NCBI GenBank assembly: GCA_949287085.1
Contig: CASEER010000003.1
Location: 1 to 64,000 of the forward strand
Length of the DNA: 64,000 nucleotides
Reading direction: 5' to 3'
Source of the DNA: an uncultured Coriobacteriaceae bacterium
GTDB taxonomy: Bacteria; Actinomycetota; Coriobacteriia; Coriobacteriales; Coriobacteriaceae
Under the pieces are notes generated by a model. That model was not told where the DNA came from, made no database searches, and was given only the letters and a program-made list of their open reading frames with translations. Positions 1 through 64,000 of the stretch are shown piece by piece; the first letter of the stretch is position 1; each line of letters begins with the position of its first letter. The position numbers and the translations under genes are program-made.

Positions 1-1
1 C

Positions 2-796
2 GCGGCAGCGGGCTTTTCGGCGTGGCGCCTGCTCACCGCGAAGCCGGCCCATGTCGCCGAGCAGGACCAGGGCGGCACCGGCGAGACCGTCTACGAGGAC
101 TTCGAGGTCGGCGAGGTCAGGCTCCTCACCGACGGGGACCTCGGCCCGCGCCTCGAGGTCACGATCACCAACAACACCGGCGAGATCGCGACGGGCGTCG
201 GCTTCGACGCGACCGGCGACATCGCCATCACCGACGAGTACGGCGACGAGGGCACCGTCAACGCCGACCTCGACCTCGTCGCCTGGGAGCCGGGCGTGTA
301 CGGCGGGGACATCGCCTACCTCCAGCCCGGCGAGAACACGGTGACGATCATCCCGGAGTACCCCTCCGGCGTCGTGGCGAGCTACACCCCCGACCAGGGC
401 GACACCCAGGAGTTCCGGCTCGACGAGGTCGAGAACATCGAGTTCGAGGTCGGCAGCACCCGCGGGCTCGGGAGCGGCGAGCAGCTCCTCGCCCCCGAGG
501 ACTGCGGCGTCGAGATCGAGCTCTCGCCCGACGGCTCCATCACGGGCTCCATCACCAACAACACCGACGTCCGCTGGCGCCGCGCGACCGTCCACCTGCG
601 CGCCGAGAACGCCGACGGCACCCCCGCGACCATGGGGCTCAACGAGAGCACCAACGACGAGGCGTTCAACTACGGCGAGATCACGGTCGAGTACGTCCGC
701 CCGGGCGAGACCGTCGACCTCGAGAAGGGCGCCAGCATGTACTACGACCCCGCCCGCGTCGTGGCGACCTATGTCGTCATCGAGGAGGACGTGTAG
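2..796 (+). CDS. Hypothetical secreted or membrane-anchored protein, 5'-truncated
   Basis: The reading frame is open from base 2 and ends at TAG 794-796, so only the C-terminal 264 residues are present and the start lies left of the window. The first residues (AAAGFSAWRLLTAKP) look like the end of a membrane segment or signal anchor. The rest is acidic and beta-rich, with two similar stretches containing TNNT (EVTITNNTGEIATG and GSITNNTDVRWRR). These resemble the small beta-sandwich repeats (FxLYD type) of Gram-positive surface proteins, but the resemblance is by eye and no function is claimed. Codon choice is almost entirely C- or G-ending (ATC, TTC, GAG, CTC), stricter than in most genes to the right, which use ATT and TTT often. 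A strong terminator follows. Confidence 0.75.
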   Translation, partial: AAAGFSAWRLLTAKPAHVAEQDQGGTGETVYEDFEVGEVRLLTDGDLGPRLEVTITNNTGEIATGVGFDATGDIAITDEYGDEGTVNADLDLVAWEPGVYGGDIAYLQPGENTVTIIPEYPSGVVASYTPDQGDTQEFRLDEVENIEFEVGSTRGLGSGEQLLAPEDCGVEIELSPDGSITGSITNNTDVRWRRATVHLRAENADGTPATMGLNESTNDEAFNYGEITVEYVRPGETVDLEKGASMYYDPARVVATYVVIEEDV

Positions 797-825
797 CGGA
801 ATCATCGGGAGCGCATCTCTATAGC

Positions 826-861
826 GAAACGGGAGGCCGATGGCCTCCCGTTTCTTTTTTT
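826..861 (+). terminator. Rho-independent terminator after the left-edge gene
   Basis: A perfect 13-bp stem (826-838 with 842-854), three-base loop, then a run of seven T. It lies 30 bases after the stop of the left-edge gene and just beyond the stop of the convergent small gene ending at 887. Confidence 0.93.
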
Positions 862-886
862 CTCAGCAGCCCGGTGCGCCACGCCG

Positions 887-1135
887 TTATTCGCCTGCGG
901 CCTGGAGCTTGCGCTCGAGAACGGCCACCTGACGGTTGAGCCGGGCGTTCGCAGCGGACAAGGCGAGCGCGCGGCCGCGCTCGTAGGCGCGCTGGCGCTC
1001 GCGCTCGGCGACCATCACGGCGATGTCGTGAACATGCATGCCCGTGAGGTCGGCTACGCCGCCGTCGTCCACCCCGAGGTCGTGGAGGGCCTCGACGACG
1101 AGCGCCTCCATGGGATCGATGCTGACTGCCTCCAT
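887..1135 (-). CDS. Small hypothetical protein with C-terminal coiled coil
   Basis: This is an 82-residue protein. I start it at the ATG at 1135 because GGAGGT lies eight bases upstream; the open frame extends further but without a comparable ribosome binding site. The N-terminal half (IDPMEALVVEALHDLGVDD) is acidic. The second half is rich in Arg, Ala and Leu with heptad-like spacing (AANARLNRQVAVLERKLQA), which suggests a coiled coil and possibly oligomerisation. I recognise no family. It is convergent with the left-edge gene. Function unknown. Confidence 0.6.
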   Translation of the reverse strand: MEAVSIDPMEALVVEALHDLGVDDGGVADLTGMHVHDIAVMVAERERQRAYERGRALALSAANARLNRQVAVLERKLQAAGE

Positions 1136-1299
1136 CTGACCACCTCCTTCCGGCCTACGTTGTTTCTGCCACGATACCCGACTTCGCAACTCGCGAGCTC
1201 GGGATAAATTTCTAGACGTTCGCGGGGTATCCGGCGGGCTCTTCTTGGCATCCCGCCTCATATGGCGAAAGCCCTGCGGGAAAGAATGAGTATTCTTCG

Positions 1300-1505
1300 A
1301 CTTTGGTGACGGTTTTGGAATGCCAGACGAATCTTTTACAACTTTGGTGACGGTTTTTCCTATATCGCCAAGTAGACCGCACCACTTCACTAATAAAAGC
1401 ACAGGTTGCAGTACGGCCTCAAGCCTGGCCTACTTTTCAATCCTCTTAAAACCGTCACCAAAGTTGAAAGAATACCCGCACGGTGACCAAAACCGTTACC
1501 AAAGT
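1300..1505. repeat. Mirror-arranged 17-bp repeats; MITE-like element or operator cluster
   Basis: Four copies of ACTTTGGTGACGGTTTT sit in an AT-richer gap. Two are in plus orientation at 1300-1316 and 1341-1357, and two inverted at 1448-1464 and 1489-1505, the last with one changed base. Spacing within each pair is exactly 41 bp, so the element has inverted ends of about 60 bp that each carry a duplicated site, around an interior of about 90 bp. No target-site duplication is evident and no protein is encoded inside. It could be a non-autonomous mobile element or a four-site operator. The flanks 1136-1299 and 1506-1643 hold nothing else I can identify. Confidence 0.7.
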
Positions 1506-1643
1506 CAAGTCGTTTGGCACCTCAGCAATGACATGCCAATCATTGTCTAGAAACTAAGGCCTGAAGCTAATTCTTCGCACCTCATGCTCGATTAACAAAC
1601 ACAAGGGCAAACAAACCGACTACTATCCCAAATCGCCATATCG

Positions 1644-2648
1644 TTATGCAGTAAGAAACACCATCACGATAATGCACGCGAACCCGGCAATGTCGGGCAT
1701 GGTGAAGATCGTGCCCAACGCAATTGCGCTGGTCACCGCGGCAGACACGGGCTCAACCGTGCCAATGAGGCTTGCGCGCATGGATCCAATATCCTTCACG
1801 CCCTGCATGTACAGCGAATACGCCAGGCAGGAGCCCACGGCCGCCAGCACCAAAAACGCGCCCCAACCCATGCCGTCAAGCTGCGGCGTGTGCGCCCACG
1901 GCTGGAAGAGACAGCTCATCACAATGCCCGAGAGCAGCATGCCCGACCCGGTTACCACCGACGCGCCGTACTTAGGCAAAATGCGCGACGGAATAATTGA
2001 CATGCATGCCGCGCCCACCGCCGCAACAAGACCAATGACCAGGCCATCGAACGGAATAGCCAAGTTTGAGGGGTTGCCGCCCGTCGCCAGCAGATACGTC
2101 CCCACGAGCGCCAGCACCACGCCCACCAGCTCGCGCCGACGGGGTCCACGCCGTCCGCGCAGGCACGAGTACACCATGATAATGATGAGTTGCAGGCACT
2201 GGAGCACCGTCGCCGTTCCCGCGTTGGTCAGACGAACCGCCATCAGGTAGCCATACTGGTTAAGCAGCACGCCCAGCGCCGCAAACACCACCAGCACCGC
2301 CAAGTCGCGCTTGCTGGTAAATAGCGCAATAAGGCTGTTGCGGCCGGCCTTGCGCGACAGAATGACCGCCATAAAAATGAGCCCCGACACCACCTGGCGC
2401 GCGCACATAAGCCACACGGTATCCACCGTATAGTTCTCAAACAAAAAGCTGGCGCACGTACCCGAAAAGCCCCAAAAAATGCCGCCGCAAAGCGTGGCCA
2501 ACACGCCGGTTACCGTGCGACGATCTTGCCGAGCATTCGAGCGATCGCGCCGCAGTTGCCGCAGCGCGCGCGAGGCCGCATCGACCCCAAACCTGCTCGC
2601 CGACTTGCCCTCAACCGTCTCCGTTGCACCCAGCGCCACGCCGCGCAC
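1644..2648 (-). CDS. EamA/DMT-superfamily transporter
   Basis: This is a 334-residue integral membrane protein of the drug/metabolite transporter superfamily. About ten hydrophobic helices are visible, beginning near residue 48 (GVLATLCGGIFWGFSG), with the internal-repeat look of EamA proteins and a late helix pair containing the conserved EPVSA. Such carriers move amino acids, metabolites or drugs; the substrate cannot be read here. The GTG start at 2648 is uncertain: it gives a hydrophilic N-terminal extension of about 45 residues, longer than usual, and its upstream GGGGAAGG is only a fair ribosome binding site. It is divergent from the M16C protease gene. Confidence 0.82.
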   Translation of the reverse strand: MRGVALGATETVEGKSASRFGVDAASRALRQLRRDRSNARQDRRTVTGVLATLCGGIFWGFSGTCASFLFENYTVDTVWLMCARQVVSGLIFMAVILSRKAGRNSLIALFTSKRDLAVLVVFAALGVLLNQYGYLMAVRLTNAGTATVLQCLQLIIIMVYSCLRGRRGPRRRELVGVVLALVGTYLLATGGNPSNLAIPFDGLVIGLVAAVGAACMSIIPSRILPKYGASVVTGSGMLLSGIVMSCLFQPWAHTPQLDGMGWGAFLVLAAVGSCLAYSLYMQGVKDIGSMRASLIGTVEPVSAAVTSAIALGTIFTMPDIAGFACIIVMVFLTA

Positions 2649-2942
2649 CCCTTCCCCGCTCGTAATCTATACCTCACCTTAACGTAAGACTTAGCAGGTT
2701 AAAAGGCATGTCTGTGTAAAGGGCGAGCCGACCGAACGCATGCTTTAGCTCGCCGGAGCGTGCCCTCGGCAAACGGCCGGCACGTCGGTCAGCAAGGCGC
2801 GGCGGCAACCCGCGCATCACAATCTCATCATGATTGAGCGCGCGTTGCCCGCGCCAAGCCATGAACCCACCCGAGTGCCGCCCGTCGGCATCCATTAGGG
2901 GTATAACTAGCTTCACTGCACCTCTTGCAACCAAGGAGACCC

Positions 2943-5900
2943 ATGGAACCAGAACCTACCGCCCCCGCATCCAACGCACGCGCCGCAGCCGCCGAGCTGC
3001 TCACGCCCGGCACCTCAACCTGCGGTTTTATCGTAGAGCGCTGCGAGGCCATCGACGAGCTTGACGCTGACGCCTACGTGCTTCGCCACGCGACATCGGG
3101 CGCGCGCCTGCTCTACCTGGCCTGCGACGACGAGAACAAAGCCTTTGCCATTGGCTTCAAAACGCCTCCCGCCAACAGCACGGGCGTCTTTCACATCCTG
3201 GAACACTCGGTGCTCGACGGCTCGGAAAAATTCCCGCTCAAGGAGCCGTTTGTCGAGCTCATCAAGGGTTCTATGCAAACGTTCCTCAACGCCATGACCT
3301 ACCCGGACAAGACCGTTTACCCTGTTGCGTCCACCAACGAGCAAGACCTGCTCAACCTCATGGACGTATACATGGATGCCGTGCTCAACCCGGCCATTTA
3401 TACCAAGCGCGCCATCTTTGAGCAGGAAGGCTGGCATTACGAGCTCGACGTGCCCGAAGGCGCGCCGCTCGACCAGGGCACGCTCCGTTACAACGGCGTG
3501 GTATTCAACGAGATGAAGGGTGCCCTTTCTGACCCCATGAGCGTGCTCGACGATGCCGTGGGCGCGGCGCTCTTCCCGGACACGGCCTATGCGTTTGAGT
3601 CGGGCGGCGACCCGCGCGTGATTCCGCAGCTCACCTACGAGGAATTCCTCGACACGCACGCGCGCCACTACAACCTGGCCAACAGCTACATCACGCTCTA
3701 CGGCGACTTTGCCGACGTGCGCCGCGAGCTGGCATTTTTGGACGAACGCTATCTCTCACAGGATAACGCCGCCGGCCGGCGCACTGCCGCCAAGCGCGCT
3801 GCAGGCGCCAGCGACGCCGCACTCGCTCCCAACCCACTGATCATGCAGGAGCCGGTTACCTGCGATTATGAGTGCGTCGACATGGCCACTACGCCCGACA
3901 ACGCCCTCGTGGGCATGGGCTACGTCATTGGCCAGGCGCTCGACACGTTCCACACCGTCGCAGCCGACGTGCTCTTTGACGCGCTTTTGGGGTCCAACGA
4001 GGCGCCCGTTAAGAAGGCCATTATCGCCGCTGGCTTGGGCGGCAATGTGGTGAGCTACACGTCCTCGGCTTGCCAGCAGCCCTACGAGCTCATCATGCTG
4101 CAGAACGCGCAGCCAGAATCTGCGCGCGCGTTTCGGCGCATGATCGAAGACACCTGCCGCGCGCTGGTTGAGCACGGCATTCCGCGCGATCGCCTGGAAG
4201 CCGTGATTAGCAGCAACGAGTTCTCGCTTCGCCAGCGCGACTATGGCACGGCCGACGGCGTGGTGCTTGCCTGCGATGCGCTCTCTACCTGGCTATATGA
4301 TGACGAAGCCGCAACGGACGCGCTCAAGTACGCCGACATTTACGCCGCGCTGCGCGAGGCGCTCGACGGCCCGTTCTTTGAAGACCTGCTGCGCGAGCTC
4401 GTGCTGGAAAGCAACCACTACGCACTCGTGGAGCTTGTGCCCACGGTGAACGCGGTGGGCGGCGCGGGCGAGGCTGAGCCTGCGGACGCAGCAGGCGGCG
4501 CGGGTGCTGCCGAGCCTGCGGAAGCAGCGGGCGGCGCGGGCGAGGCCGAAGCCGCCGAACTCGCCCAGATCAAAGCGGACATGTCCCCTGCCGGGCTACA
4601 GGCCATCGTTGACGACGTGGCAGAGCTGCGCCGCCAACAGGAAGCCGAGGACTCCCCCGAGGACCGCGCCAAGCTGCCGCGCTTGCACGTCGCCGACATT
4701 GGCCCCGCGCGCCCCGACCCCGCCTGCGCGCTTGACCAGAGCACCCCTATCCCCTGCCTGCGCCACAGCATCCCCACGCGCCGGCTGGCCTACGCACTCA
4801 CCTACTTTGACCTTACCCACGTAGGCTACGCCGAGCTGCCCTACGTCAAGGTGCTCTGCCGTCTTATGCAGCAGCTCCCCACCGCGCAGCGCAGCGCCGC
4901 CGAGCTCGACAGCTACATTGGCTCCAACCTGGGCTTTCTTACCTTTACCACCGAGGTCTACCAGCAGCCCAACTGGAAGCTCGCCCGTCCGATGCTCTTG
5001 GTTTCCGCCGGCGCGCTCTCCGAGAAGATCGATAAGCTCGCAAGCATCCCGCGCGAGGTATGGGCCGAGACCCAATTTGAGGATACGGCCCGCATTCGCG
5101 ACGTGCTCACGCAGCTCAAGATCGGCATGGAGCAGACGTTCATCACGGCGGGGCACCAGACAGCGCTCGGGCGCGCGCTTTCGTACGTCTCGCCGGCCGC
5201 GACAATCTCCGAGCAGCTGGGCGGCGTGGACTTCTATTACTTCTTGCGCGATTTGCTCGACCACTTTGACGAGCGCGCGGACGGCCTGTGCGCCAAGTTC
5301 CGCGAGCTGCAGCAGCGCATCTTTACCGCCACGGGCACCATCGCGAGCTTTACCGGCTCCGACGAAGACTACCGCCGCTACTGGGACGCCGCGGGTTCGC
5401 TGGGGCTGGCGGCACGCACCGCGCCCGCCAAGGAGCTCTACGTGCCCATGCCCGAAGACAAGCACGAGGCCTTTGTGATTCCGAGCGACGTGTGCTACCT
5501 GGGCCAGGCCACCGATCCGCGCGCACTGGGCATTGCAACCGACGGCAGCTGGAGCGTTGCGGCCAACGCGCTCTCCTACGGCTACCTGTGGAACGAGATT
5601 CGCGTCAAGGGCGGCGCCTATGGCTGCGGGTTCCGCGCCGCAGTGGACCGGCAGCTGGCGTTCTACACCTACCGCGACCCGGCCATTGACCCGTCGGTCG
5701 AGCGCATTGCCCAGGCAGGCGCCTGGCTGAGCTCGTTTGCCGAGGACCAGGACACCTTTGAGGGATACATCGTTTCGTCGGTCTCGGGCCACGATGCGCC
5801 TGTGAAGCCGTACGCGCTCACCAAGCGCATCAACGCTGCATACCTCTCCAAACGCCCCGCTGGTTTCCGCGAGCAGGCACGCGCCGACATGCTGGGCGCA

Positions 5901-6035
5901 ACGCAGGAGCGCCTGCGCGAGCTCGGTGGCGACGTTGCTCGCGTTGCGACCGAAGCCCCGCGCTGCGTGTTTGGCAGCCGTAGCATTATCGAGGCGAGCG
6001 ACGCCGATTGGAACGTCATCGACCTCCTCGCCTAG
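2943..6035 (+). CDS. M16C-type zinc metalloprotease (insulinase/presequence protease-like)
   Basis: This is a 1030-residue protein of the M16C (Cym1/PreP-like) peptidase family, which degrades peptides inside a clamshell of two halves. The inverted zinc motif HILEH is at residues 84-88 (GVFHILEHSVLDGSEKFP), with a likely further ligand region around NEMKGAL. The C-terminal half has the non-catalytic M16 repeat. There is no signal peptide, so it should be cytoplasmic. I use the ATG at 2943 with AAGGAG ten bases upstream; a TTG 18 bases earlier also opens the frame but lacks a site. The linker between the halves carries three near-perfect 12-residue Ala/Gly/Glu repeats. It is a single-gene unit closed by a strong terminator. 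Confidence 0.92.
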   Translation: MEPEPTAPASNARAAAAELLTPGTSTCGFIVERCEAIDELDADAYVLRHATSGARLLYLACDDENKAFAIGFKTPPANSTGVFHILEHSVLDGSEKFPLKEPFVELIKGSMQTFLNAMTYPDKTVYPVASTNEQDLLNLMDVYMDAVLNPAIYTKRAIFEQEGWHYELDVPEGAPLDQGTLRYNGVVFNEMKGALSDPMSVLDDAVGAALFPDTAYAFESGGDPRVIPQLTYEEFLDTHARHYNLANSYITLYGDFADVRRELAFLDERYLSQDNAAGRRTAAKRAAGASDAALAPNPLIMQEPVTCDYECVDMATTPDNALVGMGYVIGQALDTFHTVAADVLFDALLGSNEAPVKKAIIAAGLGGNVVSYTSSACQQPYELIMLQNAQPESARAFRRMIEDTCRALVEHGIPRDRLEAVISSNEFSLRQRDYGTADGVVLACDALSTWLYDDEAATDALKYADIYAALREALDGPFFEDLLRELVLESNHYALVELVPTVNAVGGAGEAEPADAAGGAGAAEPAEAAGGAGEAEAAELAQIKADMSPAGLQAIVDDVAELRRQQEAEDSPEDRAKLPRLHVADIGPARPDPACALDQSTPIPCLRHSIPTRRLAYALTYFDLTHVGYAELPYVKVLCRLMQQLPTAQRSAAELDSYIGSNLGFLTFTTEVYQQPNWKLARPMLLVSAGALSEKIDKLASIPREVWAETQFEDTARIRDVLTQLKIGMEQTFITAGHQTALGRALSYVSPAATISEQLGGVDFYYFLRDLLDHFDERADGLCAKFRELQQRIFTATGTIASFTGSDEDYRRYWDAAGSLGLAARTAPAKELYVPMPEDKHEAFVIPSDVCYLGQATDPRALGIATDGSWSVAANALSYGYLWNEIRVKGGAYGCGFRAAVDRQLAFYTYRDPAIDPSVERIAQAGAWLSSFAEDQDTFEGYIVSSVSGHDAPVKPYALTKRINAAYLSKRPAGFREQARADMLGATQERLRELGGDVARVATEAPRCVFGSRSIIEASDADWNVIDLLA
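4458..4565 (+). repeat. Three tandem 36-bp repeats inside the M16C protease gene
   Basis: Three 36-bp units (4458-4493, 4494-4529, 4530-4565) encode GGAGEAEPADAA-like dodecapeptides at about residues 506-541, between the two clamshell halves. The first two units are most alike. Because the unit is a multiple of three, copy number can change without breaking the frame. Confidence 0.85.
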
Positions 6036-6077
6036 GCGAAATTAGAACAGAGGAAATTTCACGTACGTCAATAAAGA

Positions 6078-6115
6078 GGCTCGGCGCACAACAGCCATCG
6101 TGTGCCGAGCCTTTT
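6078..6115. terminator. Bidirectional terminator between the protease gene and metA
   Basis: A 12-bp stem (6078-6089 with 6100-6111) is followed by TTTT on the plus strand and by a T-rich stretch on the minus strand. It sits between two convergent genes and probably serves both. Confidence 0.88.
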
Positions 6116-6116
6116 G

Positions 6117-7064
6117 CTACACCAAGCCCGCTTTGGCGCGCGCTAAGCGCCCGGCAAGCCGAATATCGTACGGTGTGGTTTGGTACACGTAGTAGTTAAG
6201 CCAGTTGGTATAGAGCAGCTGAGCCTGGCTGCACCATGTGTTGAGCGGCTCTTTCGTGGGGTCGTTATCGGGGAAGTAGTTCGCCGGAATCTGCGGATCA
6301 ATGCCGCGCTTCACGTCGCGCTCGTACTCAAGCCGCAGCGTGTCGGTGTCATATTCCGGATGGCCGAACACAAAGAACTGCCTGCTATCAACGCTCTTTA
6401 CTATATAGAGCCCCGCCTTGTCGGACACCGCGACCACCTCGAGGTCCGGGCATGCCTCCACATCGGCGCGGCGCACCTCGGTGTAGCGCGAATGTACCGC
6501 GTAGAACCGGTCATCGAACCCGCGCACGAGCGGCGAGGAGCGTTTAACCAGGTAGTGCTCGTACACACCCGAGAGTTTTTCGGACAACGTGTGCTTGTTG
6601 ATGCCGTAGTGGTGGTAGAGCCCCGCCTGTGCGCCCCAGCAAATATGCAGCGTTGAATGCACATTTTCGACCGACCAGTCCATGATGCGCTGAAGCTCGG
6701 GCCAATAATCGACGTCCTCAAAATCGAGCTGCTCAACCGGCGCACCCGTAATAATGAGGCCGTCAAAGTGCTCATGCTCGACTTCCTCAAACGTGCGGTA
6801 AAACGTTTCGAGATGCTGCTCGGACACATGTGTGGCCTCGTGGCTCACCGTACGCAGCAGTTCGACCTCAATCTGCAGCGGCGTGTTAGAGAGCTTGCGC
6901 ATGATTTGCGTCTCGGTGGCGATCTTCGTGGGCATGAGGTTCAAAATGAGCACGCGGAGCGGACGAATATCCTGGTGAAGGGCGCGGTACTCGGTCATAA
7001 CAAAGATGTTCTCGCGCTCAAGCGCCTGAGTGGCGGGCAGCGCGTCGGGGATGCGAATGGGCAT
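6117..7064 (-). CDS. metA: Homoserine O-acyltransferase (MetA family, predicted acetyl-CoA user)
   Basis: This 315-residue enzyme acylates L-homoserine at the first committed step of methionine synthesis. The MetA fold is clear: catalytic Cys142 ([10 protein letters not shown]), His235 and Glu237 (FGHPEYDT), in the usual numbering. Residue 111 is Glu ([16 protein letters not shown]). In studied members Glu here goes with acetyl-CoA use and Gly with succinyl-CoA use, so I predict homoserine O-acetyltransferase activity despite the common succinyltransferase name. The start has AAGGAG close upstream. A good promoter lies at 7147-7175 with a leader hairpin between. It is a single-gene unit sharing a terminator with the convergent protease gene. 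Confidence 0.95.
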
Positions 7065-7091
7065 GCGGGCTCCTTACAAACTGCTAAAGCT

Positions 7092-7139
7092 CGCGTCAAA
7101 ACCACCGGCAGCACTCTGCTGCAGGCGCTGGTTGACGCG
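7092..7139 (-). promoter_or_regulatory. Leader hairpin of metA
   Basis: CGCGTCAA (7093-7100) pairs with TTGACGCG (7132-7139), with a nested perfect hairpin GCAGCA-CTC-TGCTGC inside. It lies at the very 5' end of the predicted metA transcript. It has no U-run, so it is not a simple terminator, and it does not show the sequence signature of a SAM-I riboswitch. It may be an operator or an mRNA-stabilising structure. Confidence 0.45.
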
Positions 7140-7146
7140 AAACTAA

Positions 7147-7175
7147 ATCTTTTCACGCAGCGACCAGCGCGTCAA
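7147..7175 (-). promoter_or_regulatory. Promoter of metA
   Basis: On the minus strand TTGACG (7175-7170) is followed after 17 bases by AAAGAT (7152-7147). Transcription would start near 7140, about 75 bases before the metA start codon. Confidence 0.6.
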
Positions 7176-7282
7176 GAGCGCGCGCATCCTCCAGATTGCC
7201 GCTGTCGCTTATTTAAGAACCCCTCTATGCAACAGAAAATCAGTTTCTATTGCGGCTGAAAAACAGTAGTATGTGCCGCGCG

Positions 7283-7444
7283 TGGCCAAATTATTCAGTG
7301 CTAGGTCTTTTGTCCCGCGTTTTGCCGGTGCGCTCTGCCCACCGCGCTGGTAGAGACGGGTGCCCGGGGCCCTCTACCAGGCCCTGGGAGAAAGCGCACC
7401 GGCGTTCTGCAGGAAGAAAGACCTAGCACTGCATTTTTTGGCCA
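7283..7444. repeat. 162-bp palindromic element, copy A
   Basis: The element begins and ends with TGGCCA and is largely self-complementary: TGCTAGGTCTTT at the left matches AAAGACCTAGCA at the right, then GCCGGTGCGC with GCGCACCGGC, then CTGGTAGAG with CTCTACCAG around a G/C-rich centre. Transcribed either way it would form one long hairpin. It lies 63 bases beyond the 3' end of the Gfo/Idh gene. A second copy of equal length with the same ends is at 36992-37153. The rest of the 442-base gap 7065-7506 is the metA promoter region and short featureless stretches. Confidence 0.85.
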
Positions 7445-7506
7445 TCTCGGACACGTTGGGCGCGCAGGTGACGGCTCAAAGCGCGTCAGCGAGCGCCGGC
7501 AGCAAT

Positions 7507-8628
7507 CTATTCGGCGCCCGCGACCGCCACGCCAGCTGCCGCGGCCAGCTCTGCCTCCTCGGGATAGTAGACGCCCCAGTCGTAGCGCAGGCGCGTCATG
7601 AGCTCCATCACGTCGGCGGCATAGTCGATAAGCTTGAGTTTTTCCTCATTGCCCGCGACAGCTGCCTCAAGGTCGGCAATCTCGTATGCAAGCGCATAGC
7701 CTTCCTCGCCGGCGCGGACCTCCTCGCGATGTCCGTCGGCGGTCCACACAATGGTGGCGTGATCGGCGCGCGGATACTCCATGACCTCAAGGTAGCATTT
7801 GTCGAAGCTTATCATCGCGCGCTTGGGCTGCTTGGAATGGAGCGAGAGCGAAAATACGCCCAGCTGCCCCTCGGCATTGCGCGTCACAAACCCGCTCGTC
7901 TGGTCCACGCCAGTCACGCTGTGATTAGCCAGCGAAACCATCTCATCCGGCTGGCTTGCCATAAACAGGCGCGCAATCGAAAGCGCATAGACGCCAATAT
8001 CCAGCATCGCGCCGCCCGCAAGCCGCGGATTATAGAACCGGTTGCTTAGATCGCCGTACTCCTTATAGCTGCCAAAGTTTACCTGGGCAAGGTTCATCTG
8101 GCCAAATTCGCCCGACCGCATGCGGCGCACAAGCTCCTGGTAGAGCGGCATGTGCAAAATGGTTGTCGCGTCCATAAGCACCACGCCATGCTCGCGCGCC
8201 AGCGCACGGGCCTCATCCAGCTCGGCGGCATTGAGCGTGATCGACTTCTCGCACAGCACGTGCTTGCCCGCGGCAAGGGCGCGACGCAGGAACGCGATGT
8301 GCGTATTATGCGGCGTCGTAATATACACGGCATCGATGGTGGGGTCGGCATAGAGCTCATCAAACGACTCGTACACGCGCTCAACGCCGTAACGCTCGGC
8401 AAACGCCTGCGCCTTTTCCAACGTGCGGTTTGCAACACCTGCAAGATGCCGCCCCGCCAGCGCCATGACCTGCGCCATTTGATTGGCAATGACTCCGCAG
8501 CCGATAACAGCCCAGCGCAAGCGCGGCGCAGCAAACACGTCGGCAGGGAACGGCCGGCTGCTCACACGCGCATACGCGGCATCGGATGCGGCAGCGGAAT
8601 CAAGTGGAGCGAGAGTTTGGTCAGACAT
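7507..8628 (-). CDS. Gfo/Idh/MocA-family NAD(P)-dependent oxidoreductase
   Basis: This is a 373-residue cytoplasmic dehydrogenase of the glucose-fructose oxidoreductase family. After a 30-residue leader the Rossmann motif AVIGCGVIANQMA appears near residue 40. The family lysine signature follows as CEKSITLN, where EKP is more usual. The C-terminal half is the alpha/beta substrate domain with HxxTG-like features. Such enzymes oxidise sugars, inositol or related compounds; the substrate is not evident and no sugar-pathway genes are adjacent. The start has AAGGAGAGG close upstream. Confidence 0.88.
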   Translation of the reverse strand: MSDQTLAPLDSAAASDAAYARVSSRPFPADVFAAPRLRWAVIGCGVIANQMAQVMALAGRHLAGVANRTLEKAQAFAERYGVERVYESFDELYADPTIDAVYITTPHNTHIAFLRRALAAGKHVLCEKSITLNAAELDEARALAREHGVVLMDATTILHMPLYQELVRRMRSGEFGQMNLAQVNFGSYKEYGDLSNRFYNPRLAGGAMLDIGVYALSIARLFMASQPDEMVSLANHSVTGVDQTSGFVTRNAEGQLGVFSLSLHSKQPKRAMISFDKCYLEVMEYPRADHATIVWTADGHREEVRAGEEGYALAYEIADLEAAVAGNEEKLKLIDYAADVMELMTRLRYDWGVYYPEEAELAAAAGVAVAGAE

Positions 8629-8692
8629 GTTCCTCTCCTTCTGAACACAAATAGCGCGCTAAACGCACACGTAGACGGCTTTATTGTATCAG

Positions 8693-10765
8693 CTACCTGC
8701 GATGTTCATCCTCAAACGACGCTATGGCCTTAAGGAATGCCTCGCCAAACTCCTGCGCCTTGCGCTCGCCAATGCCCGAAACCGCGAGCAGCTCGTCGTG
8801 CGTCGCAGGGCGCTGGCGGCACAGGCCGCGCAGCGTTCTATCGCTGCAGACAATGTACGGCGGAACGCCGCGCTCGGCGGCGAGCTCGCGACGCAGCGCG
8901 CGCAGCTGCTCAAAGAGCTCGGCATCGTCGCCTATGCGCGGACGGCTATCGAGCGCCGCCTCGTCGCGCAGCAGATCGACGGCGCGCTGTGCCCGCGTAG
9001 ACGGCGCCTGCTTGGAGGCGCGGCGCTTGATGGTAAAGGTGAAGCGTTCCGAATGCTCAAGCGCCTCATATCCGCGGTCGCCCATGCCGATAACCGGGTA
9101 CTGACCAGGCGAAACGGTAAGGTATCCACACCCCGTAAGCTGGTCAATCACGTCTTTGATGCGCGCGCTCGAAAGCGTTGCCAGCGCGCCATAGGCCTCT
9201 TCGGCATCCAAGTGCAGCGACCGGATGCGCTCGGTGTTGGCCCCGCGCAACGTGTCGGCAATAAGCGCCTTGCCAAATCGCCCTGGCCGTGGAGCCACAA
9301 AGCGCAGCACGGCAAGCGCCGCCGCCGTTACGTCATCGGTTGCAAACGAAGTCAGGCAGTTGGAGCAGTTTCCGCAGCCATGCGATGCCGCGGCGCCCGC
9401 ACCGTTCTGGACGCCAGCCGCGCCCATTCCGGATGCCGCAGTCGCCGCCGACCCGGCCGCCATACGCGCGCCGCTTTGCTGAGTGGCGCCCGCACCCCGG
9501 TCGCGCCGATCTTGCTCGCCAAAGTAGCGCAAAATGTATGCGCGCAGACAATCCGTTGTGCGGCAGTAGCCCTCCATCTGCGACAAGAGTCTGAACCGGT
9601 TGCGCTTAGCCTGTTCACGCTGCTCAACATCAAGTTCGGAATCACCCGGGTCACGGTCGATGAGCCGCCGACGCAAATTAAAGTCAGAGCCATTCCACAG
9701 CAGCACGCACGAAGCCGGATCGCCGTCTCGCCCCGCACGCCCTGCTTCCTGGTAATACGCCTCAATGCTTTCAGGCGCGTTCAAGTGAATCACGTACCGC
9801 ACGTTAGGCTTATCGATTCCCATGCCAAACGCGTTGGTAGCAACCATAACGGGAATCTGGTCGGCAATAAACCCGTCCTGGTTGGCGCGGCGCTCGTCCG
9901 CCGTGAGCCCGGCGTGGTAGTGCCCCACACGCACCCCAAACGGCGCCAGCTCGTGCCACAAATCCTGAGCGAGCTCGTCCACCTTCTTGCGCGTCGCGCA
10001 GTACACAATGCCGCTCTCCTGCGCGTGCTCGCGCACATAGTTGCACACCCAAGCCACCTTGGCTTTGTCGCCCAGCTCGCGCACCTCAAAGTACAGGTTG
10101 GGCCGGTCAAACCCGGTGGTCACCGTTACCGGCGCGTCCAATCTGAGCATGCGAGCAATGTCGGCGCGCACGCGGCTTGTTGCCGTTGCCGTAAACGCTG
10201 CGAGCACCGGACGCTGCGGCAGCGCGCCTACAAACGACGCGATCTCGAGATACGACGGGCGAAAATCCTGGCCCCATTGCGAAACGCAGTGTGCCTCGTC
10301 CACCGCCACCAGCGGGATCCCCACGCCGCCAGGCGCAGCCGCCGCCTGGGCAAACGCTAAAAACCGGGGATCAGACAGGCGCTCGGGTGCCACGTACATA
10401 ATCTGATACCAGCCCTCGGACGCGCGCTTGAGCACGGTGTTTTGCTGGCCCGGCGTAAGCGTGGAATTGAGGTACGCCGGCCGCGCTCCGGCCGCCTTAA
10501 GCGCGCGCACCTGGTCGGCCATGAGCGAGACCAGGGGGCTTATTACCAGCGTGAGCCCCGGCAGCATGAGGGCGGGCACCTGATAGCAAATGGATTTGCC
10601 CGCGCCCGTGGGCATAACGCCCAGCGCATCGCGTCCGGCAAGAATGGCCGAGACCATGCGATCCTGCCCCGGACGAAACGAGTCGTATCCAAAGTAGCGC
10701 TTCAGCACGTCGAACGCTGCCTGCGGCACCGCGCAGCCAGCCTGCTGTTCGAGTGCTCCCGCCAT
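8693..10765 (-). CDS. recQ: ATP-dependent DNA helicase RecQ
   Basis: This 690-residue RecQ helicase unwinds branched DNA in recombination and repair. In order it shows Walker A (PTGAGKSICYQ), the DEAH box (VDEAHCVSQWGQDFR), motif VI (QEAGRAGRDG), the RQC zinc site with cysteines near residues 398-403 and 464-467 (GCGNCSNC), a winged-helix region and a C-terminal HRDC domain. An Ala/Gly/Ser-rich insert of about 40 residues separates the two cysteine pairs, longer than in typical RecQ. I start at the ATG at 10765 because GGAGGT is six bases upstream; the open frame extends further without such a site. Confidence 0.95.
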   Translation of the reverse strand: MAGALEQQAGCAVPQAAFDVLKRYFGYDSFRPGQDRMVSAILAGRDALGVMPTGAGKSICYQVPALMLPGLTLVISPLVSLMADQVRALKAAGARPAYLNSTLTPGQQNTVLKRASEGWYQIMYVAPERLSDPRFLAFAQAAAAPGGVGIPLVAVDEAHCVSQWGQDFRPSYLEIASFVGALPQRPVLAAFTATATSRVRADIARMLRLDAPVTVTTGFDRPNLYFEVRELGDKAKVAWVCNYVREHAQESGIVYCATRKKVDELAQDLWHELAPFGVRVGHYHAGLTADERRANQDGFIADQIPVMVATNAFGMGIDKPNVRYVIHLNAPESIEAYYQEAGRAGRDGDPASCVLLWNGSDFNLRRRLIDRDPGDSELDVEQREQAKRNRFRLLSQMEGYCRTTDCLRAYILRYFGEQDRRDRGAGATQQSGARMAAGSAATAASGMGAAGVQNGAGAAASHGCGNCSNCLTSFATDDVTAAALAVLRFVAPRPGRFGKALIADTLRGANTERIRSLHLDAEEAYGALATLSSARIKDVIDQLTGCGYLTVSPGQYPVIGMGDRGYEALEHSERFTFTIKRRASKQAPSTRAQRAVDLLRDEAALDSRPRIGDDAELFEQLRALRRELAAERGVPPYIVCSDRTLRGLCRQRPATHDELLAVSGIGERKAQEFGEAFLKAIASFEDEHRR

Positions 10766-11144
10766 AGCGATACCTCCGTTTCGTCCTTGTGCGCGCCCCT
10801 TACTATAGCGCGGGCGGCATGCTGGCGTTGCGAACGAGGGGCGCCGGGAGCACAAGCGCAAGTGCGTCCGGGAGTACAAACACGGGTGGCACGGCGCGGA
10901 CGCAGCGCACGTCAGCGGCTCAAACACGGAAGCTCAGCCACGGGAGCGCCTGCAGGCAAAACAGACGGCGCGGCACAGTAAGCTGGCGCTCTGCCCCCGC
11001 GTTGACCTTACATTTGTATAGATTTCGAGCAAACCTGCATGCTAGCGCGCCCCATGCGATAATGAGCCGCCTTTGCTCGGCGCTGGACCCCGCGCCCGCG
11101 CAAGCAAGCGCAACAACCGCACCCCACCTCAGTTAGGAGGCCAC
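10766..11144. other. Gap between divergent recQ and yitT-like gene
   Basis: This 379-base stretch must hold both promoters. It contains short A/T-rich runs around 11008-11025 and a GATAAT at 11058-11063 that might be a -10 for the plus-strand gene, but no convincing paired -35. I see no RNA gene or repeat in it. Confidence 0.4.
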
Positions 11145-12143
11145 ATGACCGCCGCACCCGGCACGCTCACCGACCGCGCCCTCGAGCTCGCACGGCTTGC
11201 GCTCGTGCGCCGCGTCATCACCGCCGTATCGGTCTTAGCCTCCGCGCTCTTGCAGGCGTTTTTGATCCAGGCGTTCGTAAACCCGGCCAACCTGCTGCCG
11301 AGCGGCTTTACCGGCGTGGCAGTGCTCATCGACCGCATCACGGCGCTCTTTGGCGTGCATATTTCCACCGATCTGGGCATGCTCGCGCTCAACATTCCCC
11401 TGGCGCTTATCTGCTGGAACCGCATCTCAAAGCGCTTTGTGTTTTTCTCTATGATGCAGGTGGCGCTTTCGGCGGCATTTTTGCGCATTTTCGATTTCCA
11501 GCCGCTGCTCGACGACCAGATCATGCTCGTCGTCTTTGGCGGATTTATCTCGGGACTTTCCATCGCCATCGCACTCAAAGCGGGCGCCTCGACGGGCGGC
11601 ACGGACTTCATCTCGTTGCTCGTGGCAAACCGCACCGGCAAAACCATCTGGGGCTTTATCTTTGCCAGCAACTGCGCCCTGCTCGTCGTGTTCGGTGCGC
11701 TTTTTGGCTGGGAGCACGCGGCGTACTCCATCGTGTTCCAGTTCATTGCGACCAAGACCATCGACAGCTTTTACCACCGCTACGACCGGGTGACGCTGCA
11801 GATTACCACGCGGCACGCCGACGCGGTCATGGATGCCTACATCGCGAGTTTCCAGCACGGCATTAGCTGCGCCGAGGTCATTGGCGGGTACAGCCGCCAG
11901 CGCATGTACCTGCTGCACACCGTCGTTTCGACCTACGAGTCCGAAGACATCATCCGCCTTGTGCGCGAGGTTGACCCCGGCGCGGTGATCAACGTGTTCC
12001 GTACCGACAACTTTGTGGGAGGCTGGTGGGGCGGCCATGTGGACGAACCCGTGCCCACCGCTGTGCCCGACCCCGCCAAGCTCCGAGCCCGCGAGGCGGC
12101 GCGGCGCTCCCGCCAGGGGCTCATGCAAGACGACGGGCGGTAG
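11145..12143 (+). CDS. YitT family membrane protein (DUF161 plus DUF2179)
   Basis: This is a 332-residue membrane protein of the YitT family. Five to six hydrophobic helices fill residues 25-220, with the conserved NPANLLPSGFTGVA and GASTGGTDFIS motifs. A soluble C-terminal DUF2179 domain follows (LQITTRHADAVMDAY), ending in a hydrophilic Arg/Ala tail. The molecular function of YitT proteins is not established. The start is the ATG at 11145 with TTAGGAGG just upstream. Confidence 0.88.
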   Translation: MTAAPGTLTDRALELARLALVRRVITAVSVLASALLQAFLIQAFVNPANLLPSGFTGVAVLIDRITALFGVHISTDLGMLALNIPLALICWNRISKRFVFFSMMQVALSAAFLRIFDFQPLLDDQIMLVVFGGFISGLSIAIALKAGASTGGTDFISLLVANRTGKTIWGFIFASNCALLVVFGALFGWEHAAYSIVFQFIATKTIDSFYHRYDRVTLQITTRHADAVMDAYIASFQHGISCAEVIGGYSRQRMYLLHTVVSTYESEDIIRLVREVDPGAVINVFRTDNFVGGWWGGHVDEPVPTAVPDPAKLRAREAARRSRQGLMQDDGR

Positions 12144-12198
12144 CAAACCCACGTGCGCTATCGCCCACCACAGCGAAACGGCTAGCTCAAAGGGATTG

Positions 12199-12549
12199 CT
12201 ATAGCGGCGTGGTAAGAGCCGAATCGAGCAAGAATAGCTTTTGGAAGAAATCGGTGGTCACGGCATCGGCTTTCTTTGGCTCGCGCACCAGGCAGGCGGT
12301 GGTCATAAAGGGGCTCCCCTTTGCCGCCAAGTCAAACGCCGTCTCGTCCCCAAGCCACGGCGCCAGAAGCTTGCCGTCGATCATCGCCTGCGAGACCTCA
12401 TCGAGCGAGCTTGCCCCCGCATATGCATATAAAATGCTGCAGACCGCATCTCGAACCGGCGAATCCTTCGCAACGAGGCGCATGGCAAGCAAGTCTCCAT
12501 CGACCTCCTGCCCTTCAAACGCAGCGCACATTGTATGCGCACCGCCCAA
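12199..12549 (-). CDS. Hypothetical open frame without a clear start, in frame after mfd
   Basis: The frame has protein-like content (SILYAYAGASSLDEVSQAMIDG, DFFQKLFLLDSAL) and ends at TAG 12201-12199. No ATG or GTG with a ribosome binding site opens it. The first usable codons are TTG at 12549 or ATG at 12531, with AAGGAG about 15 bases before the TTG. The same frame stays open without a stop back to the TAG that ends mfd (12636-12634), adding 28 codons that begin AQLVVPAKRFENLC. It may be a 5'-truncated relic, an independent gene with a weak start, or a readthrough extension of Mfd. I recognise no family. Confidence 0.4.
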   Translation of the reverse strand: MGGAHTMCAAFEGQEVDGDLLAMRLVAKDSPVRDAVCSILYAYAGASSLDEVSQAMIDGKLLAPWLGDETAFDLAAKGSPFMTTACLVREPKKADAVTTDFFQKLFLLDSALTTPL

Positions 12550-12633
12550 TTGGCCAAAGAACCGCTCCTTGGGATGCTCTTCGATGAGCGCGCAGAGATT
12601 CTCAAAGCGCTTGGCTGGTACTACGAGCTGCGC

Positions 12634-15600
12634 CTAGTCGTCATCCCCGCTGGGCCCCATCTGCTCAAGCACCTTGAGCGCAGCGGCCACCGGCCCCGCC
12701 GGGTCGTTGGCGTCCAGCCCGCGCCCCACACCGGAACCGGCGCCGGCGCCGGCCTTATAGGGCACCGAGAGCTTGTGGCTCTTGGGAAAGTTCACCGCGG
12801 CCAAGCGATCGCGCAGGTCAAATGCCACGGCCTTGGGCACGTCGACCCCCTGGTACACGAGCCTGCCCCCCGTGAGCGTGATGCTCTCGAGTCCCAGACG
12901 CTCCGCGCGAATGCGCAAACGCGCGCGATCAAAGAGGTTCCGCGCCGCCAGCGGCAGCTCGCCGTAGCGGTCCTCGCACTCCTGCTGAGCCTCGTCCACC
13001 GCGGCAAGCGTATCGGCTGCAGCGACCTTGCGGTATACGAGCACGCGCCGATCGACCTCGGGCAGGTATTCCTCGTCCAGATAGTAGTCTGCCGGCACGT
13101 TGATGGCGACCGATGCGGCCTCCACCTGGGCATCTACTTCTCCGCGCGCCTCGGCCACCGCCTGCCCCAGCATCTGCGTGAACAGGTCAAAGCCCACGCT
13201 CGACAAGTTGCCGTGCTGCTCCGCGCCCACGAGCGAGCCCGCGCCGCGAATCTCCAGGTCGCGCATGGCGATGCGCATGCCGCTGCCGAGCTCCTGGAAC
13301 TCCGAGAGCGCGGTCAGGCGCTCCGTGGCCTCCTGCGTGAGCGGCAGCTCGCCGGGGAACATAAAGTACGCGTATGCCTGCGTGGCGCTGCGACCAACAC
13401 GGCCCTTGAGCTGGTAGAGCTGCGCGAGGCCCAGGCGCTGCGAGTCCTCGATGATGAGCGTGTTGGTGCGCGGGTTGTCGATGCCGCTCTCGATGATGGT
13501 CGTTGCCACGAGCACGTCGATGCGCCCCATGGAAAAGTCGATCATCACGTCCTCAACCTCGCGCGGCGTCATCTTGCCGTGCGCCACGCCCACGCGCGCC
13601 TCGGGCACCACCTCGTGCACGCGGTCTACGGCATCGTCGATGGTCTTCACGCGATTGCTCACGTAGTAGACCTGGCCCTTGCGCTCGAGCTCCAGGCGAA
13701 TGGCGGCGCTCACCACGTCGGGGTCGTATTCGCCCACGTGCACGATGACCGGCCGGCGACCCGTGGGCGGCGTGGTGATGAGGCTCATGTCGCGCACGCC
13801 GCTGATGGCCATCTGCATGGTGCGCGGGATGGGCGTGGCCGAGAGCGTGAGCACGTCGATCTGCTCGCGCAAGTTCTTGAGCTGCTCTTTGTGCTGCACG
13901 CCAAAACGCTGCTCCTCGTCAATAATCACGAGGCCGAGGTTTGCCGGGTTCACGTCGCTCGAGAGCAGGCGATGCGTGCCCACGAGCACATCGAGCTTGC
14001 CCTCGGCAAACGCCGCGAGCGCGCGCTTCTGCTGACCCGCCGTGCGAAAACGGCTGAGCACCTCGACCTCCACGCCAAACGGCGCAAAGCGTTCAAAGAA
14101 CGTCTGGTAGTGCTGCTGCGCCAGAATGGTCGTGGGGCAGAGCACCATGACCTGGCGGCCCGAATCCACGCACTTGAACGCCGCGCGCAGAGCCACCTCG
14201 GTCTTGCCAAAGCCCACGTCTCCGCAGAGCAAGCGGTCCATGGGCTTGGGCGCCTCCATGTCGGCCTTGATGTCGGCGATGGCTTCGAGCTGGTCATGCG
14301 TGGGCTCGTAGGGGAAGCTCGCCTCCATTTCCAGCTGCTCCGGCGTGTCCGGCGGGCACGCGATGCCCGTGATGGAGCTGCGGCGCGTATACAGATCAAC
14401 AAGATCAAAGGCGAGCTTCTTAGCCGACTTGCGCGCCTTTTTGGTCGCGCGACTCCAGTCGGCCGTGTTGAGGCGCGTGAGCCGCGGGCTCTGCCCGTCG
14501 GGGCCCACGTAGCGGCTGATGCGGTCGACCTGCTCAAGCGGCACGTAGAGCTTGTCGCCGTCAGCGTATTCAAGCAGGAAGTAGTCGCGCTCCTTGCCGG
14601 CAACCTCCTGGCGCACGATAGCCGTAAAGTGCGCGATGCCGTGCGTGGCGTGGACCACGTAGTCGCCCGGCTTAAAGGGGAAGGTCACCTCGGTCACGTC
14701 CACGCGGCGGCGCGTCTTGCGGCCACGGCGCGCGTCCATGCGGGCGTTAAGGTCGGTAATCGAAAATACCGCCAGGCGCGCGTCGGGAACCACCACGCCC
14801 GCCGCCAGCGGCAGGTCAATAAACGTCACGCGTCCGCGCGTCAGCGTGGGCACTGCATGAGCCGCCCGGGAGCGGGGTCGTTCTGACCCGCTCGTCTCTC
14901 CCGGCACAGTGGTCGCGTGAGCCAAAGCAGCCCCGCCCCCACCTGGCTCGCCCTCAATGGGCCGCGCATTAAGGCGGTCCGCGTCGCGCTTGAGCAGCGT
15001 GACCGTAACCTCGCTGCCCAGCGCGTCCTCGTTTTCGGGCGCTACCTGCAGCGACTCCTCAAATGGAATGCTCTCGTCGGTAAAGCTGAGCTCAAGCGAC
15101 TCGCGCGCGCCGCGGTCGGGCGCCGCAAACACGCACGCATAGCGCTTGTTCACCACCTCTTGAATGCGCGAGATGAACCGGGCGTCAGAGCCCGCGATGG
15201 CCGGCTGCTCGATCTTAAGCTCGGCCGTCACCGCACCGCCTGCGCGGATAATCGAAACGTAGTTCAGGCGCTGCTGCTTGCCAAAATCGAGCTGCTTGGG
15301 CTGCACATACAACCCGTCCAGATGGCTCACTCCGGCCTCGCCCGCGCGGCGCTCCAGATCCTCGTACGCGCGCGTGCAGTCATCAAACAGCGAGCGCGGC
15401 TCGCTCAGCACCACAAGCGTGTTGGCACTCATGTGCGCAAGCGGGCTCACCGTGCTCTCATACATGATGGGCAAGAAGCGGGCGAGCTCCGGTGTCACCA
15501 CGCGCGCATCAACCAGCTCCATAAGCGCGGCAAGCCCGGTGTCGTTTTGCGCGGCCTGATACAGCGCCACGTGCATGCGGTGCACCGCGTCGTCCGTAAG

Positions 15601-16290
15601 GGCGAGCTCGCGACAGGGGAAGATCTCGACACGCTGCTCGTCGCCGATGGTCTGGCCGGTCGACGTCACCATGCGGCGGATACGGTCGATTTCGTCGCCA
15701 AAAAACTCGATGCGCACCGCCTCGCGCGCCTGCGCGGGAAACACGTCCACCGTGTCGCCGTGCACGCGAAAGAGCCCTGGAGCGTCTGCCGCGTCGGAGG
15801 CGGTGTAGCCCATACCCACCAGTCGCCGCGGCACATCCTCAAACGGCTGCTCCTCGCCCACGGAAAAGGCAGTCGAGGCCCAGTAACGGCTTTCAACCGG
15901 CGGCACGCAGCGAAGCAGAGCCCGCGCCGATGCCACCATGATGCAGGCCTCGCCCCGCGCGATGCGCCCGAGCGACGCGCAGCGCGCAGCCACCACCGCA
16001 TCGTCGGGCTGCTTGTCCTGCCAGGGGTAATCCGTGCGCTCAGGGAAGCGCGTCACATGCTCGAGCCCCACATACGCCGCAAGCGCCCGCGCCGTGCGGT
16101 CGGCCGCCTCTTCGCCTGACACCACGTACACCGTCGGCCGTGGCCGGCGCGCAAACTGAGCTGCCAAGAGCAGTGTTCGACCCGACTGCGAGACGGCGAG
16201 CGTGGCGTCTTTGCCGTCGTCAAGCGCCCGCTCAATGACCTGAGGCGCCTCGGCGGTATACAGCTGTGCGGCAATACGATGAATGAGCAT
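12634..16290 (-). CDS. mfd: Transcription-repair coupling factor Mfd
   Basis: This 1218-residue translocase removes RNA polymerase stalled at DNA lesions and recruits UvrA. In order it shows an N-terminal UvrB-like module, a poorly conserved Gly/Arg-rich linker near residues 445-490, the CarD-like RNA-polymerase interaction domain (GDYVVHATHGIAHF), the helicase core with Walker A (CGDVGFGKTEVALR) and the DEEQ box (IIDEEQRFGVQHKEQLK), and the C-terminal TRCF domain. Length is slightly above the usual 1150-1180, due to the linker and a Gly-rich tail. The start ATG at 16290 has AAAGG upstream. A terminator-like hairpin lies in its leader. Confidence 0.96.
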   Translation of the reverse strand: MLIHRIAAQLYTAEAPQVIERALDDGKDATLAVSQSGRTLLLAAQFARRPRPTVYVVSGEEAADRTARALAAYVGLEHVTRFPERTDYPWQDKQPDDAVVAARCASLGRIARGEACIMVASARALLRCVPPVESRYWASTAFSVGEEQPFEDVPRRLVGMGYTASDAADAPGLFRVHGDTVDVFPAQAREAVRIEFFGDEIDRIRRMVTSTGQTIGDEQRVEIFPCRELALTDDAVHRMHVALYQAAQNDTGLAALMELVDARVVTPELARFLPIMYESTVSPLAHMSANTLVVLSEPRSLFDDCTRAYEDLERRAGEAGVSHLDGLYVQPKQLDFGKQQRLNYVSIIRAGGAVTAELKIEQPAIAGSDARFISRIQEVVNKRYACVFAAPDRGARESLELSFTDESIPFEESLQVAPENEDALGSEVTVTLLKRDADRLNARPIEGEPGGGGAALAHATTVPGETSGSERPRSRAAHAVPTLTRGRVTFIDLPLAAGVVVPDARLAVFSITDLNARMDARRGRKTRRRVDVTEVTFPFKPGDYVVHATHGIAHFTAIVRQEVAGKERDYFLLEYADGDKLYVPLEQVDRISRYVGPDGQSPRLTRLNTADWSRATKKARKSAKKLAFDLVDLYTRRSSITGIACPPDTPEQLEMEASFPYEPTHDQLEAIADIKADMEAPKPMDRLLCGDVGFGKTEVALRAAFKCVDSGRQVMVLCPTTILAQQHYQTFFERFAPFGVEVEVLSRFRTAGQQKRALAAFAEGKLDVLVGTHRLLSSDVNPANLGLVIIDEEQRFGVQHKEQLKNLREQIDVLTLSATPIPRTMQMAISGVRDMSLITTPPTGRRPVIVHVGEYDPDVVSAAIRLELERKGQVYYVSNRVKTIDDAVDRVHEVVPEARVGVAHGKMTPREVEDVMIDFSMGRIDVLVATTIIESGIDNPRTNTLIIEDSQRLGLAQLYQLKGRVGRSATQAYAYFMFPGELPLTQEATERLTALSEFQELGSGMRIAMRDLEIRGAGSLVGAEQHGNLSSVGFDLFTQMLGQAVAEARGEVDAQVEAASVAINVPADYYLDEEYLPEVDRRVLVYRKVAAADTLAAVDEAQQECEDRYGELPLAARNLFDRARLRIRAERLGLESITLTGGRLVYQGVDVPKAVAFDLRDRLAAVNFPKSHKLSVPYKAGAGAGSGVGRGLDANDPAGPVAAALKVLEQMGPSGDDD

Positions 16291-16328
16291 GGACTACCTT
16301 TCTCGGCCGAACCAGCCGTGACCACGCC

Positions 16329-16355
16329 AAAAACCCGCTTGAGCACTCAAGCGGG
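16329..16355 (-). terminator. Intrinsic terminator in the mfd leader
   Basis: On the minus strand a perfect 9-bp stem CCCGCTTGA / TCAAGCGGG (16355-16347 with 16342-16334) is followed by TTTTTGG, 39 bases before the mfd start codon. No gene lies upstream on this strand until 18148, so it would stop transcripts that begin ahead of mfd. It may act as an attenuator or end a small RNA. Confidence 0.7.
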
Positions 16356-16493
16356 CTAACCGGTTATCTGTTGAGCTTGTATGGTACCGCAACCGCCCCT
16401 TGCCTGCTCGAATGGCCCGCGGGCCGTTATATAGTTCACCTTCAGCACGCATGGTTTGCTTTTCAACGGATCCTCGGGCCCAATGGATCCGCT

Positions 16494-16545
16494 GAGCCAC
16501 GGGCCACGGGCCGCTGCCGCGAGCCACGAGCCACGGGCTACGAGA
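16494..16545 (+). repeat. Degenerate GCCACGGG tandem repeats
   Basis: Short units of the form GAGCCACGGGCCACGGGCC recur about five times with small changes in the divergent gap between mfd and rmuC. The rest of this 346-base gap holds the mfd leader hairpin and the rmuC promoter. Confidence 0.6.
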
Positions 16546-16571
16546 CCGTGTATCTAGAGCATCGAGTCCGC

Positions 16572-16600
16572 AAACTTGTGCCTGGGCGACACCGTATAAT
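16572..16600 (+). promoter_or_regulatory. Promoter of rmuC
   Basis: A perfect TATAAT lies at 16595-16600. The hexamer 17 bases upstream (AAACTT) is a weak -35, so only the -10 is convincing. It is 36 bases before the rmuC start. Confidence 0.45.
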
Positions 16601-16636
16601 GAGCCGTAATCAACGTCGTTACCGAAAGGGTCCATC

Positions 16637-18088
16637 ATGGATCTAACGCTCCTATGTGCTCTCATTGCCGCCGCAGCATCAGTCGTGGCCGCAGCAGCTG
16701 CCCTCGCATGTTTCAAAGCGACCCGCCGCACCGCAGCGCTGGCAGATGCCGAGCGCGCCGCGGCCGACGCCCGCGCGCAGGAGGCCGCCCGGAGCGCGCT
16801 GCAAACGCAACAGGCGCTTGACGGAGCGCAGCAGTCGCTCGGCACACTCGTCCAGCACGCCGCCTCAACGAGCCCGCTCTTCCAGCAGCGTTTTGACACC
16901 ATCTCCCAGCAGCTCGGACGCACCAGCGATCAGATGGATGCCCTGCGTCGCGAGACCGTCCAGCAACTCGGCCAGAACCGCGAGAACATCGAAGGTCGCC
17001 TCGACCACGTGCGCGAAACGGTTGACCGTCAGCTCAACACCATGCGCCTCACCGTCGACCGGCAGCTCGGCGATATTCGCACCGACAATGCCCGTCAGCT
17101 CGACCAGATGCGCGCCACGGTGGATGAGAAGCTGTCGCGTACGCTCAACGACCGGCTCTCCGCTTCGTTTAAGCAGGTGAGCGATCAGCTCGAAGCCGTC
17201 TACAAGGGCCTGGGCGACATGCAGAGCATTGCCTCGGGCGTGGGCGACCTCAAACGTGTGCTGGGCAATGTCAAAACGCGCGGCATGCTCGGTGAAGTCC
17301 AGCTGGGCGCCGTCCTCTCGGACATCCTGGCACCCGAACAGTACCTTGAGAACGTGGCCACGCGCCCCGGCAGTTCTGAGCGCGTTGAGTTTGCGGTAAA
17401 GCTCCCGGTTGAAAGCGGCGAGCCCATCCTCCTTCCCATCGACGCCAAGTTTCCCGGCGATACGTACGAGCATCTGCGCGACGCCCTCGACGTGGGCGAC
17501 CCCGACGCCATCGCCGCCGCGCGCCGCGCGCTTGAGACGCGCATCAAGGCAGAAGCGAAAGACATCTCGACCAAATACATTAGCGTGCCCGAGACCACCA
17601 ACTTCGCCATCCTGTTCCTGCCCTTCGAGGGACTCTATGCCGAAGTTGTCGACCGCCCCGGCCTGGTAGAAAGCCTGCAGCGCGACTATCACGTCAACGT
17701 TGCCGGGCCCTCCACCATGGCGGCGATCCTTAACAGCCTACAGATGAGCTACCAGACCTTTAAGCTGCAGAAGCGCACTGACGATGTGCTCCGCGTGCTC
17801 GCTGCCGTTAAGGCCGAGCTACCCAACTACCAAGAGGCTCTGCGCCGTGCGCGCAAGCAGATTGACACCGCAGGCCGCACCGTTGACAGCATCATCACCA
17901 CGCGCACCAACGTCATCGAGCGCAAGCTCAACGACATCAGCGCCCTCACCACCAACGACGCCGCCAGAGTCCTCGGCGTGGATGCAGTCGACGTAGATGC
18001 AGCATCTGAGCACCAAGAGCCGGGCGATAGCGCCACCATCGAGCACGACCCCGCAACGTTGCCCGCAACCACAAGCGCCACCAGCTAG
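16637..18088 (+). CDS. rmuC: DNA recombination protein RmuC
   Basis: This 483-residue protein is of the RmuC family, proposed nucleases that limit recombination between inverted repeats. An N-terminal membrane anchor (residues 4-27) is followed by a long coiled coil with repeated QL-type heptads (residues 30-175), then the conserved RmuC core (GNVKTRGMLGEVQLG, LPIDAKFPGDTYEHL, FLPFEGLYAEV). The C-terminal tail is acidic. The start ATG has AAAGGG upstream. It is convergent with the toxin-antitoxin pair, and I see no terminator in the short gap. Confidence 0.94.
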   Translation: MDLTLLCALIAAAASVVAAAAALACFKATRRTAALADAERAAADARAQEAARSALQTQQALDGAQQSLGTLVQHAASTSPLFQQRFDTISQQLGRTSDQMDALRRETVQQLGQNRENIEGRLDHVRETVDRQLNTMRLTVDRQLGDIRTDNARQLDQMRATVDEKLSRTLNDRLSASFKQVSDQLEAVYKGLGDMQSIASGVGDLKRVLGNVKTRGMLGEVQLGAVLSDILAPEQYLENVATRPGSSERVEFAVKLPVESGEPILLPIDAKFPGDTYEHLRDALDVGDPDAIAAARRALETRIKAEAKDISTKYISVPETTNFAILFLPFEGLYAEVVDRPGLVESLQRDYHVNVAGPSTMAAILNSLQMSYQTFKLQKRTDDVLRVLAAVKAELPNYQEALRRARKQIDTAGRTVDSIITTRTNVIERKLNDISALTTNDAARVLGVDAVDVDAASEHQEPGDSATIEHDPATLPATTSATS

Positions 18089-18147
18089 CCAGCCGCTGCG
18101 TTTGCCTGCTTTATCCCGCAATAGCCGGCGCGCTCATCCTCATCGCG

Positions 18148-18432
18148 CTACTCCGCTGAAGCGCGGTCTCGCGCATCTGCAACCATACGGCGCAGCTCCT
18201 CCGAGCGTGTCCACCCGTGAGCTTGAGCACATTCATCGACATATGCCATAAGCGATACGGGAAATCGGACGGTATACGGCTTTACGCGCTCATTCGCAAG
18301 AGATGGCCTCCCACGACGCGGCTTGCTTAACGACGCCGCATCCCATAAATCGTTTTCATATTCCTTGGCACGTGCATCTGCCTCTTTTTCGGTCATTCCA
18401 ATACGGGCAAGCAGCTCGCGACCGTCCACCAT
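18148..18432 (-). CDS. Putative antitoxin with ribbon-helix-helix-like domain
   Basis: This is a 94-residue protein. The second half (YTVRFPVSLMAYVDECAQ then SEELRRMVADA) fits a ribbon-helix-helix DNA-binding fold: a short beta strand with alternating residues, then two helices. The N-terminal part is charged and would form the toxin-binding arm. Its ATG at 18432 directly follows the TAG of the upstream gene, and its ribosome binding site TTAGGAGGT lies inside the upstream gene's last codons, so the two are translationally coupled. The toxin-first order is that of BrnT/BrnA modules. Assignment rests on context and fold by eye. Confidence 0.6.
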   Translation of the reverse strand: MVDGRELLARIGMTEKEADARAKEYENDLWDAASLSKPRRGRPSLANERVKPYTVRFPVSLMAYVDECAQAHGWTRSEELRRMVADARDRASAE

Positions 18433-18684
18433 CTAACCTCCTAAGCCCAGTTCGCGCAACGCCTTGCGCGTTGGCGGCGTATGCGCATGCCAAATGACCC
18501 AGTCACCATCCGGAGTGCGTCTACCTACCATTTCCAACTCACGCCCGCGCGCATCAAACCCAATGGCAAGATACTCAAACGGCCGAGAAGAAATCCGCAC
18601 CGCATAGGCAACTGCCCCCTCCCACGCCATTTGGACATCAGCTTTCTCAAGTTCAGGATGGCGTAGGTGGATCCTGTCCAACAC
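18433..18684 (-). CDS. Putative BrnT-like toxin
   Basis: This is an 83-residue protein. The core AIGFDARGRELEMVGR followed by a tryptophan-rich strand and the helix PPTRKALREL matches the layout of BrnT ribonuclease toxins (IGxSxRGRxLxV, then an Arg-containing C-terminal helix). Identity is not strong, so this is a family-level suggestion. The start is probably the GTG at 18684, and its ribosome binding site is poor, which would keep toxin output low. The predicted promoter ends only about 30 bases upstream. The antitoxin gene follows without a gap. Confidence 0.55.
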   Translation of the reverse strand: MLDRIHLRHPELEKADVQMAWEGAVAYAVRISSRPFEYLAIGFDARGRELEMVGRRTPDGDWVIWHAHTPPTRKALRELGLGG

Positions 18685-18712
18685 GTATATCGCATACGTC
18701 TCCGTTCTTCTT

Positions 18713-18752
18713 ATTGTATGACGTTATTCTGAATGGCACAATAATGTATGAC
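18713..18752 (-). promoter_or_regulatory. Promoter and possible operator of the toxin-antitoxin pair
   Basis: On the minus strand TTGTGC (18741-18736), 17 bases, then TACAAT (18718-18713). The octamer TGTATGAC occurs twice on the plus strand, at 18715-18722 overlapping the -10 and at 18745-18752 just upstream of the -35, exactly 30 bp apart. Two sites three helical turns apart fit autoregulation by the antitoxin. Confidence 0.6.
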
Positions 18753-18880
18753 AATAATAAATATCAGCGTCACTCAATCAAGTAGACCGCTCGCATCCAG
18801 AACAACGTATCGGTAAGATGGTGAGATGCCGCTTGGCGCGTATCAGCGTGCTCTATGCGGTCGTGCAGAGAGGAGACCTC

Positions 18881-19543
18881 ATGCCCCGTGAAACCAATGC
18901 TGCCAAGCGAGAGCGCGCTATTGAGGTATGCGAGCGCCTGGACCGTCGCTACGGCCCGGTCGAGTGCTTCCTTGACCATGAGAATCCTTTCCGGCTCGTT
19001 ATTTCGGTCTTGCTCTCGGCGCAGACCACCGACGCTCAGGTCAACAAAGTAACCCCCGAGCTTTTCCGTCGGTGGCCCACGCCCGAAGCTATGGCAAGCG
19101 CAACGCCCTCAGAAGTCGCCGAAGTCATCAAATCGCTGGGCTTCTATAAAACCAAAGCTAAGCACTGTGTCGAAGCCGCTCAAATGATCGTCGCCGACTA
19201 CGACGGGCAGGTTCCCGCGAGCATGAAGGAACTCGTCAAGCTCCCCGGCGTTGGCCGCAAAACAGCCAACATCGTGCTCAACGTAAGCTTTGGCATCGTT
19301 GAGGGCATCGCCGTCGACACCCACGTCAACCGCATTGCCCATCGCCTTAAGCTCTCCCCCAAAACCCACGAGAAAGAGCCGCTCAAGACCGAGCAGGACC
19401 TCCTCAAAATCTTGCCGCAGAAATACTGGCGCAACGTCAACCATCAGTGGATCAAATTTGGCCGAGAGATCTGTGACGCGCGCAAGCCGCAGTGCGAGAT
19501 ATGTCCGCTTGCCGATCTGTGCCCCAGCGTTCGCCTGTCATAA
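18881..19543 (+). CDS. nth: Endonuclease III
   Basis: This 220-residue DNA glycosylase/AP lyase removes oxidised pyrimidines. The helix-hairpin-helix motif LPGVGRKTAN is at residues 121-130 with catalytic Lys127, and the catalytic Asp146 is in VDTHVNRIAHRL. The four cluster cysteines are Cys198, 205, 208 and 214 in the standard C-x6-C-x2-C-x5-C spacing. I use the ATG at 18881 because GAGGAG lies just upstream; the frame is open 63 bases earlier. It is convergent with the next gene and probably monocistronic. Confidence 0.97.
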   Translation: MPRETNAAKRERAIEVCERLDRRYGPVECFLDHENPFRLVISVLLSAQTTDAQVNKVTPELFRRWPTPEAMASATPSEVAEVIKSLGFYKTKAKHCVEAAQMIVADYDGQVPASMKELVKLPGVGRKTANIVLNVSFGIVEGIAVDTHVNRIAHRLKLSPKTHEKEPLKTEQDLLKILPQKYWRNVNHQWIKFGREICDARKPQCEICPLADLCPSVRLS

Positions 19544-19556
19544 CGTCGCCCCAGCT

Positions 19557-20165
19557 TTACACCACCCCCGCTGTTACCGCCCGCACAAATGACGCAATGC
19601 GCTCGGGCATCGTGCTCAGAAGGTCAAATACCTCGTCGGGTGTTGCCCCATTTATCACGCAGGTCATAACATACGAGCCCACAAACACAACGATGAGCGC
19701 AAGCGGTATAAGAACCACGCAGGCGAGTACCCGCGCGATTGCCGCACACCGCCTCCGGCGCGCTCGTTGCTTATGAAACGCCAGCTCGTCCCGGTACGAT
19801 TCCTGCGCCAGAGAATACGACGCATCGGGGTGCACGGTTTTGCCAGGCATCTCGGCATCAACCTGCGCTCCAAGGCCGGGCGCGACGGCGTTTGTCTGTG
19901 CCCCGCGGCTCGATACCCCGGCGCCTGCTCGCGCACCGCAATCGGGTGCACCGCCATGAGCGCATGCACCGCTGCTAGGCGTTCTAGTATCAGCGCTCCC
20001 CGCACCAGTTGCATCGGGAGCATCAAAGAGCCCGTTTGCTCCTTCTGGGGTTTGTCCCCGCGCTTGATATTGTTCCTGCATAGATTTGACCCACGCATCT
20101 TGCGTGCGGCCCGCGCTGTCACGCCGCACGGCCGCGCTGTCGGGCGCTTCAATAAATAAGTTCAT
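19557..20165 (-). CDS. Hypothetical single-pass membrane protein
   Basis: This is a 202-residue protein. Residues 1-115 are low-complexity, rich in Ala, Gly, Asp and Cys and probably unstructured. A basic stretch (FHKQRARRRRCAAIARV) precedes one hydrophobic helix of about 22 residues, with a short hydrophilic C-terminus. By the positive-inside rule the long N-terminus is cytoplasmic. I start at the ATG at 20165, preceded by AGGAGGT, and not at an upstream in-frame codon. No family is recognised. Confidence 0.55.
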   Translation of the reverse strand: MNLFIEAPDSAAVRRDSAGRTQDAWVKSMQEQYQARGQTPEGANGLFDAPDATGAGSADTRTPSSGACAHGGAPDCGARAGAGVSSRGAQTNAVAPGLGAQVDAEMPGKTVHPDASYSLAQESYRDELAFHKQRARRRRCAAIARVLACVVLIPLALIVVFVGSYVMTCVINGATPDEVFDLLSTMPERIASFVRAVTAGVV

Positions 20166-20239
20166 GCACAACCTCCTCTGTGAGGCGTGCATGGGAGGGA
20201 TGTTCCCAGCATTACATGAGAACGCACGTTCGTCAAGAG

Positions 20240-20268
20240 GGCGTGCACGACATTTTTACGTGCACGCC
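20240..20268. other. Stem-loop upstream of the membrane-protein gene
   Basis: A perfect 10-bp inverted repeat GGCGTGCACG / CGTGCACGCC with a nine-base loop. Neither strand has a following T-run, so it is not a typical terminator. Role unknown. Confidence 0.5.
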
Positions 20269-20411
20269 AAACTATTCACTTCCCGCGCAGGGCGGCGGCT
20301 CTACCAGCACATAGAGCACGCTGCGATACACCGCGCGTCACCAGCAACAGGCCAGAAGCTGACACAAAGATGCCCCACCTGGCCAACCCGGCGTAAGCAA
20401 CACGCCGCACG

Positions 20412-20805
20412 CTAGCGCAAAGCGTTGGTCCAAGCAGTTCGACCGTTCGCGTCAATGCACTCAAATCGCAGGTAGGTCTCGGTGCCGTGCAAGGTAAACT
20501 CAACGCGCTCCAAGCGCTCCCCCGCCGGCGCAATGCGCGTTTCACCCACGCCAATCGGGCCGCCGCATAGGTGATTCACGCGCGCGCAGGGGCTGCATTC
20601 AATCCACGCGCGGCCGTCCGCCACGCCAAACCCACGGACCTCGGGGCCGGCGCTTGCGTAGTAGCAGCCGTCAAGCAGCGCCTGTACCACGGCGTTGCGC
20701 GTGAGCTCAGGCGCGCATACCACTACCCAGCCGCCAAATGCATCGTCGAATGTGCCGGGATTGTGGTTGTCATCGGCGGCAATCGCGCCCACGCGCGCGC
20801 CGCAA
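20412..20805 (-). pseudogene. 3' fragment of a PHP-domain metal-dependent hydrolase gene
   Basis: The frame encodes about 130 residues matching the C-terminal end of PHP-family phosphoesterase-like proteins (AIAADDNHNPGTFDDAFGGW, then YYASAGPEVRGFGV and ECIDANGRTAWTN). The N-terminal metal-binding half is absent. It is joined, in a different reading frame, to the 5' end of eutB near 20805. A GTG at 20792 could start it formally, but there is no ribosome binding site and the protein would lack most of its active site. Confidence 0.75.
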
Positions 20806-21106
20806 GGATGCGCTCGCGGAGCTCGCCGATGCTCAGATGCTTTATGGCGTCATAGGCGCGCTCATCAACGGCGTCTTGGATAACGCGCGTCACGTCGTCC
20901 GACTCATAGGGCAATGCAGGGTGTTCGCGCACATCGGCAACGCTCAGATGGGCGAGCACCGTCTTTGCCGCAACGCGTTCAAGTGCGCTTTCCGCCGCTA
21001 TGCCGGCAAGCCGGTCGCCCGATTTTTCTTCATTGGCCTTGGCCATGACGTCCGCAATATCCCGAAATCGATAGGTATGCCCCAGCACGGTGGTATGCAG
21101 ATCCAT
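20806..21106 (-). pseudogene. eutB: 5' fragment of eutB (ethanolamine ammonia-lyase large subunit)
   Basis: The first 100 or so codons are clearly EutB (LGHTYRFRDIADVMAKANEE, RLAGIAAESALERVAAKTVL, VTRVIQDAVDE, then IGELRERIL). The similarity stops near 20806, where the sequence runs into the PHP-domain fragment in another frame. The translation continues out of frame to a stop at 20723. The start ATG at 21106 keeps an excellent AAAGGAGG site. Full EutB is about 450 residues and no other eut gene is present, so this is a deletion remnant. Confidence 0.8.
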
Positions 21107-21233
21107 GCCGCCTCCTTTCGACGCGGACGATTATTCAAAGGGGCTGTTTCTACTCTGTAACGCAGGAACTCTGTAGCAAACTGGCAACATGTCGCAGGGC
21201 ATGCCATCTGTCGTACGCCGAGGGCATGCACAC

Positions 21234-21272
21234 AAAAGCGCCCCGACGGGCACATAACCCATCGGGGCGCTT
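21234..21272 (-). terminator. Terminator after the rubrerythrin gene
   Basis: On the minus strand a 14-bp stem (AGCGCCCCGATGGG-like, one G-T wobble) with a seven-base loop is followed by TTTTGTG. It lies 65 bases beyond the rubrerythrin stop. Confidence 0.88.
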
Positions 21273-21335
21273 GCCGTGCAGCAGATTACCCGGTGCGATT
21301 ACCTGCGTGGCGGCTTCTACGTGGCTGTCGCCTAT

Positions 21336-21875
21336 CTAGTAGTTGATCGCCTGCTCCTCAAAGTAGCTCTGCGGATGGTTGCAAACGGGGCAGACCTGCG
21401 GGGCGGTCGGGCCAACGTGCAGGTGACCGCAGTTGAGGCACTTCCACACCTTAACGCCCTCGCGCTCAAAGACCTCGCCCTTCTCAACGCGCTCGGCGAG
21501 CTTGAGGTAGCGCTCCTCGTGCGCCTTCTCAACCGCGCCGACGCCCTTGAACTTGGCGGCGATCTCCTTGAAGCCCTCCTCCTCGGCGGTCTGCGCAAAC
21601 TCGGCGTACATGGTGGTCCACTCGTAGTTCTCGCCCGCAGCGGCGTCCTTCAGGTTGTCGAGCGTGCCGGGCACCGCGCCGCCGTGCAGGTACTTAAACC
21701 ACAGCTTCGCGTGCTCAGACTCGTTCTTGGCCGTCTCCATGAAGATGTCGGAGATCTGGACGTAGCCGTCCTTCTTGGCCTGGGACGAATAGTAACGATA
21801 CTTGGTATGCGCCTGCGACTCGCCGGCAAACGCGGTCTCAAGGTTCTTCTTTGTCTGCGAATTCTCGAAATCCAT
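21336..21875 (-). CDS. rbr: Rubrerythrin
   Basis: This 179-residue di-iron peroxidase detoxifies hydrogen peroxide in anaerobes. The four-helix ferritin-like domain carries the expected carboxylates and histidines ([40 protein letters not shown]). The C-terminal rubredoxin domain has CLNCG and CPVCN (Cys-x2-Cys pairs). I use the ATG at 21875 with GGTGGAG upstream; the frame is open further without a site. It follows the mutY-like gene but has its own A/T-rich upstream region, including ATATCA-GT-TGATAT at 21986-21999, a possible operator. Confidence 0.96.
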
Positions 21876-22140
21876 TGGACTCCACCCTTCCTGCTTGTAA
21901 GAACAGTCATAACATGCGCCAGAGCGGCGCCTTGCAAGGCTTATACCCTCCCCCGGCAAATATTACTCGAACTTATTAGGAATAGATATCAGTTGATATA
22001 TTTCTTGTACCAACGCGCCGTTGCCAACACGGGGCCACCCACTCATCTGCTTGCCAGCGCGTGCAAACGCTTGCGCGCACATGCAGGCGCGGCACGTCCA
22101 AAGCGACGAACGAGCCACGCCGGCCCATGAGCAGCCAAAC

Positions 22141-23061
22141 CTACGCAATGAACCACACGGGCTCACCGTTGCGCTCGGCGGCAACGCAAAAGCCCTCCTG
22201 CTCCAGCGCCGCAAGAATCGAGCGAACCAGCTGCTCGTCAACTGCTCCGCGGCCAGCGGCGGCCTCAAAGCGGTTGAGCCCCGCCATAACGTCCGTCAGC
22301 GCAAGCCCCGTCGGTGCAGTCGTGCGCGCATCAAGCAGCAGACGCACCACCTCGGCACGCTTTTGACGGCGCGATCCCTCAAAACGCGACTGCTTGGCAT
22401 ACCCCGCCGAGCGCCGCGAGGGGTTGGGCAGCACCTTCTTTAAATAGGCGCCATAATCAAGCATGGCGTAATACCACGCGCGCGGCGTGTCGTCAGCATC
22501 CTGCGGCGCGGCATATGGCCCCGAAGGCACATCCACCGCGGCGGGACACGTTGCTTCTACCAACGGCACCAACTCGCGATCGGGTACCCCCGGCACATCG
22601 GGAAAAAAATGATGGAGCACCACGGTGCGCACGTTGGTTTCTAGGTACACGCCCGGAAGATCAAACGCAAACGACCGGATACCCTGAGCCGTTGCCGGAC
22701 CAATGCCCGGCAGCGCCACTAGCTCCTTGGTGCTGCGCGGAAACTGTCCGCCATATTGCTCGACAATCTGCTGGGCCGCGCTCTTAAGTGCCAGGGCCCG
22801 GCGGTTATACCCCATGCCCTGCCATTCCTCCAGCACGTCCGACGTAGACGCTGCCGCCAGCGCCTCGACGCTCGGGAAGCGCTCGAGCCACGACGGCATG
22901 CGCGTCTCTACCCGCGCCACCTGCGTTTGCTGCAGCATGACCTCAGAAAGCCAGATCTGATACGGATCGCGCGTGCGCCGCCAGGGTAAGTCGCGGTACC
23001 GGCGTGCGCCCTCGGCACGCACCAACGAGCGAAATTCCTCAGAGCTTACCAAACCTGCCAC
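22141..23061 (-). CDS. MutY-like adenine glycosylase lacking the iron-sulfur cluster
   Basis: This 306-residue protein has the MutY/EndoIII fold: WLSEVMLQQTQV with the catalytic Glu40, and the helix-hairpin-helix motif LPGIGPATAQGI. Two features depart from classic MutY. The position of the conserved catalytic Asp (DGNV in E. coli) is Glu141 in LETNVRTVVLHHF. The four-cysteine [4Fe-4S] loop is missing, replaced by NPSRRSAGYAKQSRFEGS. MutY-like proteins with these traits form a known divergent branch. The C-terminal 60 residues are winged-helix-like rather than the NUDIX-like 8-oxoG sensor. Activity on A:8-oxoG is therefore uncertain. The GTG start lies 33 bases after the Rrf2 gene, so the two are probably co-transcribed. 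Confidence 0.85.
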   Translation of the reverse strand: MAGLVSSEEFRSLVRAEGARRYRDLPWRRTRDPYQIWLSEVMLQQTQVARVETRMPSWLERFPSVEALAAASTSDVLEEWQGMGYNRRALALKSAAQQIVEQYGGQFPRSTKELVALPGIGPATAQGIRSFAFDLPGVYLETNVRTVVLHHFFPDVPGVPDRELVPLVEATCPAAVDVPSGPYAAPQDADDTPRAWYYAMLDYGAYLKKVLPNPSRRSAGYAKQSRFEGSRRQKRAEVVRLLLDARTTAPTGLALTDVMAGLNRFEAAAGRGAVDEQLVRSILAALEQEGFCVAAERNGEPVWFIA

Positions 23062-23094
23062 AAACGCCGCGCTTTCTTGCCGGGAACTCCCGCC

Positions 23095-23589
23095 TTACGG
23101 CCGCGTGCACGCGCGAAGCGACGAACAATCTGCGTAGGTCATAAAGGCGGAGCGGTCGGTGAACTTTTCATCAACCGCAGGGAACTTGCCCCACGTTACA
23201 ACATCCGCGAGCGTAATGGAACTCAGATAGTCGCGCATAAGCGCCTCGGCACCCAGCCAGAGGGGGTGGAAGCAGCACGACGGCTTGCGCGGGCACTCGT
23301 TTTCGGGCACGGTGCACTCGTTAATCGCAAATGGGCCCTGCACCGCCTCAAGAATCTGGTAGATTGTGAGCTCGCTGGGGTCGGCCTTAAGACGCATACC
23401 ACCGTGCACGCCGCGCAAGCTCTCGATGATGCCTGCCTGGGCAAGCCCGTGCTGGATAGACCGCGCAAACGAATAAGGGACGTCTACCTGTTCGGCAGCA
23501 ACGCGCACCGAAAGCAGATCGCTCTCGCTCGTTGCTAAAATCGACAGAATGCGCAGCGCGTAGTCCGCCTTCCTGGAGATGTCCATCAT
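23095..23589 (-). CDS. Rrf2-family transcriptional regulator
   Basis: This 164-residue regulator has an N-terminal winged helix (ISRKADYALRILSILA, then FARSIQHGLAQAGII and the wing RGVHGGMRL). The Cys-rich loop carries Cys92, Cys99, Cys105 and Cys106, the spacing of Rrf2 proteins that bind an iron-sulfur cluster (IscR/NsrR type). It probably senses iron-sulfur status, nitric oxide or oxidants. The start has AAAGGGG upstream and two adjacent ATG codons. An inverted repeat upstream (23632-23650) may be its own operator. It is followed by the mutY-like gene. Confidence 0.92.
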   Translation of the reverse strand: MMDISRKADYALRILSILATSESDLLSVRVAAEQVDVPYSFARSIQHGLAQAGIIESLRGVHGGMRLKADPSELTIYQILEAVQGPFAINECTVPENECPRKPSCCFHPLWLGAEALMRDYLSSITLADVVTWGKFPAVDEKFTDRSAFMTYADCSSLRACTRP

Positions 23590-23631
23590 CGCCCCTTTAC
23601 ATCGAAACGCGGCACTTGCATTACCATGTTA

Positions 23632-23650
23632 TATGTCACATTGAGACATA
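23632..23650. promoter_or_regulatory. Possible operator of the Rrf2 regulator
   Basis: TATGTC-N7-GACATA, a perfect 6-bp inverted repeat 43 bases upstream of the regulator start, in the region where its promoter must lie. Inferred autoregulatory site. Confidence 0.45.
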
Positions 23651-23703
23651 AAATCTGGCAATAGACTATAGCATTGCGCGACATATTGATGGTGGGGGCT
23701 TAT

Positions 23704-23737
23704 TAAAAAGCAAAAGCCCCGCACAAGGCGGGGCTTG
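23704..23737 (-). terminator. Terminator after tRNA-Asp
   Basis: On the minus strand a stem of AGCCCCGC pairing with GCGGGGCT, then TTTTGCTTTTT. It begins about ten bases after the CCA end of the tRNA. Confidence 0.92.
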
Positions 23738-23745
23738 CAATGCAA

Positions 23746-23823
<78 letters not shown>

Positions 23824-23844
23824 TCAGCAAATGCTGCGTGAGCA

Positions 23845-23873
23845 AGTGTACCAAGAGCGCGCGGGCGGCGCAA
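23845..23873 (-). promoter_or_regulatory. Promoter of tRNA-Asp
   Basis: On the minus strand TTGCGC (23873-23868), 17 bases, then TACACT (23850-23845), placing the start point roughly 15 bases before the mature tRNA 5' end. Confidence 0.6.
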
Positions 23874-24058
23874 GAGTCTTTTTTAAGAAAAGTGAAACGA
23901 TGTCGAGAAGTTATGAACGCGCACAGAACCTCCCGGCAATGCCGCTGGTAACCGGCCTGTTTGCGCACCGGCCACCCTAAAGCCCGCTCCAGCTGACCAC
24001 GCGTCGTCACCGAGCAACCCAGCGCAAACGCCCAATTGTGCGCCCGGCGCACGCGGTC

Positions 24059-24550
24059 CTACGCCAAGTCGACGATCTCGAGCGAGAGCACGCGGCCGCC
24101 TGCAACCATCATGCGCGCCATCGTGGCCCCGCGCGAGCCCCGTGGGAAGGTGGCCGACCCGGGGTTTACCACCAGGCACGACCCCTCCTCTAAAACCTTG
24201 GCCCGGTGCGTGTGTCCGCAAATGGCCACATCGGTCCCCTCGAGCGGCAGGTCCTCGCGGTAGTGGCACACCGCAAAGCGCATGCCCTCGTACGTAAACT
24301 GCGCCAAGCGCTGCACATCAGGTCCATAGGAACGGTAGTAGTCGTTGTTGCCCAGCACGCCCTTGAGCGGCGCGATGGTGCCCAAATGGGCCCAATCGGT
24401 CTCGGACGTAATGTCGCCCGCGTGGATGATCAGGTCCGCGCCCTCAAGCTGGCGCAGCAGCGCATCGGACAAATGCCCGTGCGTATCAGAAATAATGTCA
24501 ATCCGCTTGGCTCCGGCCGTTGCCTCGGCGCGCGACGCCGCGGCCCCCAT
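24059..24550 (-). CDS. YfcE/MJ0936-type phosphodiesterase
   Basis: This 163-residue calcineurin-like metallophosphoesterase shows the metal-site motifs in order: DTHGHL, HAGD, GNND, CHYRED and GHTHRAKV. The family hydrolyses model phosphodiesters; the physiological substrate is not known. I start at the ATG at 24550 with GGGAGA upstream; the frame is open a further 150 bases with no site and would overlap the regulator gene. It is the last gene of the minus-strand run that includes the LytS/LytR pair, 29 bases after the regulator stop. Confidence 0.92.
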   Translation of the reverse strand: MGAAASRAEATAGAKRIDIISDTHGHLSDALLRQLEGADLIIHAGDITSETDWAHLGTIAPLKGVLGNNDYYRSYGPDVQRLAQFTYEGMRFAVCHYREDLPLEGTDVAICGHTHRAKVLEEGSCLVVNPGSATFPRGSRGATMARMMVAGGRVLSLEIVDLA

Positions 24551-24579
24551 CGCTTCTCCCACGAATTCCTCCCGCGTCT

Positions 24580-25296
24580 CTACAGGCTCAGGGCTTTCTT
24601 GAGCGGCACCACGCGGCGGCGCGACACCGGCACGCGCTCGTCCATGCCCGTGATGCCCAGCTGAATGGCACCCGACGGCACCGCCTCGACGTCCTCGACG
24701 CACGCCAGGTTCACAATGTAGCGACGGTGCACGCGGAAGAACCCAAAGTCGCAGAGCTTGGCTTCAAACTGGGCAAGCGAGGTGGTCGAGAGGTACCGGT
24801 CGTCATCGGTAAAGATGCAGGAATAGTCGTCTTTCGCCATGATGTAGCGAATCTGGTCGACCGGGATGAGCACCTTCCGCCCGCCCTTCTCGACGGGGAT
24901 GCGCTCAATGGACACCTTGTTTTCGGCCTGGGGCTTCACGCGGGTGAGCACCTTTTCGATGGCCTGATCAAGGCGCGCCTCTTCGACGGGCTTAAGCAGG
25001 TAATCGACCGCGTCCACATCGAATGCTTCAACAGCGTGGTCGCTGTAGGCCGTCACGAACACAATGGCGGGCGGGTTTTTGAGCTTATGAAGCGCCTCGG
25101 CCAGCTGCAGGCCCGATGCGCCAGGCATCGAGATGTCCAAGAACACCACGTCCACGCGGTTTTCCATGAGCATCTCAATGGCAGACCTGACGCTCGACGC
25201 CTCGGTAATCGAGCTGATCTTGCCCGTCTGCTCAAGCAAGAACTTGAGTTCAGAACGAGCAGGAGCCTCGTCATCGACGATCATCGCACGTAGCAT
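24580..25296 (-). CDS. LytTR-family response regulator
   Basis: This 238-residue regulator has an N-terminal receiver domain with acidic pocket VDDE (residues 7-10), phospho-acceptor Asp54 (VFLDISMPG) and Lys in LLKPVEE. The C-terminal LytTR DNA-binding domain runs from about residue 135 (RYIMAKDDYSCIF, FFRVHRRYIVNL). The start is the ATG at 25296 with AAGGGA upstream. Its partner kinase lies 75 bases upstream. LytTR regulators often control cell-envelope, bacteriocin or pyruvate-response genes; targets are not visible here. Confidence 0.95.
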   Translation of the reverse strand: MLRAMIVDDEAPARSELKFLLEQTGKISSITEASSVRSAIEMLMENRVDVVFLDISMPGASGLQLAEALHKLKNPPAIVFVTAYSDHAVEAFDVDAVDYLLKPVEEARLDQAIEKVLTRVKPQAENKVSIERIPVEKGGRKVLIPVDQIRYIMAKDDYSCIFTDDDRYLSTTSLAQFEAKLCDFGFFRVHRRYIVNLACVEDVEAVPSGAIQLGITGMDERVPVSRRRVVPLKKALSL

Positions 25297-25371
25297 ACGT
25301 TGTAATCCCTTCGTCCGCGTACACCGCCAGGCAATGGTCCGTGCGCCCAAGCGGAACCGGATGTGTTCATT

Positions 25372-26721
25372 CTACCCATCAACGAAGATACTCCCCAGCA
25401 AATCCAGATGCAAGGTGATAACAGTCCCCTCCCCAGGGTGCGACGTCACGCGTGCAAAGGACTTGGGACCATAAAAGCGCTGGATGCGCTCAGAGATGTT
25501 GTGCATGGCCACGCCCGCGCCGCCGCCTTGGGGCGCGCTCACGTCCACGGGACGCTCAGAGGGCTCAAACAGATGCGCGGCAACCTCTTCGCTCATGCCT
25601 ACGCCGTCGTCGGCCACCTCAATAGAGATGGCACCCTCGCCGCACGAGGTCACCGTCACGTTAATATGCAAGGTGCCCTCGTCCTTCATGGCGTGACGCA
25701 CGGCGTTTTCTACCAACGGCTGAATCACAAAGGCCGGTACCGGCGTGTCCTCAATGCCTTCTTCCACGGTAAACTCGGCCGCAATGCGGTCATCGCCAAA
25801 CCGTGCGTATTCAAACATAAGGTAGCGCTTGGTTTGCGCGATCTCGCGCGAAACGGGAATGAGCGAGCCCGAGTTGTCGAGCGTGGAGCGGTAGAACGAC
25901 GAGAACTCACGCAGCAGCTCGCGGGCGCGCGCGGGGTCGGTGCGCGTAAACGACGCGATGGTGTTGAGCGTATTAAAGAGAAAATGCGGGTTGATCTGCG
26001 CCTGCAGCGCGCGCACCTCGGCACGGGCCGTCAGCTCTTCTTGCAGCTCCAGCTCGTGGATGGCCAGCTGGGTCGAAATCAGGTCGGCAAAGCCCGTTAC
26101 CAGGGCGTACTGCGTGCGGTTAACGGCATGGGGGCTCCTAAAATAAAACTTGAGCGCGCCTACGGTATGGTCGCTCACCTTAAGCGGTGCCACGATGCCC
26201 GCGGGGATGAGCCGCGAACGACCGTCCTCGGCCCGCACCTTAACCGCTTGGGTAAACGACTGCACAATGCCGTGCTCGATCACGTAATGCGTTGCCGGCG
26301 TGTGGATGGGAGAGCCGGACGGAAAGTCGTCCGCCATATCACCCACGCAGGCGAGCACGCGGCTTTCATCCGTCACCGCGATGGTACTGGCGCGGGTCTC
26401 GGGCAGCAGATGGCGGCAAATGGCCTCGGCGCTCTCTGCGGTCAGGCCGCCCCGCATGTCCTCGAGCATGTCCGAGGCCAATGAGAGCGTCTCTTCGGTG
26501 TACTGCGAGCGCAGGCGGTCCGGGTTGAGCAAGCGGTAGGCAAATACCGCCAAAAAGATGGCCAGCAGCACGCACACAATGGTGACCGGAACCGATTCTG
26601 CGCCAGCAATCACCAGCCAGAGCAGGTAAAACGCTAGAATTGCCGCCCCTATGACCGCAATCATCCACACCAGCGAAAGCACATCGGTACGGCTCCCCAC
26701 CACGCGGGAGCGAAGGTTCAT
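25372..26721 (-). CDS. LytS-like sensor histidine kinase
   Basis: This 449-residue kinase has two hydrophobic helices (residues about 17-40 and 44-66), a GAF-like sensor domain (about 75-220), the His_kinase motif QINPHFLFNTLNTIASF with His246, and a C-terminal HATPase domain (VADDGVGMS, GVAMHNISERI). It lacks the multi-helix 5TM-LYT sensor, so the signal is probably cytoplasmic or read by the GAF-like part. The ATG at 26721 overlaps the TGA of the glycosyltransferase gene, so translation is coupled, and the response regulator follows. Confidence 0.93.
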   Translation of the reverse strand: MNLRSRVVGSRTDVLSLVWMIAVIGAAILAFYLLWLVIAGAESVPVTIVCVLLAIFLAVFAYRLLNPDRLRSQYTEETLSLASDMLEDMRGGLTAESAEAICRHLLPETRASTIAVTDESRVLACVGDMADDFPSGSPIHTPATHYVIEHGIVQSFTQAVKVRAEDGRSRLIPAGIVAPLKVSDHTVGALKFYFRSPHAVNRTQYALVTGFADLISTQLAIHELELQEELTARAEVRALQAQINPHFLFNTLNTIASFTRTDPARARELLREFSSFYRSTLDNSGSLIPVSREIAQTKRYLMFEYARFGDDRIAAEFTVEEGIEDTPVPAFVIQPLVENAVRHAMKDEGTLHINVTVTSCGEGAISIEVADDGVGMSEEVAAHLFEPSERPVDVSAPQGGGAGVAMHNISERIQRFYGPKSFARVTSHPGEGTVITLHLDLLGSIFVDG

Positions 26722-27935
26722 CACGCCTCCTTGATCAGGTCAGAGAGCTGCGCGTCACGCCACAGGCCGTCCATGATGGCTGGCCAGAAGCTCTGAAAGC
26801 GCAGATATTTACCGGTGTTCTCGCGTGCGTACCGCTGAGCGTGGTCGCGCCCATGGCGCCAGATGGCAAAGTAGGCCAGATGCTCGCGCGTTACCAGGGC
26901 GCGCACGAGGGCGGTCTTGCGCACGCGGGCATCGAGCTCCGACGAAATCCACGGACCGGGGTACGGCATAAGCGAGGCGGGCGTCACCGACACCAGGTCG
27001 TTTTGACGATTCGCGTCGGCGAGCTTTGCCCGTTCATAATACCAGCGGTAGACATCTTGCATAAAGCGCGGGGCCCGCTGCTCGCGCTCGGGCGGCAGGT
27101 GCTTGACCGACCAGCGGTTGTCAAACCACACGTCGAGCCCCTGCAACCGCAGGTTAAAGAGGTAGTCAAGGTCTTCGCCACGCGTAATAAACGGGTCAAA
27201 CGCCACGCGCATGTAAGCGCGCGCATGCACGGCAAAGCAACCGCCGCATACATAATTGGAGCGCGAAATGCGTGTTCCGTCGAGCGCGCGGCGCATCCAC
27301 TGGTTAAACTCGGGGCGCTTGGTCCACCAGCGCGTGGTTAAGCCGGCCTGGGAGGTATCGGCCAGCGGCGAGTTGTTCTTGTCATAAAAGTAGCCGCTCT
27401 TGGCCAGAATGGGTAGACCCTGGCGCGTTTCTTGGCCCAAGGCATACAGGGCGCGTTGCATAAAGTCTGCGTTGGTAGCCATCTCGTCATCGTCGAGAAA
27501 AATCACCGCATCGCAGCCCTTGATGGCCGCGACCGCAAGCCCCATGTTGCGGATGGCGCCGTACCCGCGCAGCGACACGCACTCGCCCGACCCATGTGGC
27601 GCCAACTGGCCCACGCGGTCGATGACCTGCGCGGCCTCAACGTTGGTTACCATGCTAATGTGGAGCGCGGGGTGCTTGTGCACAATATGCCGCACGCGCA
27701 GACTTACGTCGGTCGTGGCCGACAGCGGGCACACCACGAGCAGAACGATGGGCGCGACATCGTCTACCTGCTCGAGTGATGTAAGGCAGCAATCAAGTTC
27801 GGTATCGGAGCGGTTGAGGTCGACCGAATGGTCATAGGCACCCGGAGCCTGCGGCTCGGTTTGCGTATCTGCCCAGTACGTAGGAATCACGATAACCGGT
27901 CCCACGCGTATCACGACCTCTCGTCCACCATTCAC
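26721..27935 (-). CDS. Glycosyltransferase of GT-A fold
   Basis: This 404-residue cytoplasmic protein has the GT-A pattern: an N-terminal strand VIVIPTYW, then GAIRNMGLAVAA and the metal-binding IFLDDDEM. In the second half a GCFAVHARAYM / GEDLDYLFNLRLQG segment holds the catalytic-base region, followed by a His/Trp-containing tail. The acceptor is unknown. The gene is coupled by a one-base overlap to a two-component kinase, which suggests a common envelope- or surface-glycan-related response. The GTG start has only a weak ribosome binding site, and a second GTG 21 bases on is possible. Confidence 0.8.
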   Translation of the reverse strand: MNGGREVVIRVGPVIVIPTYWADTQTEPQAPGAYDHSVDLNRSDTELDCCLTSLEQVDDVAPIVLLVVCPLSATTDVSLRVRHIVHKHPALHISMVTNVEAAQVIDRVGQLAPHGSGECVSLRGYGAIRNMGLAVAAIKGCDAVIFLDDDEMATNADFMQRALYALGQETRQGLPILAKSGYFYDKNNSPLADTSQAGLTTRWWTKRPEFNQWMRRALDGTRISRSNYVCGGCFAVHARAYMRVAFDPFITRGEDLDYLFNLRLQGLDVWFDNRWSVKHLPPEREQRAPRFMQDVYRWYYERAKLADANRQNDLVSVTPASLMPYPGPWISSELDARVRKTALVRALVTREHLAYFAIWRHGRDHAQRYARENTGKYLRFQSFWPAIMDGLWRDAQLSDLIKEA

Positions 27936-27980
27936 ACCGACCCCCGGCGCGGTGCGTCCCCGAGCTTGTCGCGGGCCCAG

Positions 27981-28574
27981 CTAGTTTGTGGGGCGTTGTG
28001 CGGGCGCGAAGGGCGAATCCGCCTTGAAATACGATGTGCGCGCGAGCGACTTGCTCAGGGGGTATCCCAGCACATACATGATAACCGCTTCGCCCACACC
28101 CGTGGTCACCAAGCCAAACAGATACATGAGGGGCCAGGCGCCATCGAGCGAGATAGACGTGAACGGGATGGTGTAAAAACCTGTGGCCTGCAACAGAATG
28201 GGCAGATAAGCGGGCACGATCAGAGCGTTGGCAAGCACCGGGCCCGCGAGCGCCACGAGGGGGTGCTTGCGCATTTTCCAGGTGATGCACGCGCCCACAA
28301 AGGTAGCGAGCGAGCCAAACACCACATCGAGGAGGCCGAGCATTCCGGTGCCGGAAAACGCGATGTTGGCAACATTGGCAATGGCGCAGCCGAGTGTCAG
28401 GCCGGGGATAGCCTCCGGCGTAAAGAGCGCGAGGACGCATAGGGCCTCGGACACGCGAAACTGGATGGGGCCCCACGCCAAGCTGCCCAAGAAGAGCAGG
28501 GCAATAAGGGTGCACGCCGCGTAGACCGCAGCGATGACCCCAATACGGGCGATTTCGTTGGATTTCATGAGCAT
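27981..28574 (-). CDS. QueT-family transporter (predicted queuosine precursor uptake)
   Basis: This 197-residue membrane protein has about six helices and the family motif LAWGPIQFRVSEALCVLALF. QueT proteins are S-components of energy-coupling-factor transporters, predicted to import queuosine precursors; the ECF energy module is not in the window. Two overlapping ATGs exist, and AGAAGGTG precedes the first. The 149-base upstream gap contains G/C-rich inverted repeats and a GTTG-A-GAGG / CCTC-CAAC hairpin near the start, but I could not fit it to a preQ1 riboswitch. The gap to the glycosyltransferase gene is 45 bases. Confidence 0.85.
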   Translation of the reverse strand: MLMKSNEIARIGVIAAVYAACTLIALLFLGSLAWGPIQFRVSEALCVLALFTPEAIPGLTLGCAIANVANIAFSGTGMLGLLDVVFGSLATFVGACITWKMRKHPLVALAGPVLANALIVPAYLPILLQATGFYTIPFTSISLDGAWPLMYLFGLVTTGVGEAVIMYVLGYPLSKSLARTSYFKADSPFAPAQRPTN

Positions 28575-28723
28575 TCACCTTCTATGTTGGAGGGCTTTAC
28601 TAAATACTCATCAACCTCTCAACGCGGGGTTCGCCGCGCCGCATCGCGGCCTTGGGACTCGTCATCCTAGCAGATGACCCCACCCCAACGGCTACGCCAG
28701 ACCCAGAGTCATCGCGCCCGACC

Positions 28724-29974
28724 CTATGCAAGCCCTTTGATGCGGGAAAGCCTGATGAGCATGACAAAGCCCACGACCAACAGGATCCCGATGGAAAGCA
28801 CTCCTAAAGAAGTATCCCCCGTGAGCGATGTCACGACCGATACTAGCAGAGTTCCCATAACGCTGGCATAGCGCCCAAAGATGTCAAAAAAGCCGTAGTA
28901 CTCGTTGGCGTTCTCCTTGGGAATGAGCTTGCCAAAATAGCTGCGACTGAGCGCTTGAATGCCACCCTGGAACATGCCCACCACAATGGCCAGGATCCAG
29001 AACTCCACCTCGGACTTAAGGAAAAACGCCGCAAAGAGCACAATGCACACGTACGCCACGACGGCGATGATGATCATGCGGAGCGTACCGTAGCGACCGG
29101 CGAGCCTGCCGTACGCAATGGCCGAGGGAAACGCTACAAACTGCGTTACGAGCAGCGCCAGGATCAGCGCGGTGGAATCAAGCCCGAGCGAGGTTCCGTA
29201 CGTGGTGGCCATCGAGATGACGGTGTGCACGCCGTCGATGTAGAAGAAGAACGCCATCATGTAGAGGAGGATGGCCTTGTCCTGCGCGATGCGGCGCATC
29301 GTGGCGGCCAGCCCACGAATGGTCTTGGCCACCTCGCCACCCAGGGTCTCGCCCGGCGCGAGCTCCTTGGCAAAGCGCTGCCGGTACGTGCGCACGAGCG
29401 GCACGGTAAAGGCGAGCCACCAGATGCCGGTGATAACGAACGACACCTGTACGCAAAAGAGCATGTCGAGCCCGAGCGCCGCCGGACCGCCCAGAATGAG
29501 CGCGATGCACACGATAAACGGCACGCAGGAGCCAATGTAGCCCCACGCGTAGCCCGAGGACGACACGGTGTCCATGCGCTCGTTGGTGGTAACGTCGGGC
29601 AGCATGGCATCATAGAACGTCATGGAGCTGTTGAGGCCAATGGTGCACAGCACGTACACCACCAAAAACGGCATGGCGCCCATGGGAATGGCCTGCGCAA
29701 AGCACAGCACGAGGCCCGTTAAGAAGAACCCCAGGAAGAACTTGATCTTGTTGCCCGCGTAGTCGGCCAGCGAGCCGAGCACGGGCATGAGGAGCGCCAC
29801 CACGAGCGAGGCCACCGTCTGCGCGTTTGCCCACGCGGTCACGAGCTCCGCCGAGGACGCGCCCGTGTTGATGGCATCAAAGTAAATAGGAACGACCGAC
29901 GTGTTAAACAGGACGAGCGCCGAGTTGCCCACGTCATACATGACCCAGTTACGCTCTTGCTTGGTGAACTTCAT
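28724..29974 (-). CDS. MFS transporter, UMF1/Atg22-like
   Basis: This 416-residue protein has twelve predicted membrane helices. The N-terminus (ERNWVMYDVGNSALVLFNTSV) and the loop VLGSLADYAGNKIKF match the UMF1 branch related to fungal vacuolar amino-acid effluxers (Atg22). The substrate is unknown, with amino acids plausible. A GAAAGGAAG site precedes the ATG. It lies 36 bases after the phospholipase-like gene and is probably co-transcribed with it. Confidence 0.88.
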   Translation of the reverse strand: MKFTKQERNWVMYDVGNSALVLFNTSVVPIYFDAINTGASSAELVTAWANAQTVASLVVALLMPVLGSLADYAGNKIKFFLGFFLTGLVLCFAQAIPMGAMPFLVVYVLCTIGLNSSMTFYDAMLPDVTTNERMDTVSSSGYAWGYIGSCVPFIVCIALILGGPAALGLDMLFCVQVSFVITGIWWLAFTVPLVRTYRQRFAKELAPGETLGGEVAKTIRGLAATMRRIAQDKAILLYMMAFFFYIDGVHTVISMATTYGTSLGLDSTALILALLVTQFVAFPSAIAYGRLAGRYGTLRMIIIAVVAYVCIVLFAAFFLKSEVEFWILAIVVGMFQGGIQALSRSYFGKLIPKENANEYYGFFDIFGRYASVMGTLLVSVVTSLTGDTSLGVLSIGILLVVGFVMLIRLSRIKGLA

Positions 29975-30010
29975 GTGCTTCCTTTCGCCGCGCGCCGCGC
30001 TGAGCCCAGG

Positions 30011-30853
30011 TCAGCGAGCTAGGCGCTCGGCAATCAATCCATCGGTGCGGTCGATAACCTCGGCAAATGTTCGCGTAAAGAACTCGTCGGTTAGCAGCCG
30101 GTAATGGTTGGGCTCGGTCGGCGTCTTGTTGGTGCGCACGATCTCGTGCGCAACGCCCACGGTCATGAGCGCCGCGCGCTCGCTAATGGCGTACTGCGGA
30201 AACGCCGCCGCGGTTGCCAGCAGGCGCGGCGTGGCGCGCGGCACCAGCTGGATAGCGAGCGTCTTGCCATAGGCGTCAAAATCCCCCTGTTTTTTGATGC
30301 GAAAATGCTCGCTGGGCACGCCGCCTATGGCATCAAGGTATTCGTTGACGCGGGTGTTCCAGATATTGTCGGCAAGCAGATGCGACCACGCACCAAGCAC
30401 CAGATCAAAGAGGGAGCGCTCAAGCTTCGACGGGTCGGCTTCAGCGTCGAGCGGGCTATCCTGGCGCGGCGGTTCGCCCACGCCTTCAAAGCGCTGCGGA
30501 TAGTGCACACGGTTCACGCGGTCGACCTCGATCTTCAAGGACGACGCGGGGATGATGGCCGGAGCGGTTGAATCGTCCGCAGAGACGTATATGCCCAGGC
30601 GCTTAGCCGCGGGCGCAACATAGGTATCCCAGAACTCCCCCTCGCGCGGCTTGGGAATAAACGCCGGCTGCGCCACATGCGTGATGCGGTAAGCGATGGG
30701 CTGCTCAATGCCCGGAACCATATAGCCTACGGGGATGTCGGGCGTCAGACACCCAAACAAGAACGCGTTGCGATCCGTCACCAAACGCGCCGTGGGGCCC
30801 GTGCGCGCAAAAAGGCGTTCGGCCTGGGCAATATGAATGTTCCAACTTGGCAC
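30011..30853 (-). CDS. Zinc-dependent phospholipase C-like protein
   Basis: This 280-residue protein has the histidine/aspartate pattern of bacterial zinc-dependent phospholipase C-like proteins: PSWNIHIAQAERLF at the start, FGCLTPDIPVGYM, then GAWSHLLADNIWNTRVNEY. There is no signal peptide, so it is probably cytoplasmic and may act on something other than phospholipid. I prefer the GTG at 30853 because GGAGG lies four bases upstream; an ATG at 30871 adds six residues with a weaker site. The family name is a fold-level inference. Confidence 0.7.
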   Translation of the reverse strand: MPSWNIHIAQAERLFARTGPTARLVTDRNAFLFGCLTPDIPVGYMVPGIEQPIAYRITHVAQPAFIPKPREGEFWDTYVAPAAKRLGIYVSADDSTAPAIIPASSLKIEVDRVNRVHYPQRFEGVGEPPRQDSPLDAEADPSKLERSLFDLVLGAWSHLLADNIWNTRVNEYLDAIGGVPSEHFRIKKQGDFDAYGKTLAIQLVPRATPRLLATAAAFPQYAISERAALMTVGVAHEIVRTNKTPTEPNHYRLLTDEFFTRTFAEVIDRTDGLIAERLAR

Positions 30854-30939
30854 AGAGCCTCCAATCGCCATGAGCTCTTCAGTGCACCCGCTATCTGCCC
30901 GTCACCCGGCAACCCCTGCAGAGGGCTTCCAAGACCATG

Positions 30940-30958
30940 ATAAACCCCGGCGCCGGGG
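30940..30958 (-). terminator. Weak terminator after pheT
   Basis: On the minus strand the palindrome CCCCGGCGCCGGGG is followed by TTTAT, about 95 bases after the pheT stop. The stem is only five or six pairs, so it is a weak candidate. Confidence 0.45.
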
Positions 30959-31050
30959 CACCTGGGGCTCGCGCAAACAGGAAACGACGCACGCGTAGGC
31001 ACGCGAGCAACGGTTAGGCGCGAAAAACCAGGCACCCCGGCGTTGCGGCG

Positions 31051-33510
31051 CTAGGAGCGGACCTCGCCGCCGGTAGCCTTGCACACCTTGGTCACGAGCT
31101 TCTGGTGCACTTTTTCTACCTCTTCCGAGGTCAAGGTGTGGTCGTCGGCGCGATACGTCAGCGCAAAGGCCATCGACTTCTTGCCCGAGCCCACGCGCTC
31201 CGCGTCGCGGTACACGTCAAAGAGGCGCACGCCGCGCAGGAGCTTGCCGCCGGCCGAATGCAGGCGACGCTCAAGGTCTTCGCAGGTCACGTCTTCGTCA
31301 ACCACAATAGCCAGGTCCATCTCGACCGCCGGATAGGACGAGAAGTCCTGGTAAGCCTGCTGGTCGCGTGCGCACGAAATCAGCGAATCGAGGCCCAGCT
31401 CAAACGCAACGACCGGCAAGTCGATCCCGTATTCGTCGCGCACGACCGGGTGAATCTCTCCCACCCAGCCCAGCATGGTGCCGCCCGCAAGCACCTCGGC
31501 ACAACGGCCCGGCTGCAGGAACGCGTAGCCCTCGCCCTCGGCCGGACGGAAGCGTACCTTCTCCACGCGCAGCTGGGCCAGCAGCTCCTCGACCACGCCC
31601 TTGCCGTCGAAGAAGCGCAGCGGCGCGTACTTCTGATTCCACGTCACGTCTCCCCACGCACCCGAGAGCACGCCGGCAAGCGAGCGGCGCTCCTTGGGCA
31701 GGCTCGCGTTCTCGCGGCCGCAGAAGAGCGTGCCCATCTCGTAGAGGTGCACGTTGGCGGTGCCATGGGCCTCGTTGTAGGCCACGGACTGCAGCAGGCC
31801 CGGCAGCAGCGAGCGGCGCATCTCGGTCTGCTCGGCCACGAGCGGGTTCATGATGACCACCGGCAGGCCGCGGCCCTCGGTGCTCATGCGCGTCTTCTCA
31901 AGGTCGCCCGGCGCGGCAAACGAGTAGGTCGTGGTCTCGTTGAGGCCGCACGAACGCAGGATGCCGCCCATGCGACGCAGCAGGCGCTGCTCGTGGGTCA
32001 GGCCGCCGATGTGGTTCTTCGCCGCGGGAATGGTGGCCTCGATGCGGTCCATGCCCCAGAGGCGCAGGACCTCTTCGATGAGGTCGATCTCGCGCTCCAG
32101 GTCGGGACGGAACGACGGCGGCACAACGCAGAACGTGCCCGCCGTAGCGCCCTGAGAAACCGCGCAGCCCAGGCGCATGAGGGCGCGCTCAATAAAGGTC
32201 GGGTCGATGGCCGCGCCGCAGATCAGGTTCACGCGCTCCTGGCGCAGCGTGAGCTCGGGCTGCGTCTTGGGCGCAGGATACAGGTCCACGTAGCCGGGCG
32301 CCACCTCGCCGCCGGCAAGCTCCTCAATAAGCGCCGCAGTGATGTTGGCCACGTCCACGCAGCCCGTCTCGTCCACCTGGCGCTCAAAGCGAATCGACGC
32401 CTCGGAGATCAGCTGTAGGTCGCGGCTCGTGTGCGAGGTGCGGCCCGCGTTAAAGCAAGCACTCTCAATGAGCACGTCGCGCGTGTCGTCCTCGATCTCG
32501 GAATCCATGCCGCCCATCACGCCGGCCAGCGCAACCGGGCGCTCGCCGTCGGTAATAAGGCCCATGCCCTCGTCGAGCGTGCGCTCAACGCCATCGAGCG
32601 TCTGAAAGACCTCGCCCTCGTGGGCAGCGCGCACCACCACGCGGCGGTGGCCGTCACGCTCGACAAAGGTATCCAGGTCAAAGGCGTGCAGCGGCTGGCC
32701 GGTGAGCATCATGACGTAGTTGGTAATGTCCACGATATTGTTGATGGAGCGCACGCCGGCGGCGGCCAGGCGCTCGACCATCCATGCAGGCGAGGGGCCC
32801 ACCTTCACGTTGCGCACGATGCGCGCCACGTACCGGCTGCACAGCCCCTCGTCAGCGATGGCAAGCGAGACCTCGTCGGCCGTGGGGCGTCCGACCTCCT
32901 GCTTGATGGCGGGTAGCTCGATATGCGTGTCGCGGTCAAAAATCGCGCCGACCTCGCGCGCCACGCCCACCATGGAGAGACAATCCGGACGGTTGGGCGT
33001 GATCTCACAGTCGAGCACGGTGTCCGACGTGCCACGATACTCGGCAAACGGCATGCCCACCGGCGCGTCCTCGGGCAGGATCATGATGCCCGAGTGGTCG
33101 CCCGAGAGCCCCAGCTCGCGGGCCGAGCAGTTCATGCCGCAGGACACCACGCCGCGCAGCTTGCTCTTCTTGATCTTGACGCCGCCCGGGAGCTCCGCCC
33201 CCACGAGTGCGGTCACAATATGGTCGCCCTGCTCGAAGTTCTGGGCGCCGCACACAACCTGCAGCGGCGCGGGCTCGCCATCCTCGCCCAGGTTGAAGCG
33301 GCCCACATCGACCATCGTGATCCACATGTGGTCGGAATCCGGGTGTGGCTCTTTGGACACGATCTGGCCCGTGACCACGTGGTCAAAGGTCTCGCCCACT
33401 GTGTCGATGGCCTCGACCTCGGTGCCCGTGCGAATGAATTCACGGCTGAGCTCGTCCGGCGACTCCGGCACGTCAATGAGCTTCTGCAGCCAGTTATATG
33501 AAACCTTCAT
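31051..33510 (-). CDS. pheT: Phenylalanine--tRNA ligase beta subunit
   Basis: This 819-residue subunit joins PheS in the alpha2-beta2 enzyme that charges tRNA-Phe. In order it shows the tRNA-binding EMAP-like domain (GQIVSKEPHPDSDHMWI), the B3/B4 editing domain (TPNRPDCLSMVGVAREV), B5, the catalytic-like core (SGGNLxxxT-type region around residue 470-680) and the C-terminal anticodon-binding FDX domain (PAVEMDLAIVVDEDV). Length matches the bacterial family. It is 66 bases downstream of pheS in the same transcript and under the same T-box. Confidence 0.97.
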   Translation of the reverse strand: MKVSYNWLQKLIDVPESPDELSREFIRTGTEVEAIDTVGETFDHVVTGQIVSKEPHPDSDHMWITMVDVGRFNLGEDGEPAPLQVVCGAQNFEQGDHIVTALVGAELPGGVKIKKSKLRGVVSCGMNCSARELGLSGDHSGIMILPEDAPVGMPFAEYRGTSDTVLDCEITPNRPDCLSMVGVAREVGAIFDRDTHIELPAIKQEVGRPTADEVSLAIADEGLCSRYVARIVRNVKVGPSPAWMVERLAAAGVRSINNIVDITNYVMMLTGQPLHAFDLDTFVERDGHRRVVVRAAHEGEVFQTLDGVERTLDEGMGLITDGERPVALAGVMGGMDSEIEDDTRDVLIESACFNAGRTSHTSRDLQLISEASIRFERQVDETGCVDVANITAALIEELAGGEVAPGYVDLYPAPKTQPELTLRQERVNLICGAAIDPTFIERALMRLGCAVSQGATAGTFCVVPPSFRPDLEREIDLIEEVLRLWGMDRIEATIPAAKNHIGGLTHEQRLLRRMGGILRSCGLNETTTYSFAAPGDLEKTRMSTEGRGLPVVIMNPLVAEQTEMRRSLLPGLLQSVAYNEAHGTANVHLYEMGTLFCGRENASLPKERRSLAGVLSGAWGDVTWNQKYAPLRFFDGKGVVEELLAQLRVEKVRFRPAEGEGYAFLQPGRCAEVLAGGTMLGWVGEIHPVVRDEYGIDLPVVAFELGLDSLISCARDQQAYQDFSSYPAVEMDLAIVVDEDVTCEDLERRLHSAGGKLLRGVRLFDVYRDAERVGSGKKSMAFALTYRADDHTLTSEEVEKVHQKLVTKVCKATGGEVRS

Positions 33511-33576
33511 CTCTATCTCCTAAACGGTTCATCCAAGCTCTGTTCCTGCCCCATTGCCAGGCATCCGGGGCGCTTG

Positions 33577-34653
33577 CTAGAACTGCTCCAAGAAACGCAT
33601 GTCGCCGGTCATCAGCGTGCGCAGGTCGGGCAGGTCGTAACGCAGCGCTGCGACGCGCTCCACGCCGATGCCAAACGCAAAGCCGGTGTAGCGCTCCGGG
33701 TCAACGCCGCAGTTAATGAGCACGTTAGGATCGATCATGCCGCAGCCCAGAATCTCAATCCAGCCGCTGTGCTTGCAGAAGCTGCAGCCCTTGCCGCCGC
33801 ACACGTGACACGACACATCGAGCTCGCAGCTGGGCTCGGTGAAGGGGAAGAAGTGCGGGCGGTAGCGTGTCTGGCGGTCCTTGCCAAACATGGCGCGCGC
33901 AAAGTAGTCAAGCGTGCCCTTGAGGTCGCCAAACGTGATGCCCTCGTCCACTACAATGCCCTCGACCTGGTTGAACTGCGGCAGGTGGCAGGCGTCGGCG
34001 GTGTCCGGACGGTACACGGTGCCGGGCACGATGGCATAGATGGGCGGCTGCTGGTGCTCCATGATGTGAACCTGCGCGCCCGAGGTCTGCGTGCGCAGGA
34101 GCACGTCGGACTCGCCATGCGCGTGCTCCTCAGGGTGCGCCACGGAGCCGGGCGCGTTGTCGACCACGTAGAACGTATCGCGCGCGGAGCGGCTCGGATG
34201 GTCCATGGGCGCATTGAGCGCGGTGAAGTTATAGTACGAGGTCTCGACCTGCGGACCGCTCTCCACGGTGTAGCCGATGCCGCAGAACACGTCCTCGATC
34301 TCTTCCTTGATCTGGTTGATGAGGTGCTGGTGGCCGATCGTGGGGCGCGCGCCGGGCAGCGTGACATCCACAGCCTCGGTTGCCATGAGCTCGCTCATGA
34401 CCTGGCGCTTGAGGTCGCCGGCTGCGCGCTCGATGAGCGACTCGGCCATGCGACGCAGCTCGTTGGCGCGCTTGCCCAGCACGGGGCGCTCCTCCGGCGC
34501 CACCTTGCCCATCATGTGCATGACCTGCGTAATCTCGCCCTTGCGGCCGAGCAGCGCCACGCGGGCCTCTTCAAGCTTTTTGGCATCCGTCGCGGCGGCG
34601 ATCATGCCCTGGGCGCGCTCTTGCAACGCGTCAAGATCGTCAATGAGACTCAT
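33577..34653 (-). CDS. pheS: Phenylalanine--tRNA ligase alpha subunit
   Basis: This 358-residue catalytic subunit has an N-terminal coiled coil, class II motif 1 near LINQIKEEIEDVFCGIGY, motif 2 around GTVYRPDTADACHLPQFNQ, and motif 3 near the C-terminus (GFAFGIGVERVAALRY). The zinc-type Cys cluster of many bacterial alpha subunits is present (CHVCGGKGCSFC). I use the ATG at 34653 with GGAAGG upstream; the frame is open nine codons earlier. A T-box leader lies directly upstream. Confidence 0.97.
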   Translation of the reverse strand: MSLIDDLDALQERAQGMIAAATDAKKLEEARVALLGRKGEITQVMHMMGKVAPEERPVLGKRANELRRMAESLIERAAGDLKRQVMSELMATEAVDVTLPGARPTIGHQHLINQIKEEIEDVFCGIGYTVESGPQVETSYYNFTALNAPMDHPSRSARDTFYVVDNAPGSVAHPEEHAHGESDVLLRTQTSGAQVHIMEHQQPPIYAIVPGTVYRPDTADACHLPQFNQVEGIVVDEGITFGDLKGTLDYFARAMFGKDRQTRYRPHFFPFTEPSCELDVSCHVCGGKGCSFCKHSGWIEILGCGMIDPNVLINCGVDPERYTGFAFGIGVERVAALRYDLPDLRTLMTGDMRFLEQF

Positions 34654-34697
34654 GTGCTTCCTTCCTGTCGATGCGCCGCGCGGCACCGTCGCGCGAC

Positions 34698-35030
34698 AAA
34701 AAATCCGTCCCTGAGCTGCTTGCTCAAGGACGGATGCAATTCCGCGGTACCACCTTGGTTGGCTGCGGGATGTCTGCCCCGCATACCCTCTTTGGCCTGA
34801 TGTCGCCCAGGCGGCGGCTTCCCTACTCAGCTCGTTGAGACAACGGTGCCGGGCTTGTTTGCCCCGTTTGCTGCCCCGGCGACGGACACGAGACCCCGGC
34901 GCCGTTATGCCGTTCAGGTTGCTGCTCGGGAGTGAACTCGGAGCCTCATCGCAACGGGTGGGCTTTCAGCCGGTGACCCTCCCTCTCTGAGCCGCGACAC
35001 GCGAGGCGCCAACCTCTCCGTCAACGCATT
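34698..35030 (-). promoter_or_regulatory. T-box leader controlling pheS-pheT
   Basis: The T-box sequence AAGGTGGTACCGCGGA is read on the minus strand at 34756-34741. It is followed by an intrinsic terminator with stem ATCCGTCC/GGACGGAT (34735-34728 with 34710-34703) and TTTTTT. Upstream is about 270 bases of folded leader. A TTC triplet followed by A at 34936-34934, in the context GAGTTCACTC, is a plausible phenylalanine specifier. Uncharged tRNA-Phe would bind and prevent termination. A TATCAT at 35043-35038 may be the -10. The remaining bases to 35292 are G/C-rich with short GGCGCGG repeats and nothing else identified. Confidence 0.93.
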
Positions 35031-35292
35031 GGCCGCTATGATAGCACATTGCGGGCAACGCGCGGCATTACATGGGAAAAAGCCTAGCGGGTGCGGCGGT
35101 CTCGACATTCGGGCGCAACGGCTCTGGCGCGGGCGCGGCGGGTGCGGCGGCCTTGGTGCGCGGGCGCGGCGCGGCGGGCCTCAATGTTGCAATGCTTGGC
35201 CTCCAAATCCCTGAACTTGTGCAACACTGTGCGGTATGCGCCATCGTCGGAGCACGCCACGCGGCGACACCCCCCCTGCGAAAGGAGAACGC

Positions 35293-36801
35293 ATGTCTAC
35301 CAAAACGGCAGTATCCCAGCTTAGGCGTCTAGAGCGCGACCTGTGGATGCGCACCTACCTCATGGGCATCTTGGAGTTTGACGGCGAGACGCAGGCGCCG
35401 CCCAAGGGGGCAGCAGCCCGCGCCGAGGCCATGGGCGCGCTTGCCGGCGAGTACCACGAGGCGCTCACGAGCACCGAAGCGCAGGAGCTCGTAGCGCTGC
35501 TGCAAGAAGCCGCCGCGAACGGTGAGCTAGACGAGCCAGCAGCCACCGAGCTCCGTGTGCTCGCGCGCGAGCAACACGAAGCCGTGGCCATTCCCACGGA
35601 AGAAGCCGCCGCGTGGTCGCAGCTTACGAGCGAGGCGAACGCTGTCTGGCACCAGGCAAAACTCGCCAACGATTGGGCCGCGTTTGAGCCGTACGTTGAC
35701 CGCATTCTCAAGACGCTCAAGCGCCATGCCGCCTATATTGACCCCACGCGCGACCCCTACGACGTATGGCTTGACCAATACGAGCGCGGCATGGACGCCG
35801 CCGCCTACGACCGCTTCTTTGCGCAGGTCAAGGCCACGGTGGTGCCGCTCGTTCACGAAATTGGCACCCGCCCGCAGCCCGAGGCGAGCTTTCTTTCCGC
35901 CCGCGTGCCCGAGGCCGTGCAACTTGATATTGCGCGCGAGCTCATGGACGTGGTGGGGCTTGATCCCCAGGCGAGCGTCCTCGCGTGCGTCGAGCATCCC
36001 TTCACCAACGGCATGGCACCCGGCGACGTGCGCATTACCACGCACATATATGAAAACAACCTGCTGAGCAACGTGTTTTCGGTTATCCACGAGGCCGGTC
36101 ACGCCATCTACGAGCAAAACGTTGACCCTGTGTACGCGTACACCGTGCTGGGCACCGGCTCGACCATGGGCATTCACGAGAGCCAGTCGCGCTTCTTCGA
36201 GAACATCGTGGGTCGCTCGCGCGCGTTTATGGATCCGCTGCTTGCGGTGCTGCGTCGCCACGCGCCCGAGGTCTACGGCAACGTTTCTGCCGACCAGCTC
36301 TACCGCGCGGCAAACATTGCCCTGCCGCAACTCATACGCACCGAGGCCGACGAGCTCACCTACCCCTTGCACATCATGATCCGCTACGACATCGAGCGCA
36401 TGCTTTTTGCGGGCGAAGCCACCGCACACGACATCCCCGCGTTGTGGAACAAGTACACCAAGGAATACCTGGGGCTTGAGGTGCCCACCGACACCGTTGG
36501 GTGCTTGCAGGACACGCATTGGTCGGGCGGCAGCTTTGGGTACTTCCCGAGCTATGCGCTTGGCAGCGCATACGGCGCGCAGATGGCGCCCGCCATGGCC
36601 GCAGACGGGGTGGACCTGGATGCCGCCTGTGCGGCGGGCGATCTTGAACCGGTGCGCGGCTGGCTACGCGAGAAGATCTGGCGTTGGGGCGCCGGCAAGG
36701 ACGCACCCGAGCTTATCCAAGGCGCGTGCGGCGCACCGTTTGACGCCACGTTCTACTGCGACTACCTGCACCACAAATTCAGCGATCTGTACGGGCTGTA
36801 A
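35293..36801 (+). CDS. M32-family metallocarboxypeptidase
   Basis: This 502-residue enzyme of the Taq carboxypeptidase family removes C-terminal residues from peptides in the cytoplasm. The zinc motif HEAGH is at residues 266-270, followed by the family signatures MGIHESQSRFFEN and a C-terminal GYFPSYALGSAYGAQ. Length is normal for the family. The ATG at 35293 has AAAGGAG upstream; the open frame begins 57 bases earlier without a site. It appears monocistronic and is followed by the palindromic element copy B and a terminator. Confidence 0.95.
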   Translation: MSTKTAVSQLRRLERDLWMRTYLMGILEFDGETQAPPKGAAARAEAMGALAGEYHEALTSTEAQELVALLQEAAANGELDEPAATELRVLAREQHEAVAIPTEEAAAWSQLTSEANAVWHQAKLANDWAAFEPYVDRILKTLKRHAAYIDPTRDPYDVWLDQYERGMDAAAYDRFFAQVKATVVPLVHEIGTRPQPEASFLSARVPEAVQLDIARELMDVVGLDPQASVLACVEHPFTNGMAPGDVRITTHIYENNLLSNVFSVIHEAGHAIYEQNVDPVYAYTVLGTGSTMGIHESQSRFFENIVGRSRAFMDPLLAVLRRHAPEVYGNVSADQLYRAANIALPQLIRTEADELTYPLHIMIRYDIERMLFAGEATAHDIPALWNKYTKEYLGLEVPTDTVGCLQDTHWSGGSFGYFPSYALGSAYGAQMAPAMAADGVDLDAACAAGDLEPVRGWLREKIWRWGAGKDAPELIQGACGAPFDATFYCDYLHHKFSDLYGL

Positions 36802-36991
36802 GCGCGGGGCGTCAGCAGCAGCAACGGCAGCATTCCAACGGAAGTGCGCCGTTATCATAAGCGCAGCAACCGCCACGCGCTGCATGCCCAGGCTCACGCC
36901 GCTGAACGAACTCGACGCGCTACAGGGCTATGCCAACGCAGAGATCCCTTCGGCGCGTGCCGCGGTTTCAGCGACATGCACTGCTCTCAGA

Positions 36992-37153
36992 TGGCCAAAA
37001 ATTGCAGTGCTAGGTTTTTTTACTTGGAGTTTCATGGTGCGGTTTCGGCACCGCGCAGGTAGCGGGCTATGCACGGGGCCTTATACCAGCCCCGTGGCGA
37101 AACCGCACCAGCATACGCGAGAAGAAAAAACCTAGTACTGAAATTTTTGGCCA
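36992..37153. repeat. 162-bp palindromic element, copy B
   Basis: Bounded by TGGCCA on both sides and the same 162-bp length as copy A. The outer arms are TGCAGTGCTAGGTTTTTT and AAAAAACCTAGTACTG; inside, TGGTGCGGTTTCG pairs with CGAAACCGCACCA and ACGGGGC with GCCCCGT. Only the outer 20-30 bases resemble copy A; the inner stem sequences differ but stay complementary. It lies 190 bases after the M32 gene. The palindrome extends outward as CTCAGATGGCCA / TGGCCATCTGAG. The rest of the 456-base gap holds a terminator and no gene. Confidence 0.85.
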
Positions 37154-37177
37154 TCTGAGCGCGCGCCAGACTAAAAG

Positions 37178-37212
37178 AGCCGCGAAGAGCACATTGCCCT
37201 TCGCGGCTTTTT
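37178..37212. terminator. Bidirectional terminator between the M32 gene and cstA
   Basis: A perfect 10-bp stem AGCCGCGAAG/CTTCGCGGCT with an 11-base loop, TTTTT on the plus strand and TTTT on the minus strand. It sits 46 bases beyond the cstA stop. Confidence 0.9.
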
Positions 37213-37257
37213 GAATGATAAAACCTATCTGAGCGGTTTCATCAATGCAAACGGGCG

Positions 37258-39096
37258 CTACGCCTGAGTCTTGGCGCCGTCGGCAGGGGCCTCAGCGCGC
37301 TCGCCGTGGCCATAGTGGGCCTTGCCCATCTGCGACCACTCGGGCTCCTCGTCGGGGATGGAGCCGGCCTTCTTGGTGAAGAACTCCTTGAGGCAGTTGT
37401 AAGCAACAAAGATACCCAGGATCACGATGAGGATCGCGAACACAAGCTGCAGACCCGATGTTGCGATCACGGTCATGCCGCCCGCGCTCAGCGCGTTCAC
37501 GCAGCCGATGATGCTCTGCACGAGCGAGGTGAACGTGCACGCCAGCAGGAACACCACGGGCACATAGAGCATGAAGCCCTTGCGGCCGGTGCACTTGCAG
37601 AACACCGCGAGCGTGATCATGGTCATACCGCCGAGCAGCTGGTTGGACGCACCAAAGAGCGGCCAGATGTTGTTATAGCCACCAAAGGCAAGCGCGAAGC
37701 CCAGCGCAAGCGTCAGCACGGTGGAAACCCAGGTGTTGGAGAAGAACTTGGCAGCACCGGTGGACTCGGCCTGAACGTCCTCGGCAGCGTCGTCGCCCTT
37801 GGCAAAGAACTCCTGGAAGGACAGGCGACCAATGCGCGCCACGGCGTCAACCGAGGTGAGCGCGAGCGCCGACACACACATCGTCATGAACACGGTGGAA
37901 AGGGTGGCGGGCATACCAAAGGCCATCATGCCGCGGGCAACGCCCTGCGAGAAGATCTGGAACGGCGTACCGGTGAGCGCACCGCCGGCACCGCTCGTGT
38001 TGATGGTCGTGAACATGATGGCGGCCACCACGATGGCGAGCACGCCCACGAAGGACTCGAGCACCATGGCGCCGTAGCCCACGACGACCATGTCCTGTTC
38101 CTTTTCGACCTGCTTAGAGGAGGTGTTAGACGAAACGAGGCTGTGGAAACCAGAGAGCGCGCCGCATGCGACGGACACAAAGAGCAGCGGGAACAGGTAG
38201 CTGCCCTTAGCGGCGAGCGCCGAGATGTCGGCAACCATGGGGGCGGTCATCGTAGCCTGGCCATTGGCGCCGAGCACAAACACGCCCAGCACAGCGCATA
38301 CGATCATGACGATCATCATGATGCTCGTGAGGTAGTCACGCGGCTGCTTGAGGGTCTGGATGGGCATAGCCGCAGCAAAGAGCAGGTACACACCAATAAC
38401 AGCAAACCAGCCATACTTGCTCAGGTATACGGGGAACTGCATGCCCACGGCAAACATGAGCACAAAGAGCACCACGGCGAGCACGAGCTCTTTCCAACCG
38501 GAGAGCTCGAACTTGCGGTTGATCCAGCCAAACGCGATTGCCACAAAGGTGAAGAGGATCGAGATGGTGCCCGCGGCGCCGCCAGCGTAAGAGGCCGCAG
38601 CGTCCACGGTGCCGTCCGCCGCAAAGGTGGCCTGGAAGGTGCCCGCAACCATGTCCACAAAGGCAGCGATCACGATGATGGTAAAGAGCCAGCTAAAGAG
38701 CAGGAACAGGCGACGACCCGTGCGACCAATGTACTTCTCGATGAGCTGCGCGAGCGACTTACCGTTGTTCTTCACGCTGGCATAGAGCGCGCCAAAGTCG
38801 TGCACGGCGCCAAAGAAGATGCCGCCCACGAGCACCCACAGCAGCACCGGGAGCCAGCCAAACATCATCGCCGCGATGGTACCCGTAACCGGGCCCGCGC
38901 CGCAGATCGAGCTGAACTGGTGCGAAAACGCCGTAAAGCACGAGGCGGGCGAGAAGTTCTTGCCGTCCTCCATGCGCTTGGCAGGTGTGAGGGCCTCGCG
39001 ATCGATGCCCCAGGTTTTGGCCAGCCAGCGACCATACACGAGGTAGCCGGCGGCGAGCACCACCGCAGCAACTACAACGACAACCATTCCGTTCAT
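37258..39096 (-). CDS. cstA: CstA carbon-starvation-type transporter
   Basis: This is a 612-residue polytopic membrane protein with about sixteen hydrophobic helices. The N-terminal CstA motifs are clear (GRWLAKTWGID, TAFSHQFSSICGAGPVTGT, GGIFFGAVHDFGALYAS), and a short CstA C-terminal domain follows. CstA-family proteins import peptides or pyruvate. The start is the ATG at 39096 with AAGGAA upstream; an earlier in-frame start has no site. Expression is probably controlled at a long leader (39198-39314) and a promoter at 39391-39419. Confidence 0.94.
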   Translation of the reverse strand: MNGMVVVVVAAVVLAAGYLVYGRWLAKTWGIDREALTPAKRMEDGKNFSPASCFTAFSHQFSSICGAGPVTGTIAAMMFGWLPVLLWVLVGGIFFGAVHDFGALYASVKNNGKSLAQLIEKYIGRTGRRLFLLFSWLFTIIVIAAFVDMVAGTFQATFAADGTVDAAASYAGGAAGTISILFTFVAIAFGWINRKFELSGWKELVLAVVLFVLMFAVGMQFPVYLSKYGWFAVIGVYLLFAAAMPIQTLKQPRDYLTSIMMIVMIVCAVLGVFVLGANGQATMTAPMVADISALAAKGSYLFPLLFVSVACGALSGFHSLVSSNTSSKQVEKEQDMVVVGYGAMVLESFVGVLAIVVAAIMFTTINTSGAGGALTGTPFQIFSQGVARGMMAFGMPATLSTVFMTMCVSALALTSVDAVARIGRLSFQEFFAKGDDAAEDVQAESTGAAKFFSNTWVSTVLTLALGFALAFGGYNNIWPLFGASNQLLGGMTMITLAVFCKCTGRKGFMLYVPVVFLLACTFTSLVQSIIGCVNALSAGGMTVIATSGLQLVFAILIVILGIFVAYNCLKEFFTKKAGSIPDEEPEWSQMGKAHYGHGERAEAPADGAKTQA

Positions 39097-39197
39097 GACA
39101 AATTCCTTCCTACGGGCTCCCCCATGACGATGCGATCTACGTACGCGCGCCGTCGTGCGCATCGACGACGTGCCTTCGCGCAAGCGCGGGCAGATAC

Positions 39198-39314
39198 AAA
39201 AAACGAGGGCCATCGATATACGACGGCCCTCGTCAAGCAGCCGCCCGCGAAGAGCGCGGGCTGGCGATATCCAACCCGCGCTAGCTAATTACCTCACCCG
39301 AAATTAGTAGGTAA
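39198..39314 (-). promoter_or_regulatory. Structured leader of cstA with intrinsic terminator
   Basis: Read on the minus strand the leader holds, in order, a TTACCT/AGGTAA hairpin (39314-39289), a GCGCGGG/CCCGCGC stem (39281-39254) and a GCCCGCG/CGCGGGC stem (39261-39243). It ends with a terminator stem ACGAGGGCC/GGCCCTCGT (39233-39225 with 39211-39203) plus TTTTTT. The two G/C stems share bases 39255-39260 and exclude each other. The cstA start is still 107 bases away, so the terminator would stop the transcript before the gene. No known riboswitch or T-box motif fits. Confidence 0.65.
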
Positions 39315-39390
39315 GCATGCATCGCAGAGCAACCTTTCGTCCTGTCGAGCGCAGCCCTGTGCTACGGCTCGATGCTGTTAAGCGGTCATG

Positions 39391-39419
39391 ATTGTGTCGC
39401 TTTAGTTAAGTGGAGTCAA
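39391..39419 (-). promoter_or_regulatory. Promoter of cstA
   Basis: On the minus strand TTGACT (39419-39414), 17 bases, then CACAAT (39396-39391). The spacer contains ACTTAACTAAAG, whose complement CTTTAGTTAAGT recurs at 62468-62479. The predicted leader is about 290 bases. Downstream of kef the remaining 97 bases hold nothing identifiable. Confidence 0.65.
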
Positions 39420-39516
39420 GTTTGTTACCAACGTGTTGCAAGATGACGCCTTGTCAAGCAAACGGGACGCAAAGCACACATGGAGGCTGCCTCCCGCTTG
39501 CGGCCTTTAGGGGCTT

Positions 39517-41520
39517 TTAGGAAAAGAGGCGCGTGGCGGCCTCGACCTGCTCCGGCGTGCCAATAAGGCCCACTTTGTCGCCCGCGTGCAACGTGGTTTG
39601 CGCGTCAATGAAGAGCATCACATCGTCGTCGCGCCGCAACGCCACGGCGTTGGCGCCAGTCTGGGCGCGCAGGTCCAGCTCACCGAGCGTGCGCTCCGCG
39701 GCCGAGCTGCCAGCCTCCACCGTCTTCCACTCCAACTCGACTTCGGACAGCGAGGCCGCCAGGCGCTCAAACGCCCGCCGGCGCGCACCCTGCGCGTTGT
39801 TGCCCAGCGCCTCGTAGTCGCTCGCACGCAGCTCGTTGGCGTAATCCTGAATCTGGCGCGGGGTGTAGCCCAGGTCGATCATAGTGTGCCGCATCAGCTC
39901 GATGCCGCCTTCGAGTTCCGGGCGCACGACCTCGTTGGCGCCCGCGGCCACGAGCGCCGCCAAGCCGTCCTCATCCTCCGCACGCGTCACAATGTGCAGC
40001 TCCGGCGCGATTGCACGGGCTTCGTGCGTGATGGCCTCGGCAGCGGCATCTCCACTGCTTGCAATCACAAGAACGCGCGCCGTGTCCAGGTGCGCGTGCG
40101 CCAGAATCTCGGAGTTGGCAGCGTCGCCCACCAGCACCGAGAGGCCGTCTGCCTCGGCTTCCTCGGCGGTCTCGAGCTCGCGCTCCACCAGCAGGCCGGG
40201 AATTTCCAGGTTCTTGAGCACCTCGGTCACGCACTGGCCCGCGTGGCCATACCCCACCACGACCACGTGGTCATGCAGGTCGTTTTGGGGCGCGGCAAAA
40301 TGGCGCACGTGCCGCTCGTACAGCGCAGCCAGGCGCTCGTGCCCGCGCATCCAATGCTCAATGGGGCCAATCGCCTTGAATACGAACGAGTTAAGTGCAA
40401 TCGAAACCACGGCGCCGCCCAGGATCAACGTGTATTGCTCGGCCGACAAAATGCCCAGCGCCATGCCTGTCTGCCCAATGATGAACGAGAATTCGCCGAT
40501 CTGCGACAGGCCCGCAGCCACGGTGAGCGTGCCGCGCAGCCCCGCAGAAAGCACCACGCCAAGCACCATGTTGATGAACCACTTGCCCACCATAATGAGC
40601 GCCACGAGTGCCACCAGCTCACCCATATGAGCCGCAAGCGTGGTTGGGTTGACCATCATGCCCACCGAGGCAAAGAAGATGATGGAGAAGAGGTCCTTGA
40701 ACGGAATAGCCTCGGCCGCCACGCGGTGCGAAAGCTTGGATCCGCTCACCACCACGCCGGCCAAAAACGCGCCAAGCGCCACCGAGAGGTCAAAGAGCAT
40801 CGAGGCCACCATGGCCGTGCCCAGCGCAATGACCACCACGGCCAGCTGGAAGAGCTCGCTGGGACAAAAACGAGCGATCTTGTTGAGCACCCACGGCAGC
40901 ACGCGCGAGCCCACCACGAGCATGAGCGCCACAAAAACGACCGTCTTAACAAGCGCCTCGGCCAGGCCAAGCGCAAGCTCCGCGCCCGAGACCTCGCCCG
41001 GGCCAAACACCACGGGCAGCACCACCAGAATCACCACGGTGGCAAGGTCTTCCACAATGAGCCAACCCGTGGCCACGCGGCCGCCGTGCGTTTGGTACAG
41101 GCCCGCGTCGGTCAGGTTTTTGATGAGTACCACGGTCGAGGCGATGCTCACCGAGAGGCCCAGCATGACGCCGGCCTCGGCCGACCAGCCAAACGCCAGC
41201 GCCAGCGCGTAGCCCGCGAGCGTGCCCAACACAATTTGCAAAATGGCGCCCGGCACCGCAATGCCTTTGACCTCAAACAGATCCTTGAGCGAAAAATGCA
41301 GGCCGGTGCTGAACATCATGAACATCACGCCGACCTCAGACAGCTGGTTCATGGCGTCCGAATCGCCAATAAAGCCCGGGGTAAAGGGGCTCACCACCAG
41401 GCCGCCTACCAGGTACCCCACAATGGGCGGCAAACGCAGGGCGCGCGCGACCACACCGCCGGCAAACGCCGCGACGAGCGCGAACACAAACGTCATGAGC
41501 AGAATCGTGTCCCCGTGCAT
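39517..41520 (-). CDS. Kef-type monovalent cation:proton antiporter
   Basis: This 667-residue CPA2-family antiporter has an N-terminal membrane domain of about twelve helices (LPPIVGYLVGGLVVSPFTPG at residues 25-45, then GEFSFIIGQTG). A TrkA-N/RCK nucleotide-binding domain starts near residue 415 (VVVVGYGHAGQCVTEVL) and a TrkA-C domain ends the protein (ERTLGELDLRAQTGANAVAL). It would export K+ or Na+ in exchange for protons under redox or nucleotide control. The ATG at 41520 has TAGGAGAT upstream; an earlier in-frame start is less likely. It is divergent from glmU. Confidence 0.92.
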   Translation of the reverse strand: MHGDTILLMTFVFALVAAFAGGVVARALRLPPIVGYLVGGLVVSPFTPGFIGDSDAMNQLSEVGVMFMMFSTGLHFSLKDLFEVKGIAVPGAILQIVLGTLAGYALALAFGWSAEAGVMLGLSVSIASTVVLIKNLTDAGLYQTHGGRVATGWLIVEDLATVVILVVLPVVFGPGEVSGAELALGLAEALVKTVVFVALMLVVGSRVLPWVLNKIARFCPSELFQLAVVVIALGTAMVASMLFDLSVALGAFLAGVVVSGSKLSHRVAAEAIPFKDLFSIIFFASVGMMVNPTTLAAHMGELVALVALIMVGKWFINMVLGVVLSAGLRGTLTVAAGLSQIGEFSFIIGQTGMALGILSAEQYTLILGGAVVSIALNSFVFKAIGPIEHWMRGHERLAALYERHVRHFAAPQNDLHDHVVVVGYGHAGQCVTEVLKNLEIPGLLVERELETAEEAEADGLSVLVGDAANSEILAHAHLDTARVLVIASSGDAAAEAITHEARAIAPELHIVTRAEDEDGLAALVAAGANEVVRPELEGGIELMRHTMIDLGYTPRQIQDYANELRASDYEALGNNAQGARRRAFERLAASLSEVELEWKTVEAGSSAAERTLGELDLRAQTGANAVALRRDDDVMLFIDAQTTLHAGDKVGLIGTPEQVEAATRLFS

Positions 41521-41934
41521 ACATCTCCTATATAAAGCTAAAACGACCACGCACCAGCGGGCCCCACGTCATGTCTGGTTATTGGTCTACCCCAAAACAG
41601 GCCACCTATCCGGCGGAGAGCGCCAAGCCCCGCCAAACATCCGCATTCCTGCGGGCGAGCCGGGGTGCAGCAAGGCGGCGGGGGCAATCAGGGCGGGTCG
41701 TCCGCTCGTTTGTGCGCCTGCATCTGGCAATCGCCCGCATTCCTGCGCATTCGCTGTGGCGTTTGGGCCATCTGGGTGTATGTTGACCCCGCATGCTGGC
41801 GCGCTAAGGTATTATCCAAGGGGTCAGCAGCTCGATTTGAGTCCCTTTCTGAGTGTTGCGCGCCCGCGCAGCCGCGTGAACCGTCTCAAGCCGAGCCTTC
41901 GGCATTTCACGGTACGCGCGAATCGGGGGAGCTC
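41521..41934. other. Divergent gap between kef and glmU
   Basis: A 414-base gap. A possible glmU promoter is TTGACC (41783-41788), 16 bases, TAAGGT (41805-41810), a moderate match. The stretch 41640-41720 is G-rich with no repeat or RNA structure I can name. No gene is visible. Confidence 0.4.
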
Positions 41935-43326
41935 ATGGAAGCAACTGCCATTATTCTTGCTGCGGGCGAGGGCACCCGCATGAAGTCGAGCCACGCCAAA
42001 GTGGCCCACAAAATCCTGGGAAAACCAATGATCAACTGGGTGGTTGACGCCACGCTCGCCGCCGGTTGCCCGCACATCATCGTGGTGGTGGGCAGCCACG
42101 CCGACGAGGTGCGCGCCATCATTGACGCCTCGTACCAGGACGCCGCGGCCACCATTGAGTGCGTAGAGCAGACCGAGCGCCTGGGCACCGGCCACGCAGT
42201 CAAGGTCGCGCTTGAGGCGAGCGGCATTGTGGAGGGCCCGGTTGTGGTGCTCAACGGCGACCTGCCGCTCATCCAGCCCGAGACCATCGAGCACTTTGCC
42301 GCCACCGTTGCCACCGGCGAGACCGCCGCGGCGGCGCTCTCCATGCTGCCGCCCGACCCGTTTGGCTACGGCCGCATCGTGCTTGACGACACCGGCTCGC
42401 TCGTGGAAATCGTCGAGCAGAAGGATTGCACGCCCGAGCAGGCCGCCATACAGGAGTGCAACGCCGGGTGCTACGCGTTTGACGGTGCGCAGCTGGCCGC
42501 GCACATCGGCGACATCACCAACGACAATGCCCAGGGCGAGTACTACCTGCCCGACATGCTCGCCATCCTGCGCGAAGCTGGGCAGCACGTTACCTCGTTC
42601 TGCTGCGACGACTACCGCGATGCCCTGGGCGTGAACAGCCGTACGCAGCTGGCCGAGCTCACCGCCATCGCGCGCGGCCGCATCAACGAGGCGCTCATGG
42701 CCGAAGGAGTCACCTTTATTGACCCCTCTCTCGCCTGGATTGGCCCCGACTGCACCGTTGGACGCGACACGGTCATTTGGCCGCTCACCTTTATGGACGG
42801 CACCTGCACCATCGGCGAGGGCTGCGAGGTTGGTCCCAACACGCGCCTTACCAACGTAACCTGCGGCAACAACAGCTCGCTCAACGAAACCGTAGCCATC
42901 GACGTGGTCATTGAGAACGAGGTCACCTGCGGCCCGCGCGCCTACCTGCGCCCCGGCACGCACCTGCTTGACCGCGCGCACGTGGGCACGCACGTCGAGA
43001 TCAAGAAATCCACCATTGGCGAAGGCTCCAAGGTCCCGCATCTCTCTTACATTGGCGACACCACCATGGGGTCGGGCGTCAACATTGGCGCGGGCTCCAT
43101 TACCTGCAATTACGACGGCGTCCACAAGAACCCCACCACCATTGGCGACAACACGTTCATTGGCTCGAACACCATGATGGTGGCGCCCGTGAACATTGGG
43201 TCAAACGCGGTGACGGGCGCTGGCGGTACTATTACCAAGGATGTTCCTGACGGCGCACTCGCCCTCGAGCGCACCGATCAGCGCATCATAGCCGGATACA
43301 CCGAGCGCAAGCGCGCACGGCAGTAG
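41935..43326 (+). CDS. glmU: Bifunctional N-acetylglucosamine-1-phosphate uridyltransferase / glucosamine-1-phosphate acetyltransferase
   Basis: This 463-residue enzyme makes UDP-GlcNAc for peptidoglycan. The N-terminal uridyltransferase has LAAGEGTRMKS at residues 8-18 and the UTP/metal motif LNGDLPL. The C-terminal left-handed beta-helix acetyltransferase shows hexapeptide repeats, GVNIGAGSITCNYDG with the family's conserved segment, and FIGSNTMMVAPVNIG. I use the ATG at 41935 with GGGGGAG upstream; the frame is open much earlier. It is followed by prs after 53 bases, the common glmU-prs order. Confidence 0.97.
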   Translation: MEATAIILAAGEGTRMKSSHAKVAHKILGKPMINWVVDATLAAGCPHIIVVVGSHADEVRAIIDASYQDAAATIECVEQTERLGTGHAVKVALEASGIVEGPVVVLNGDLPLIQPETIEHFAATVATGETAAAALSMLPPDPFGYGRIVLDDTGSLVEIVEQKDCTPEQAAIQECNAGCYAFDGAQLAAHIGDITNDNAQGEYYLPDMLAILREAGQHVTSFCCDDYRDALGVNSRTQLAELTAIARGRINEALMAEGVTFIDPSLAWIGPDCTVGRDTVIWPLTFMDGTCTIGEGCEVGPNTRLTNVTCGNNSSLNETVAIDVVIENEVTCGPRAYLRPGTHLLDRAHVGTHVEIKKSTIGEGSKVPHLSYIGDTTMGSGVNIGAGSITCNYDGVHKNPTTIGDNTFIGSNTMMVAPVNIGSNAVTGAGGTITKDVPDGALALERTDQRIIAGYTERKRARQ

Positions 43327-43379
43327 CGGAATCTGTCGGACTCGAACGCCTCACAGTCGAGCAGAAGGAGAAGGGGAAC

Positions 43380-44363
43380 ATGCCCATCAACGACCCATCG
43401 AAAACCGTTGCGATGCAAAAGACGCTGCGCCTGTACTCGGGAACGGCCAACCGGCCGCTCGCCGAAAAGGTTGCCGAGCTGTTGGGGGTCGAGCTTTCGG
43501 GCCTGACACTCGAAAAATTTGCCAACGGCGAGATTTACGCACGCTTCGATGAGACGGTACGCGGTGCAGACGTGTTCTTCATCCAATCCATCTCGGGCAA
43601 CGTGAACGACGCGCTCATGGAGCTCTTCATTGTGGCCGACGCAGCCAAGCGCGCCTCCGCGCGCACCATTACCGCGTGCATCACGCACTACGGCTACGCA
43701 CGCCAGGACCGCAAAGCCGCCCCGCGCGAGCCCATTACCGCGCGCCTGGTGGCCAACCTAATCGAGCGCTCGGGCGTGAACCGCGTTATTACGCTCGACC
43801 TGCACCAGGGTCAGATCCAGGGCTTCTTTGACATCCCGCTGAACCACCTCTCGGCGCTGCCGCTCTTTGGCGAGTACTACAACAACATGCACTTTGATAC
43901 CGAGAACCTGGTTGTGGTGTCGCCCGACGTGGGCCGCGCCAAGGCCGCCAAGAAGCTCTCCGATATGCTCGGTTGCGACCTGGCCATCGCCCACAAGGGC
44001 CGCCCGCGCCACAACGCCGCCGAGGTCATGGGCATCATTGGCGACATCAAGGGCAAGACCTGCATCATCAACGACGACATGATTGACACCGCCGGCACGC
44101 TGTGCGCCAACGTGAAGGAGCTCAAGGCCCTGGGCGCGGGCGACATCTACGTGTGCGCGACGCACGGCATTTTCTCGGGCCCGGCCATCGAGCGCCTGAA
44201 CGACGCGCCGATCGTTGAGTGCGTGGTCACCGACTCCATCCCGGTCAAGGTGGGTGGCAAGATCAAGACCATCACCGTGGCGGACGAGTTTGCCAACGCC
44301 ATCGCAGCCGTGTACGACGAGGAGAGCGTCTCCAAGCTCGTCGGCGGCGACTTCGCACTGTAA
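43380..44363 (+). CDS. prs: Ribose-phosphate pyrophosphokinase
   Basis: This 327-residue enzyme makes PRPP from ribose 5-phosphate and ATP, feeding the purine, pyrimidine, histidine and NAD pathways, including purF in this window. It shows the ATP-binding loop, the flexible loop near CITHYGYARQDRK, the DLHQGQIQGFFDIP signature and the PRPP loop DDMIDTAGTL. Length is typical with a short N-terminal addition. AGAAGGAG precedes the ATG. It follows glmU and is followed by a hairpin and then pth. Confidence 0.97.
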   Translation: MPINDPSKTVAMQKTLRLYSGTANRPLAEKVAELLGVELSGLTLEKFANGEIYARFDETVRGADVFFIQSISGNVNDALMELFIVADAAKRASARTITACITHYGYARQDRKAAPREPITARLVANLIERSGVNRVITLDLHQGQIQGFFDIPLNHLSALPLFGEYYNNMHFDTENLVVVSPDVGRAKAAKKLSDMLGCDLAIAHKGRPRHNAAEVMGIIGDIKGKTCIINDDMIDTAGTLCANVKELKALGAGDIYVCATHGIFSGPAIERLNDAPIVECVVTDSIPVKVGGKIKTITVADEFANAIAAVYDEESVSKLVGGDFAL

Positions 44364-44421
44364 GACACGCAGGGAATCACGTACAGAAGGCGCGCGGTCT
44401 GCACACAACGCATGTCTTAGG

Positions 44422-44447
44422 TAAGGGCCCGCTTCTGCGGGCCCTTA
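44422..44447 (+). terminator. Terminator-like hairpin between prs and pth
   Basis: A perfect 11-bp stem TAAGGGCCCGC/GCGGGCCCTTA with a TTCT loop, but no U-tract after it. It may reduce rather than stop transcription into pth, which starts 21 bases later. Confidence 0.55.
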
Positions 44448-44467
44448 TGCCGCAAAAAGGAGCTTAC

Positions 44468-45097
44468 ATGGCAGCAGCACAACCAATGCCCATCCGCATG
44501 GTGGCGGGGCTCGGCAATCCAGGACCAGATTACGCTGAGACTCGGCACAACGCCGGCTTCCAGACCGTCGACGAGCTTGCGCGGCGAGCAGGCGTTTCGT
44601 ATTGGAAAAACCAGCTGGGCGCCGAAGTTGCCACCACCCGCGTGCGCGATGCAGAAGCCGAGGGCGGCGTGCGCGAGGTCATACTTGTTAAGCCCCAGAG
44701 CTTTATGAACACGAGCGGCGGCCCCATCTCGAAGCTCTGCCGCGAGTACGGCGTGGCGCCCGAGGAGCTGCTTGTGGTGCACGACGAGCTCGACATCCCC
44801 GAGGGCGACGTGCGCGTAAAGGTCGGCGGCGGCCACGCGGGCCACAACGGGCTGCGCTCCATCATCGACAAGTTGGGCAGTCGCGACTTTAGCCGTATCC
44901 GCTTTGGCATTGGCGAGCCTCCGGGAAAGATGTCCACCGCCGATTTTGTGCTCAAGCAGTTGCGCGGCAAGGACGCCGAAGGGTTTGCCGATACCGTCCA
45001 GCGCGCCGCCGATTCCTGCGAGCTGGCCCTCATGCACGGCGTTATCTACGCGCGCGATCACGTCAACGGAGCCGCTGCCAACAACGGCAAGCACTAA
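44468..45097 (+). CDS. pth: Peptidyl-tRNA hydrolase
   Basis: This 209-residue enzyme recycles peptidyl-tRNA. It shows the N-terminal GLGNPGPDYAETRHNAGF with the catalytic His, then KPQSFMNTSG and the signature GGHAGHNGLRSI with the conserved Asn and His. The ATG at 44468 has AAAAAGGAG upstream; the frame is open earlier without a site. It is the last gene of the glmU-prs-pth run, and no clear terminator follows. Confidence 0.96.
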   Translation: MAAAQPMPIRMVAGLGNPGPDYAETRHNAGFQTVDELARRAGVSYWKNQLGAEVATTRVRDAEAEGGVREVILVKPQSFMNTSGGPISKLCREYGVAPEELLVVHDELDIPEGDVRVKVGGGHAGHNGLRSIIDKLGSRDFSRIRFGIGEPPGKMSTADFVLKQLRGKDAEGFADTVQRAADSCELALMHGVIYARDHVNGAAANNGKH

Positions 45098-45308
45098 CGG
45101 CAGAACAACATAGAGGACATCGCACAAATACAGCCCCGGACCGGAGCGGTTGGGCGCGCATCCGTCAAATTGGCGCACCGACGTCTACGCGGCGAAGCGG
45201 CCCCTGTCGCACACCACGGCTCCCGCGGCGGGGCGGTCTATGCAACATACCGCAAGCCCCCGCAGCGGAACCGTCCGCACCGCTCACCCAATAGCGCCCC
45301 GCCCCTGC

Positions 45309-45336
45309 GTCGAACGCACAGGCAGCGGGGTATAAT
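45309..45336 (+). promoter_or_regulatory. Promoter of the NfnAB-like operon
   Basis: A perfect TATAAT at 45331-45336 with a weak -35 (GTCGAA, 45309-45314, 16 bases upstream). The leader to the start codon is about 100 bases. The rest of the 346-base gap 45098-45443 contains G/C-rich imperfect repeats and no recognisable RNA gene. Confidence 0.55.
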
Positions 45337-45443
45337 CGGTCTTGTGTGTGCAGGCAGGAGCCCAAGCGCACGCGCCGGCGCGCCATCTGCAGGCGCCCGC
45401 GCTGCCACCGTAGCCGCCCTGCCTCGTTCTAGAGAGGGGTTCT

Positions 45444-46283
45444 ATGTTCAAGATCCTGAAAAAGACGCAGTTCTCGGAGAAGGTCTTCGAGTTCCGCGTC
45501 CACGCGCCCAGGATGGCCAAGCATGCGCACGCGGGCCAGTTCCTCATGGTGCGCATCAACGAGACCGGCGAGCGCGTGCCGTTCACCTTTGCCAACTGGA
45601 ACCCGGAGGAGGGCTGGATCGAGTTCATCTTCATGGTCGTGGGCAAGACGACCGAGTGCCTGTCCAAGCTCAACGAGGGTGACGAGATTCAGGACATCAC
45701 GGGGCCGCTGGGCTGCCCGACCGAGATCGAGGGCGACCGCGTGGTCATTCTCGGCGGCGGCGTGGGCCTGGCCATTGCCTACCCCGTCGCACGCACCATG
45801 TGCGAAGCCGGCAAGAAGGTCTCCGTCATCATGGGCGCCCGCACCAAGGACCTGCTCATCCTGACCGAGCAGTTTGAGGCCCTGCCGCTCGAGAACCTCT
45901 TCATTACCACTGACGACGGCTCGATGGGCGAGAAGGGCGTGGTCACGGCCCCGCTCGAGCGCCTGTGCGAAGCCGACGCGATTGACTCCGCCTTTGCCGT
46001 TGGCCCCGTGCCCATGATGAAGTTCTCGTCGCTCACCTGCCAGAAGTACAACGTGCCCATTGTGGCGTCGCTCAACCCCATCATGGTTGACGGCACCGGC
46101 ATGTGCGGCTGCTGCCGCGTTGAGGTGGGCGGCAAGACCCAGTTCGCCTGCGTTGACGGCCCCGACTTTGACGCAACCCAGGTTGACTGGGACGACCTCG
46201 CCAAGCGCCAGGCTACCTACCGCACCGAAGAGGCCGCGTCCATGAAGCATTATGAGGAGGAGTGCGCATGCCAGCAGAAGTAA
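45444..46283 (+). CDS. NfnA-like flavoprotein subunit (sulfide dehydrogenase / ferredoxin-NADP+ reductase family)
   Basis: This 279-residue subunit has an FAD-binding beta-barrel (GQFLMVRINETGERVPFTF), an NAD(P)-binding domain (VILGGGVGLAIAYP) and a C-terminal [2Fe-2S] motif (GTGMCGCCRVEV, then FACVDGPDFD). This is the layout of NfnA in NADH-dependent reduced-ferredoxin:NADP+ oxidoreductase and of the sulfide dehydrogenase small subunit. With its partner it should interconvert NADH, ferredoxin and NADPH by flavin bifurcation. The partner gene overlaps by 16 bases. Which of the reactions dominates cannot be told from sequence. Confidence 0.88.
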   Translation: MFKILKKTQFSEKVFEFRVHAPRMAKHAHAGQFLMVRINETGERVPFTFANWNPEEGWIEFIFMVVGKTTECLSKLNEGDEIQDITGPLGCPTEIEGDRVVILGGGVGLAIAYPVARTMCEAGKKVSVIMGARTKDLLILTEQFEALPLENLFITTDDGSMGEKGVVTAPLERLCEADAIDSAFAVGPVPMMKFSSLTCQKYNVPIVASLNPIMVDGTGMCGCCRVEVGGKTQFACVDGPDFDATQVDWDDLAKRQATYRTEEAASMKHYEEECACQQK

Positions 46284-47704
46284 CCGGCACTGCGAACGCA
46301 GCTACCGAACCCAAGAAATATCGTCCGAGCCGCGGCCCGCGCGTTGCCCCCAACGAGGAGCCCGCTGCCGAGCGCGCTCGCGACTTCCGCCCCGTTGACA
46401 CCGGCTTTACCAAGGCCGATGCCATTGCCGAGGCCAACCGCTGCCTGGACTGCAAGAAGCCCCTCTGCATGGAGGGCTGCCCCGTGGGCGTAAAAATCCC
46501 GCAGTTCATCGAGCAGATCCGCAACGAGGACTGGGCAGGCGCACTCGAGACCATCAAGCAGGACAACCTGCTCCCTTCCGTGTGCGGCCGCGTGTGCCCG
46601 CAGGAAGACCAGTGCGAGGGCAAGTGCATCCTGGGCCGCAAGGGCGAGCCCGTGGCCATTGGCCAGCTCGAGCGCATGGTGGGCGACATGGCCGAGGAGG
46701 TGGGCAAGGCCCCCGAGGTCAAGCCCAAGAATGGCAAGAAGGTCGCCATCGTGGGTTCCGGCCCCAGCGGCATTGCCTGCGCGGGCGAGCTTGCGCGCGA
46801 GGGATTTGACGTCACCGTCTTCGAGGCGTTCTTTACGGGCGGCGGCGTGCTGACCTACGGCATCCCCGAGTTCCGTCTGCCCAAGACCATCGTCAAGCGC
46901 GAGATCGACAGCCTGGAGCAGCTCGGCGTCCACTTTGAATACAACTCGGTGGCGGGCCGCCTCTTTACCGCGGAGGAGCTCTTTGACGAGGACGGCTTTG
47001 ACGCGCTCTACCTGGCCGTGGGTGCGGGCTTGCCGCGCTTCCTCAACGTGCCCGGCGAGAACCTCCCCGGCGTGTACTGCGCCAACGAGTTCCTCACGCG
47101 CACCAACCTTATGAAGGCGTACGACTTCCCCGAGTACGACACCCCCATCAAGCACGGCAAGCGGGTCGTCGTGTTTGGCGGCGGCAACGTGGCCATGGAC
47201 GCCGCGCGCACCGCGCTGCGCTTGGGTGCCGACAAGGTGACGCTCGCCTACCGCCGCACCGAGGCCGAGATGCCCGCCCGTAAGGCCGAGATTCACCACG
47301 CCAAGGAAGAGGGCATTGAGTTCCTGGAGCTCGTGAGCCCCATTGAGTTCACCGCGGGCGAGGATGGCTTTGTGAACGCCATTCGCCTGCAGAAGATGGA
47401 GCTCGGCGAGCCCGATGACTCCGGTCGTCGTCGCCCCGTGCCTATTGAGGGCGAGACGCTCGAAATTCCGTGCGACATTGCCATCACCGCCATTGGCACG
47501 AACGCGAATCCATTTGCCGGCCCGGCGTCGGGCGTGGAGCCCAACAAGTGGGGCTACATCGACACCGACGACGATGGCCGCACGTCGAACCCGCGTGTGT
47601 GGGCTGGCGGCGACATCGTGACCGGTGCCGCGACGGTCATCCTGGCCATGGGCGCTGGCAAGAAGGCCGCTGCATCCATTAAGAAGACGTTGCTGGCCGA
47701 GTAA
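46268..47704 (+). CDS. NfnB-like / glutamate-synthase-small-subunit-family oxidoreductase
   Basis: This 478-residue partner resembles the GltD family. The N-terminus binds two [4Fe-4S] clusters (CLDCKKPLCMEGCPVG and CGRVCPQEDQCEGKC). Two dinucleotide folds follow (VAIVGSGPSGIACAGELA, VVVFGGGNVAMDAARTAL) and a C-terminal FAD loop (VWAGGDIVTGAATVI). No glutamate synthase large subunit is nearby, and the adjacent NfnA-like subunit points to an NfnAB or sulfide dehydrogenase complex. The start ATG overlaps the upstream gene, and GAGGAGG lies inside it. Confidence 0.88.
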   Translation: MPAEVTGTANAATEPKKYRPSRGPRVAPNEEPAAERARDFRPVDTGFTKADAIAEANRCLDCKKPLCMEGCPVGVKIPQFIEQIRNEDWAGALETIKQDNLLPSVCGRVCPQEDQCEGKCILGRKGEPVAIGQLERMVGDMAEEVGKAPEVKPKNGKKVAIVGSGPSGIACAGELAREGFDVTVFEAFFTGGGVLTYGIPEFRLPKTIVKREIDSLEQLGVHFEYNSVAGRLFTAEELFDEDGFDALYLAVGAGLPRFLNVPGENLPGVYCANEFLTRTNLMKAYDFPEYDTPIKHGKRVVVFGGGNVAMDAARTALRLGADKVTLAYRRTEAEMPARKAEIHHAKEEGIEFLELVSPIEFTAGEDGFVNAIRLQKMELGEPDDSGRRRPVPIEGETLEIPCDIAITAIGTNANPFAGPASGVEPNKWGYIDTDDDGRTSNPRVWAGGDIVTGAATVILAMGAGKKAAASIKKTLLAE

Positions 47705-47736
47705 ACGCACCTGCCTGCGCACCACGCGCTCCATAC

Positions 47737-47770
47737 AAGGCCGCCGTTGGAAACCCCAGCGGCGGCCTTT
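47737..47770 (+). terminator. Terminator after the NfnAB-like operon
   Basis: Stem AAGGCCGCCG/CGGCGGCCTT with a 12-base loop, followed by TTGTTG. It lies 33 bases beyond the stop. Confidence 0.85.
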
Positions 47771-47800
47771 GTTGTAACGTTCATCGCTCATAGCGCACAG

Positions 47801-47836
47801 AAAAACGGCGGCCCGGAAAACGCTTCGGGCCGCCGT
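47801..47836 (-). terminator. Terminator after the cytidylate-kinase-like gene
   Basis: On the minus strand stem ACGGCGGCCCG/CGGGCCGCCGT with a 10-base loop, then TTTTTCTG. It closes the minus-strand ABC transporter run. Confidence 0.92.
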
Positions 47837-47867
47837 CATGTAAACACGCATGCGAAACGTAGCAGGC

Positions 47868-48623
47868 TTACTTCACCTTCGCCGCCACATGCAGGGTGTC
47901 ATCGTCTTCGATCACCGTACGCGGCGCGGTAGCCTTTTTCTCATCCAGCCCCAGCTCGCGCAGCTTGGAGCGGTATGCCGCGGCAATCACGTCAACGCAG
48001 CCCTGACGCCCCAGCTTAGCGCGGTTGACCACCAGGTCCTTGCCCATGTCCATGCGCCACTTACCGGCCGAATAGCGCTTGTAGAACTGCTCACGCGCGC
48101 GCTGCTGCTTTTTAACCAGCTGCGCACCCTTGTAATGGTTGAGACCGCGCTTCTTGCTCACGATCTCAATGCGGTCCTCAAGCGGCGCGGTCACGAGCAC
48201 GGCGATGTGGTTGGGATTCGTGCGCAGCAGGTAGTCGGACAGACGGCCCTCAATGATGCAGCTCTCGGTGGAACCCAGGTCGATGATCACCTGCGCCATC
48301 TTTTCAAAGAGCTTGTCCGCCAGGTTGCGCGCGTCCACCCGGTCGGGCAAGAAGGCCAGGTTCTCGGCCGCCAGCTGCTCGTCATAGGCGGCAATGCGGT
48401 CCATGGATTCGCCCGTACGCAGGCTCGAGCGCACCAGAATCTCGTTGTCGTACAGCGGGATGCCCAGCTCGGCCGAAAGCATCTTGCCGATCTCGTGGCC
48501 CTCGGCGCCAAAGTCGCGCGCGATGGTAATGACCACCGGCTGACCGGCACGCTCGGCCTCAGACGCGGCAACACGCGCCTCGAGCGACTCGCGCCGTTTT
48601 TTAAGCTGCGGAATGATGCCCAT
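47868..48623 (-). CDS. Cytidylate kinase-like protein
   Basis: This 251-residue protein of the cytidylate-kinase-like family has an N-terminal segment VVITIARDFGAEGHEIGKML resembling a nucleotide-binding loop, then PLYDNEILVRSS and an Arg-rich middle. The GxxGxGK P-loop of classic Cmk is not intact, so substrate and activity are uncertain. It lies 38 bases after the amino-acid permease genes and is probably co-transcribed with them, a link I cannot explain by pathway. GGAGG precedes the ATG at 48623. Confidence 0.8.
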   Translation of the reverse strand: MGIIPQLKKRRESLEARVAASEAERAGQPVVITIARDFGAEGHEIGKMLSAELGIPLYDNEILVRSSLRTGESMDRIAAYDEQLAAENLAFLPDRVDARNLADKLFEKMAQVIIDLGSTESCIIEGRLSDYLLRTNPNHIAVLVTAPLEDRIEIVSKKRGLNHYKGAQLVKKQQRAREQFYKRYSAGKWRMDMGKDLVVNRAKLGRQGCVDVIAAAYRSKLRELGLDEKKATAPRTVIEDDDTLHVAAKVK

Positions 48624-48661
48624 GATGCCTCCCCTATGCACGCAAACCGCTGGTCCACGCG

Positions 48662-49309
48662 CTACGCGGCCACCACGCGGCGCTGGTACGCACGCACGAT
48701 GAGCGAAATACCAAAGTTCAACACGAAGTATAGCAAGAACACGAGCGCGTACACCAAGAGCGTCTGCGCAAGGTCGTTGGCCTGACCCATAACGACCTTT
48801 GAGTTAAACATAAGCTCAGCCACGTTGATGCCCGCCAGGTACGAGGAGTCCTTGATCACCGTGGTGCACTGGCTAAAGAGCGCCGGCACGATGGTCTTGA
48901 ACGTCTGCGGCAAGATGATGAGCCGCATGGTGGCAAAGAAGCCAAAGCCCTGGCTCTGCGCCGCCTCAAACTGGCTCTTGGGGATGGCGTTGAGGCCGCC
49001 GCGCACGATCTCGGCAATAACCGCAGAGGTAAAGATCGTAAACGCCAGCACCGAAATAAAGACGTCGGAGCCCTTGACCGTAAAGTAGATAAACAGAATC
49101 CACAGCAGGTTAGGCGTGCAGCGGAAGAGCTCAATATAGGCGCTCACCAGCCAGCGGAACACCGAAAGCTTGCCGCGGCAGTACTGCTTTACGAGCGCGA
49201 GCACCGTGCCCACGATGATGGAGAACACGATGGCAAGCGCCGAGATCTCGAGCGTCTTGATAAATCCGTTGAGGATGAAGGTGACGTTTGCTTGGGTAAA
49301 GATTTCCAT
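48662..49309 (-). CDS. Amino-acid ABC transporter permease, second subunit
   Basis: This 215-residue inner-membrane permease of the His/Glu/Gln type has five helices, the EAA-loop signature GGLNAIPKSQFEAAQSQG and an N-terminal FxxGFIKTLEISALAI. It is separated from the first permease gene by three bases and has GGAGG overlapping that gene. With its partner it forms the membrane channel for the amino acid delivered by the binding protein encoded upstream. Confidence 0.93.
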   Translation of the reverse strand: MEIFTQANVTFILNGFIKTLEISALAIVFSIIVGTVLALVKQYCRGKLSVFRWLVSAYIELFRCTPNLLWILFIYFTVKGSDVFISVLAFTIFTSAVIAEIVRGGLNAIPKSQFEAAQSQGFGFFATMRLIILPQTFKTIVPALFSQCTTVIKDSSYLAGINVAELMFNSKVVMGQANDLAQTLLVYALVFLLYFVLNFGISLIVRAYQRRVVAA

Positions 49310-49312
49310 GGC

Positions 49313-50062
49313 TTACGCCTCCTTCGCAGGCTCGACGGACGTGATGCCCGGGATGTTCTTGGCGCGCGGGCGCTTTTTGGCACGGCGCTCCAGCCACTGG
49401 ACCAGCAGGGCCAGCGGGAAGCAGATGACAAAGTACAGCACGCAGGCCATGATGTAGCCCTGCAGGTAGCCGTACGTGGACACGAAGTTGTCCGCGTTGT
49501 ACATAAGGTCGCCACCGGCAATAAGCGCCAGCACCGAGGTGTTCTTCACCAGGTTGAGCACCTGGTTGCAGAGCGGGGGCAGAATGACCTTAAAGGTCTG
49601 CGGCAGAATCACGTAGCGATACGCCTGCACGCGGCTAAAGCCCTGCGAGAGTGCCGCCTCCATTTGGCCGCGCGGCACGGACTCGATGCCCGTGCGAATG
49701 ACCTCGGACACGTAAGCCGCATGGTAGAGGCCCACGCCCACGGCACCGATGGCAAAGGCCGAAAGGCGCACGGGCGACGGCGTGCCCAGAATTGCCTGCA
49801 GCACGCGCGGACCGGCCATGTAGTAGAAAAAGACCTGCACGGGCAGCGGCGTGTTCTGGAAGAACTCAACGTATACGCGGCTGATTCCGCGCAAAACGCG
49901 TGAGCGCGTGGTTGAGAACACACCCAAGATGGTACCGAGCACCATCGAGATAATCAGACCGGCAACGACCACCTGGAGCGTAAAGGCAAAACCCTGCCAG
50001 AACCCATCCATCGAGTCGAGCGTAATCTGCCATCGTCTTGGGTCAAAAAGACCGTCGAGCAT
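49313..50062 (-). CDS. Amino-acid ABC transporter permease, first subunit
   Basis: This 249-residue permease has five to six helices and the EAA loop RTGIESVPRGQMEAALSQG. The N-terminus carries a short amphipathic stretch before helix 1, and the C-terminus ends in a basic tail (RRAKKRPRAKNIPG). GGAAGG precedes the ATG. It follows the binding-protein gene after 182 bases that contain a stem-loop and is tightly linked to the second permease gene. Confidence 0.93.
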   Translation of the reverse strand: MLDGLFDPRRWQITLDSMDGFWQGFAFTLQVVVAGLIISMVLGTILGVFSTTRSRVLRGISRVYVEFFQNTPLPVQVFFYYMAGPRVLQAILGTPSPVRLSAFAIGAVGVGLYHAAYVSEVIRTGIESVPRGQMEAALSQGFSRVQAYRYVILPQTFKVILPPLCNQVLNLVKNTSVLALIAGGDLMYNADNFVSTYGYLQGYIMACVLYFVICFPLALLVQWLERRAKKRPRAKNIPGITSVEPAKEA

Positions 50063-50105
50063 AGCACTTCCTTCCTACCAAACCCCTCAGGGACGAGGTG
50101 CATTT

Positions 50106-50143
50106 TGGGACGCGTTAGCCTGCGCGGGGGCAAGCGCGTCCCA
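50106..50143 (-). other. Intercistronic stem-loop after the binding-protein gene
   Basis: TGGGACGCG (50106-50114) pairs with CGCGTCCCA (50135-50143), 9 bp with a 20-base loop. On the minus strand it is followed by A residues, so it is not an intrinsic terminator. Stem-loops in this position often protect the binding-protein mRNA from 3' decay. Confidence 0.6.
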
Positions 50144-50244
50144 TAAGGTACCCTTACCGAGGGAAGAGCGGGCGACCGCCCGGACACGCCGTGGAACTTC
50201 CACCACAGCACACCCCAGCGATCGCCGCGCAACCTGCGAATCCG

Positions 50245-51108
50245 TTAGACGAGGCCCCAGGTCTTGACTTCCTTGTCAAGCCAGCCGTCATCAAGCAGCT
50301 TGTTCACCGTGTCGTCCACAACCTTCGAAAGGTCGGAGCCCTTCTTGGTGGCCACGCCGTAATCCTGCGTGCCGAACTCGATCTCGGGCTGGACGAGCTC
50401 CTTGTTGTCGTTCATATAGGTGTTGAGCGTGGAGCGGTCCATGGCGAACGCGTCGATGTTTCCGCTCTCGAGCGCGGAGTTAATGGACGGATAGTCCGGG
50501 TACTCCTTGAACTCGGGCGTCGCGTCGATCTTCTTGTCAGAGAGCATCTGCGTCACCGCGTCCTTGGTGGTGGAGCCCTGCGACACGCCGATGACCTTGC
50601 CATCGAGGTCTTCCATCTTGGTGATGCCGGAGCTCTTCATAACCATGATGCCCACCGAGTCGGTGCGGTACGGAGTCGAGAAGTCCCAGTCCTTCTGACG
50701 CTCCGGGGTGATGGTGTAGGTAGCGCACACGATGTCGAGCGTGTCGTTATCAATGAGCGGGCCACGGGTCTTGGGCGTCACCGTGGTGAAGTCGCAGAGA
50801 CCCTTGTCCTTGGCATCATCATATGAGGTGCCCAGCACGGCCGCCGCGATCTGGTAGCAGAGGTTGATCTCGAGGCCCTCGTACTCGTTGGTGTCGGTGT
50901 TGAGGTAGCCGTAGCCTAGCACGTCGGCCTTAACGCCGCAGTTGAGCTTGCCGCGGTCCTTGATGGTCTGAAGCTTGGAGCTGCTGTCGTCCGACGAGGA
51001 GCCCGAGCCGGATCCCTTCGAGCCGCCGTTGCAGCCCGCAAGACCCAGGCCAGCGAGCGCCGCGGAGGCACCTGTTACCTTGAGAAAGTTTCGACGAGTC
51101 ATAGCCAT
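50245..51108 (-). CDS. Amino-acid ABC transporter substrate-binding lipoprotein, Tat-type signal
   Basis: This 287-residue periplasmic-binding-type protein has a signal with the twin-arginine motif TRRNFLK (residues 4-10) and a lipobox LAGC with the lipidated Cys26, then a Gly/Ser-rich linker. The mature part has the two-lobe polar amino-acid binding fold (GYLNTDTNEYEGLEINL, then GKVIGVSQGSTTKDAV). Ligand class is polar amino acid, perhaps glutamine or glutamate. It lies between the ATPase gene and the permease genes. I start at the ATG at 51108 with GGGGGAT upstream. Confidence 0.93.
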   Translation of the reverse strand: MAMTRRNFLKVTGASAALAGLGLAGCNGGSKGSGSGSSSDDSSSKLQTIKDRGKLNCGVKADVLGYGYLNTDTNEYEGLEINLCYQIAAAVLGTSYDDAKDKGLCDFTTVTPKTRGPLIDNDTLDIVCATYTITPERQKDWDFSTPYRTDSVGIMVMKSSGITKMEDLDGKVIGVSQGSTTKDAVTQMLSDKKIDATPEFKEYPDYPSINSALESGNIDAFAMDRSTLNTYMNDNKELVQPEIEFGTQDYGVATKKGSDLSKVVDDTVNKLLDDGWLDKEVKTWGLV

Positions 51109-51137
51109 GATGTATCCCCCTTCGTTCGAACTTGGGT

Positions 51138-51203
51138 GCTCGGCCAATGGCAAAGCCGAGCGTTATCGATTGGCGCGCCCCCTTCCTTCTTTGAGCGCGC
51201 CAA
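51138..51203 (-). other. Two hairpins between the ATPase and binding-protein genes
   Basis: GCTCGGC/GCCGAGC (51138-51144 with 51155-51161) and TTGGCGCGC/GCGCGCCAA (51170-51178 with 51195-51203), neither with a T-run. They may tune relative expression of the two cistrons. Confidence 0.5.
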
Positions 51204-51240
51204 AGGATACACTGATTTCCCGGCGTGCGGGATGCCGGAG

Positions 51241-51972
51241 CTAGTGCAGGATCTTGTTGAGGAAGTCCTGGCAGCGCGGGTTCTGCGGGTTGGTGAAGAA
51301 GTGCTCCGGGGTGCCCTCTTCCAAAATCTGCCCGTCGTCCATAAAGATCACGCGGTCGGCCACCTGCTTGGCGAAGTTCATCTCGTGGGTCACGCAGACC
51401 ATGGTGATGTTCTCGTGGGCGAGTTCGATCATAACGTCGAGCACTTCCTGAATCATCTCGGGGTCAAGCGCCGAGGTGGGCTCGTCAAACAGGATGATGG
51501 GCTGCTTGGTGCACATGGCGCGGGCAATGGCCACGCGCTGCTGCTGGCCGCCGGAGAGGTTCTGCGGGTACTCGCCCGCCTTCTGCGCCAGGCCCACGCG
51601 CTCGAGCGCAGCCATGGCCGCCTTGGTGGCCTCGTCCTTGCTCTTCTTTTGGAGCTTGATGGGGGCCAGCGTGAGGTTGCCGAGCACCGTCATGTTGGGG
51701 TACAGGTTGAACTGCTGGAACACCATGGACGAATACTTGCGCGCCATCTCGAGGTGGTTCTTCTTGGTAATAAGCTGACCGTCGATGAGCACCTCGCCGG
51801 TAGTAGGCTCTTCGAGCCAATCGATGCAGCGAATCAGCGTGGATTTGCCCGAACCCGAAGGCCCAATGACCACGAGCTTTTCGCCCTCTTTGACGGTCAG
51901 ATTAATGTCCTTCAGCACATGGAGGTCGCCGAAGTACTTATTGAGACCGCGGATCTCGATCATATCTGCCAT
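51241..51972 (-). CDS. Amino-acid ABC transporter ATP-binding protein
   Basis: This 243-residue ATPase of the GlnQ type shows Walker [10 protein letters not shown], the Q loop [11 protein letters not shown], the signature [14 protein letters not shown], Walker [15 protein letters not shown] and the switch His in CVTHEM. It is the first gene of the minus-strand ATPase, binding protein, permease, permease order. Its predicted promoter is about 190 bases upstream. Confidence 0.95.
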
Positions 51973-52162
51973 GGACGAGGTCCCTTCCTTTCACGATACA
52001 CAACGCCCGGGCTCGAAAGCCTGAGCCCTCAAAACGCACAACTATGCGATTTGAATACGCCCTATTGTACTGGTGTGCGTCCCGCCACTCGCCCGTGCCG
52101 TGAGGTTGCAATAAACATGAAACTGGGCCGCAACAAACCGTACATCTGCAATAATGCTAACC

Positions 52163-52192
52163 AGTATACCCAATAGGGGCTCATTCTGTCAC
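52163..52192 (-). promoter_or_regulatory. Promoter of the amino-acid ABC transporter operon
   Basis: On the minus strand GTGACA (52192-52187), 18 bases, TATACT (52168-52163). The leader to the ATPase start is about 180 bases and has no riboswitch motif I recognise. A TACAAT nearer the gene (around 52066) is a possible second -10. The rest of the gap to 52357 is G/C-rich and featureless. Confidence 0.5.
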
Positions 52193-52357
52193 TTTCATGC
52201 ACCCCCGCGGGGGCAGCCGTGAACCGCACATACATACCAAGGTCCCAAGATGCTGCGGTGCGAACAGCTCAGACGCGCATGCGAGCCCCGCCTCTCTGCG
52301 GGCTCGGATACCGCCTTAGGGCACCGCGCCGATGCGAACCAGAATCCCACCGCGTCG

Positions 52358-52595
52358 TTACGCATGAACCCAGCGACGAAACGTGATCTAAGACACGCCG
52401 CACGCCGCCGCGGCCTCGCCACACGACAGCGTTCCCGCCTCGTATAAGCTACTAACCCGCTCTGCAGCGGCGCTCTACGCCAAACTCCTGCAGCGCGTCA
52501 ATCTGACGTGCCAAATTTTGATCGCGCGTCGACACGCGTGCATAACCGTACGTGACGTTTGCTGCCGCGTGTGCTACCTGGTGCTGCTGTGCCAT
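52358..52595 (-). pseudogene. Decayed serine resolvase/invertase gene
   Basis: The ATG at 52595 with an excellent AAGGAGG site opens a frame containing the resolvase start YGYARVSTRDQNLARQID, including the catalytic Ser of the ARVST motif. The frame stops after FGVE plus a few residues. In another frame the C-terminal DNA-binding part appears (SSLYEAGTLSCGEAAAACGV), then an in-frame TAG, then ITFRRWVHA and TAA 52360-52358. The central catalytic part, more than 100 residues, is deleted. It is a remnant of a resolvase or invertase; no IS or transposon ends are visible. Confidence 0.8.
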
Positions 52596-52640
52596 ACGCC
52601 CTCCTTCGATTGCATGAACGCTACGAAGGGCAGCATGGCT

Positions 52641-52691
52641 GAAAACAAGCCGGGCTTGCCCCGATGCCTGCTGGCACGGGCAAACCCGGCT
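52641..52691 (-). terminator. Terminator after yqeY, end of the purine cluster
   Basis: On the minus strand a 14-bp stem AGCCGGGTTTGCCC/GGGCAAGCCCGGCT (one wobble) with a 16-base loop, then TGTTTTC. Confidence 0.85.
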
Positions 52692-52757
52692 CTGCATGCG
52701 ATTGCAACGGCCGCCCCCTCGCGTAAGAGGGCCAGTGCGGCCACGCGTGCTCGCGGC

Positions 52758-53201
52758 TTACGCCAAACGGCTCCCCACTTCTTTTGCAGCGGCGGCCTTA
52801 TCAAAGTTGCCGCCCGTTGCCTTGTTGAGCGCGCCCATGACGCGGCCCATATCTTTGCGCGTGGTAGCTCCCACCTCGGCGATGGTCTGCTCAATCAGGG
52901 CAACCAGCGCGTCGCCCGAAAGCTGTGCGGGCAACAGGCTCTCCAAAATCTCAACCTGCTGGGCCAGCGTGTCAGTGCGCTCCTGGTTGGTCCCCGCCTT
53001 GCGCGACATCTCAAGCGTCTCGTTGGTCTGCTTGATCAGACGCTTGATCATGCTGTTAACGTCCTCTTCGGTGGCGTCACGACGCTCGTTAACCTCGAGG
53101 TTCTTTACCTCGCCCATCACCTGGCGCACGATGGACAAACGCACCTTGTCCTTTGCCTTCATGGCGGCAACCATCTCGTTGTGCAATTCTTCGTTTGTCA
53201 T
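52758..53201 (-). CDS. GatB/YqeY domain protein
   Basis: This 147-residue soluble protein of the YqeY family is related to the tail of GatB, the tRNA-dependent amidotransferase subunit. Conserved features are KAKDKVRLSIVRQVMGEVKN, SMIKRLIKQTNETLEM and the C-terminal GRVMGALN. The role of stand-alone YqeY is not settled. GGAGGGAT precedes the ATG. It is the last gene of the purine-cluster run and follows the parvulin-type gene after 42 bases. Confidence 0.93.
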   Translation of the reverse strand: MTNEELHNEMVAAMKAKDKVRLSIVRQVMGEVKNLEVNERRDATEEDVNSMIKRLIKQTNETLEMSRKAGTNQERTDTLAQQVEILESLLPAQLSGDALVALIEQTIAEVGATTRKDMGRVMGALNKATGGNFDKAAAAKEVGSRLA

Positions 53202-53243
53202 AGCTATCCCTCCATAGGCCGCGCCGCGCGCAGGCCCTCCGTG

Positions 53244-54596
53244 TTATTTGCTGTCCCCCGCGCTGCTCGCATCGTCGGAACCGGCGTTATCCGAACTGCC
53301 AGAGCCCGCGCTGCCGCTTGTACCTGCATCCGAGCCCGTGCTGCTATCGGCATCGTCGCTCGACGTACCAGCCTTGCTCATGTCCACGTTGTACGGCACG
53401 TCAGCCGGCATATCGTTAATCTTAATGTCGGCCTCTTCACGCGTCTTGGTAAGCCAGTCGTTGTACGCCGTGCCCTGCTTGGTGCTTTTAATGCTCTGCG
53501 AGAACGTACTGCGCAGATCCTTGGGGATCTGGTCGATTGAGGTCACCTTGCCGTCCACCTTAAACACGTCGGTGCACTTGATGATGTGGTAGCCGTAATC
53601 CGACTCAACCACGCCGCTGACCTCGCCCTTCTTAAGGCCGTCGAGCGCCTTTTGGTACGCATCCACAAAGGTAGTGAGCTTGTCCCAGCCCACGTCGCCG
53701 CCCTTGCTGGCCGAGCTGTCCTCGGAATACTTCTTGGCGGCATCCTTGAACGAGATATCGCCCGCGTTGATCTTGTCCAGAATCTCCTGCGCCTTTTTCT
53801 TGGCCTTCTTCTTGGCGGCATCGTCGGCGCCGGAATCAACCTTGATCAGGATGTGCGATGAGCGCTTGGCTCCGTTGTAGGTGTCAAGGTTCTCGTTGGC
53901 GTAGGCAATAATGTCTTTGTCCGAGGGGTCGTCAACCGGAGCAACCGCCTCGTAGAGCTTCTTCGTCATGAGGTTCTGGCGGAGCATCTCTTTGTACGAG
54001 TCCTCGGTGTAGCCCACCTGGCTCAGCATGTTCACAAAGTCATCTTCGGAGCCGTAGCTAGACGCGGCGTCCTTCCAGGCATCCTCAACCTCGTCATCGC
54101 TCACCGAAATGTTGTTGTCACGCTCAGCCTGGCTTACCAGCAGCTGGTCGGCAATGTTGTTAATGACCTGCTCGCGGTAGCTCTCGGGCGTCATGTTGTT
54201 GCTGGCCAGGTAGTTCGCCCAGTCCTCGTCGCTATCGTAACCCATGGAGCTACGCGTGCTCATGATCTGCTCGGTTACCGTGTCCTCGGTGATCTTAACG
54301 TCGTTCACCGTCGCGGCCACGCCTCCCGTGAGCTTGTAGCCCTCATTGTTTGAAACCTGGTTGAGCACGCCCGAGCACGCCACGCCCGTAACCGACAAAA
54401 GCATGGCGAGCACGCCAATGGCTACGAGCACGTACTTAACGCCGTTGCCGATCTTGCGATTGTTCTCGCGCTTAAAATCGGCCTTGGTGGGCTGCGCCTC
54501 CTGCGGGACCTCGGCCTGCTTGGCGGCCTTTTTTACCGAGCGCTTGCGGCCCGAAGCCTTCTGGGCGCCCGGCGTGTTCGCTTTATTCATAGACAT
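53244..54596 (-). CDS. Membrane-anchored parvulin-type peptidyl-prolyl isomerase (SurA/PrsA-like)
   Basis: This is a 450-residue protein. A basic, Lys-rich cytoplasmic N-terminus of about 50 residues precedes one membrane helix (YVLVAIGVLAMLLSVTGV). Outside lies a SurA-N-like chaperone domain and a parvulin domain (SSHILIKVDSG, KGGDVGWDKL, VESDYGYHIIKCTDV). The C-terminus is a Ser/Gly/Asp-rich tail. It should help fold exported proteins, such as the sortase substrates of this organism. I start at the ATG at 54596 with GGGG upstream. The long N-terminal tail is unusual for PrsA, which is a lipoprotein. Confidence 0.9.
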   Translation of the reverse strand: MSMNKANTPGAQKASGRKRSVKKAAKQAEVPQEAQPTKADFKRENNRKIGNGVKYVLVAIGVLAMLLSVTGVACSGVLNQVSNNEGYKLTGGVAATVNDVKITEDTVTEQIMSTRSSMGYDSDEDWANYLASNNMTPESYREQVINNIADQLLVSQAERDNNISVSDDEVEDAWKDAASSYGSEDDFVNMLSQVGYTEDSYKEMLRQNLMTKKLYEAVAPVDDPSDKDIIAYANENLDTYNGAKRSSHILIKVDSGADDAAKKKAKKKAQEILDKINAGDISFKDAAKKYSEDSSASKGGDVGWDKLTTFVDAYQKALDGLKKGEVSGVVESDYGYHIIKCTDVFKVDGKVTSIDQIPKDLRSTFSQSIKSTKQGTAYNDWLTKTREEADIKINDMPADVPYNVDMSKAGTSSDDADSSTGSDAGTSGSAGSGSSDNAGSDDASSAGDSK

Positions 54597-54699
54597 AGGT
54601 AACCCCTTGTTGTTCGGTTCGGGCATATGATACTACGCGAGGCTCGCCCCAGCGGAACGAGCCTCACCCATGAAGCATATCAATGAGCAAAAACCGCAG

Positions 54700-55650
54700 C
54701 TACGCGGAGGGCGCAACGGCAACCGTGAGGTTTTCGCGCACCTGGATGCGGCCCTCGGCAAGCTCCTGAACCACCTGCGGATACAGGCGATGCTCGACCG
54801 CGTGAATAGCGGCCTCGAGCTCGTCCACCGACCAGCCCTCCTCCACGCGCACCGGCTCCTGTGCAATGATGGGGCCCTGGTCGTACACGGCGTTGGCAAA
54901 GTGCACGGTCACGCCCGTCACCTTAACGCCTCGGTCGTAGGCGTCCTGAATGCCGTGCGCGCCCTGGAAGCTGGGCAGCAGCGCCGGATGGATGTTGACC
55001 ACGCGGTTGGGCCACAGCATGAGCAGCGGTGCGTGCACCATGCGCATGTAGCCGGCCATGATGATGTACTCGGCACCCGCGCGCTTGAGCTCGGTGGCAA
55101 TGACCTCGTCGGCGTTCCACGGGTCGGCATAGGTTTCTTTGGAGAGGGCGAGGGTCTGGATTCCCGCCGCAGCAGCGCGCTTAAGGCCCGCCGCGCTCGG
55201 ACGGCTCGATACCACCAGCACGATCTGGGCGTTCAAGCGGCCCGCAGCAATCTCGTCGATGAGGGCCTGCAAATTGGTGCCGGAGCCCGAGATGAGCACG
55301 CCGATCTTAAGCGGCGGCAGCTGCTCCCCCGCCGCGCGCGCAGCGGCGCGACGCGCCTGCAGGTCGTTGCCCTGCTCAACGCCATAAGATGCCTCGAGCT
55401 GCTCCAAGCGGCGGCGCGCCGCGGCAAAGGCAGCCTGGTAAACAGAGCTTGCCGCGAGCTCGTCCTGGAGCTCTGCGCCCTCAAGCGCTGCAGCACGAGC
55501 CGCATTCACGGCCTCCGCACGCGCACGGTCCACCTCTTGCTCAACGGGCGCCGCAAAAAACGAATCGCTCGGCAGGGCCTCGGGCGGCAGGTCGGCAGCC
55601 TCAACGGCAGCTTGGTATGCGTGGTCGCGCAGCTCGTCGTTACTGCTCAT
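54700..55650 (-). CDS. purN: Phosphoribosylglycinamide formyltransferase with N-terminal extension
   Basis: This 316-residue protein carries the PurN transformylase (third step of purine synthesis) from about residue 113 on: KIGVLISGSGTNLQALIDE, NIHPALLPSFQGAHG with the catalytic Asn and His, and AVYDQGPII with the catalytic Asp. The first 110 residues are an Ala/Glu/Arg-rich helical extension (EAVNAARAAALEGAEL, AAFAAARRRLEQLEA) not seen in normal PurN of about 200 residues. The ATG at 55650 overlaps the purM stop by 11 bases with AAGGTGG upstream, so the extension is translated from a good, coupled start. Confidence 0.93.
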   Translation of the reverse strand: MSSNDELRDHAYQAAVEAADLPPEALPSDSFFAAPVEQEVDRARAEAVNAARAAALEGAELQDELAASSVYQAAFAAARRRLEQLEASYGVEQGNDLQARRAAARAAGEQLPPLKIGVLISGSGTNLQALIDEIAAGRLNAQIVLVVSSRPSAAGLKRAAAAGIQTLALSKETYADPWNADEVIATELKRAGAEYIIMAGYMRMVHAPLLMLWPNRVVNIHPALLPSFQGAHGIQDAYDRGVKVTGVTVHFANAVYDQGPIIAQEPVRVEEGWSVDELEAAIHAVEHRLYPQVVQELAEGRIQVRENLTVAVAPSA

Positions 55651-56752
55651 CGCGGTACACCACCTTGCCGGAGCCAGCCTGGCACACGCCCACGCGGAAT
55701 GGATGCTCGCCCTGGGCCTCGAGCTCAGCCATAATGGCGGCCTCGCGCTCGGGAGGGCAGATGATCATAAGGCCTGCGCCCATGTTGAAGGTCTTGCACG
55801 CCTCGTTGGGGGTCAAGCCCGCCTGCTCAACAATGTAGGTAATAACCGGCGGAACGTCCCAACCCATGGCGGCGCCGTCGCGGTCAACCACAGCATCCAC
55901 GTCGGCGGCCAGCGCGCGGTTGAGGTTCTCGGTGATGCCGCCGCCCGTGATGTGCGCAATGGCATGTACGCCCGCGCCGGCCTCGCTGCGCAGCAGCTCC
56001 AGAATGGGCTTTACGTAGATGCGGGTGGGCGCCAGCAGCGCGTCGGCCAGGCTCTGGCCGTCGAGCGCCTCCAGAGACTGCTCAAGCTCGGCCCGCTTGA
56101 CTGCGGCCTCGGGCGTCCCCGGCACCACACCGTCCACGCCAATCACGCGGCGCACCAGCGAATAACCGTTGGAATGCACACCCGTACTCGGCAGGCCAAT
56201 GATCACATCGCCAGGGCGCACGTTGGCCGGATCGAGCATCTTGGGCCGGTCGACCACGCCCACGGTAAAGCCCGCCAAGTCGTAGTCGTCCGGGCGCATG
56301 ACGCCGGGATGCTCGGCCATCTCGCCACCCACGAGCGCGCAACCGGCCAGCTTGCAGCCGTCGGCCACGCCCTTGACAATCTGCGCCATGTGCTCGGCCT
56401 CAATATGGCCAATGGCCACATAATCCAGGAAAAACAGCGGCTCGGCACCGCTTGCCAAGATATCGTTGACGCACATGGCAACCAAGTCCTGACCCACCGT
56501 CTCGTGGCGGTCGAGCAGCTGCGCCAGCACCAGCTTGGTGCCCACGCCGTCGGTACCGCTGATGAGGATGGGGTCCTCCATGGTTTTGAGCGCGGCGGCC
56601 GAGAACAGCCCGCCAAACCCGCCGATGCCGCCAATGACCTCGGGACGGTTGGTAGCGGCGACCATCTGCTTGATGGCGTCGACCGCGCGACCTCCCTCGG
56701 CTGTGTCTACGCCGGCATCTTCATAGGTGATGTGCTTGGGGTTCTCGCTCAT
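55640..56752 (-). CDS. purM: Phosphoribosylformylglycinamidine cyclo-ligase
   Basis: This 370-residue enzyme catalyses the fifth step of purine synthesis, ATP-dependent ring closure to AIR. It shows TYEDAGVDTAEGGRAV at the start, GGFGGLFSAAALK, GTDGVGTKLVLAQ and LPSTGVHSNGYSLVRRV. Length is normal. The ATG at 56752 has AAAGGACC upstream; the frame is open further without a site. It overlaps purN and lies 73 bases after the sortase gene. Confidence 0.97.
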   Translation of the reverse strand: MSENPKHITYEDAGVDTAEGGRAVDAIKQMVAATNRPEVIGGIGGFGGLFSAAALKTMEDPILISGTDGVGTKLVLAQLLDRHETVGQDLVAMCVNDILASGAEPLFFLDYVAIGHIEAEHMAQIVKGVADGCKLAGCALVGGEMAEHPGVMRPDDYDLAGFTVGVVDRPKMLDPANVRPGDVIIGLPSTGVHSNGYSLVRRVIGVDGVVPGTPEAAVKRAELEQSLEALDGQSLADALLAPTRIYVKPILELLRSEAGAGVHAIAHITGGGITENLNRALAADVDAVVDRDGAAMGWDVPPVITYIVEQAGLTPNEACKTFNMGAGLMIICPPEREAAIMAELEAQGEHPFRVGVCQAGSGKVVYRDEQ

Positions 56753-56825
56753 GCGCGGTCCTTTCCAAAGAGAACAGCCAACTGCGGTGTATGTGCCATC
56801 ATAGCAGGATACGCGGGGCAAAGCG

Positions 56826-57944
56826 CTAAGCGTTGGCTGCCGCAGCGCTCGCTGCCGGAGTTTTGTTGGCAATCGTGCAAATCATCACGGCGCGGTGGTC
56901 CGCAGGCGCCATGCCGCTACAGGTTACGAGCGCCAGCACCTGGTCGGTCTTGGGCAAGCGTTCATCCACGTCGTCCGCCTCGGCCCGCGCGTAGCCCCGC
57001 AGGTCCGTCAGGTATTTCTGCAGTGCATCCTCGCTCTCAAAATTGGCCTGCCGTGCGTTCACGTATGTGTCGGGCACGCGCGCGGTAAAGAGCGGCGTAA
57101 GCGTATAGGTGGTCTCGGGCGTGAGGTAGTACACCACGCTAATGGTGTTGAAGGTCTTTTGGTCGAGCGTCTTCTCGATGATGTTGAACATCGAGCTGTC
57201 GTTCATGTGGTGGCCGTACACGGTGGTCTGCTGGTCCACCATGCCCGGCGCGGTTTGGTCGCAGTCGAGCATGATGCTGCCCGAATTGTTGGCCGTGCCG
57301 TCCGGCAGCGTGCGCAGGTACTGGTCGTTGGTTGCGCCCTGCAGCACGGGGTAGCTGATCTCGGTGCCCGGCACGTAAATCCAGGCAACAATGTCCTCGT
57401 TTTGCTGCTTGAGCGCATCCCAATCCACCACGGGAATGCCGCTATTGCTGGAGCCCTTGGAGTCGTCGATCTGCACGTACTGGGTAAGGTCCTCGTATGC
57501 CTGAGCCGCCTGGCGGTAGCCCAGCTGCGCCCACACAAAAATACCGGCCGCAACAAGCAGCAAAATCACGCCCACGCCAATGAGCGCGTAGGAGAGTATG
57601 CTGCGCTTGCGCCCGCGCCGGGGAGGCGTGGGGCCGCCCGCCGCGCTGCCGTAGCCGTTGTTCGAGCGAGCATAGGAGGACGAGCGTGCACCTGTAGCGG
57701 CGTGCGGATGGGCCGCCGGCTGCACGCCCGTTGCCGCAGGATATAACCGCGTGGCGGAGGGATCCGGCCGCGTGGCGTTCGGCGTTACATGCGCCGCGGG
57801 CCGTGCCGCAAAGTGCGAGCCCGAGCCAGCCGCACCCGCGCCGCGAGCCCCGGCACCCGGAGCCGCTGTATACCGGGCGGCGGGCACAGAACCGGCGCTC
57901 CCACCAGCTTTTGGCTTGAATCGCTTACCCTCATATGCAGACAT
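56826..57944 (-). CDS. Class B-type sortase
   Basis: This 372-residue transpeptidase links surface proteins to the cell wall. A long cytoplasmic Ala/Gly/Pro-rich region (residues 1-113) precedes one membrane helix (116-139). The catalytic domain shows GSIMLD, His245 in TVYGHHMNDSSMF, Cys342 in ALVTCSG and Arg351, the class B layout. The tail after the active site is Ala-rich. It is placed between purF and purM, an unrelated pathway. A possible substrate, the C69 peptidase ending in MPATG, is encoded about 2 kb away. Confidence 0.92.
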   Translation of the reverse strand: MSAYEGKRFKPKAGGSAGSVPAARYTAAPGAGARGAGAAGSGSHFAARPAAHVTPNATRPDPSATRLYPAATGVQPAAHPHAATGARSSSYARSNNGYGSAAGGPTPPRRGRKRSILSYALIGVGVILLLVAAGIFVWAQLGYRQAAQAYEDLTQYVQIDDSKGSSNSGIPVVDWDALKQQNEDIVAWIYVPGTEISYPVLQGATNDQYLRTLPDGTANNSGSIMLDCDQTAPGMVDQQTTVYGHHMNDSSMFNIIEKTLDQKTFNTISVVYYLTPETTYTLTPLFTARVPDTYVNARQANFESEDALQKYLTDLRGYARAEADDVDERLPKTDQVLALVTCSGMAPADHRAVMICTIANKTPAASAAAANA

Positions 57945-58092
57945 AACACACCTCGCGTTTGGTATGTGCGTAATCGAGCAACGCGGCCGCCATCAGCCGC
58001 GATCACCAGCGCACCCCGGGCGCACCGGTTGTATGGTCGTCAACGATGCGGCAACGTCCCATGCCAGCGCGTTTATGGCCTGGCCAGCTCGC

Positions 58093-59706
58093 CTACTCCG
58101 CCGCGTGCTCGGCCTCCCAGCTCTTGTCGCGGTCCATAGCTGTCACCGCGTCGTCGCTAATGTCCACCGGCTGCGTGAGGTTGCAGGGGTCGTAACCTTC
58201 CATAAACTTGTCGCGCCCAAAGCTCGGCGGAATGGCCACCGGGTACACGCCCGTAAAGCACGCGGTGCAGTAGCCGCGTTGCGGCAGGCAGCTCAGCAGG
58301 CCCTGGACCGACAGGAACGCCAGCGAGTCAGCGCCGATGTATTCGCAGATCTCGTCCACGCTCTTGTTGGCGCTGATCAGCTGCTTTTGCACCCCGGTAT
58401 CGATGCCATAGAAGCACGGCCACTCAACCTCGGGGCTGTTGATGCGCACGTGCACCTCGGCCGCACCCGCCTGGCGCAGCATCTTAACCAGCTGCACCAT
58501 CGTGGTTCCGCGCACAATGGAGTCGTCAATCACCACCAGACGCTTGCCCGCGATGTTGTCGCGCAGCGGGTTGAGCTTCATACGCACGCCCATGGCGCGC
58601 AGTTCCTGCGTGGGCTGAATAAACGTGCGCGCCACGTAGCGGTTTTTGATGAGGCCCTCGCCAAAGGGAATGCCGCTTTCGTGCGCAAAGCCCTCCGCCG
58701 GCGGCAGCCCACTGTCGGGCACGCCAATGACCATGTCGGCATCCACAGGCGCCTCGTGCGCAAGCCGGCGACCCATGTCATAGCGGCACGCGTACACCGA
58801 CTTGCCCGCCATAATGGAGTCGGGGCGCGCAAAGTACACTTGCTCAAAGATGCACTCGGCCGACTCATGCTCTGCCGGAACACCCTGTTCAGAGATAACG
58901 CCCTCCTCGCTCACGCGCAGAATCTCGCCGGGCCGGATGTCGCGCACATACTCGGCACCCACAATGTCGAGCGCACAGGTCTCGGACGCCACCACCCAGC
59001 CAGCGGTCTGCGTGCCGTCAGCCGTGGGAGCATCCTCCGCCGCATCGCCCTGCTGGGGCAAACGGCCCAAGACGAGCGGGCGGATGCCAAACGGGTCGCG
59101 GAACGCATACAGCGCATGCTCGTTGATGAGCGTCATGGCATAGCCGCCGCGCACGAGCTCCATGGTTTTGCGAATGCCCTCGCGCAGGTGGCTCGTGCGC
59201 TGGGTAAAGTAGCCAATCAGGCGCGTGGCGACCTCGGAGTCGGAGCTCGACATAAACGAAACGCCCAGGTCAATGAGCTGGCGACGCAGCTCGTCCGTAT
59301 TGACGAGGGTGCCGTTATGCGCGAGCGCAATGATCACGTCGTTGATGGTGGAGAGGTGCGGCTGAGCGGATTCCCAGCTCTTGGCGCCCGCCGTGCCGTA
59401 GCGCACGTGGCCAATGGCCAGGTCGCCCGTGAGCGAGCTGAGGTCGGCATCCGAAAACACCTGGTCAAGCAGGCCGAGATCCTTGCGCACCATGACGGTA
59501 CCGCCATCGCCCACCGCAATGCCCGCGGATTCCTGGCCGCGGTGCTGCAGGGCTTTGAGGCCAAAATAGGTGAGGCGCGCCACGTCGAGGCCTGGCGCCC
59601 ACACGCCAAATACTCCGCACTCCTCGTGGAGGGTGTCGCTGGATGGGATTTTGACCGGGCTGGCAGTAGCAATCGAACGGGCAGCAGTTTCAGATGCCTG
59701 AGGCAT
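58093..59706 (-). CDS. purF: Amidophosphoribosyltransferase
   Basis: This 537-residue enzyme catalyses the first committed step of purine synthesis, PRPP plus glutamine to phosphoribosylamine. A propeptide is removed to expose the glutaminase Cys30 (LHEECGVFGVWAPG). The C-terminal half has the PRPP loop VVIDDSIVRGTTM. The [4Fe-4S] cysteines of the B. subtilis type are present (GYCTACFTGVYP and an upstream Cys). The ATG at 59706 has AAAGGGG upstream, and the frame is open 16 codons earlier. It is the first gene of the purF-sortase-purM-purN-ppi-yqeY run. Confidence 0.97.
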   Translation of the reverse strand: MPQASETAARSIATASPVKIPSSDTLHEECGVFGVWAPGLDVARLTYFGLKALQHRGQESAGIAVGDGGTVMVRKDLGLLDQVFSDADLSSLTGDLAIGHVRYGTAGAKSWESAQPHLSTINDVIIALAHNGTLVNTDELRRQLIDLGVSFMSSSDSEVATRLIGYFTQRTSHLREGIRKTMELVRGGYAMTLINEHALYAFRDPFGIRPLVLGRLPQQGDAAEDAPTADGTQTAGWVVASETCALDIVGAEYVRDIRPGEILRVSEEGVISEQGVPAEHESAECIFEQVYFARPDSIMAGKSVYACRYDMGRRLAHEAPVDADMVIGVPDSGLPPAEGFAHESGIPFGEGLIKNRYVARTFIQPTQELRAMGVRMKLNPLRDNIAGKRLVVIDDSIVRGTTMVQLVKMLRQAGAAEVHVRINSPEVEWPCFYGIDTGVQKQLISANKSVDEICEYIGADSLAFLSVQGLLSCLPQRGYCTACFTGVYPVAIPPSFGRDKFMEGYDPCNLTQPVDISDDAVTAMDRDKSWEAEHAAE

Positions 59707-59743
59707 GGAAATCCCCTTTAGGTTAGCTCGCAAGTACCTGCAT

Positions 59744-59749
59744 ATTATA
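59744..59749 (-). promoter_or_regulatory. -10 element upstream of purF
   Basis: A perfect TATAAT on the minus strand, 38 bases before the purF start. No -35 hexamer fits at 16-18 bases upstream, so the assignment is tentative. Confidence 0.4.
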
Positions 59750-59827
59750 GGCATAGCCCGCGACGTGCGCGCGCCACGAGCTGCGTGTTCGCGAGTTTGT
59801 CATGTGCCGGGCCTCGGCACATAGACC

Positions 59828-59865
59828 AAAAACGCGCCCCAGAGCCACTTGGACCCTGAGGCACG
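59828..59865 (-). terminator. Terminator after the C69 dipeptidase gene
   Basis: On the minus strand a 10-bp stem CGTGCCTCAG/CTGGGGCGCG (two G-U pairs), then TTTTT, 50 bases beyond the stop. Confidence 0.75.
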
Positions 59866-59915
59866 CCTTCCGCTAACGACAAAATGCGGGAACGAACACC
59901 ACGATACGACGCTCG

Positions 59916-62099
59916 CTACTTACGCGCGCGACGACGCGTTGCCACACCGGCGCCTACCAGCACGACACCCGCAACGGCGGCTGCAGCCACCAACTCAAAG
60001 GACACGTCGCCCGTCGCAGGCATGGTGCCGGCCGCAGGCTTGGCCGTGGTAACGGTGCTTACCGGCTTCTTGGGGCCCGTGGGCTTTTTGATATCCGTCA
60101 GATCCTCTGGGCCCGTTGGCTTCTTGGTGCCCGTCGTGTCGTCCGAACCCGAGTCGCTCGGGTTCTTGCCGCCACTCGCAGCAGCCTTAACGGCAATTAC
60201 CGCAGGCTCGGACGTGGTCGAAAGCCCCGCCGCATTGGTAACCTCGACCACATACGTCTTGCTGCCCACCGTCGTGGTGCTCGGCGTATAGGTCGCCTTG
60301 GTTGCGCCGTCCACCTTCGTAAAGCCGGTCAGCTTGCTATCCGGCGTAACGGAACCGTTCGCCACATACCACTGATAGGCAAGGGCATCCGCATCGTAGG
60401 CAGCCTCGGCGGTCACCGTCAGGGCCGTAGCCTTTGCGCCCTTGGTGTAGCTCGCCGACGCGGGCTGTGAAGTAATGCTCGGCGCAGACAGCACGTCCGC
60501 AACCACCAGCGGCGTCTTGAGCGATGCGCCGTCAGCATCATAGTCGCTCGGCACAAACGGCTCGGAGCTATCGCCCTCCTTCACATAGCTGCGCATCTCG
60601 GCGAGGAGCGCGCTCGCCTTGATATACAGCGCGCTGGACTCCGCCTGGAATGCCTTGTTCGCGAGCTCGGTGCGCGCGGAGCCAGCCGGCGTGCTCTGCA
60701 TCAACTGGTCGACGACCTCCTGCTGGTCAACGATCTCCTGCTGCACCGCATCCAGGTACGCGCGCACACCCGATGCCATGGAGTCGCGGTGCTTGTTGGC
60801 GATGGTGTTGATGTCCATGAAGATGAAGTCGAGCACCGTGCCCTCGCCGCCTTCGGTGGCGTCAGCATTGTTGTGCGAAATGTCCGTTGTGCTGAAGTCC
60901 GGATAGTACGACTCGTCCACCTTGGTCAAAAGCGCACCATACGCTGGCAGGAACACATTGAACTCTGCCGGGGAAAGCGCCACCCACTCAACGGTTGCGA
61001 TGTCGGACGAGAGCCCCGAGCGAATCTGGAACATCGTGGTCTCGGTCGTGCTCTGGCTGCCAATGGCTCCGCTTGCGCCCAGATTGGCGTTGACCGCCGG
61101 GCTGTCCGACTGCTCGCCGCGTGCAGCATATGCGCGAAGTGCCTGCGTAAGCGTCACTTTGCTCGACTGGCTGGGCGTAAACATAAGCTGCAAGTCGGCG
61201 ATGCTCGACACGCTTCCGTTCGAAACGGTGTAATCCTCGCCTTCCTGCATGTCGTCGCCATAATACAGATGGCCCTGGATATACCGCGGGCTGCCGCCCG
61301 TCGCGCGACCATAGCTCTTAGCCACGTTCATCGTGCCGTCGCTATAGGCAACATAGCTACCGGCCTCTTGCGCGACCTTCTCGATATCAGCCGAATGCAG
61401 GCACTCGGACTTGTCGTCCAAATTGACCTTAAACTGCAGGTCGCCCAGGTTAGGATTGACCGAGACCACGTCGTCCGGCATCTTGATGGCCATCCACTGC
61501 GAGCCGGAAAGCTGCATGAAGATCCAGGTCTCCGAGCTGTCGGCGATAATGATCTGGTTGCACTCGCACGAACCGTACTCGTCGATAATCGAACCAAGCA
61601 GTTCAACGCCATCGCGTGCAGAGTCCGCCTGGCCCAAAACCACATCGGCGATGTTGAACTCACCAATGCCCGTATCCCTGTTCGTGGGATCCACTGCCTT
61701 GATGGCGGAGTTCATGTTCGTGGTTTCGGTCGCCGATACCGACACGCCCTTTTCGTTGGTGCCCGCCTCGGAGTACGGCGCCGGCGAACCGCCGCCCCAC
61801 TCAAACACCGAGTCGCGGACATACGTGTACCGGTATGTGGTGCCCTTGAACGTATAGTCAAAGCCCGACTCGTCCGAGGTGTACCGCGGGTTAGTCATCG
61901 GCTCCTGCACGCCAAAGAACTTGGCATAGCGCGATGAGAAATCCTCAGAGCGCCCCACATAGGTATCGCCCGTCTCCGTAAGGTCTTTGCCCACGTAAAT
62001 CTGGGTGCAGGCGAGTGCGTCGAGCGGCGTTGCCATGAGCAGCGCGGCAAAAAGCATACCTCCCCCCGCGAGCTTTTTAAGCGCAGTGCGTACGTTCAT
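59916..62099 (-). CDS. Cell-wall-anchored C69-family dipeptidase
   Basis: This 727-residue exported Ntn-hydrolase of the PepD/C69 family has a signal peptide (residues 1-30) ending in ALA, followed by Cys31 (ACTQIYVG) as the N-terminal nucleophile. The peptidase domain runs to about residue 520 (GRSEDFSSRYAKFFG, then GRATGGSPRYIQGHLY). An Ig-like domain follows (about 555-660, AYQWYVANG), then a Lys/Pro/Gly stalk and a sorting signal: MPATG at 693-697, a hydrophobic helix and RRRARK. It should be covalently attached to the wall and hydrolyse external dipeptides. I start at the ATG at 62099 with AAGGGG upstream. Confidence 0.94.
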   Translation of the reverse strand: MNVRTALKKLAGGGMLFAALLMATPLDALACTQIYVGKDLTETGDTYVGRSEDFSSRYAKFFGVQEPMTNPRYTSDESGFDYTFKGTTYRYTYVRDSVFEWGGGSPAPYSEAGTNEKGVSVSATETTNMNSAIKAVDPTNRDTGIGEFNIADVVLGQADSARDGVELLGSIIDEYGSCECNQIIIADSSETWIFMQLSGSQWMAIKMPDDVVSVNPNLGDLQFKVNLDDKSECLHSADIEKVAQEAGSYVAYSDGTMNVAKSYGRATGGSPRYIQGHLYYGDDMQEGEDYTVSNGSVSSIADLQLMFTPSQSSKVTLTQALRAYAARGEQSDSPAVNANLGASGAIGSQSTTETTMFQIRSGLSSDIATVEWVALSPAEFNVFLPAYGALLTKVDESYYPDFSTTDISHNNADATEGGEGTVLDFIFMDINTIANKHRDSMASGVRAYLDAVQQEIVDQQEVVDQLMQSTPAGSARTELANKAFQAESSALYIKASALLAEMRSYVKEGDSSEPFVPSDYDADGASLKTPLVVADVLSAPSITSQPASASYTKGAKATALTVTAEAAYDADALAYQWYVANGSVTPDSKLTGFTKVDGATKATYTPSTTTVGSKTYVVEVTNAAGLSTTSEPAVIAVKAAASGGKNPSDSGSDDTTGTKKPTGPEDLTDIKKPTGPKKPVSTVTTAKPAAGTMPATGDVSFELVAAAAVAGVVLVGAGVATRRRARK

Positions 62100-62464
62100 G
62101 TAAGCCCCTTCCCCTGCAACCGGCGTGGCGCACCCGCACGGTGGCGCACCCTGCACTGCCGGCACAATCGACATGTGAGATACTATCAAATCAAGAAATT
62201 TGCGCTATTTTGGTCGAACGGGCCAAGTTTATTCAGTTTTAACGATATTCGTCGATTGGCAGCAGGGAATAAACCCGCCCCGCGGGCCGCGTCGTACCCT
62301 CGGACCTGCCACCGCACCGTAACGGCCGCACGGCCCGGGGCCCGCCGCCACCCAACATGACGGCCCGGCCCGGCGTACTCCGCTGCCAAACCGCTCGCGC
62401 CCGGCACCAACACACCCCTTGCAACGACGCCCAGATAACGGTACAGTTTACGCGTTTTGTTCGT

Positions 62465-62486
62465 ATACTTTAGTTAAGTAAAGTAT
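62465..62486. promoter_or_regulatory. Inverted repeat in the promoter region of the second amino-acid ABC transporter
   Basis: ATACTTTA-GTTAAG-TAAAGTAT, a perfect 8-bp inverted repeat, overlaps a likely -10 (TATACT, 62464-62469), 45 bases before the binding-protein start. Its core CTTTAGTTAAGT also occurs in the cstA promoter spacer (39400-39411). The rest of the 431-base divergent gap 62100-62530 holds an A/T-rich stretch near 62180-62270 that is likely the C69 promoter region, then G/C-rich sequence without features. Confidence 0.6.
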
Positions 62487-62530
62487 TTGCACGCCTTTAA
62501 GCAAACACCTGTTACGGGGAGAAGGATCGC

Positions 62531-63409
62531 ATGTCAGTATCGTTTATGGTTAACCGCCGCCAACTGCTTACGGGCGCGGGTGCGCTGCTGGGCGCCGCGG
62601 CGCTCGCGGGCTGCTCGGGCAACAGCGACAACAACGCGAGCTCCGGCTCGCAGGCCGGCTCTGCCGCCGCCAGCTCGTCTAAAGACGCAAGCGCCACCGC
62701 CACGGGCACCCTCATCGTGGGTTTTGACCAGTCCTACCCGCCCTACGGCTTTGTGGACGACGACGGCAACTACACCGGCTTTGACCTTGACCTTGCTTCC
62801 GCCGTCTGCAAGAACGAGGGCTGGGAATGCCAGTACGAGGCCATCGACTGGGACGCCAAAGACTCGCTGCTGAGCTCTGGCGTCATCAACTGCATCTGGA
62901 ACGGCTTTACCATGGAGGGCCGCGAGAACGACTACACCTTCTCCGAGCCCTACATGCTTAACGAGCAGGTCATCGTCGTGCGCGCCGACAGCGGCATCAC
63001 CGATTATGCGGGCCTGGCCGGCAAGGCCGTGATCACGCAGACCGACTCCGCCGCGCTCGACGTGCTGCAGGGCGACCAGAAGGACGTGGCCAGCACCTTT
63101 GCCTCGCTCGACACCATCGGCGACTACAACACGGCGTTCATGCAGCTCCAGTCGGGTGCCGTTGATGCTGTGGCATGTGACCTCTCCATTGCCCAGTACC
63201 AGCTCTCGGCCAACCCCGACGCCTACACCCAGCTTGACAAGCCCCTTTCGTCTGAGCACTACGCCGTGGGCTTCAAGAAGGGCGACACCGCCACGGCCAA
63301 GACCGTAACCAGCGCCCTGCGCGACCTGTACAACGACGGCACCGTCAAGAAGCTGTGCGACAAGTACGCCGACTACGGCCTGTCGTTTGATAACTGGGTC
63401 CTTAAGTAA
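62531..63409 (+). CDS. Amino-acid ABC transporter substrate-binding lipoprotein, Tat-type signal
   Basis: This 292-residue binding protein of the polar amino-acid family has an NRRQLL twin-arginine motif (residues 8-13) and a lipobox LAGC with Cys28, then a Ser/Ala-rich linker. The two-lobe domain shows VGFDQSYPPYGFVDDDG, YTGFDLDLASAVCKNEGW and the mid-domain NGFTMEGREN. It is only distantly like the first binding protein of this window, so ligands may differ. GGGGAGAAGG precedes the ATG, and the permease gene follows after 18 bases. Confidence 0.93.
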   Translation: MSVSFMVNRRQLLTGAGALLGAAALAGCSGNSDNNASSGSQAGSAAASSSKDASATATGTLIVGFDQSYPPYGFVDDDGNYTGFDLDLASAVCKNEGWECQYEAIDWDAKDSLLSSGVINCIWNGFTMEGRENDYTFSEPYMLNEQVIVVRADSGITDYAGLAGKAVITQTDSAALDVLQGDQKDVASTFASLDTIGDYNTAFMQLQSGAVDAVACDLSIAQYQLSANPDAYTQLDKPLSSEHYAVGFKKGDTATAKTVTSALRDLYNDGTVKKLCDKYADYGLSFDNWVLK

Positions 63410-63427
63410 TCCTAGGAATCAGCAGCC

Positions 63428-64000
63428 ATGAGCCTCCTCACCATGACGCAGATGCTCTTCGAGGGCTTCCTCGTGAGCCTGCAAATATTCGCCTTCACGC
63501 TCATCGGGGCCATCCCGCTGGGCATTGTCGTCGCGCTCTTGCGCATGAGCCGGTTGGGGCCTGTGCGGCTCATCACGCGGCTCTACATCTCAGTCATGCG
63601 CGGCACCCCGCTTATGCTGCAGATGTTTGCCATCTACTTTGCCCCGTACTACGTGTTTGGCATCCAGCTCTCGCCCGATTCCAAGTGGTACGCAACCATC
63701 GCCGCATTCATCATTAACTACGCTGCGTATTTTGCCGAAATCTACCGCTCGGGTATTCAATCGATCCCGCGCGGCCAATACGAGGCGGCCGAGGTGCTGG
63801 GCTATTCGCGTGTGCAAACGTTTGCGGTCATCGTGCTGCCCCAGGTGGTCAAGCGCATTCTGCCTGCCATGGGCAACGAAATCATCACGCTCGTTAAGGA
63901 CACCTCGCTTGCGTTCTCCATTGGCGTGCTCGAAATGTTCAGCACCGCGCGCGCCCTGGTGGCATCGCAGGTGAGCATGATGCCGTTTGCCATTGCCGCG
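63428..64000 (+). CDS. Amino-acid ABC transporter permease, 3'-truncated by the window edge
   Basis: The frame is open from the ATG at 63428 to the end (191 residues) with no stop. It has the permease pattern: MLFEGFLVSLQIFAFTLIG, RGTPLMLQMF and the EAA loop RSGIQSIPRGQYEAAEVLG. It follows the binding-protein gene after 18 bases, as in two-component amino-acid importers. A partner ATPase gene probably lies right of the window. Confidence 0.93.
   Translation, partial: MSLLTMTQMLFEGFLVSLQIFAFTLIGAIPLGIVVALLRMSRLGPVRLITRLYISVMRGTPLMLQMFAIYFAPYYVFGIQLSPDSKWYATIAAFIINYAAYFAEIYRSGIQSIPRGQYEAAEVLGYSRVQTFAVIVLPQVVKRILPAMGNEIITLVKDTSLAFSIGVLEMFSTARALVASQVSMMPFAIAA

Follow-up and report, generated by a model that had tools for sequence, protein, structure and literature searches.

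The window, a stretch of 64,000 nucleotides from the genome of an uncultured Coriobacteriaceae bacterium, carries two intergenic palindromes of equal length, and the question raised by this locus is whether they serve as RNA hairpins, as sites for a protein or as small mobile units. The two copies (A and B; Table 1) lie where the earlier note had placed them and agree with its description, each measuring exactly 162 bp, being bounded by TGGCCA and having conserved outer arms. Both also lie near the 3' ends of genes, as it had claimed: copy A follows the 3' end of a Gfo/Idh-type oxidoreductase gene at a distance of 62 bp, with metA 218 bp away, and copy B is flanked by an M32 peptidase gene and cstA, whose 3' ends converge on it.

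Copies of the elements within and beyond the window

The family proposed in the earlier note from these two copies proved to be larger: the genome from which the window comes (G000) contains 11 copies, and relatives add many others. The copies in G000 are 161-162 bp long and all intergenic, and were counted in an assembly of 1.54 Mb that is 76% complete, so that copy numbers come from an incomplete genome. Pairwise, they are mostly ~70-80% identical, and indels are nearly absent. Copy A and a copy on another contig (G000:C2:100845-101006) are 92% identical over exactly 162 bp, while their flanks are similar only at the level of chance, which shows that one 162-bp unit moved or was copied with sharp ends.

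Table 1. Elements and arms in the window (positions are those of the whole stretch).
Feature	Position	Strand	Basis or remark
Family-1 element, copy A (162 bp)	7283..7444	.	92% identity over exactly 162 bp with G000:C2:100845-101006, flanks unrelated
Left outer arm of copy A, TGGCCAAATTATTCAGTGCTAGGT	7283..7306	+	matches pair beside gene X1 (L278)
Right outer arm of copy A, inverted	7421..7444	-	
Inner conserved GGTAGA, copy A	7349..7354	+	alignment of ten copies
Inner conserved TCTACC, copy A; partner of GGTAGA	7373..7378	-	alignment of ten copies
Family-1 element, copy B (162 bp)	36992..37153	.	outward symmetry extension CTCAGA/TCTGAG
Left outer arm of copy B	36992..37015	+	
Right outer arm of copy B	37130..37153	-	
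Family-2 element, four arms ACTTTGGTRACGGTTTT, two direct and two inverted	1300..1505	.	start-to-start spacing 41/107/41 bp
Family-2 arm 1	1300..1316	+	
Family-2 arm 2	1341..1357	+	
Family-2 arm 3	1448..1464	-	
Family-2 arm 4	1489..1505	-	

A scan for inverted pairs flagged a third element in the window, which had escaped the earlier note and belongs to a second family with four arms. Family-2 arms are also present, in a geometry that agrees within 1 bp, at G000:C8:66613-66817 and at G000:C3:90466-90752, the latter site having two extra arms. On the window's contig, beyond the window itself, the 41-bp family-2 arm unit is repeated three times in tandem, almost without change, at G000:C3:90613-90752, so that the array seems to grow in steps of a whole unit, each about four helical turns long.

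A covariance-model search detected the same element type in six other Coriobacteriaceae genomes, and a search with the end pattern alone (139-189 bp allowed) added G018 and G048; the reversed pattern, used as a control, was found in 0 of 67 genomes. The number of dispersed copies per genome ranged from 1 to 20 in the eight Coriobacteriaceae genomes other than G000. Gap-free alignment across genomes showed that an arm consists of TGGnCA, an A/T run and then ~13 species-specific nucleotides, each genome having its own arm (for example, TGGCCAAAAATTGCAGTGCTAGGT in G000, TAGCCAAAAATGCGCTAAGTCGGTC in G004, TGGCCAAAAACGAAAGTATTGTGACAC in G002, TGGACAAAAATCCGAGAAGTCGGCGA in G014 and TGGACAAAAATGACGTTAGTCGGT in G053). 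One element of G004, in a recQ/oxidoreductase gap, lies one gene over from the syntenic place of copy A, which is the oxidoreductase/metA gap in G000 (L041, L031).

In a scan of a wider collection, elements were found in Collinsella tanakaei, Candidatus Limicola stercorigallinarum (G014) and Coriobacteriaceae SIG40 (G053), with candidates in Adlercreutzia, Rubneribacter and Enterorhabdus. Many pattern matches outside the Coriobacteriia, including a 186-bp series in Prochlorococcus, were set aside as non-members having only the 10-nt ends in common. Clostridia MAGs (L157, L206) have inverted pairs, TGGACAAAAAWTGGTCAAAAGGGACA, of 141 and 148 bp, with similar ends in a different phylum. In Adlercreutzia faecimuris (L149, L156, L162, L166), the inverted pair is accompanied by further arms, repeated directly at a spacing of exactly 30 bp, which gives multi-site arrays. 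Most of the dispersed copies in G014 (L084-L093) have, on one side, a conserved tail that is ~110 bp long and contains TATGCA repeats; this tail is possibly a promoter or a set of further protein sites.

Element length follows the DNA helix

The lengths of the elements fall into classes of 142, 150-154, 160-164, 172-174, 182-184 and 193-194 bp, with few exceptions (149 and 159 bp). Taking one value per genome and length class (n = 23), the best period was 10.45 bp (R = 0.84), and 0 of 5000 random sets fitted as well. Since one turn of B-DNA is ~10.45 bp, this periodicity suggests that the two arms are held on the same face of the helix by a protein complex. The whole-turn length of the elements also provides a clear and cheap test.

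Gene X and its link to the arms

Clustering of the genes around 94 elements singled out a gene, X, which adjoins an element in G000, G001, G014, G018 and G053; little else was shared between species apart from a gdhA-X arrangement, and no other recurrent neighbour was noticed in this clustering. X encodes a protein of ~350 amino acids that belongs to an unnamed family, and it is present in 66 of 67 Coriobacteriaceae genomes and in 272 of 398 Coriobacteriia genomes. An unbiased scan, with an arm detection threshold of 20 of 24, covered 70 X loci, and at 50 of them an inverted 24-nt pair lay no more than 300 bp from the gene, as against 18 pairs in 463 kb of flanking DNA, the X loci of related species not being independent. 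In other families, a pair was present at 19 of 20 X loci. The pairs lie mostly 7-190 bp beyond the 3' end of X, at some loci on both sides, and their lengths (151-152, 160-162, 173-175, 181-184, 193-194, 203-204 and 214-217 bp) fall in the classes of the dispersed elements.

The arms of the dispersed elements match the X-linked pair of the same genome in six genomes (G000, G001, G014, G018, G048 and G053). The exceptions are G002, G004 and G005, which have dispersed copies without an X gene beside one; in G002, the X gene next to gdhA seems to have been lost. Besides X1, which is on contig C20 and encodes 348 amino acids, G000 has a second X gene, X2 (C8:51449-52321), with family-2 arms alongside at C8:51193-51397 and a geometry that agrees within 1 bp. 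The third element of the window thus has, as predicted, the arms and the geometry of the pair beside the second X gene, so that at least two X genes are present in G000 and each has a separate set of dispersed sites. Because the arms usually match the pair beside X and are helically spaced, the elements look like binding sites of X.

At the 14 loci, in five genera, where X adjoins gdhA, the X genes are homologous and the arms mostly differ between species, so that arm sequence turns over at a conserved locus. Closely related X genes have arms in common, and X similarity was correlated with arm similarity (Mantel rho 0.35, reached in 0 of 5000 permutations). The X locus looks old and vertically inherited. 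An origin of X from a phage or plasmid was rejected, as there was no match to a phage or viral contig, and the only plasmid record, from Collinsella aerofaciens, concerns a replicon of 900 kb that carries chromosomal genes. In G053, one X gene (L114:3001-4443) has a 183-bp element on each side, 1.26 kb apart, and looks like a composite unit. One Collinsella X locus (L341, G054:C1:456400-460000) is ~1.5 kb longer than its sisters.

Comparison of 39 X proteins showed that E216, D260, E271, D286 and R289 are invariant and that H277 is conserved in >90%, a pattern that provides X with a predicted EDxHD/Vsr/DUF559-like catalytic signature. Weak matches to DUF559 were obtained for 13 of the 39 proteins (best 2.4e-4, below the curated Pfam cut-off). 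The closest solved structure was that of the EDxHD homing endonuclease I-Bth0305I (3r3p), matched over the catalytic stretch with a weak E value of 0.018, and 3hrl was also matched (E 0.13). None of the NCBIfam and PADLOC models fits X, and no AbiEi profile matched. Judged by these residues, X is probably an EDxHD/Vsr-type nuclease.

This residue pattern is what X has in common with EDxHD homing endonucleases, DUF559 proteins and Vsr-like nucleases, and the differences lie elsewhere. The N-terminal part of X is longer than that of I-Bth0305I-type nucleases. A homing site is destroyed by insertion, whereas the host of X keeps many intact arms, and X was seen without an intron association. AbiEi antitoxins are often fused to DUF559. 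According to a published description, I-Bth0305I forms a dimer on its target, which is almost 60 bp long (PMC3943268), and autoregulators of the AbiEi type bind cooperatively to inverted repeats (PMC7319586). The known sites of AbiEi, however, are in the promoter, whereas the pairs of X are mostly at its 3' side.

Spread of the units and competing explanations

Our best reading, which we consider slightly more likely than not, is that the palindromes are paired binding sites of X, a DNA-binding nuclease that most likely spread the units. An X multimer would grip at once two inverted arms of ~24 bp, or two pairs of shorter arms, placed whole helical turns apart, and the DNA between them would be looped. 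Each X gene would keep a reference pair just past its own 3' end, or on both sides in some genomes, and in some species further copies are scattered between genes. Most likely, X spread these short units in the past or still does so, as RAYT transposases do for REPINs. For X, we infer binding to the arms, nuclease activity and a role in moving the units.

Besides copy A and its C2 sister in G000, with their sharp ends, which give indirect evidence of replication or excision of a unit, copies in G014 have the same interior and the one-sided tail of ~110 bp at unrelated places. Inspection by eye of the flanks of 48 copies revealed no target-site duplication. Candidates for a clean empty X site, in G032 and G052, have neither the element nor most of X, yet sequence of the X 5' end is still present, and they therefore look like deletions. 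In G053, most interiors look unrelated although the arms are kept, which suggests that these copies are old or arose otherwise.

The nearest known parallel is the REPIN-RAYT system, in which doublets of REP sequences are found with REP-associated tyrosine transposases (PMC3116915, PMC8049555), and the two agree in nearly all aspects of their organisation. In both, a conserved inverted end pair encloses a variable spacer of fixed length and is scattered between genes, with two-sided changes (here in some lineages). A copy or cluster lies beside the cognate gene, to which the arms are specific, X taking the place of RAYT apart from the three exceptions named above; a genome may have several such genes, each with its own repeat group, and the cognate gene occupies a stable chromosomal locus, X having been found on neither phages nor true plasmids. 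However, X is Vsr/DUF559-like and not an HUH (Y1) transposase, the arms are ~24 bp long, mostly not themselves palindromic and 120-217 bp apart in helical register, and there are 1-20 copies rather than hundreds. We rejected a RAYT as partner: Y1_Tnp genes are present in eight of nine genomes, all more than 3 kb from any listed element, and are missing from G053 in spite of its ~20 copies. Because the Y1 genes are unlinked to the elements and absent from G053, the system works like REPIN-RAYT but is not a member of that kind.

The suggestion in the earlier note of a REP/MITE-like element or a recombination target was close, the copies being dispersed, intergenic and species-specific and one 162-bp unit having moved or been copied. 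The linked gene is a putative Vsr/DUF559-like nuclease. A broader proposal, put forward tentatively as possible rather than probable, is that of a class-wide mobile or domesticated system of the Coriobacteriia, in which an EDxHD/Vsr-like nuclease, and not an HUH, DDE, serine or tyrosine enzyme, would capture two helically phased inverted arms and copy the unit around the chromosome, the gene locus being fixed and specificity turning over fast between species.

The alternative that survives best, which we nevertheless consider unlikely, is that the elements are immobile architectural or regulatory sites, with X or another protein looping DNA through phased arms for transcription, insulation or chromosome folding, and with the nuclease signature as a relic. 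Helical phasing is classic for looping, the X-linked pair is at a conserved locus, in some cases a copy is found 180-340 bp upstream of a metA, argC-like or carA gene, and the kept arms around unrelated-looking interiors in G053 would also be expected of such sites. However, neighbouring genes have little in common between species apart from gdhA-X, so that there is no conserved regulon, and over seven genomes the copies, all intergenic, are found in every gene orientation (21 tandem, 16 convergent and 7 divergent). The invariance of the predicted catalytic residues of X and the copying of one unit with sharp ends also argue against immobile sites.

Ordinary MITEs, that is, non-autonomous derivatives of an insertion sequence whose transposase was lost or is not recognised, would account for short, non-coding, intergenic, multi-copy units with inverted ends and one recent-looking copy. 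The link to X would then be due to chance or target preference, and yet adjacency to X is far above background, and the arms, different in every species and matching their own X in six genomes, follow a stationary gene. The earlier note had also suggested looking for a TnpA-like transposase with TGGCCA ends; when the arms of seven genomes were searched against nine genomes, neither this nor any parent insertion sequence with the same ends was found, the arms occurring only as pairs ~150-195 bp apart and never as terminal repeats flanking a gene. Together with the absence of target-site duplication in the inspected flanks, this makes MITEs of the ordinary kind improbable.

The reading that X binds and spreads the units, and that in which it loops DNA, both concern an unnamed protein family, encoded by roughly two thirds of the sampled Coriobacteriia (Collinsella, Adlercreutzia and gut relatives), that is tied to exact DNA sites in the same genomes; the function of X is therefore directly testable. 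If X moves the units, the REPIN-RAYT way of life would have been invented a second time, independently and with another enzyme chemistry; if X only bridges them, it would be a new kind of fast-evolving looping protein. Either, if true, would explain the unrelated-looking palindromes scattered in these genomes. A search of an open-access library turned up no description of the system, which may be described elsewhere.

A structured RNA or cruciform selected for its hairpin is a far less probable explanation, even though folding of the single strands gave -104 kcal/mol for copy A (z = -11.0) and -93.2 kcal/mol for copy B (z = -11.8), energies reached by 0 of 200 shuffles, and the interior, taken without the arms, was more stable than shuffled sequence in G000 (mean z -4.5), G001 and G004. 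The earlier note had taken inner stems that differ yet stay paired as compensatory change. This stands in part: in ten G000 copies the stems are often paired, with at least one two-sided change at 14 of 49 consensus pairs, so that compensatory change is real in the G000 lineage, but pairing is broken in many cells, covariation contributes a small term (-0.18), and compensatory change is not the feature conserved across the family. Interior pairing was at chance, by fold against shuffles, in G053, G014, G048 and others with the same element type, the lengths keep to the DNA helix, and a search of Rfam with the element gave no match. Since the hairpin is missing in several lineages, the common feature is the two arms in helical register and not an RNA, and the idea of a structured RNA as the general function was abandoned. 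The elements look like protein sites, perhaps small mobile units, rather than RNA genes or terminators.

Invertible promoter segments served by a common invertase would fit identical-sequence inverted repeats ~150-195 bp apart at many loci with phased lengths, but are very improbable, as the G000 interior is itself nearly palindromic and inversion would change little, the linked gene X is not a recombinase of known type, and the ten G014 interiors all have the same orientation with respect to the conserved tail outside them. Between copy B and cstA, at 37177-37215, lies an ordinary intrinsic terminator hairpin (agccgcgaagag...cttcgcggctttttg).
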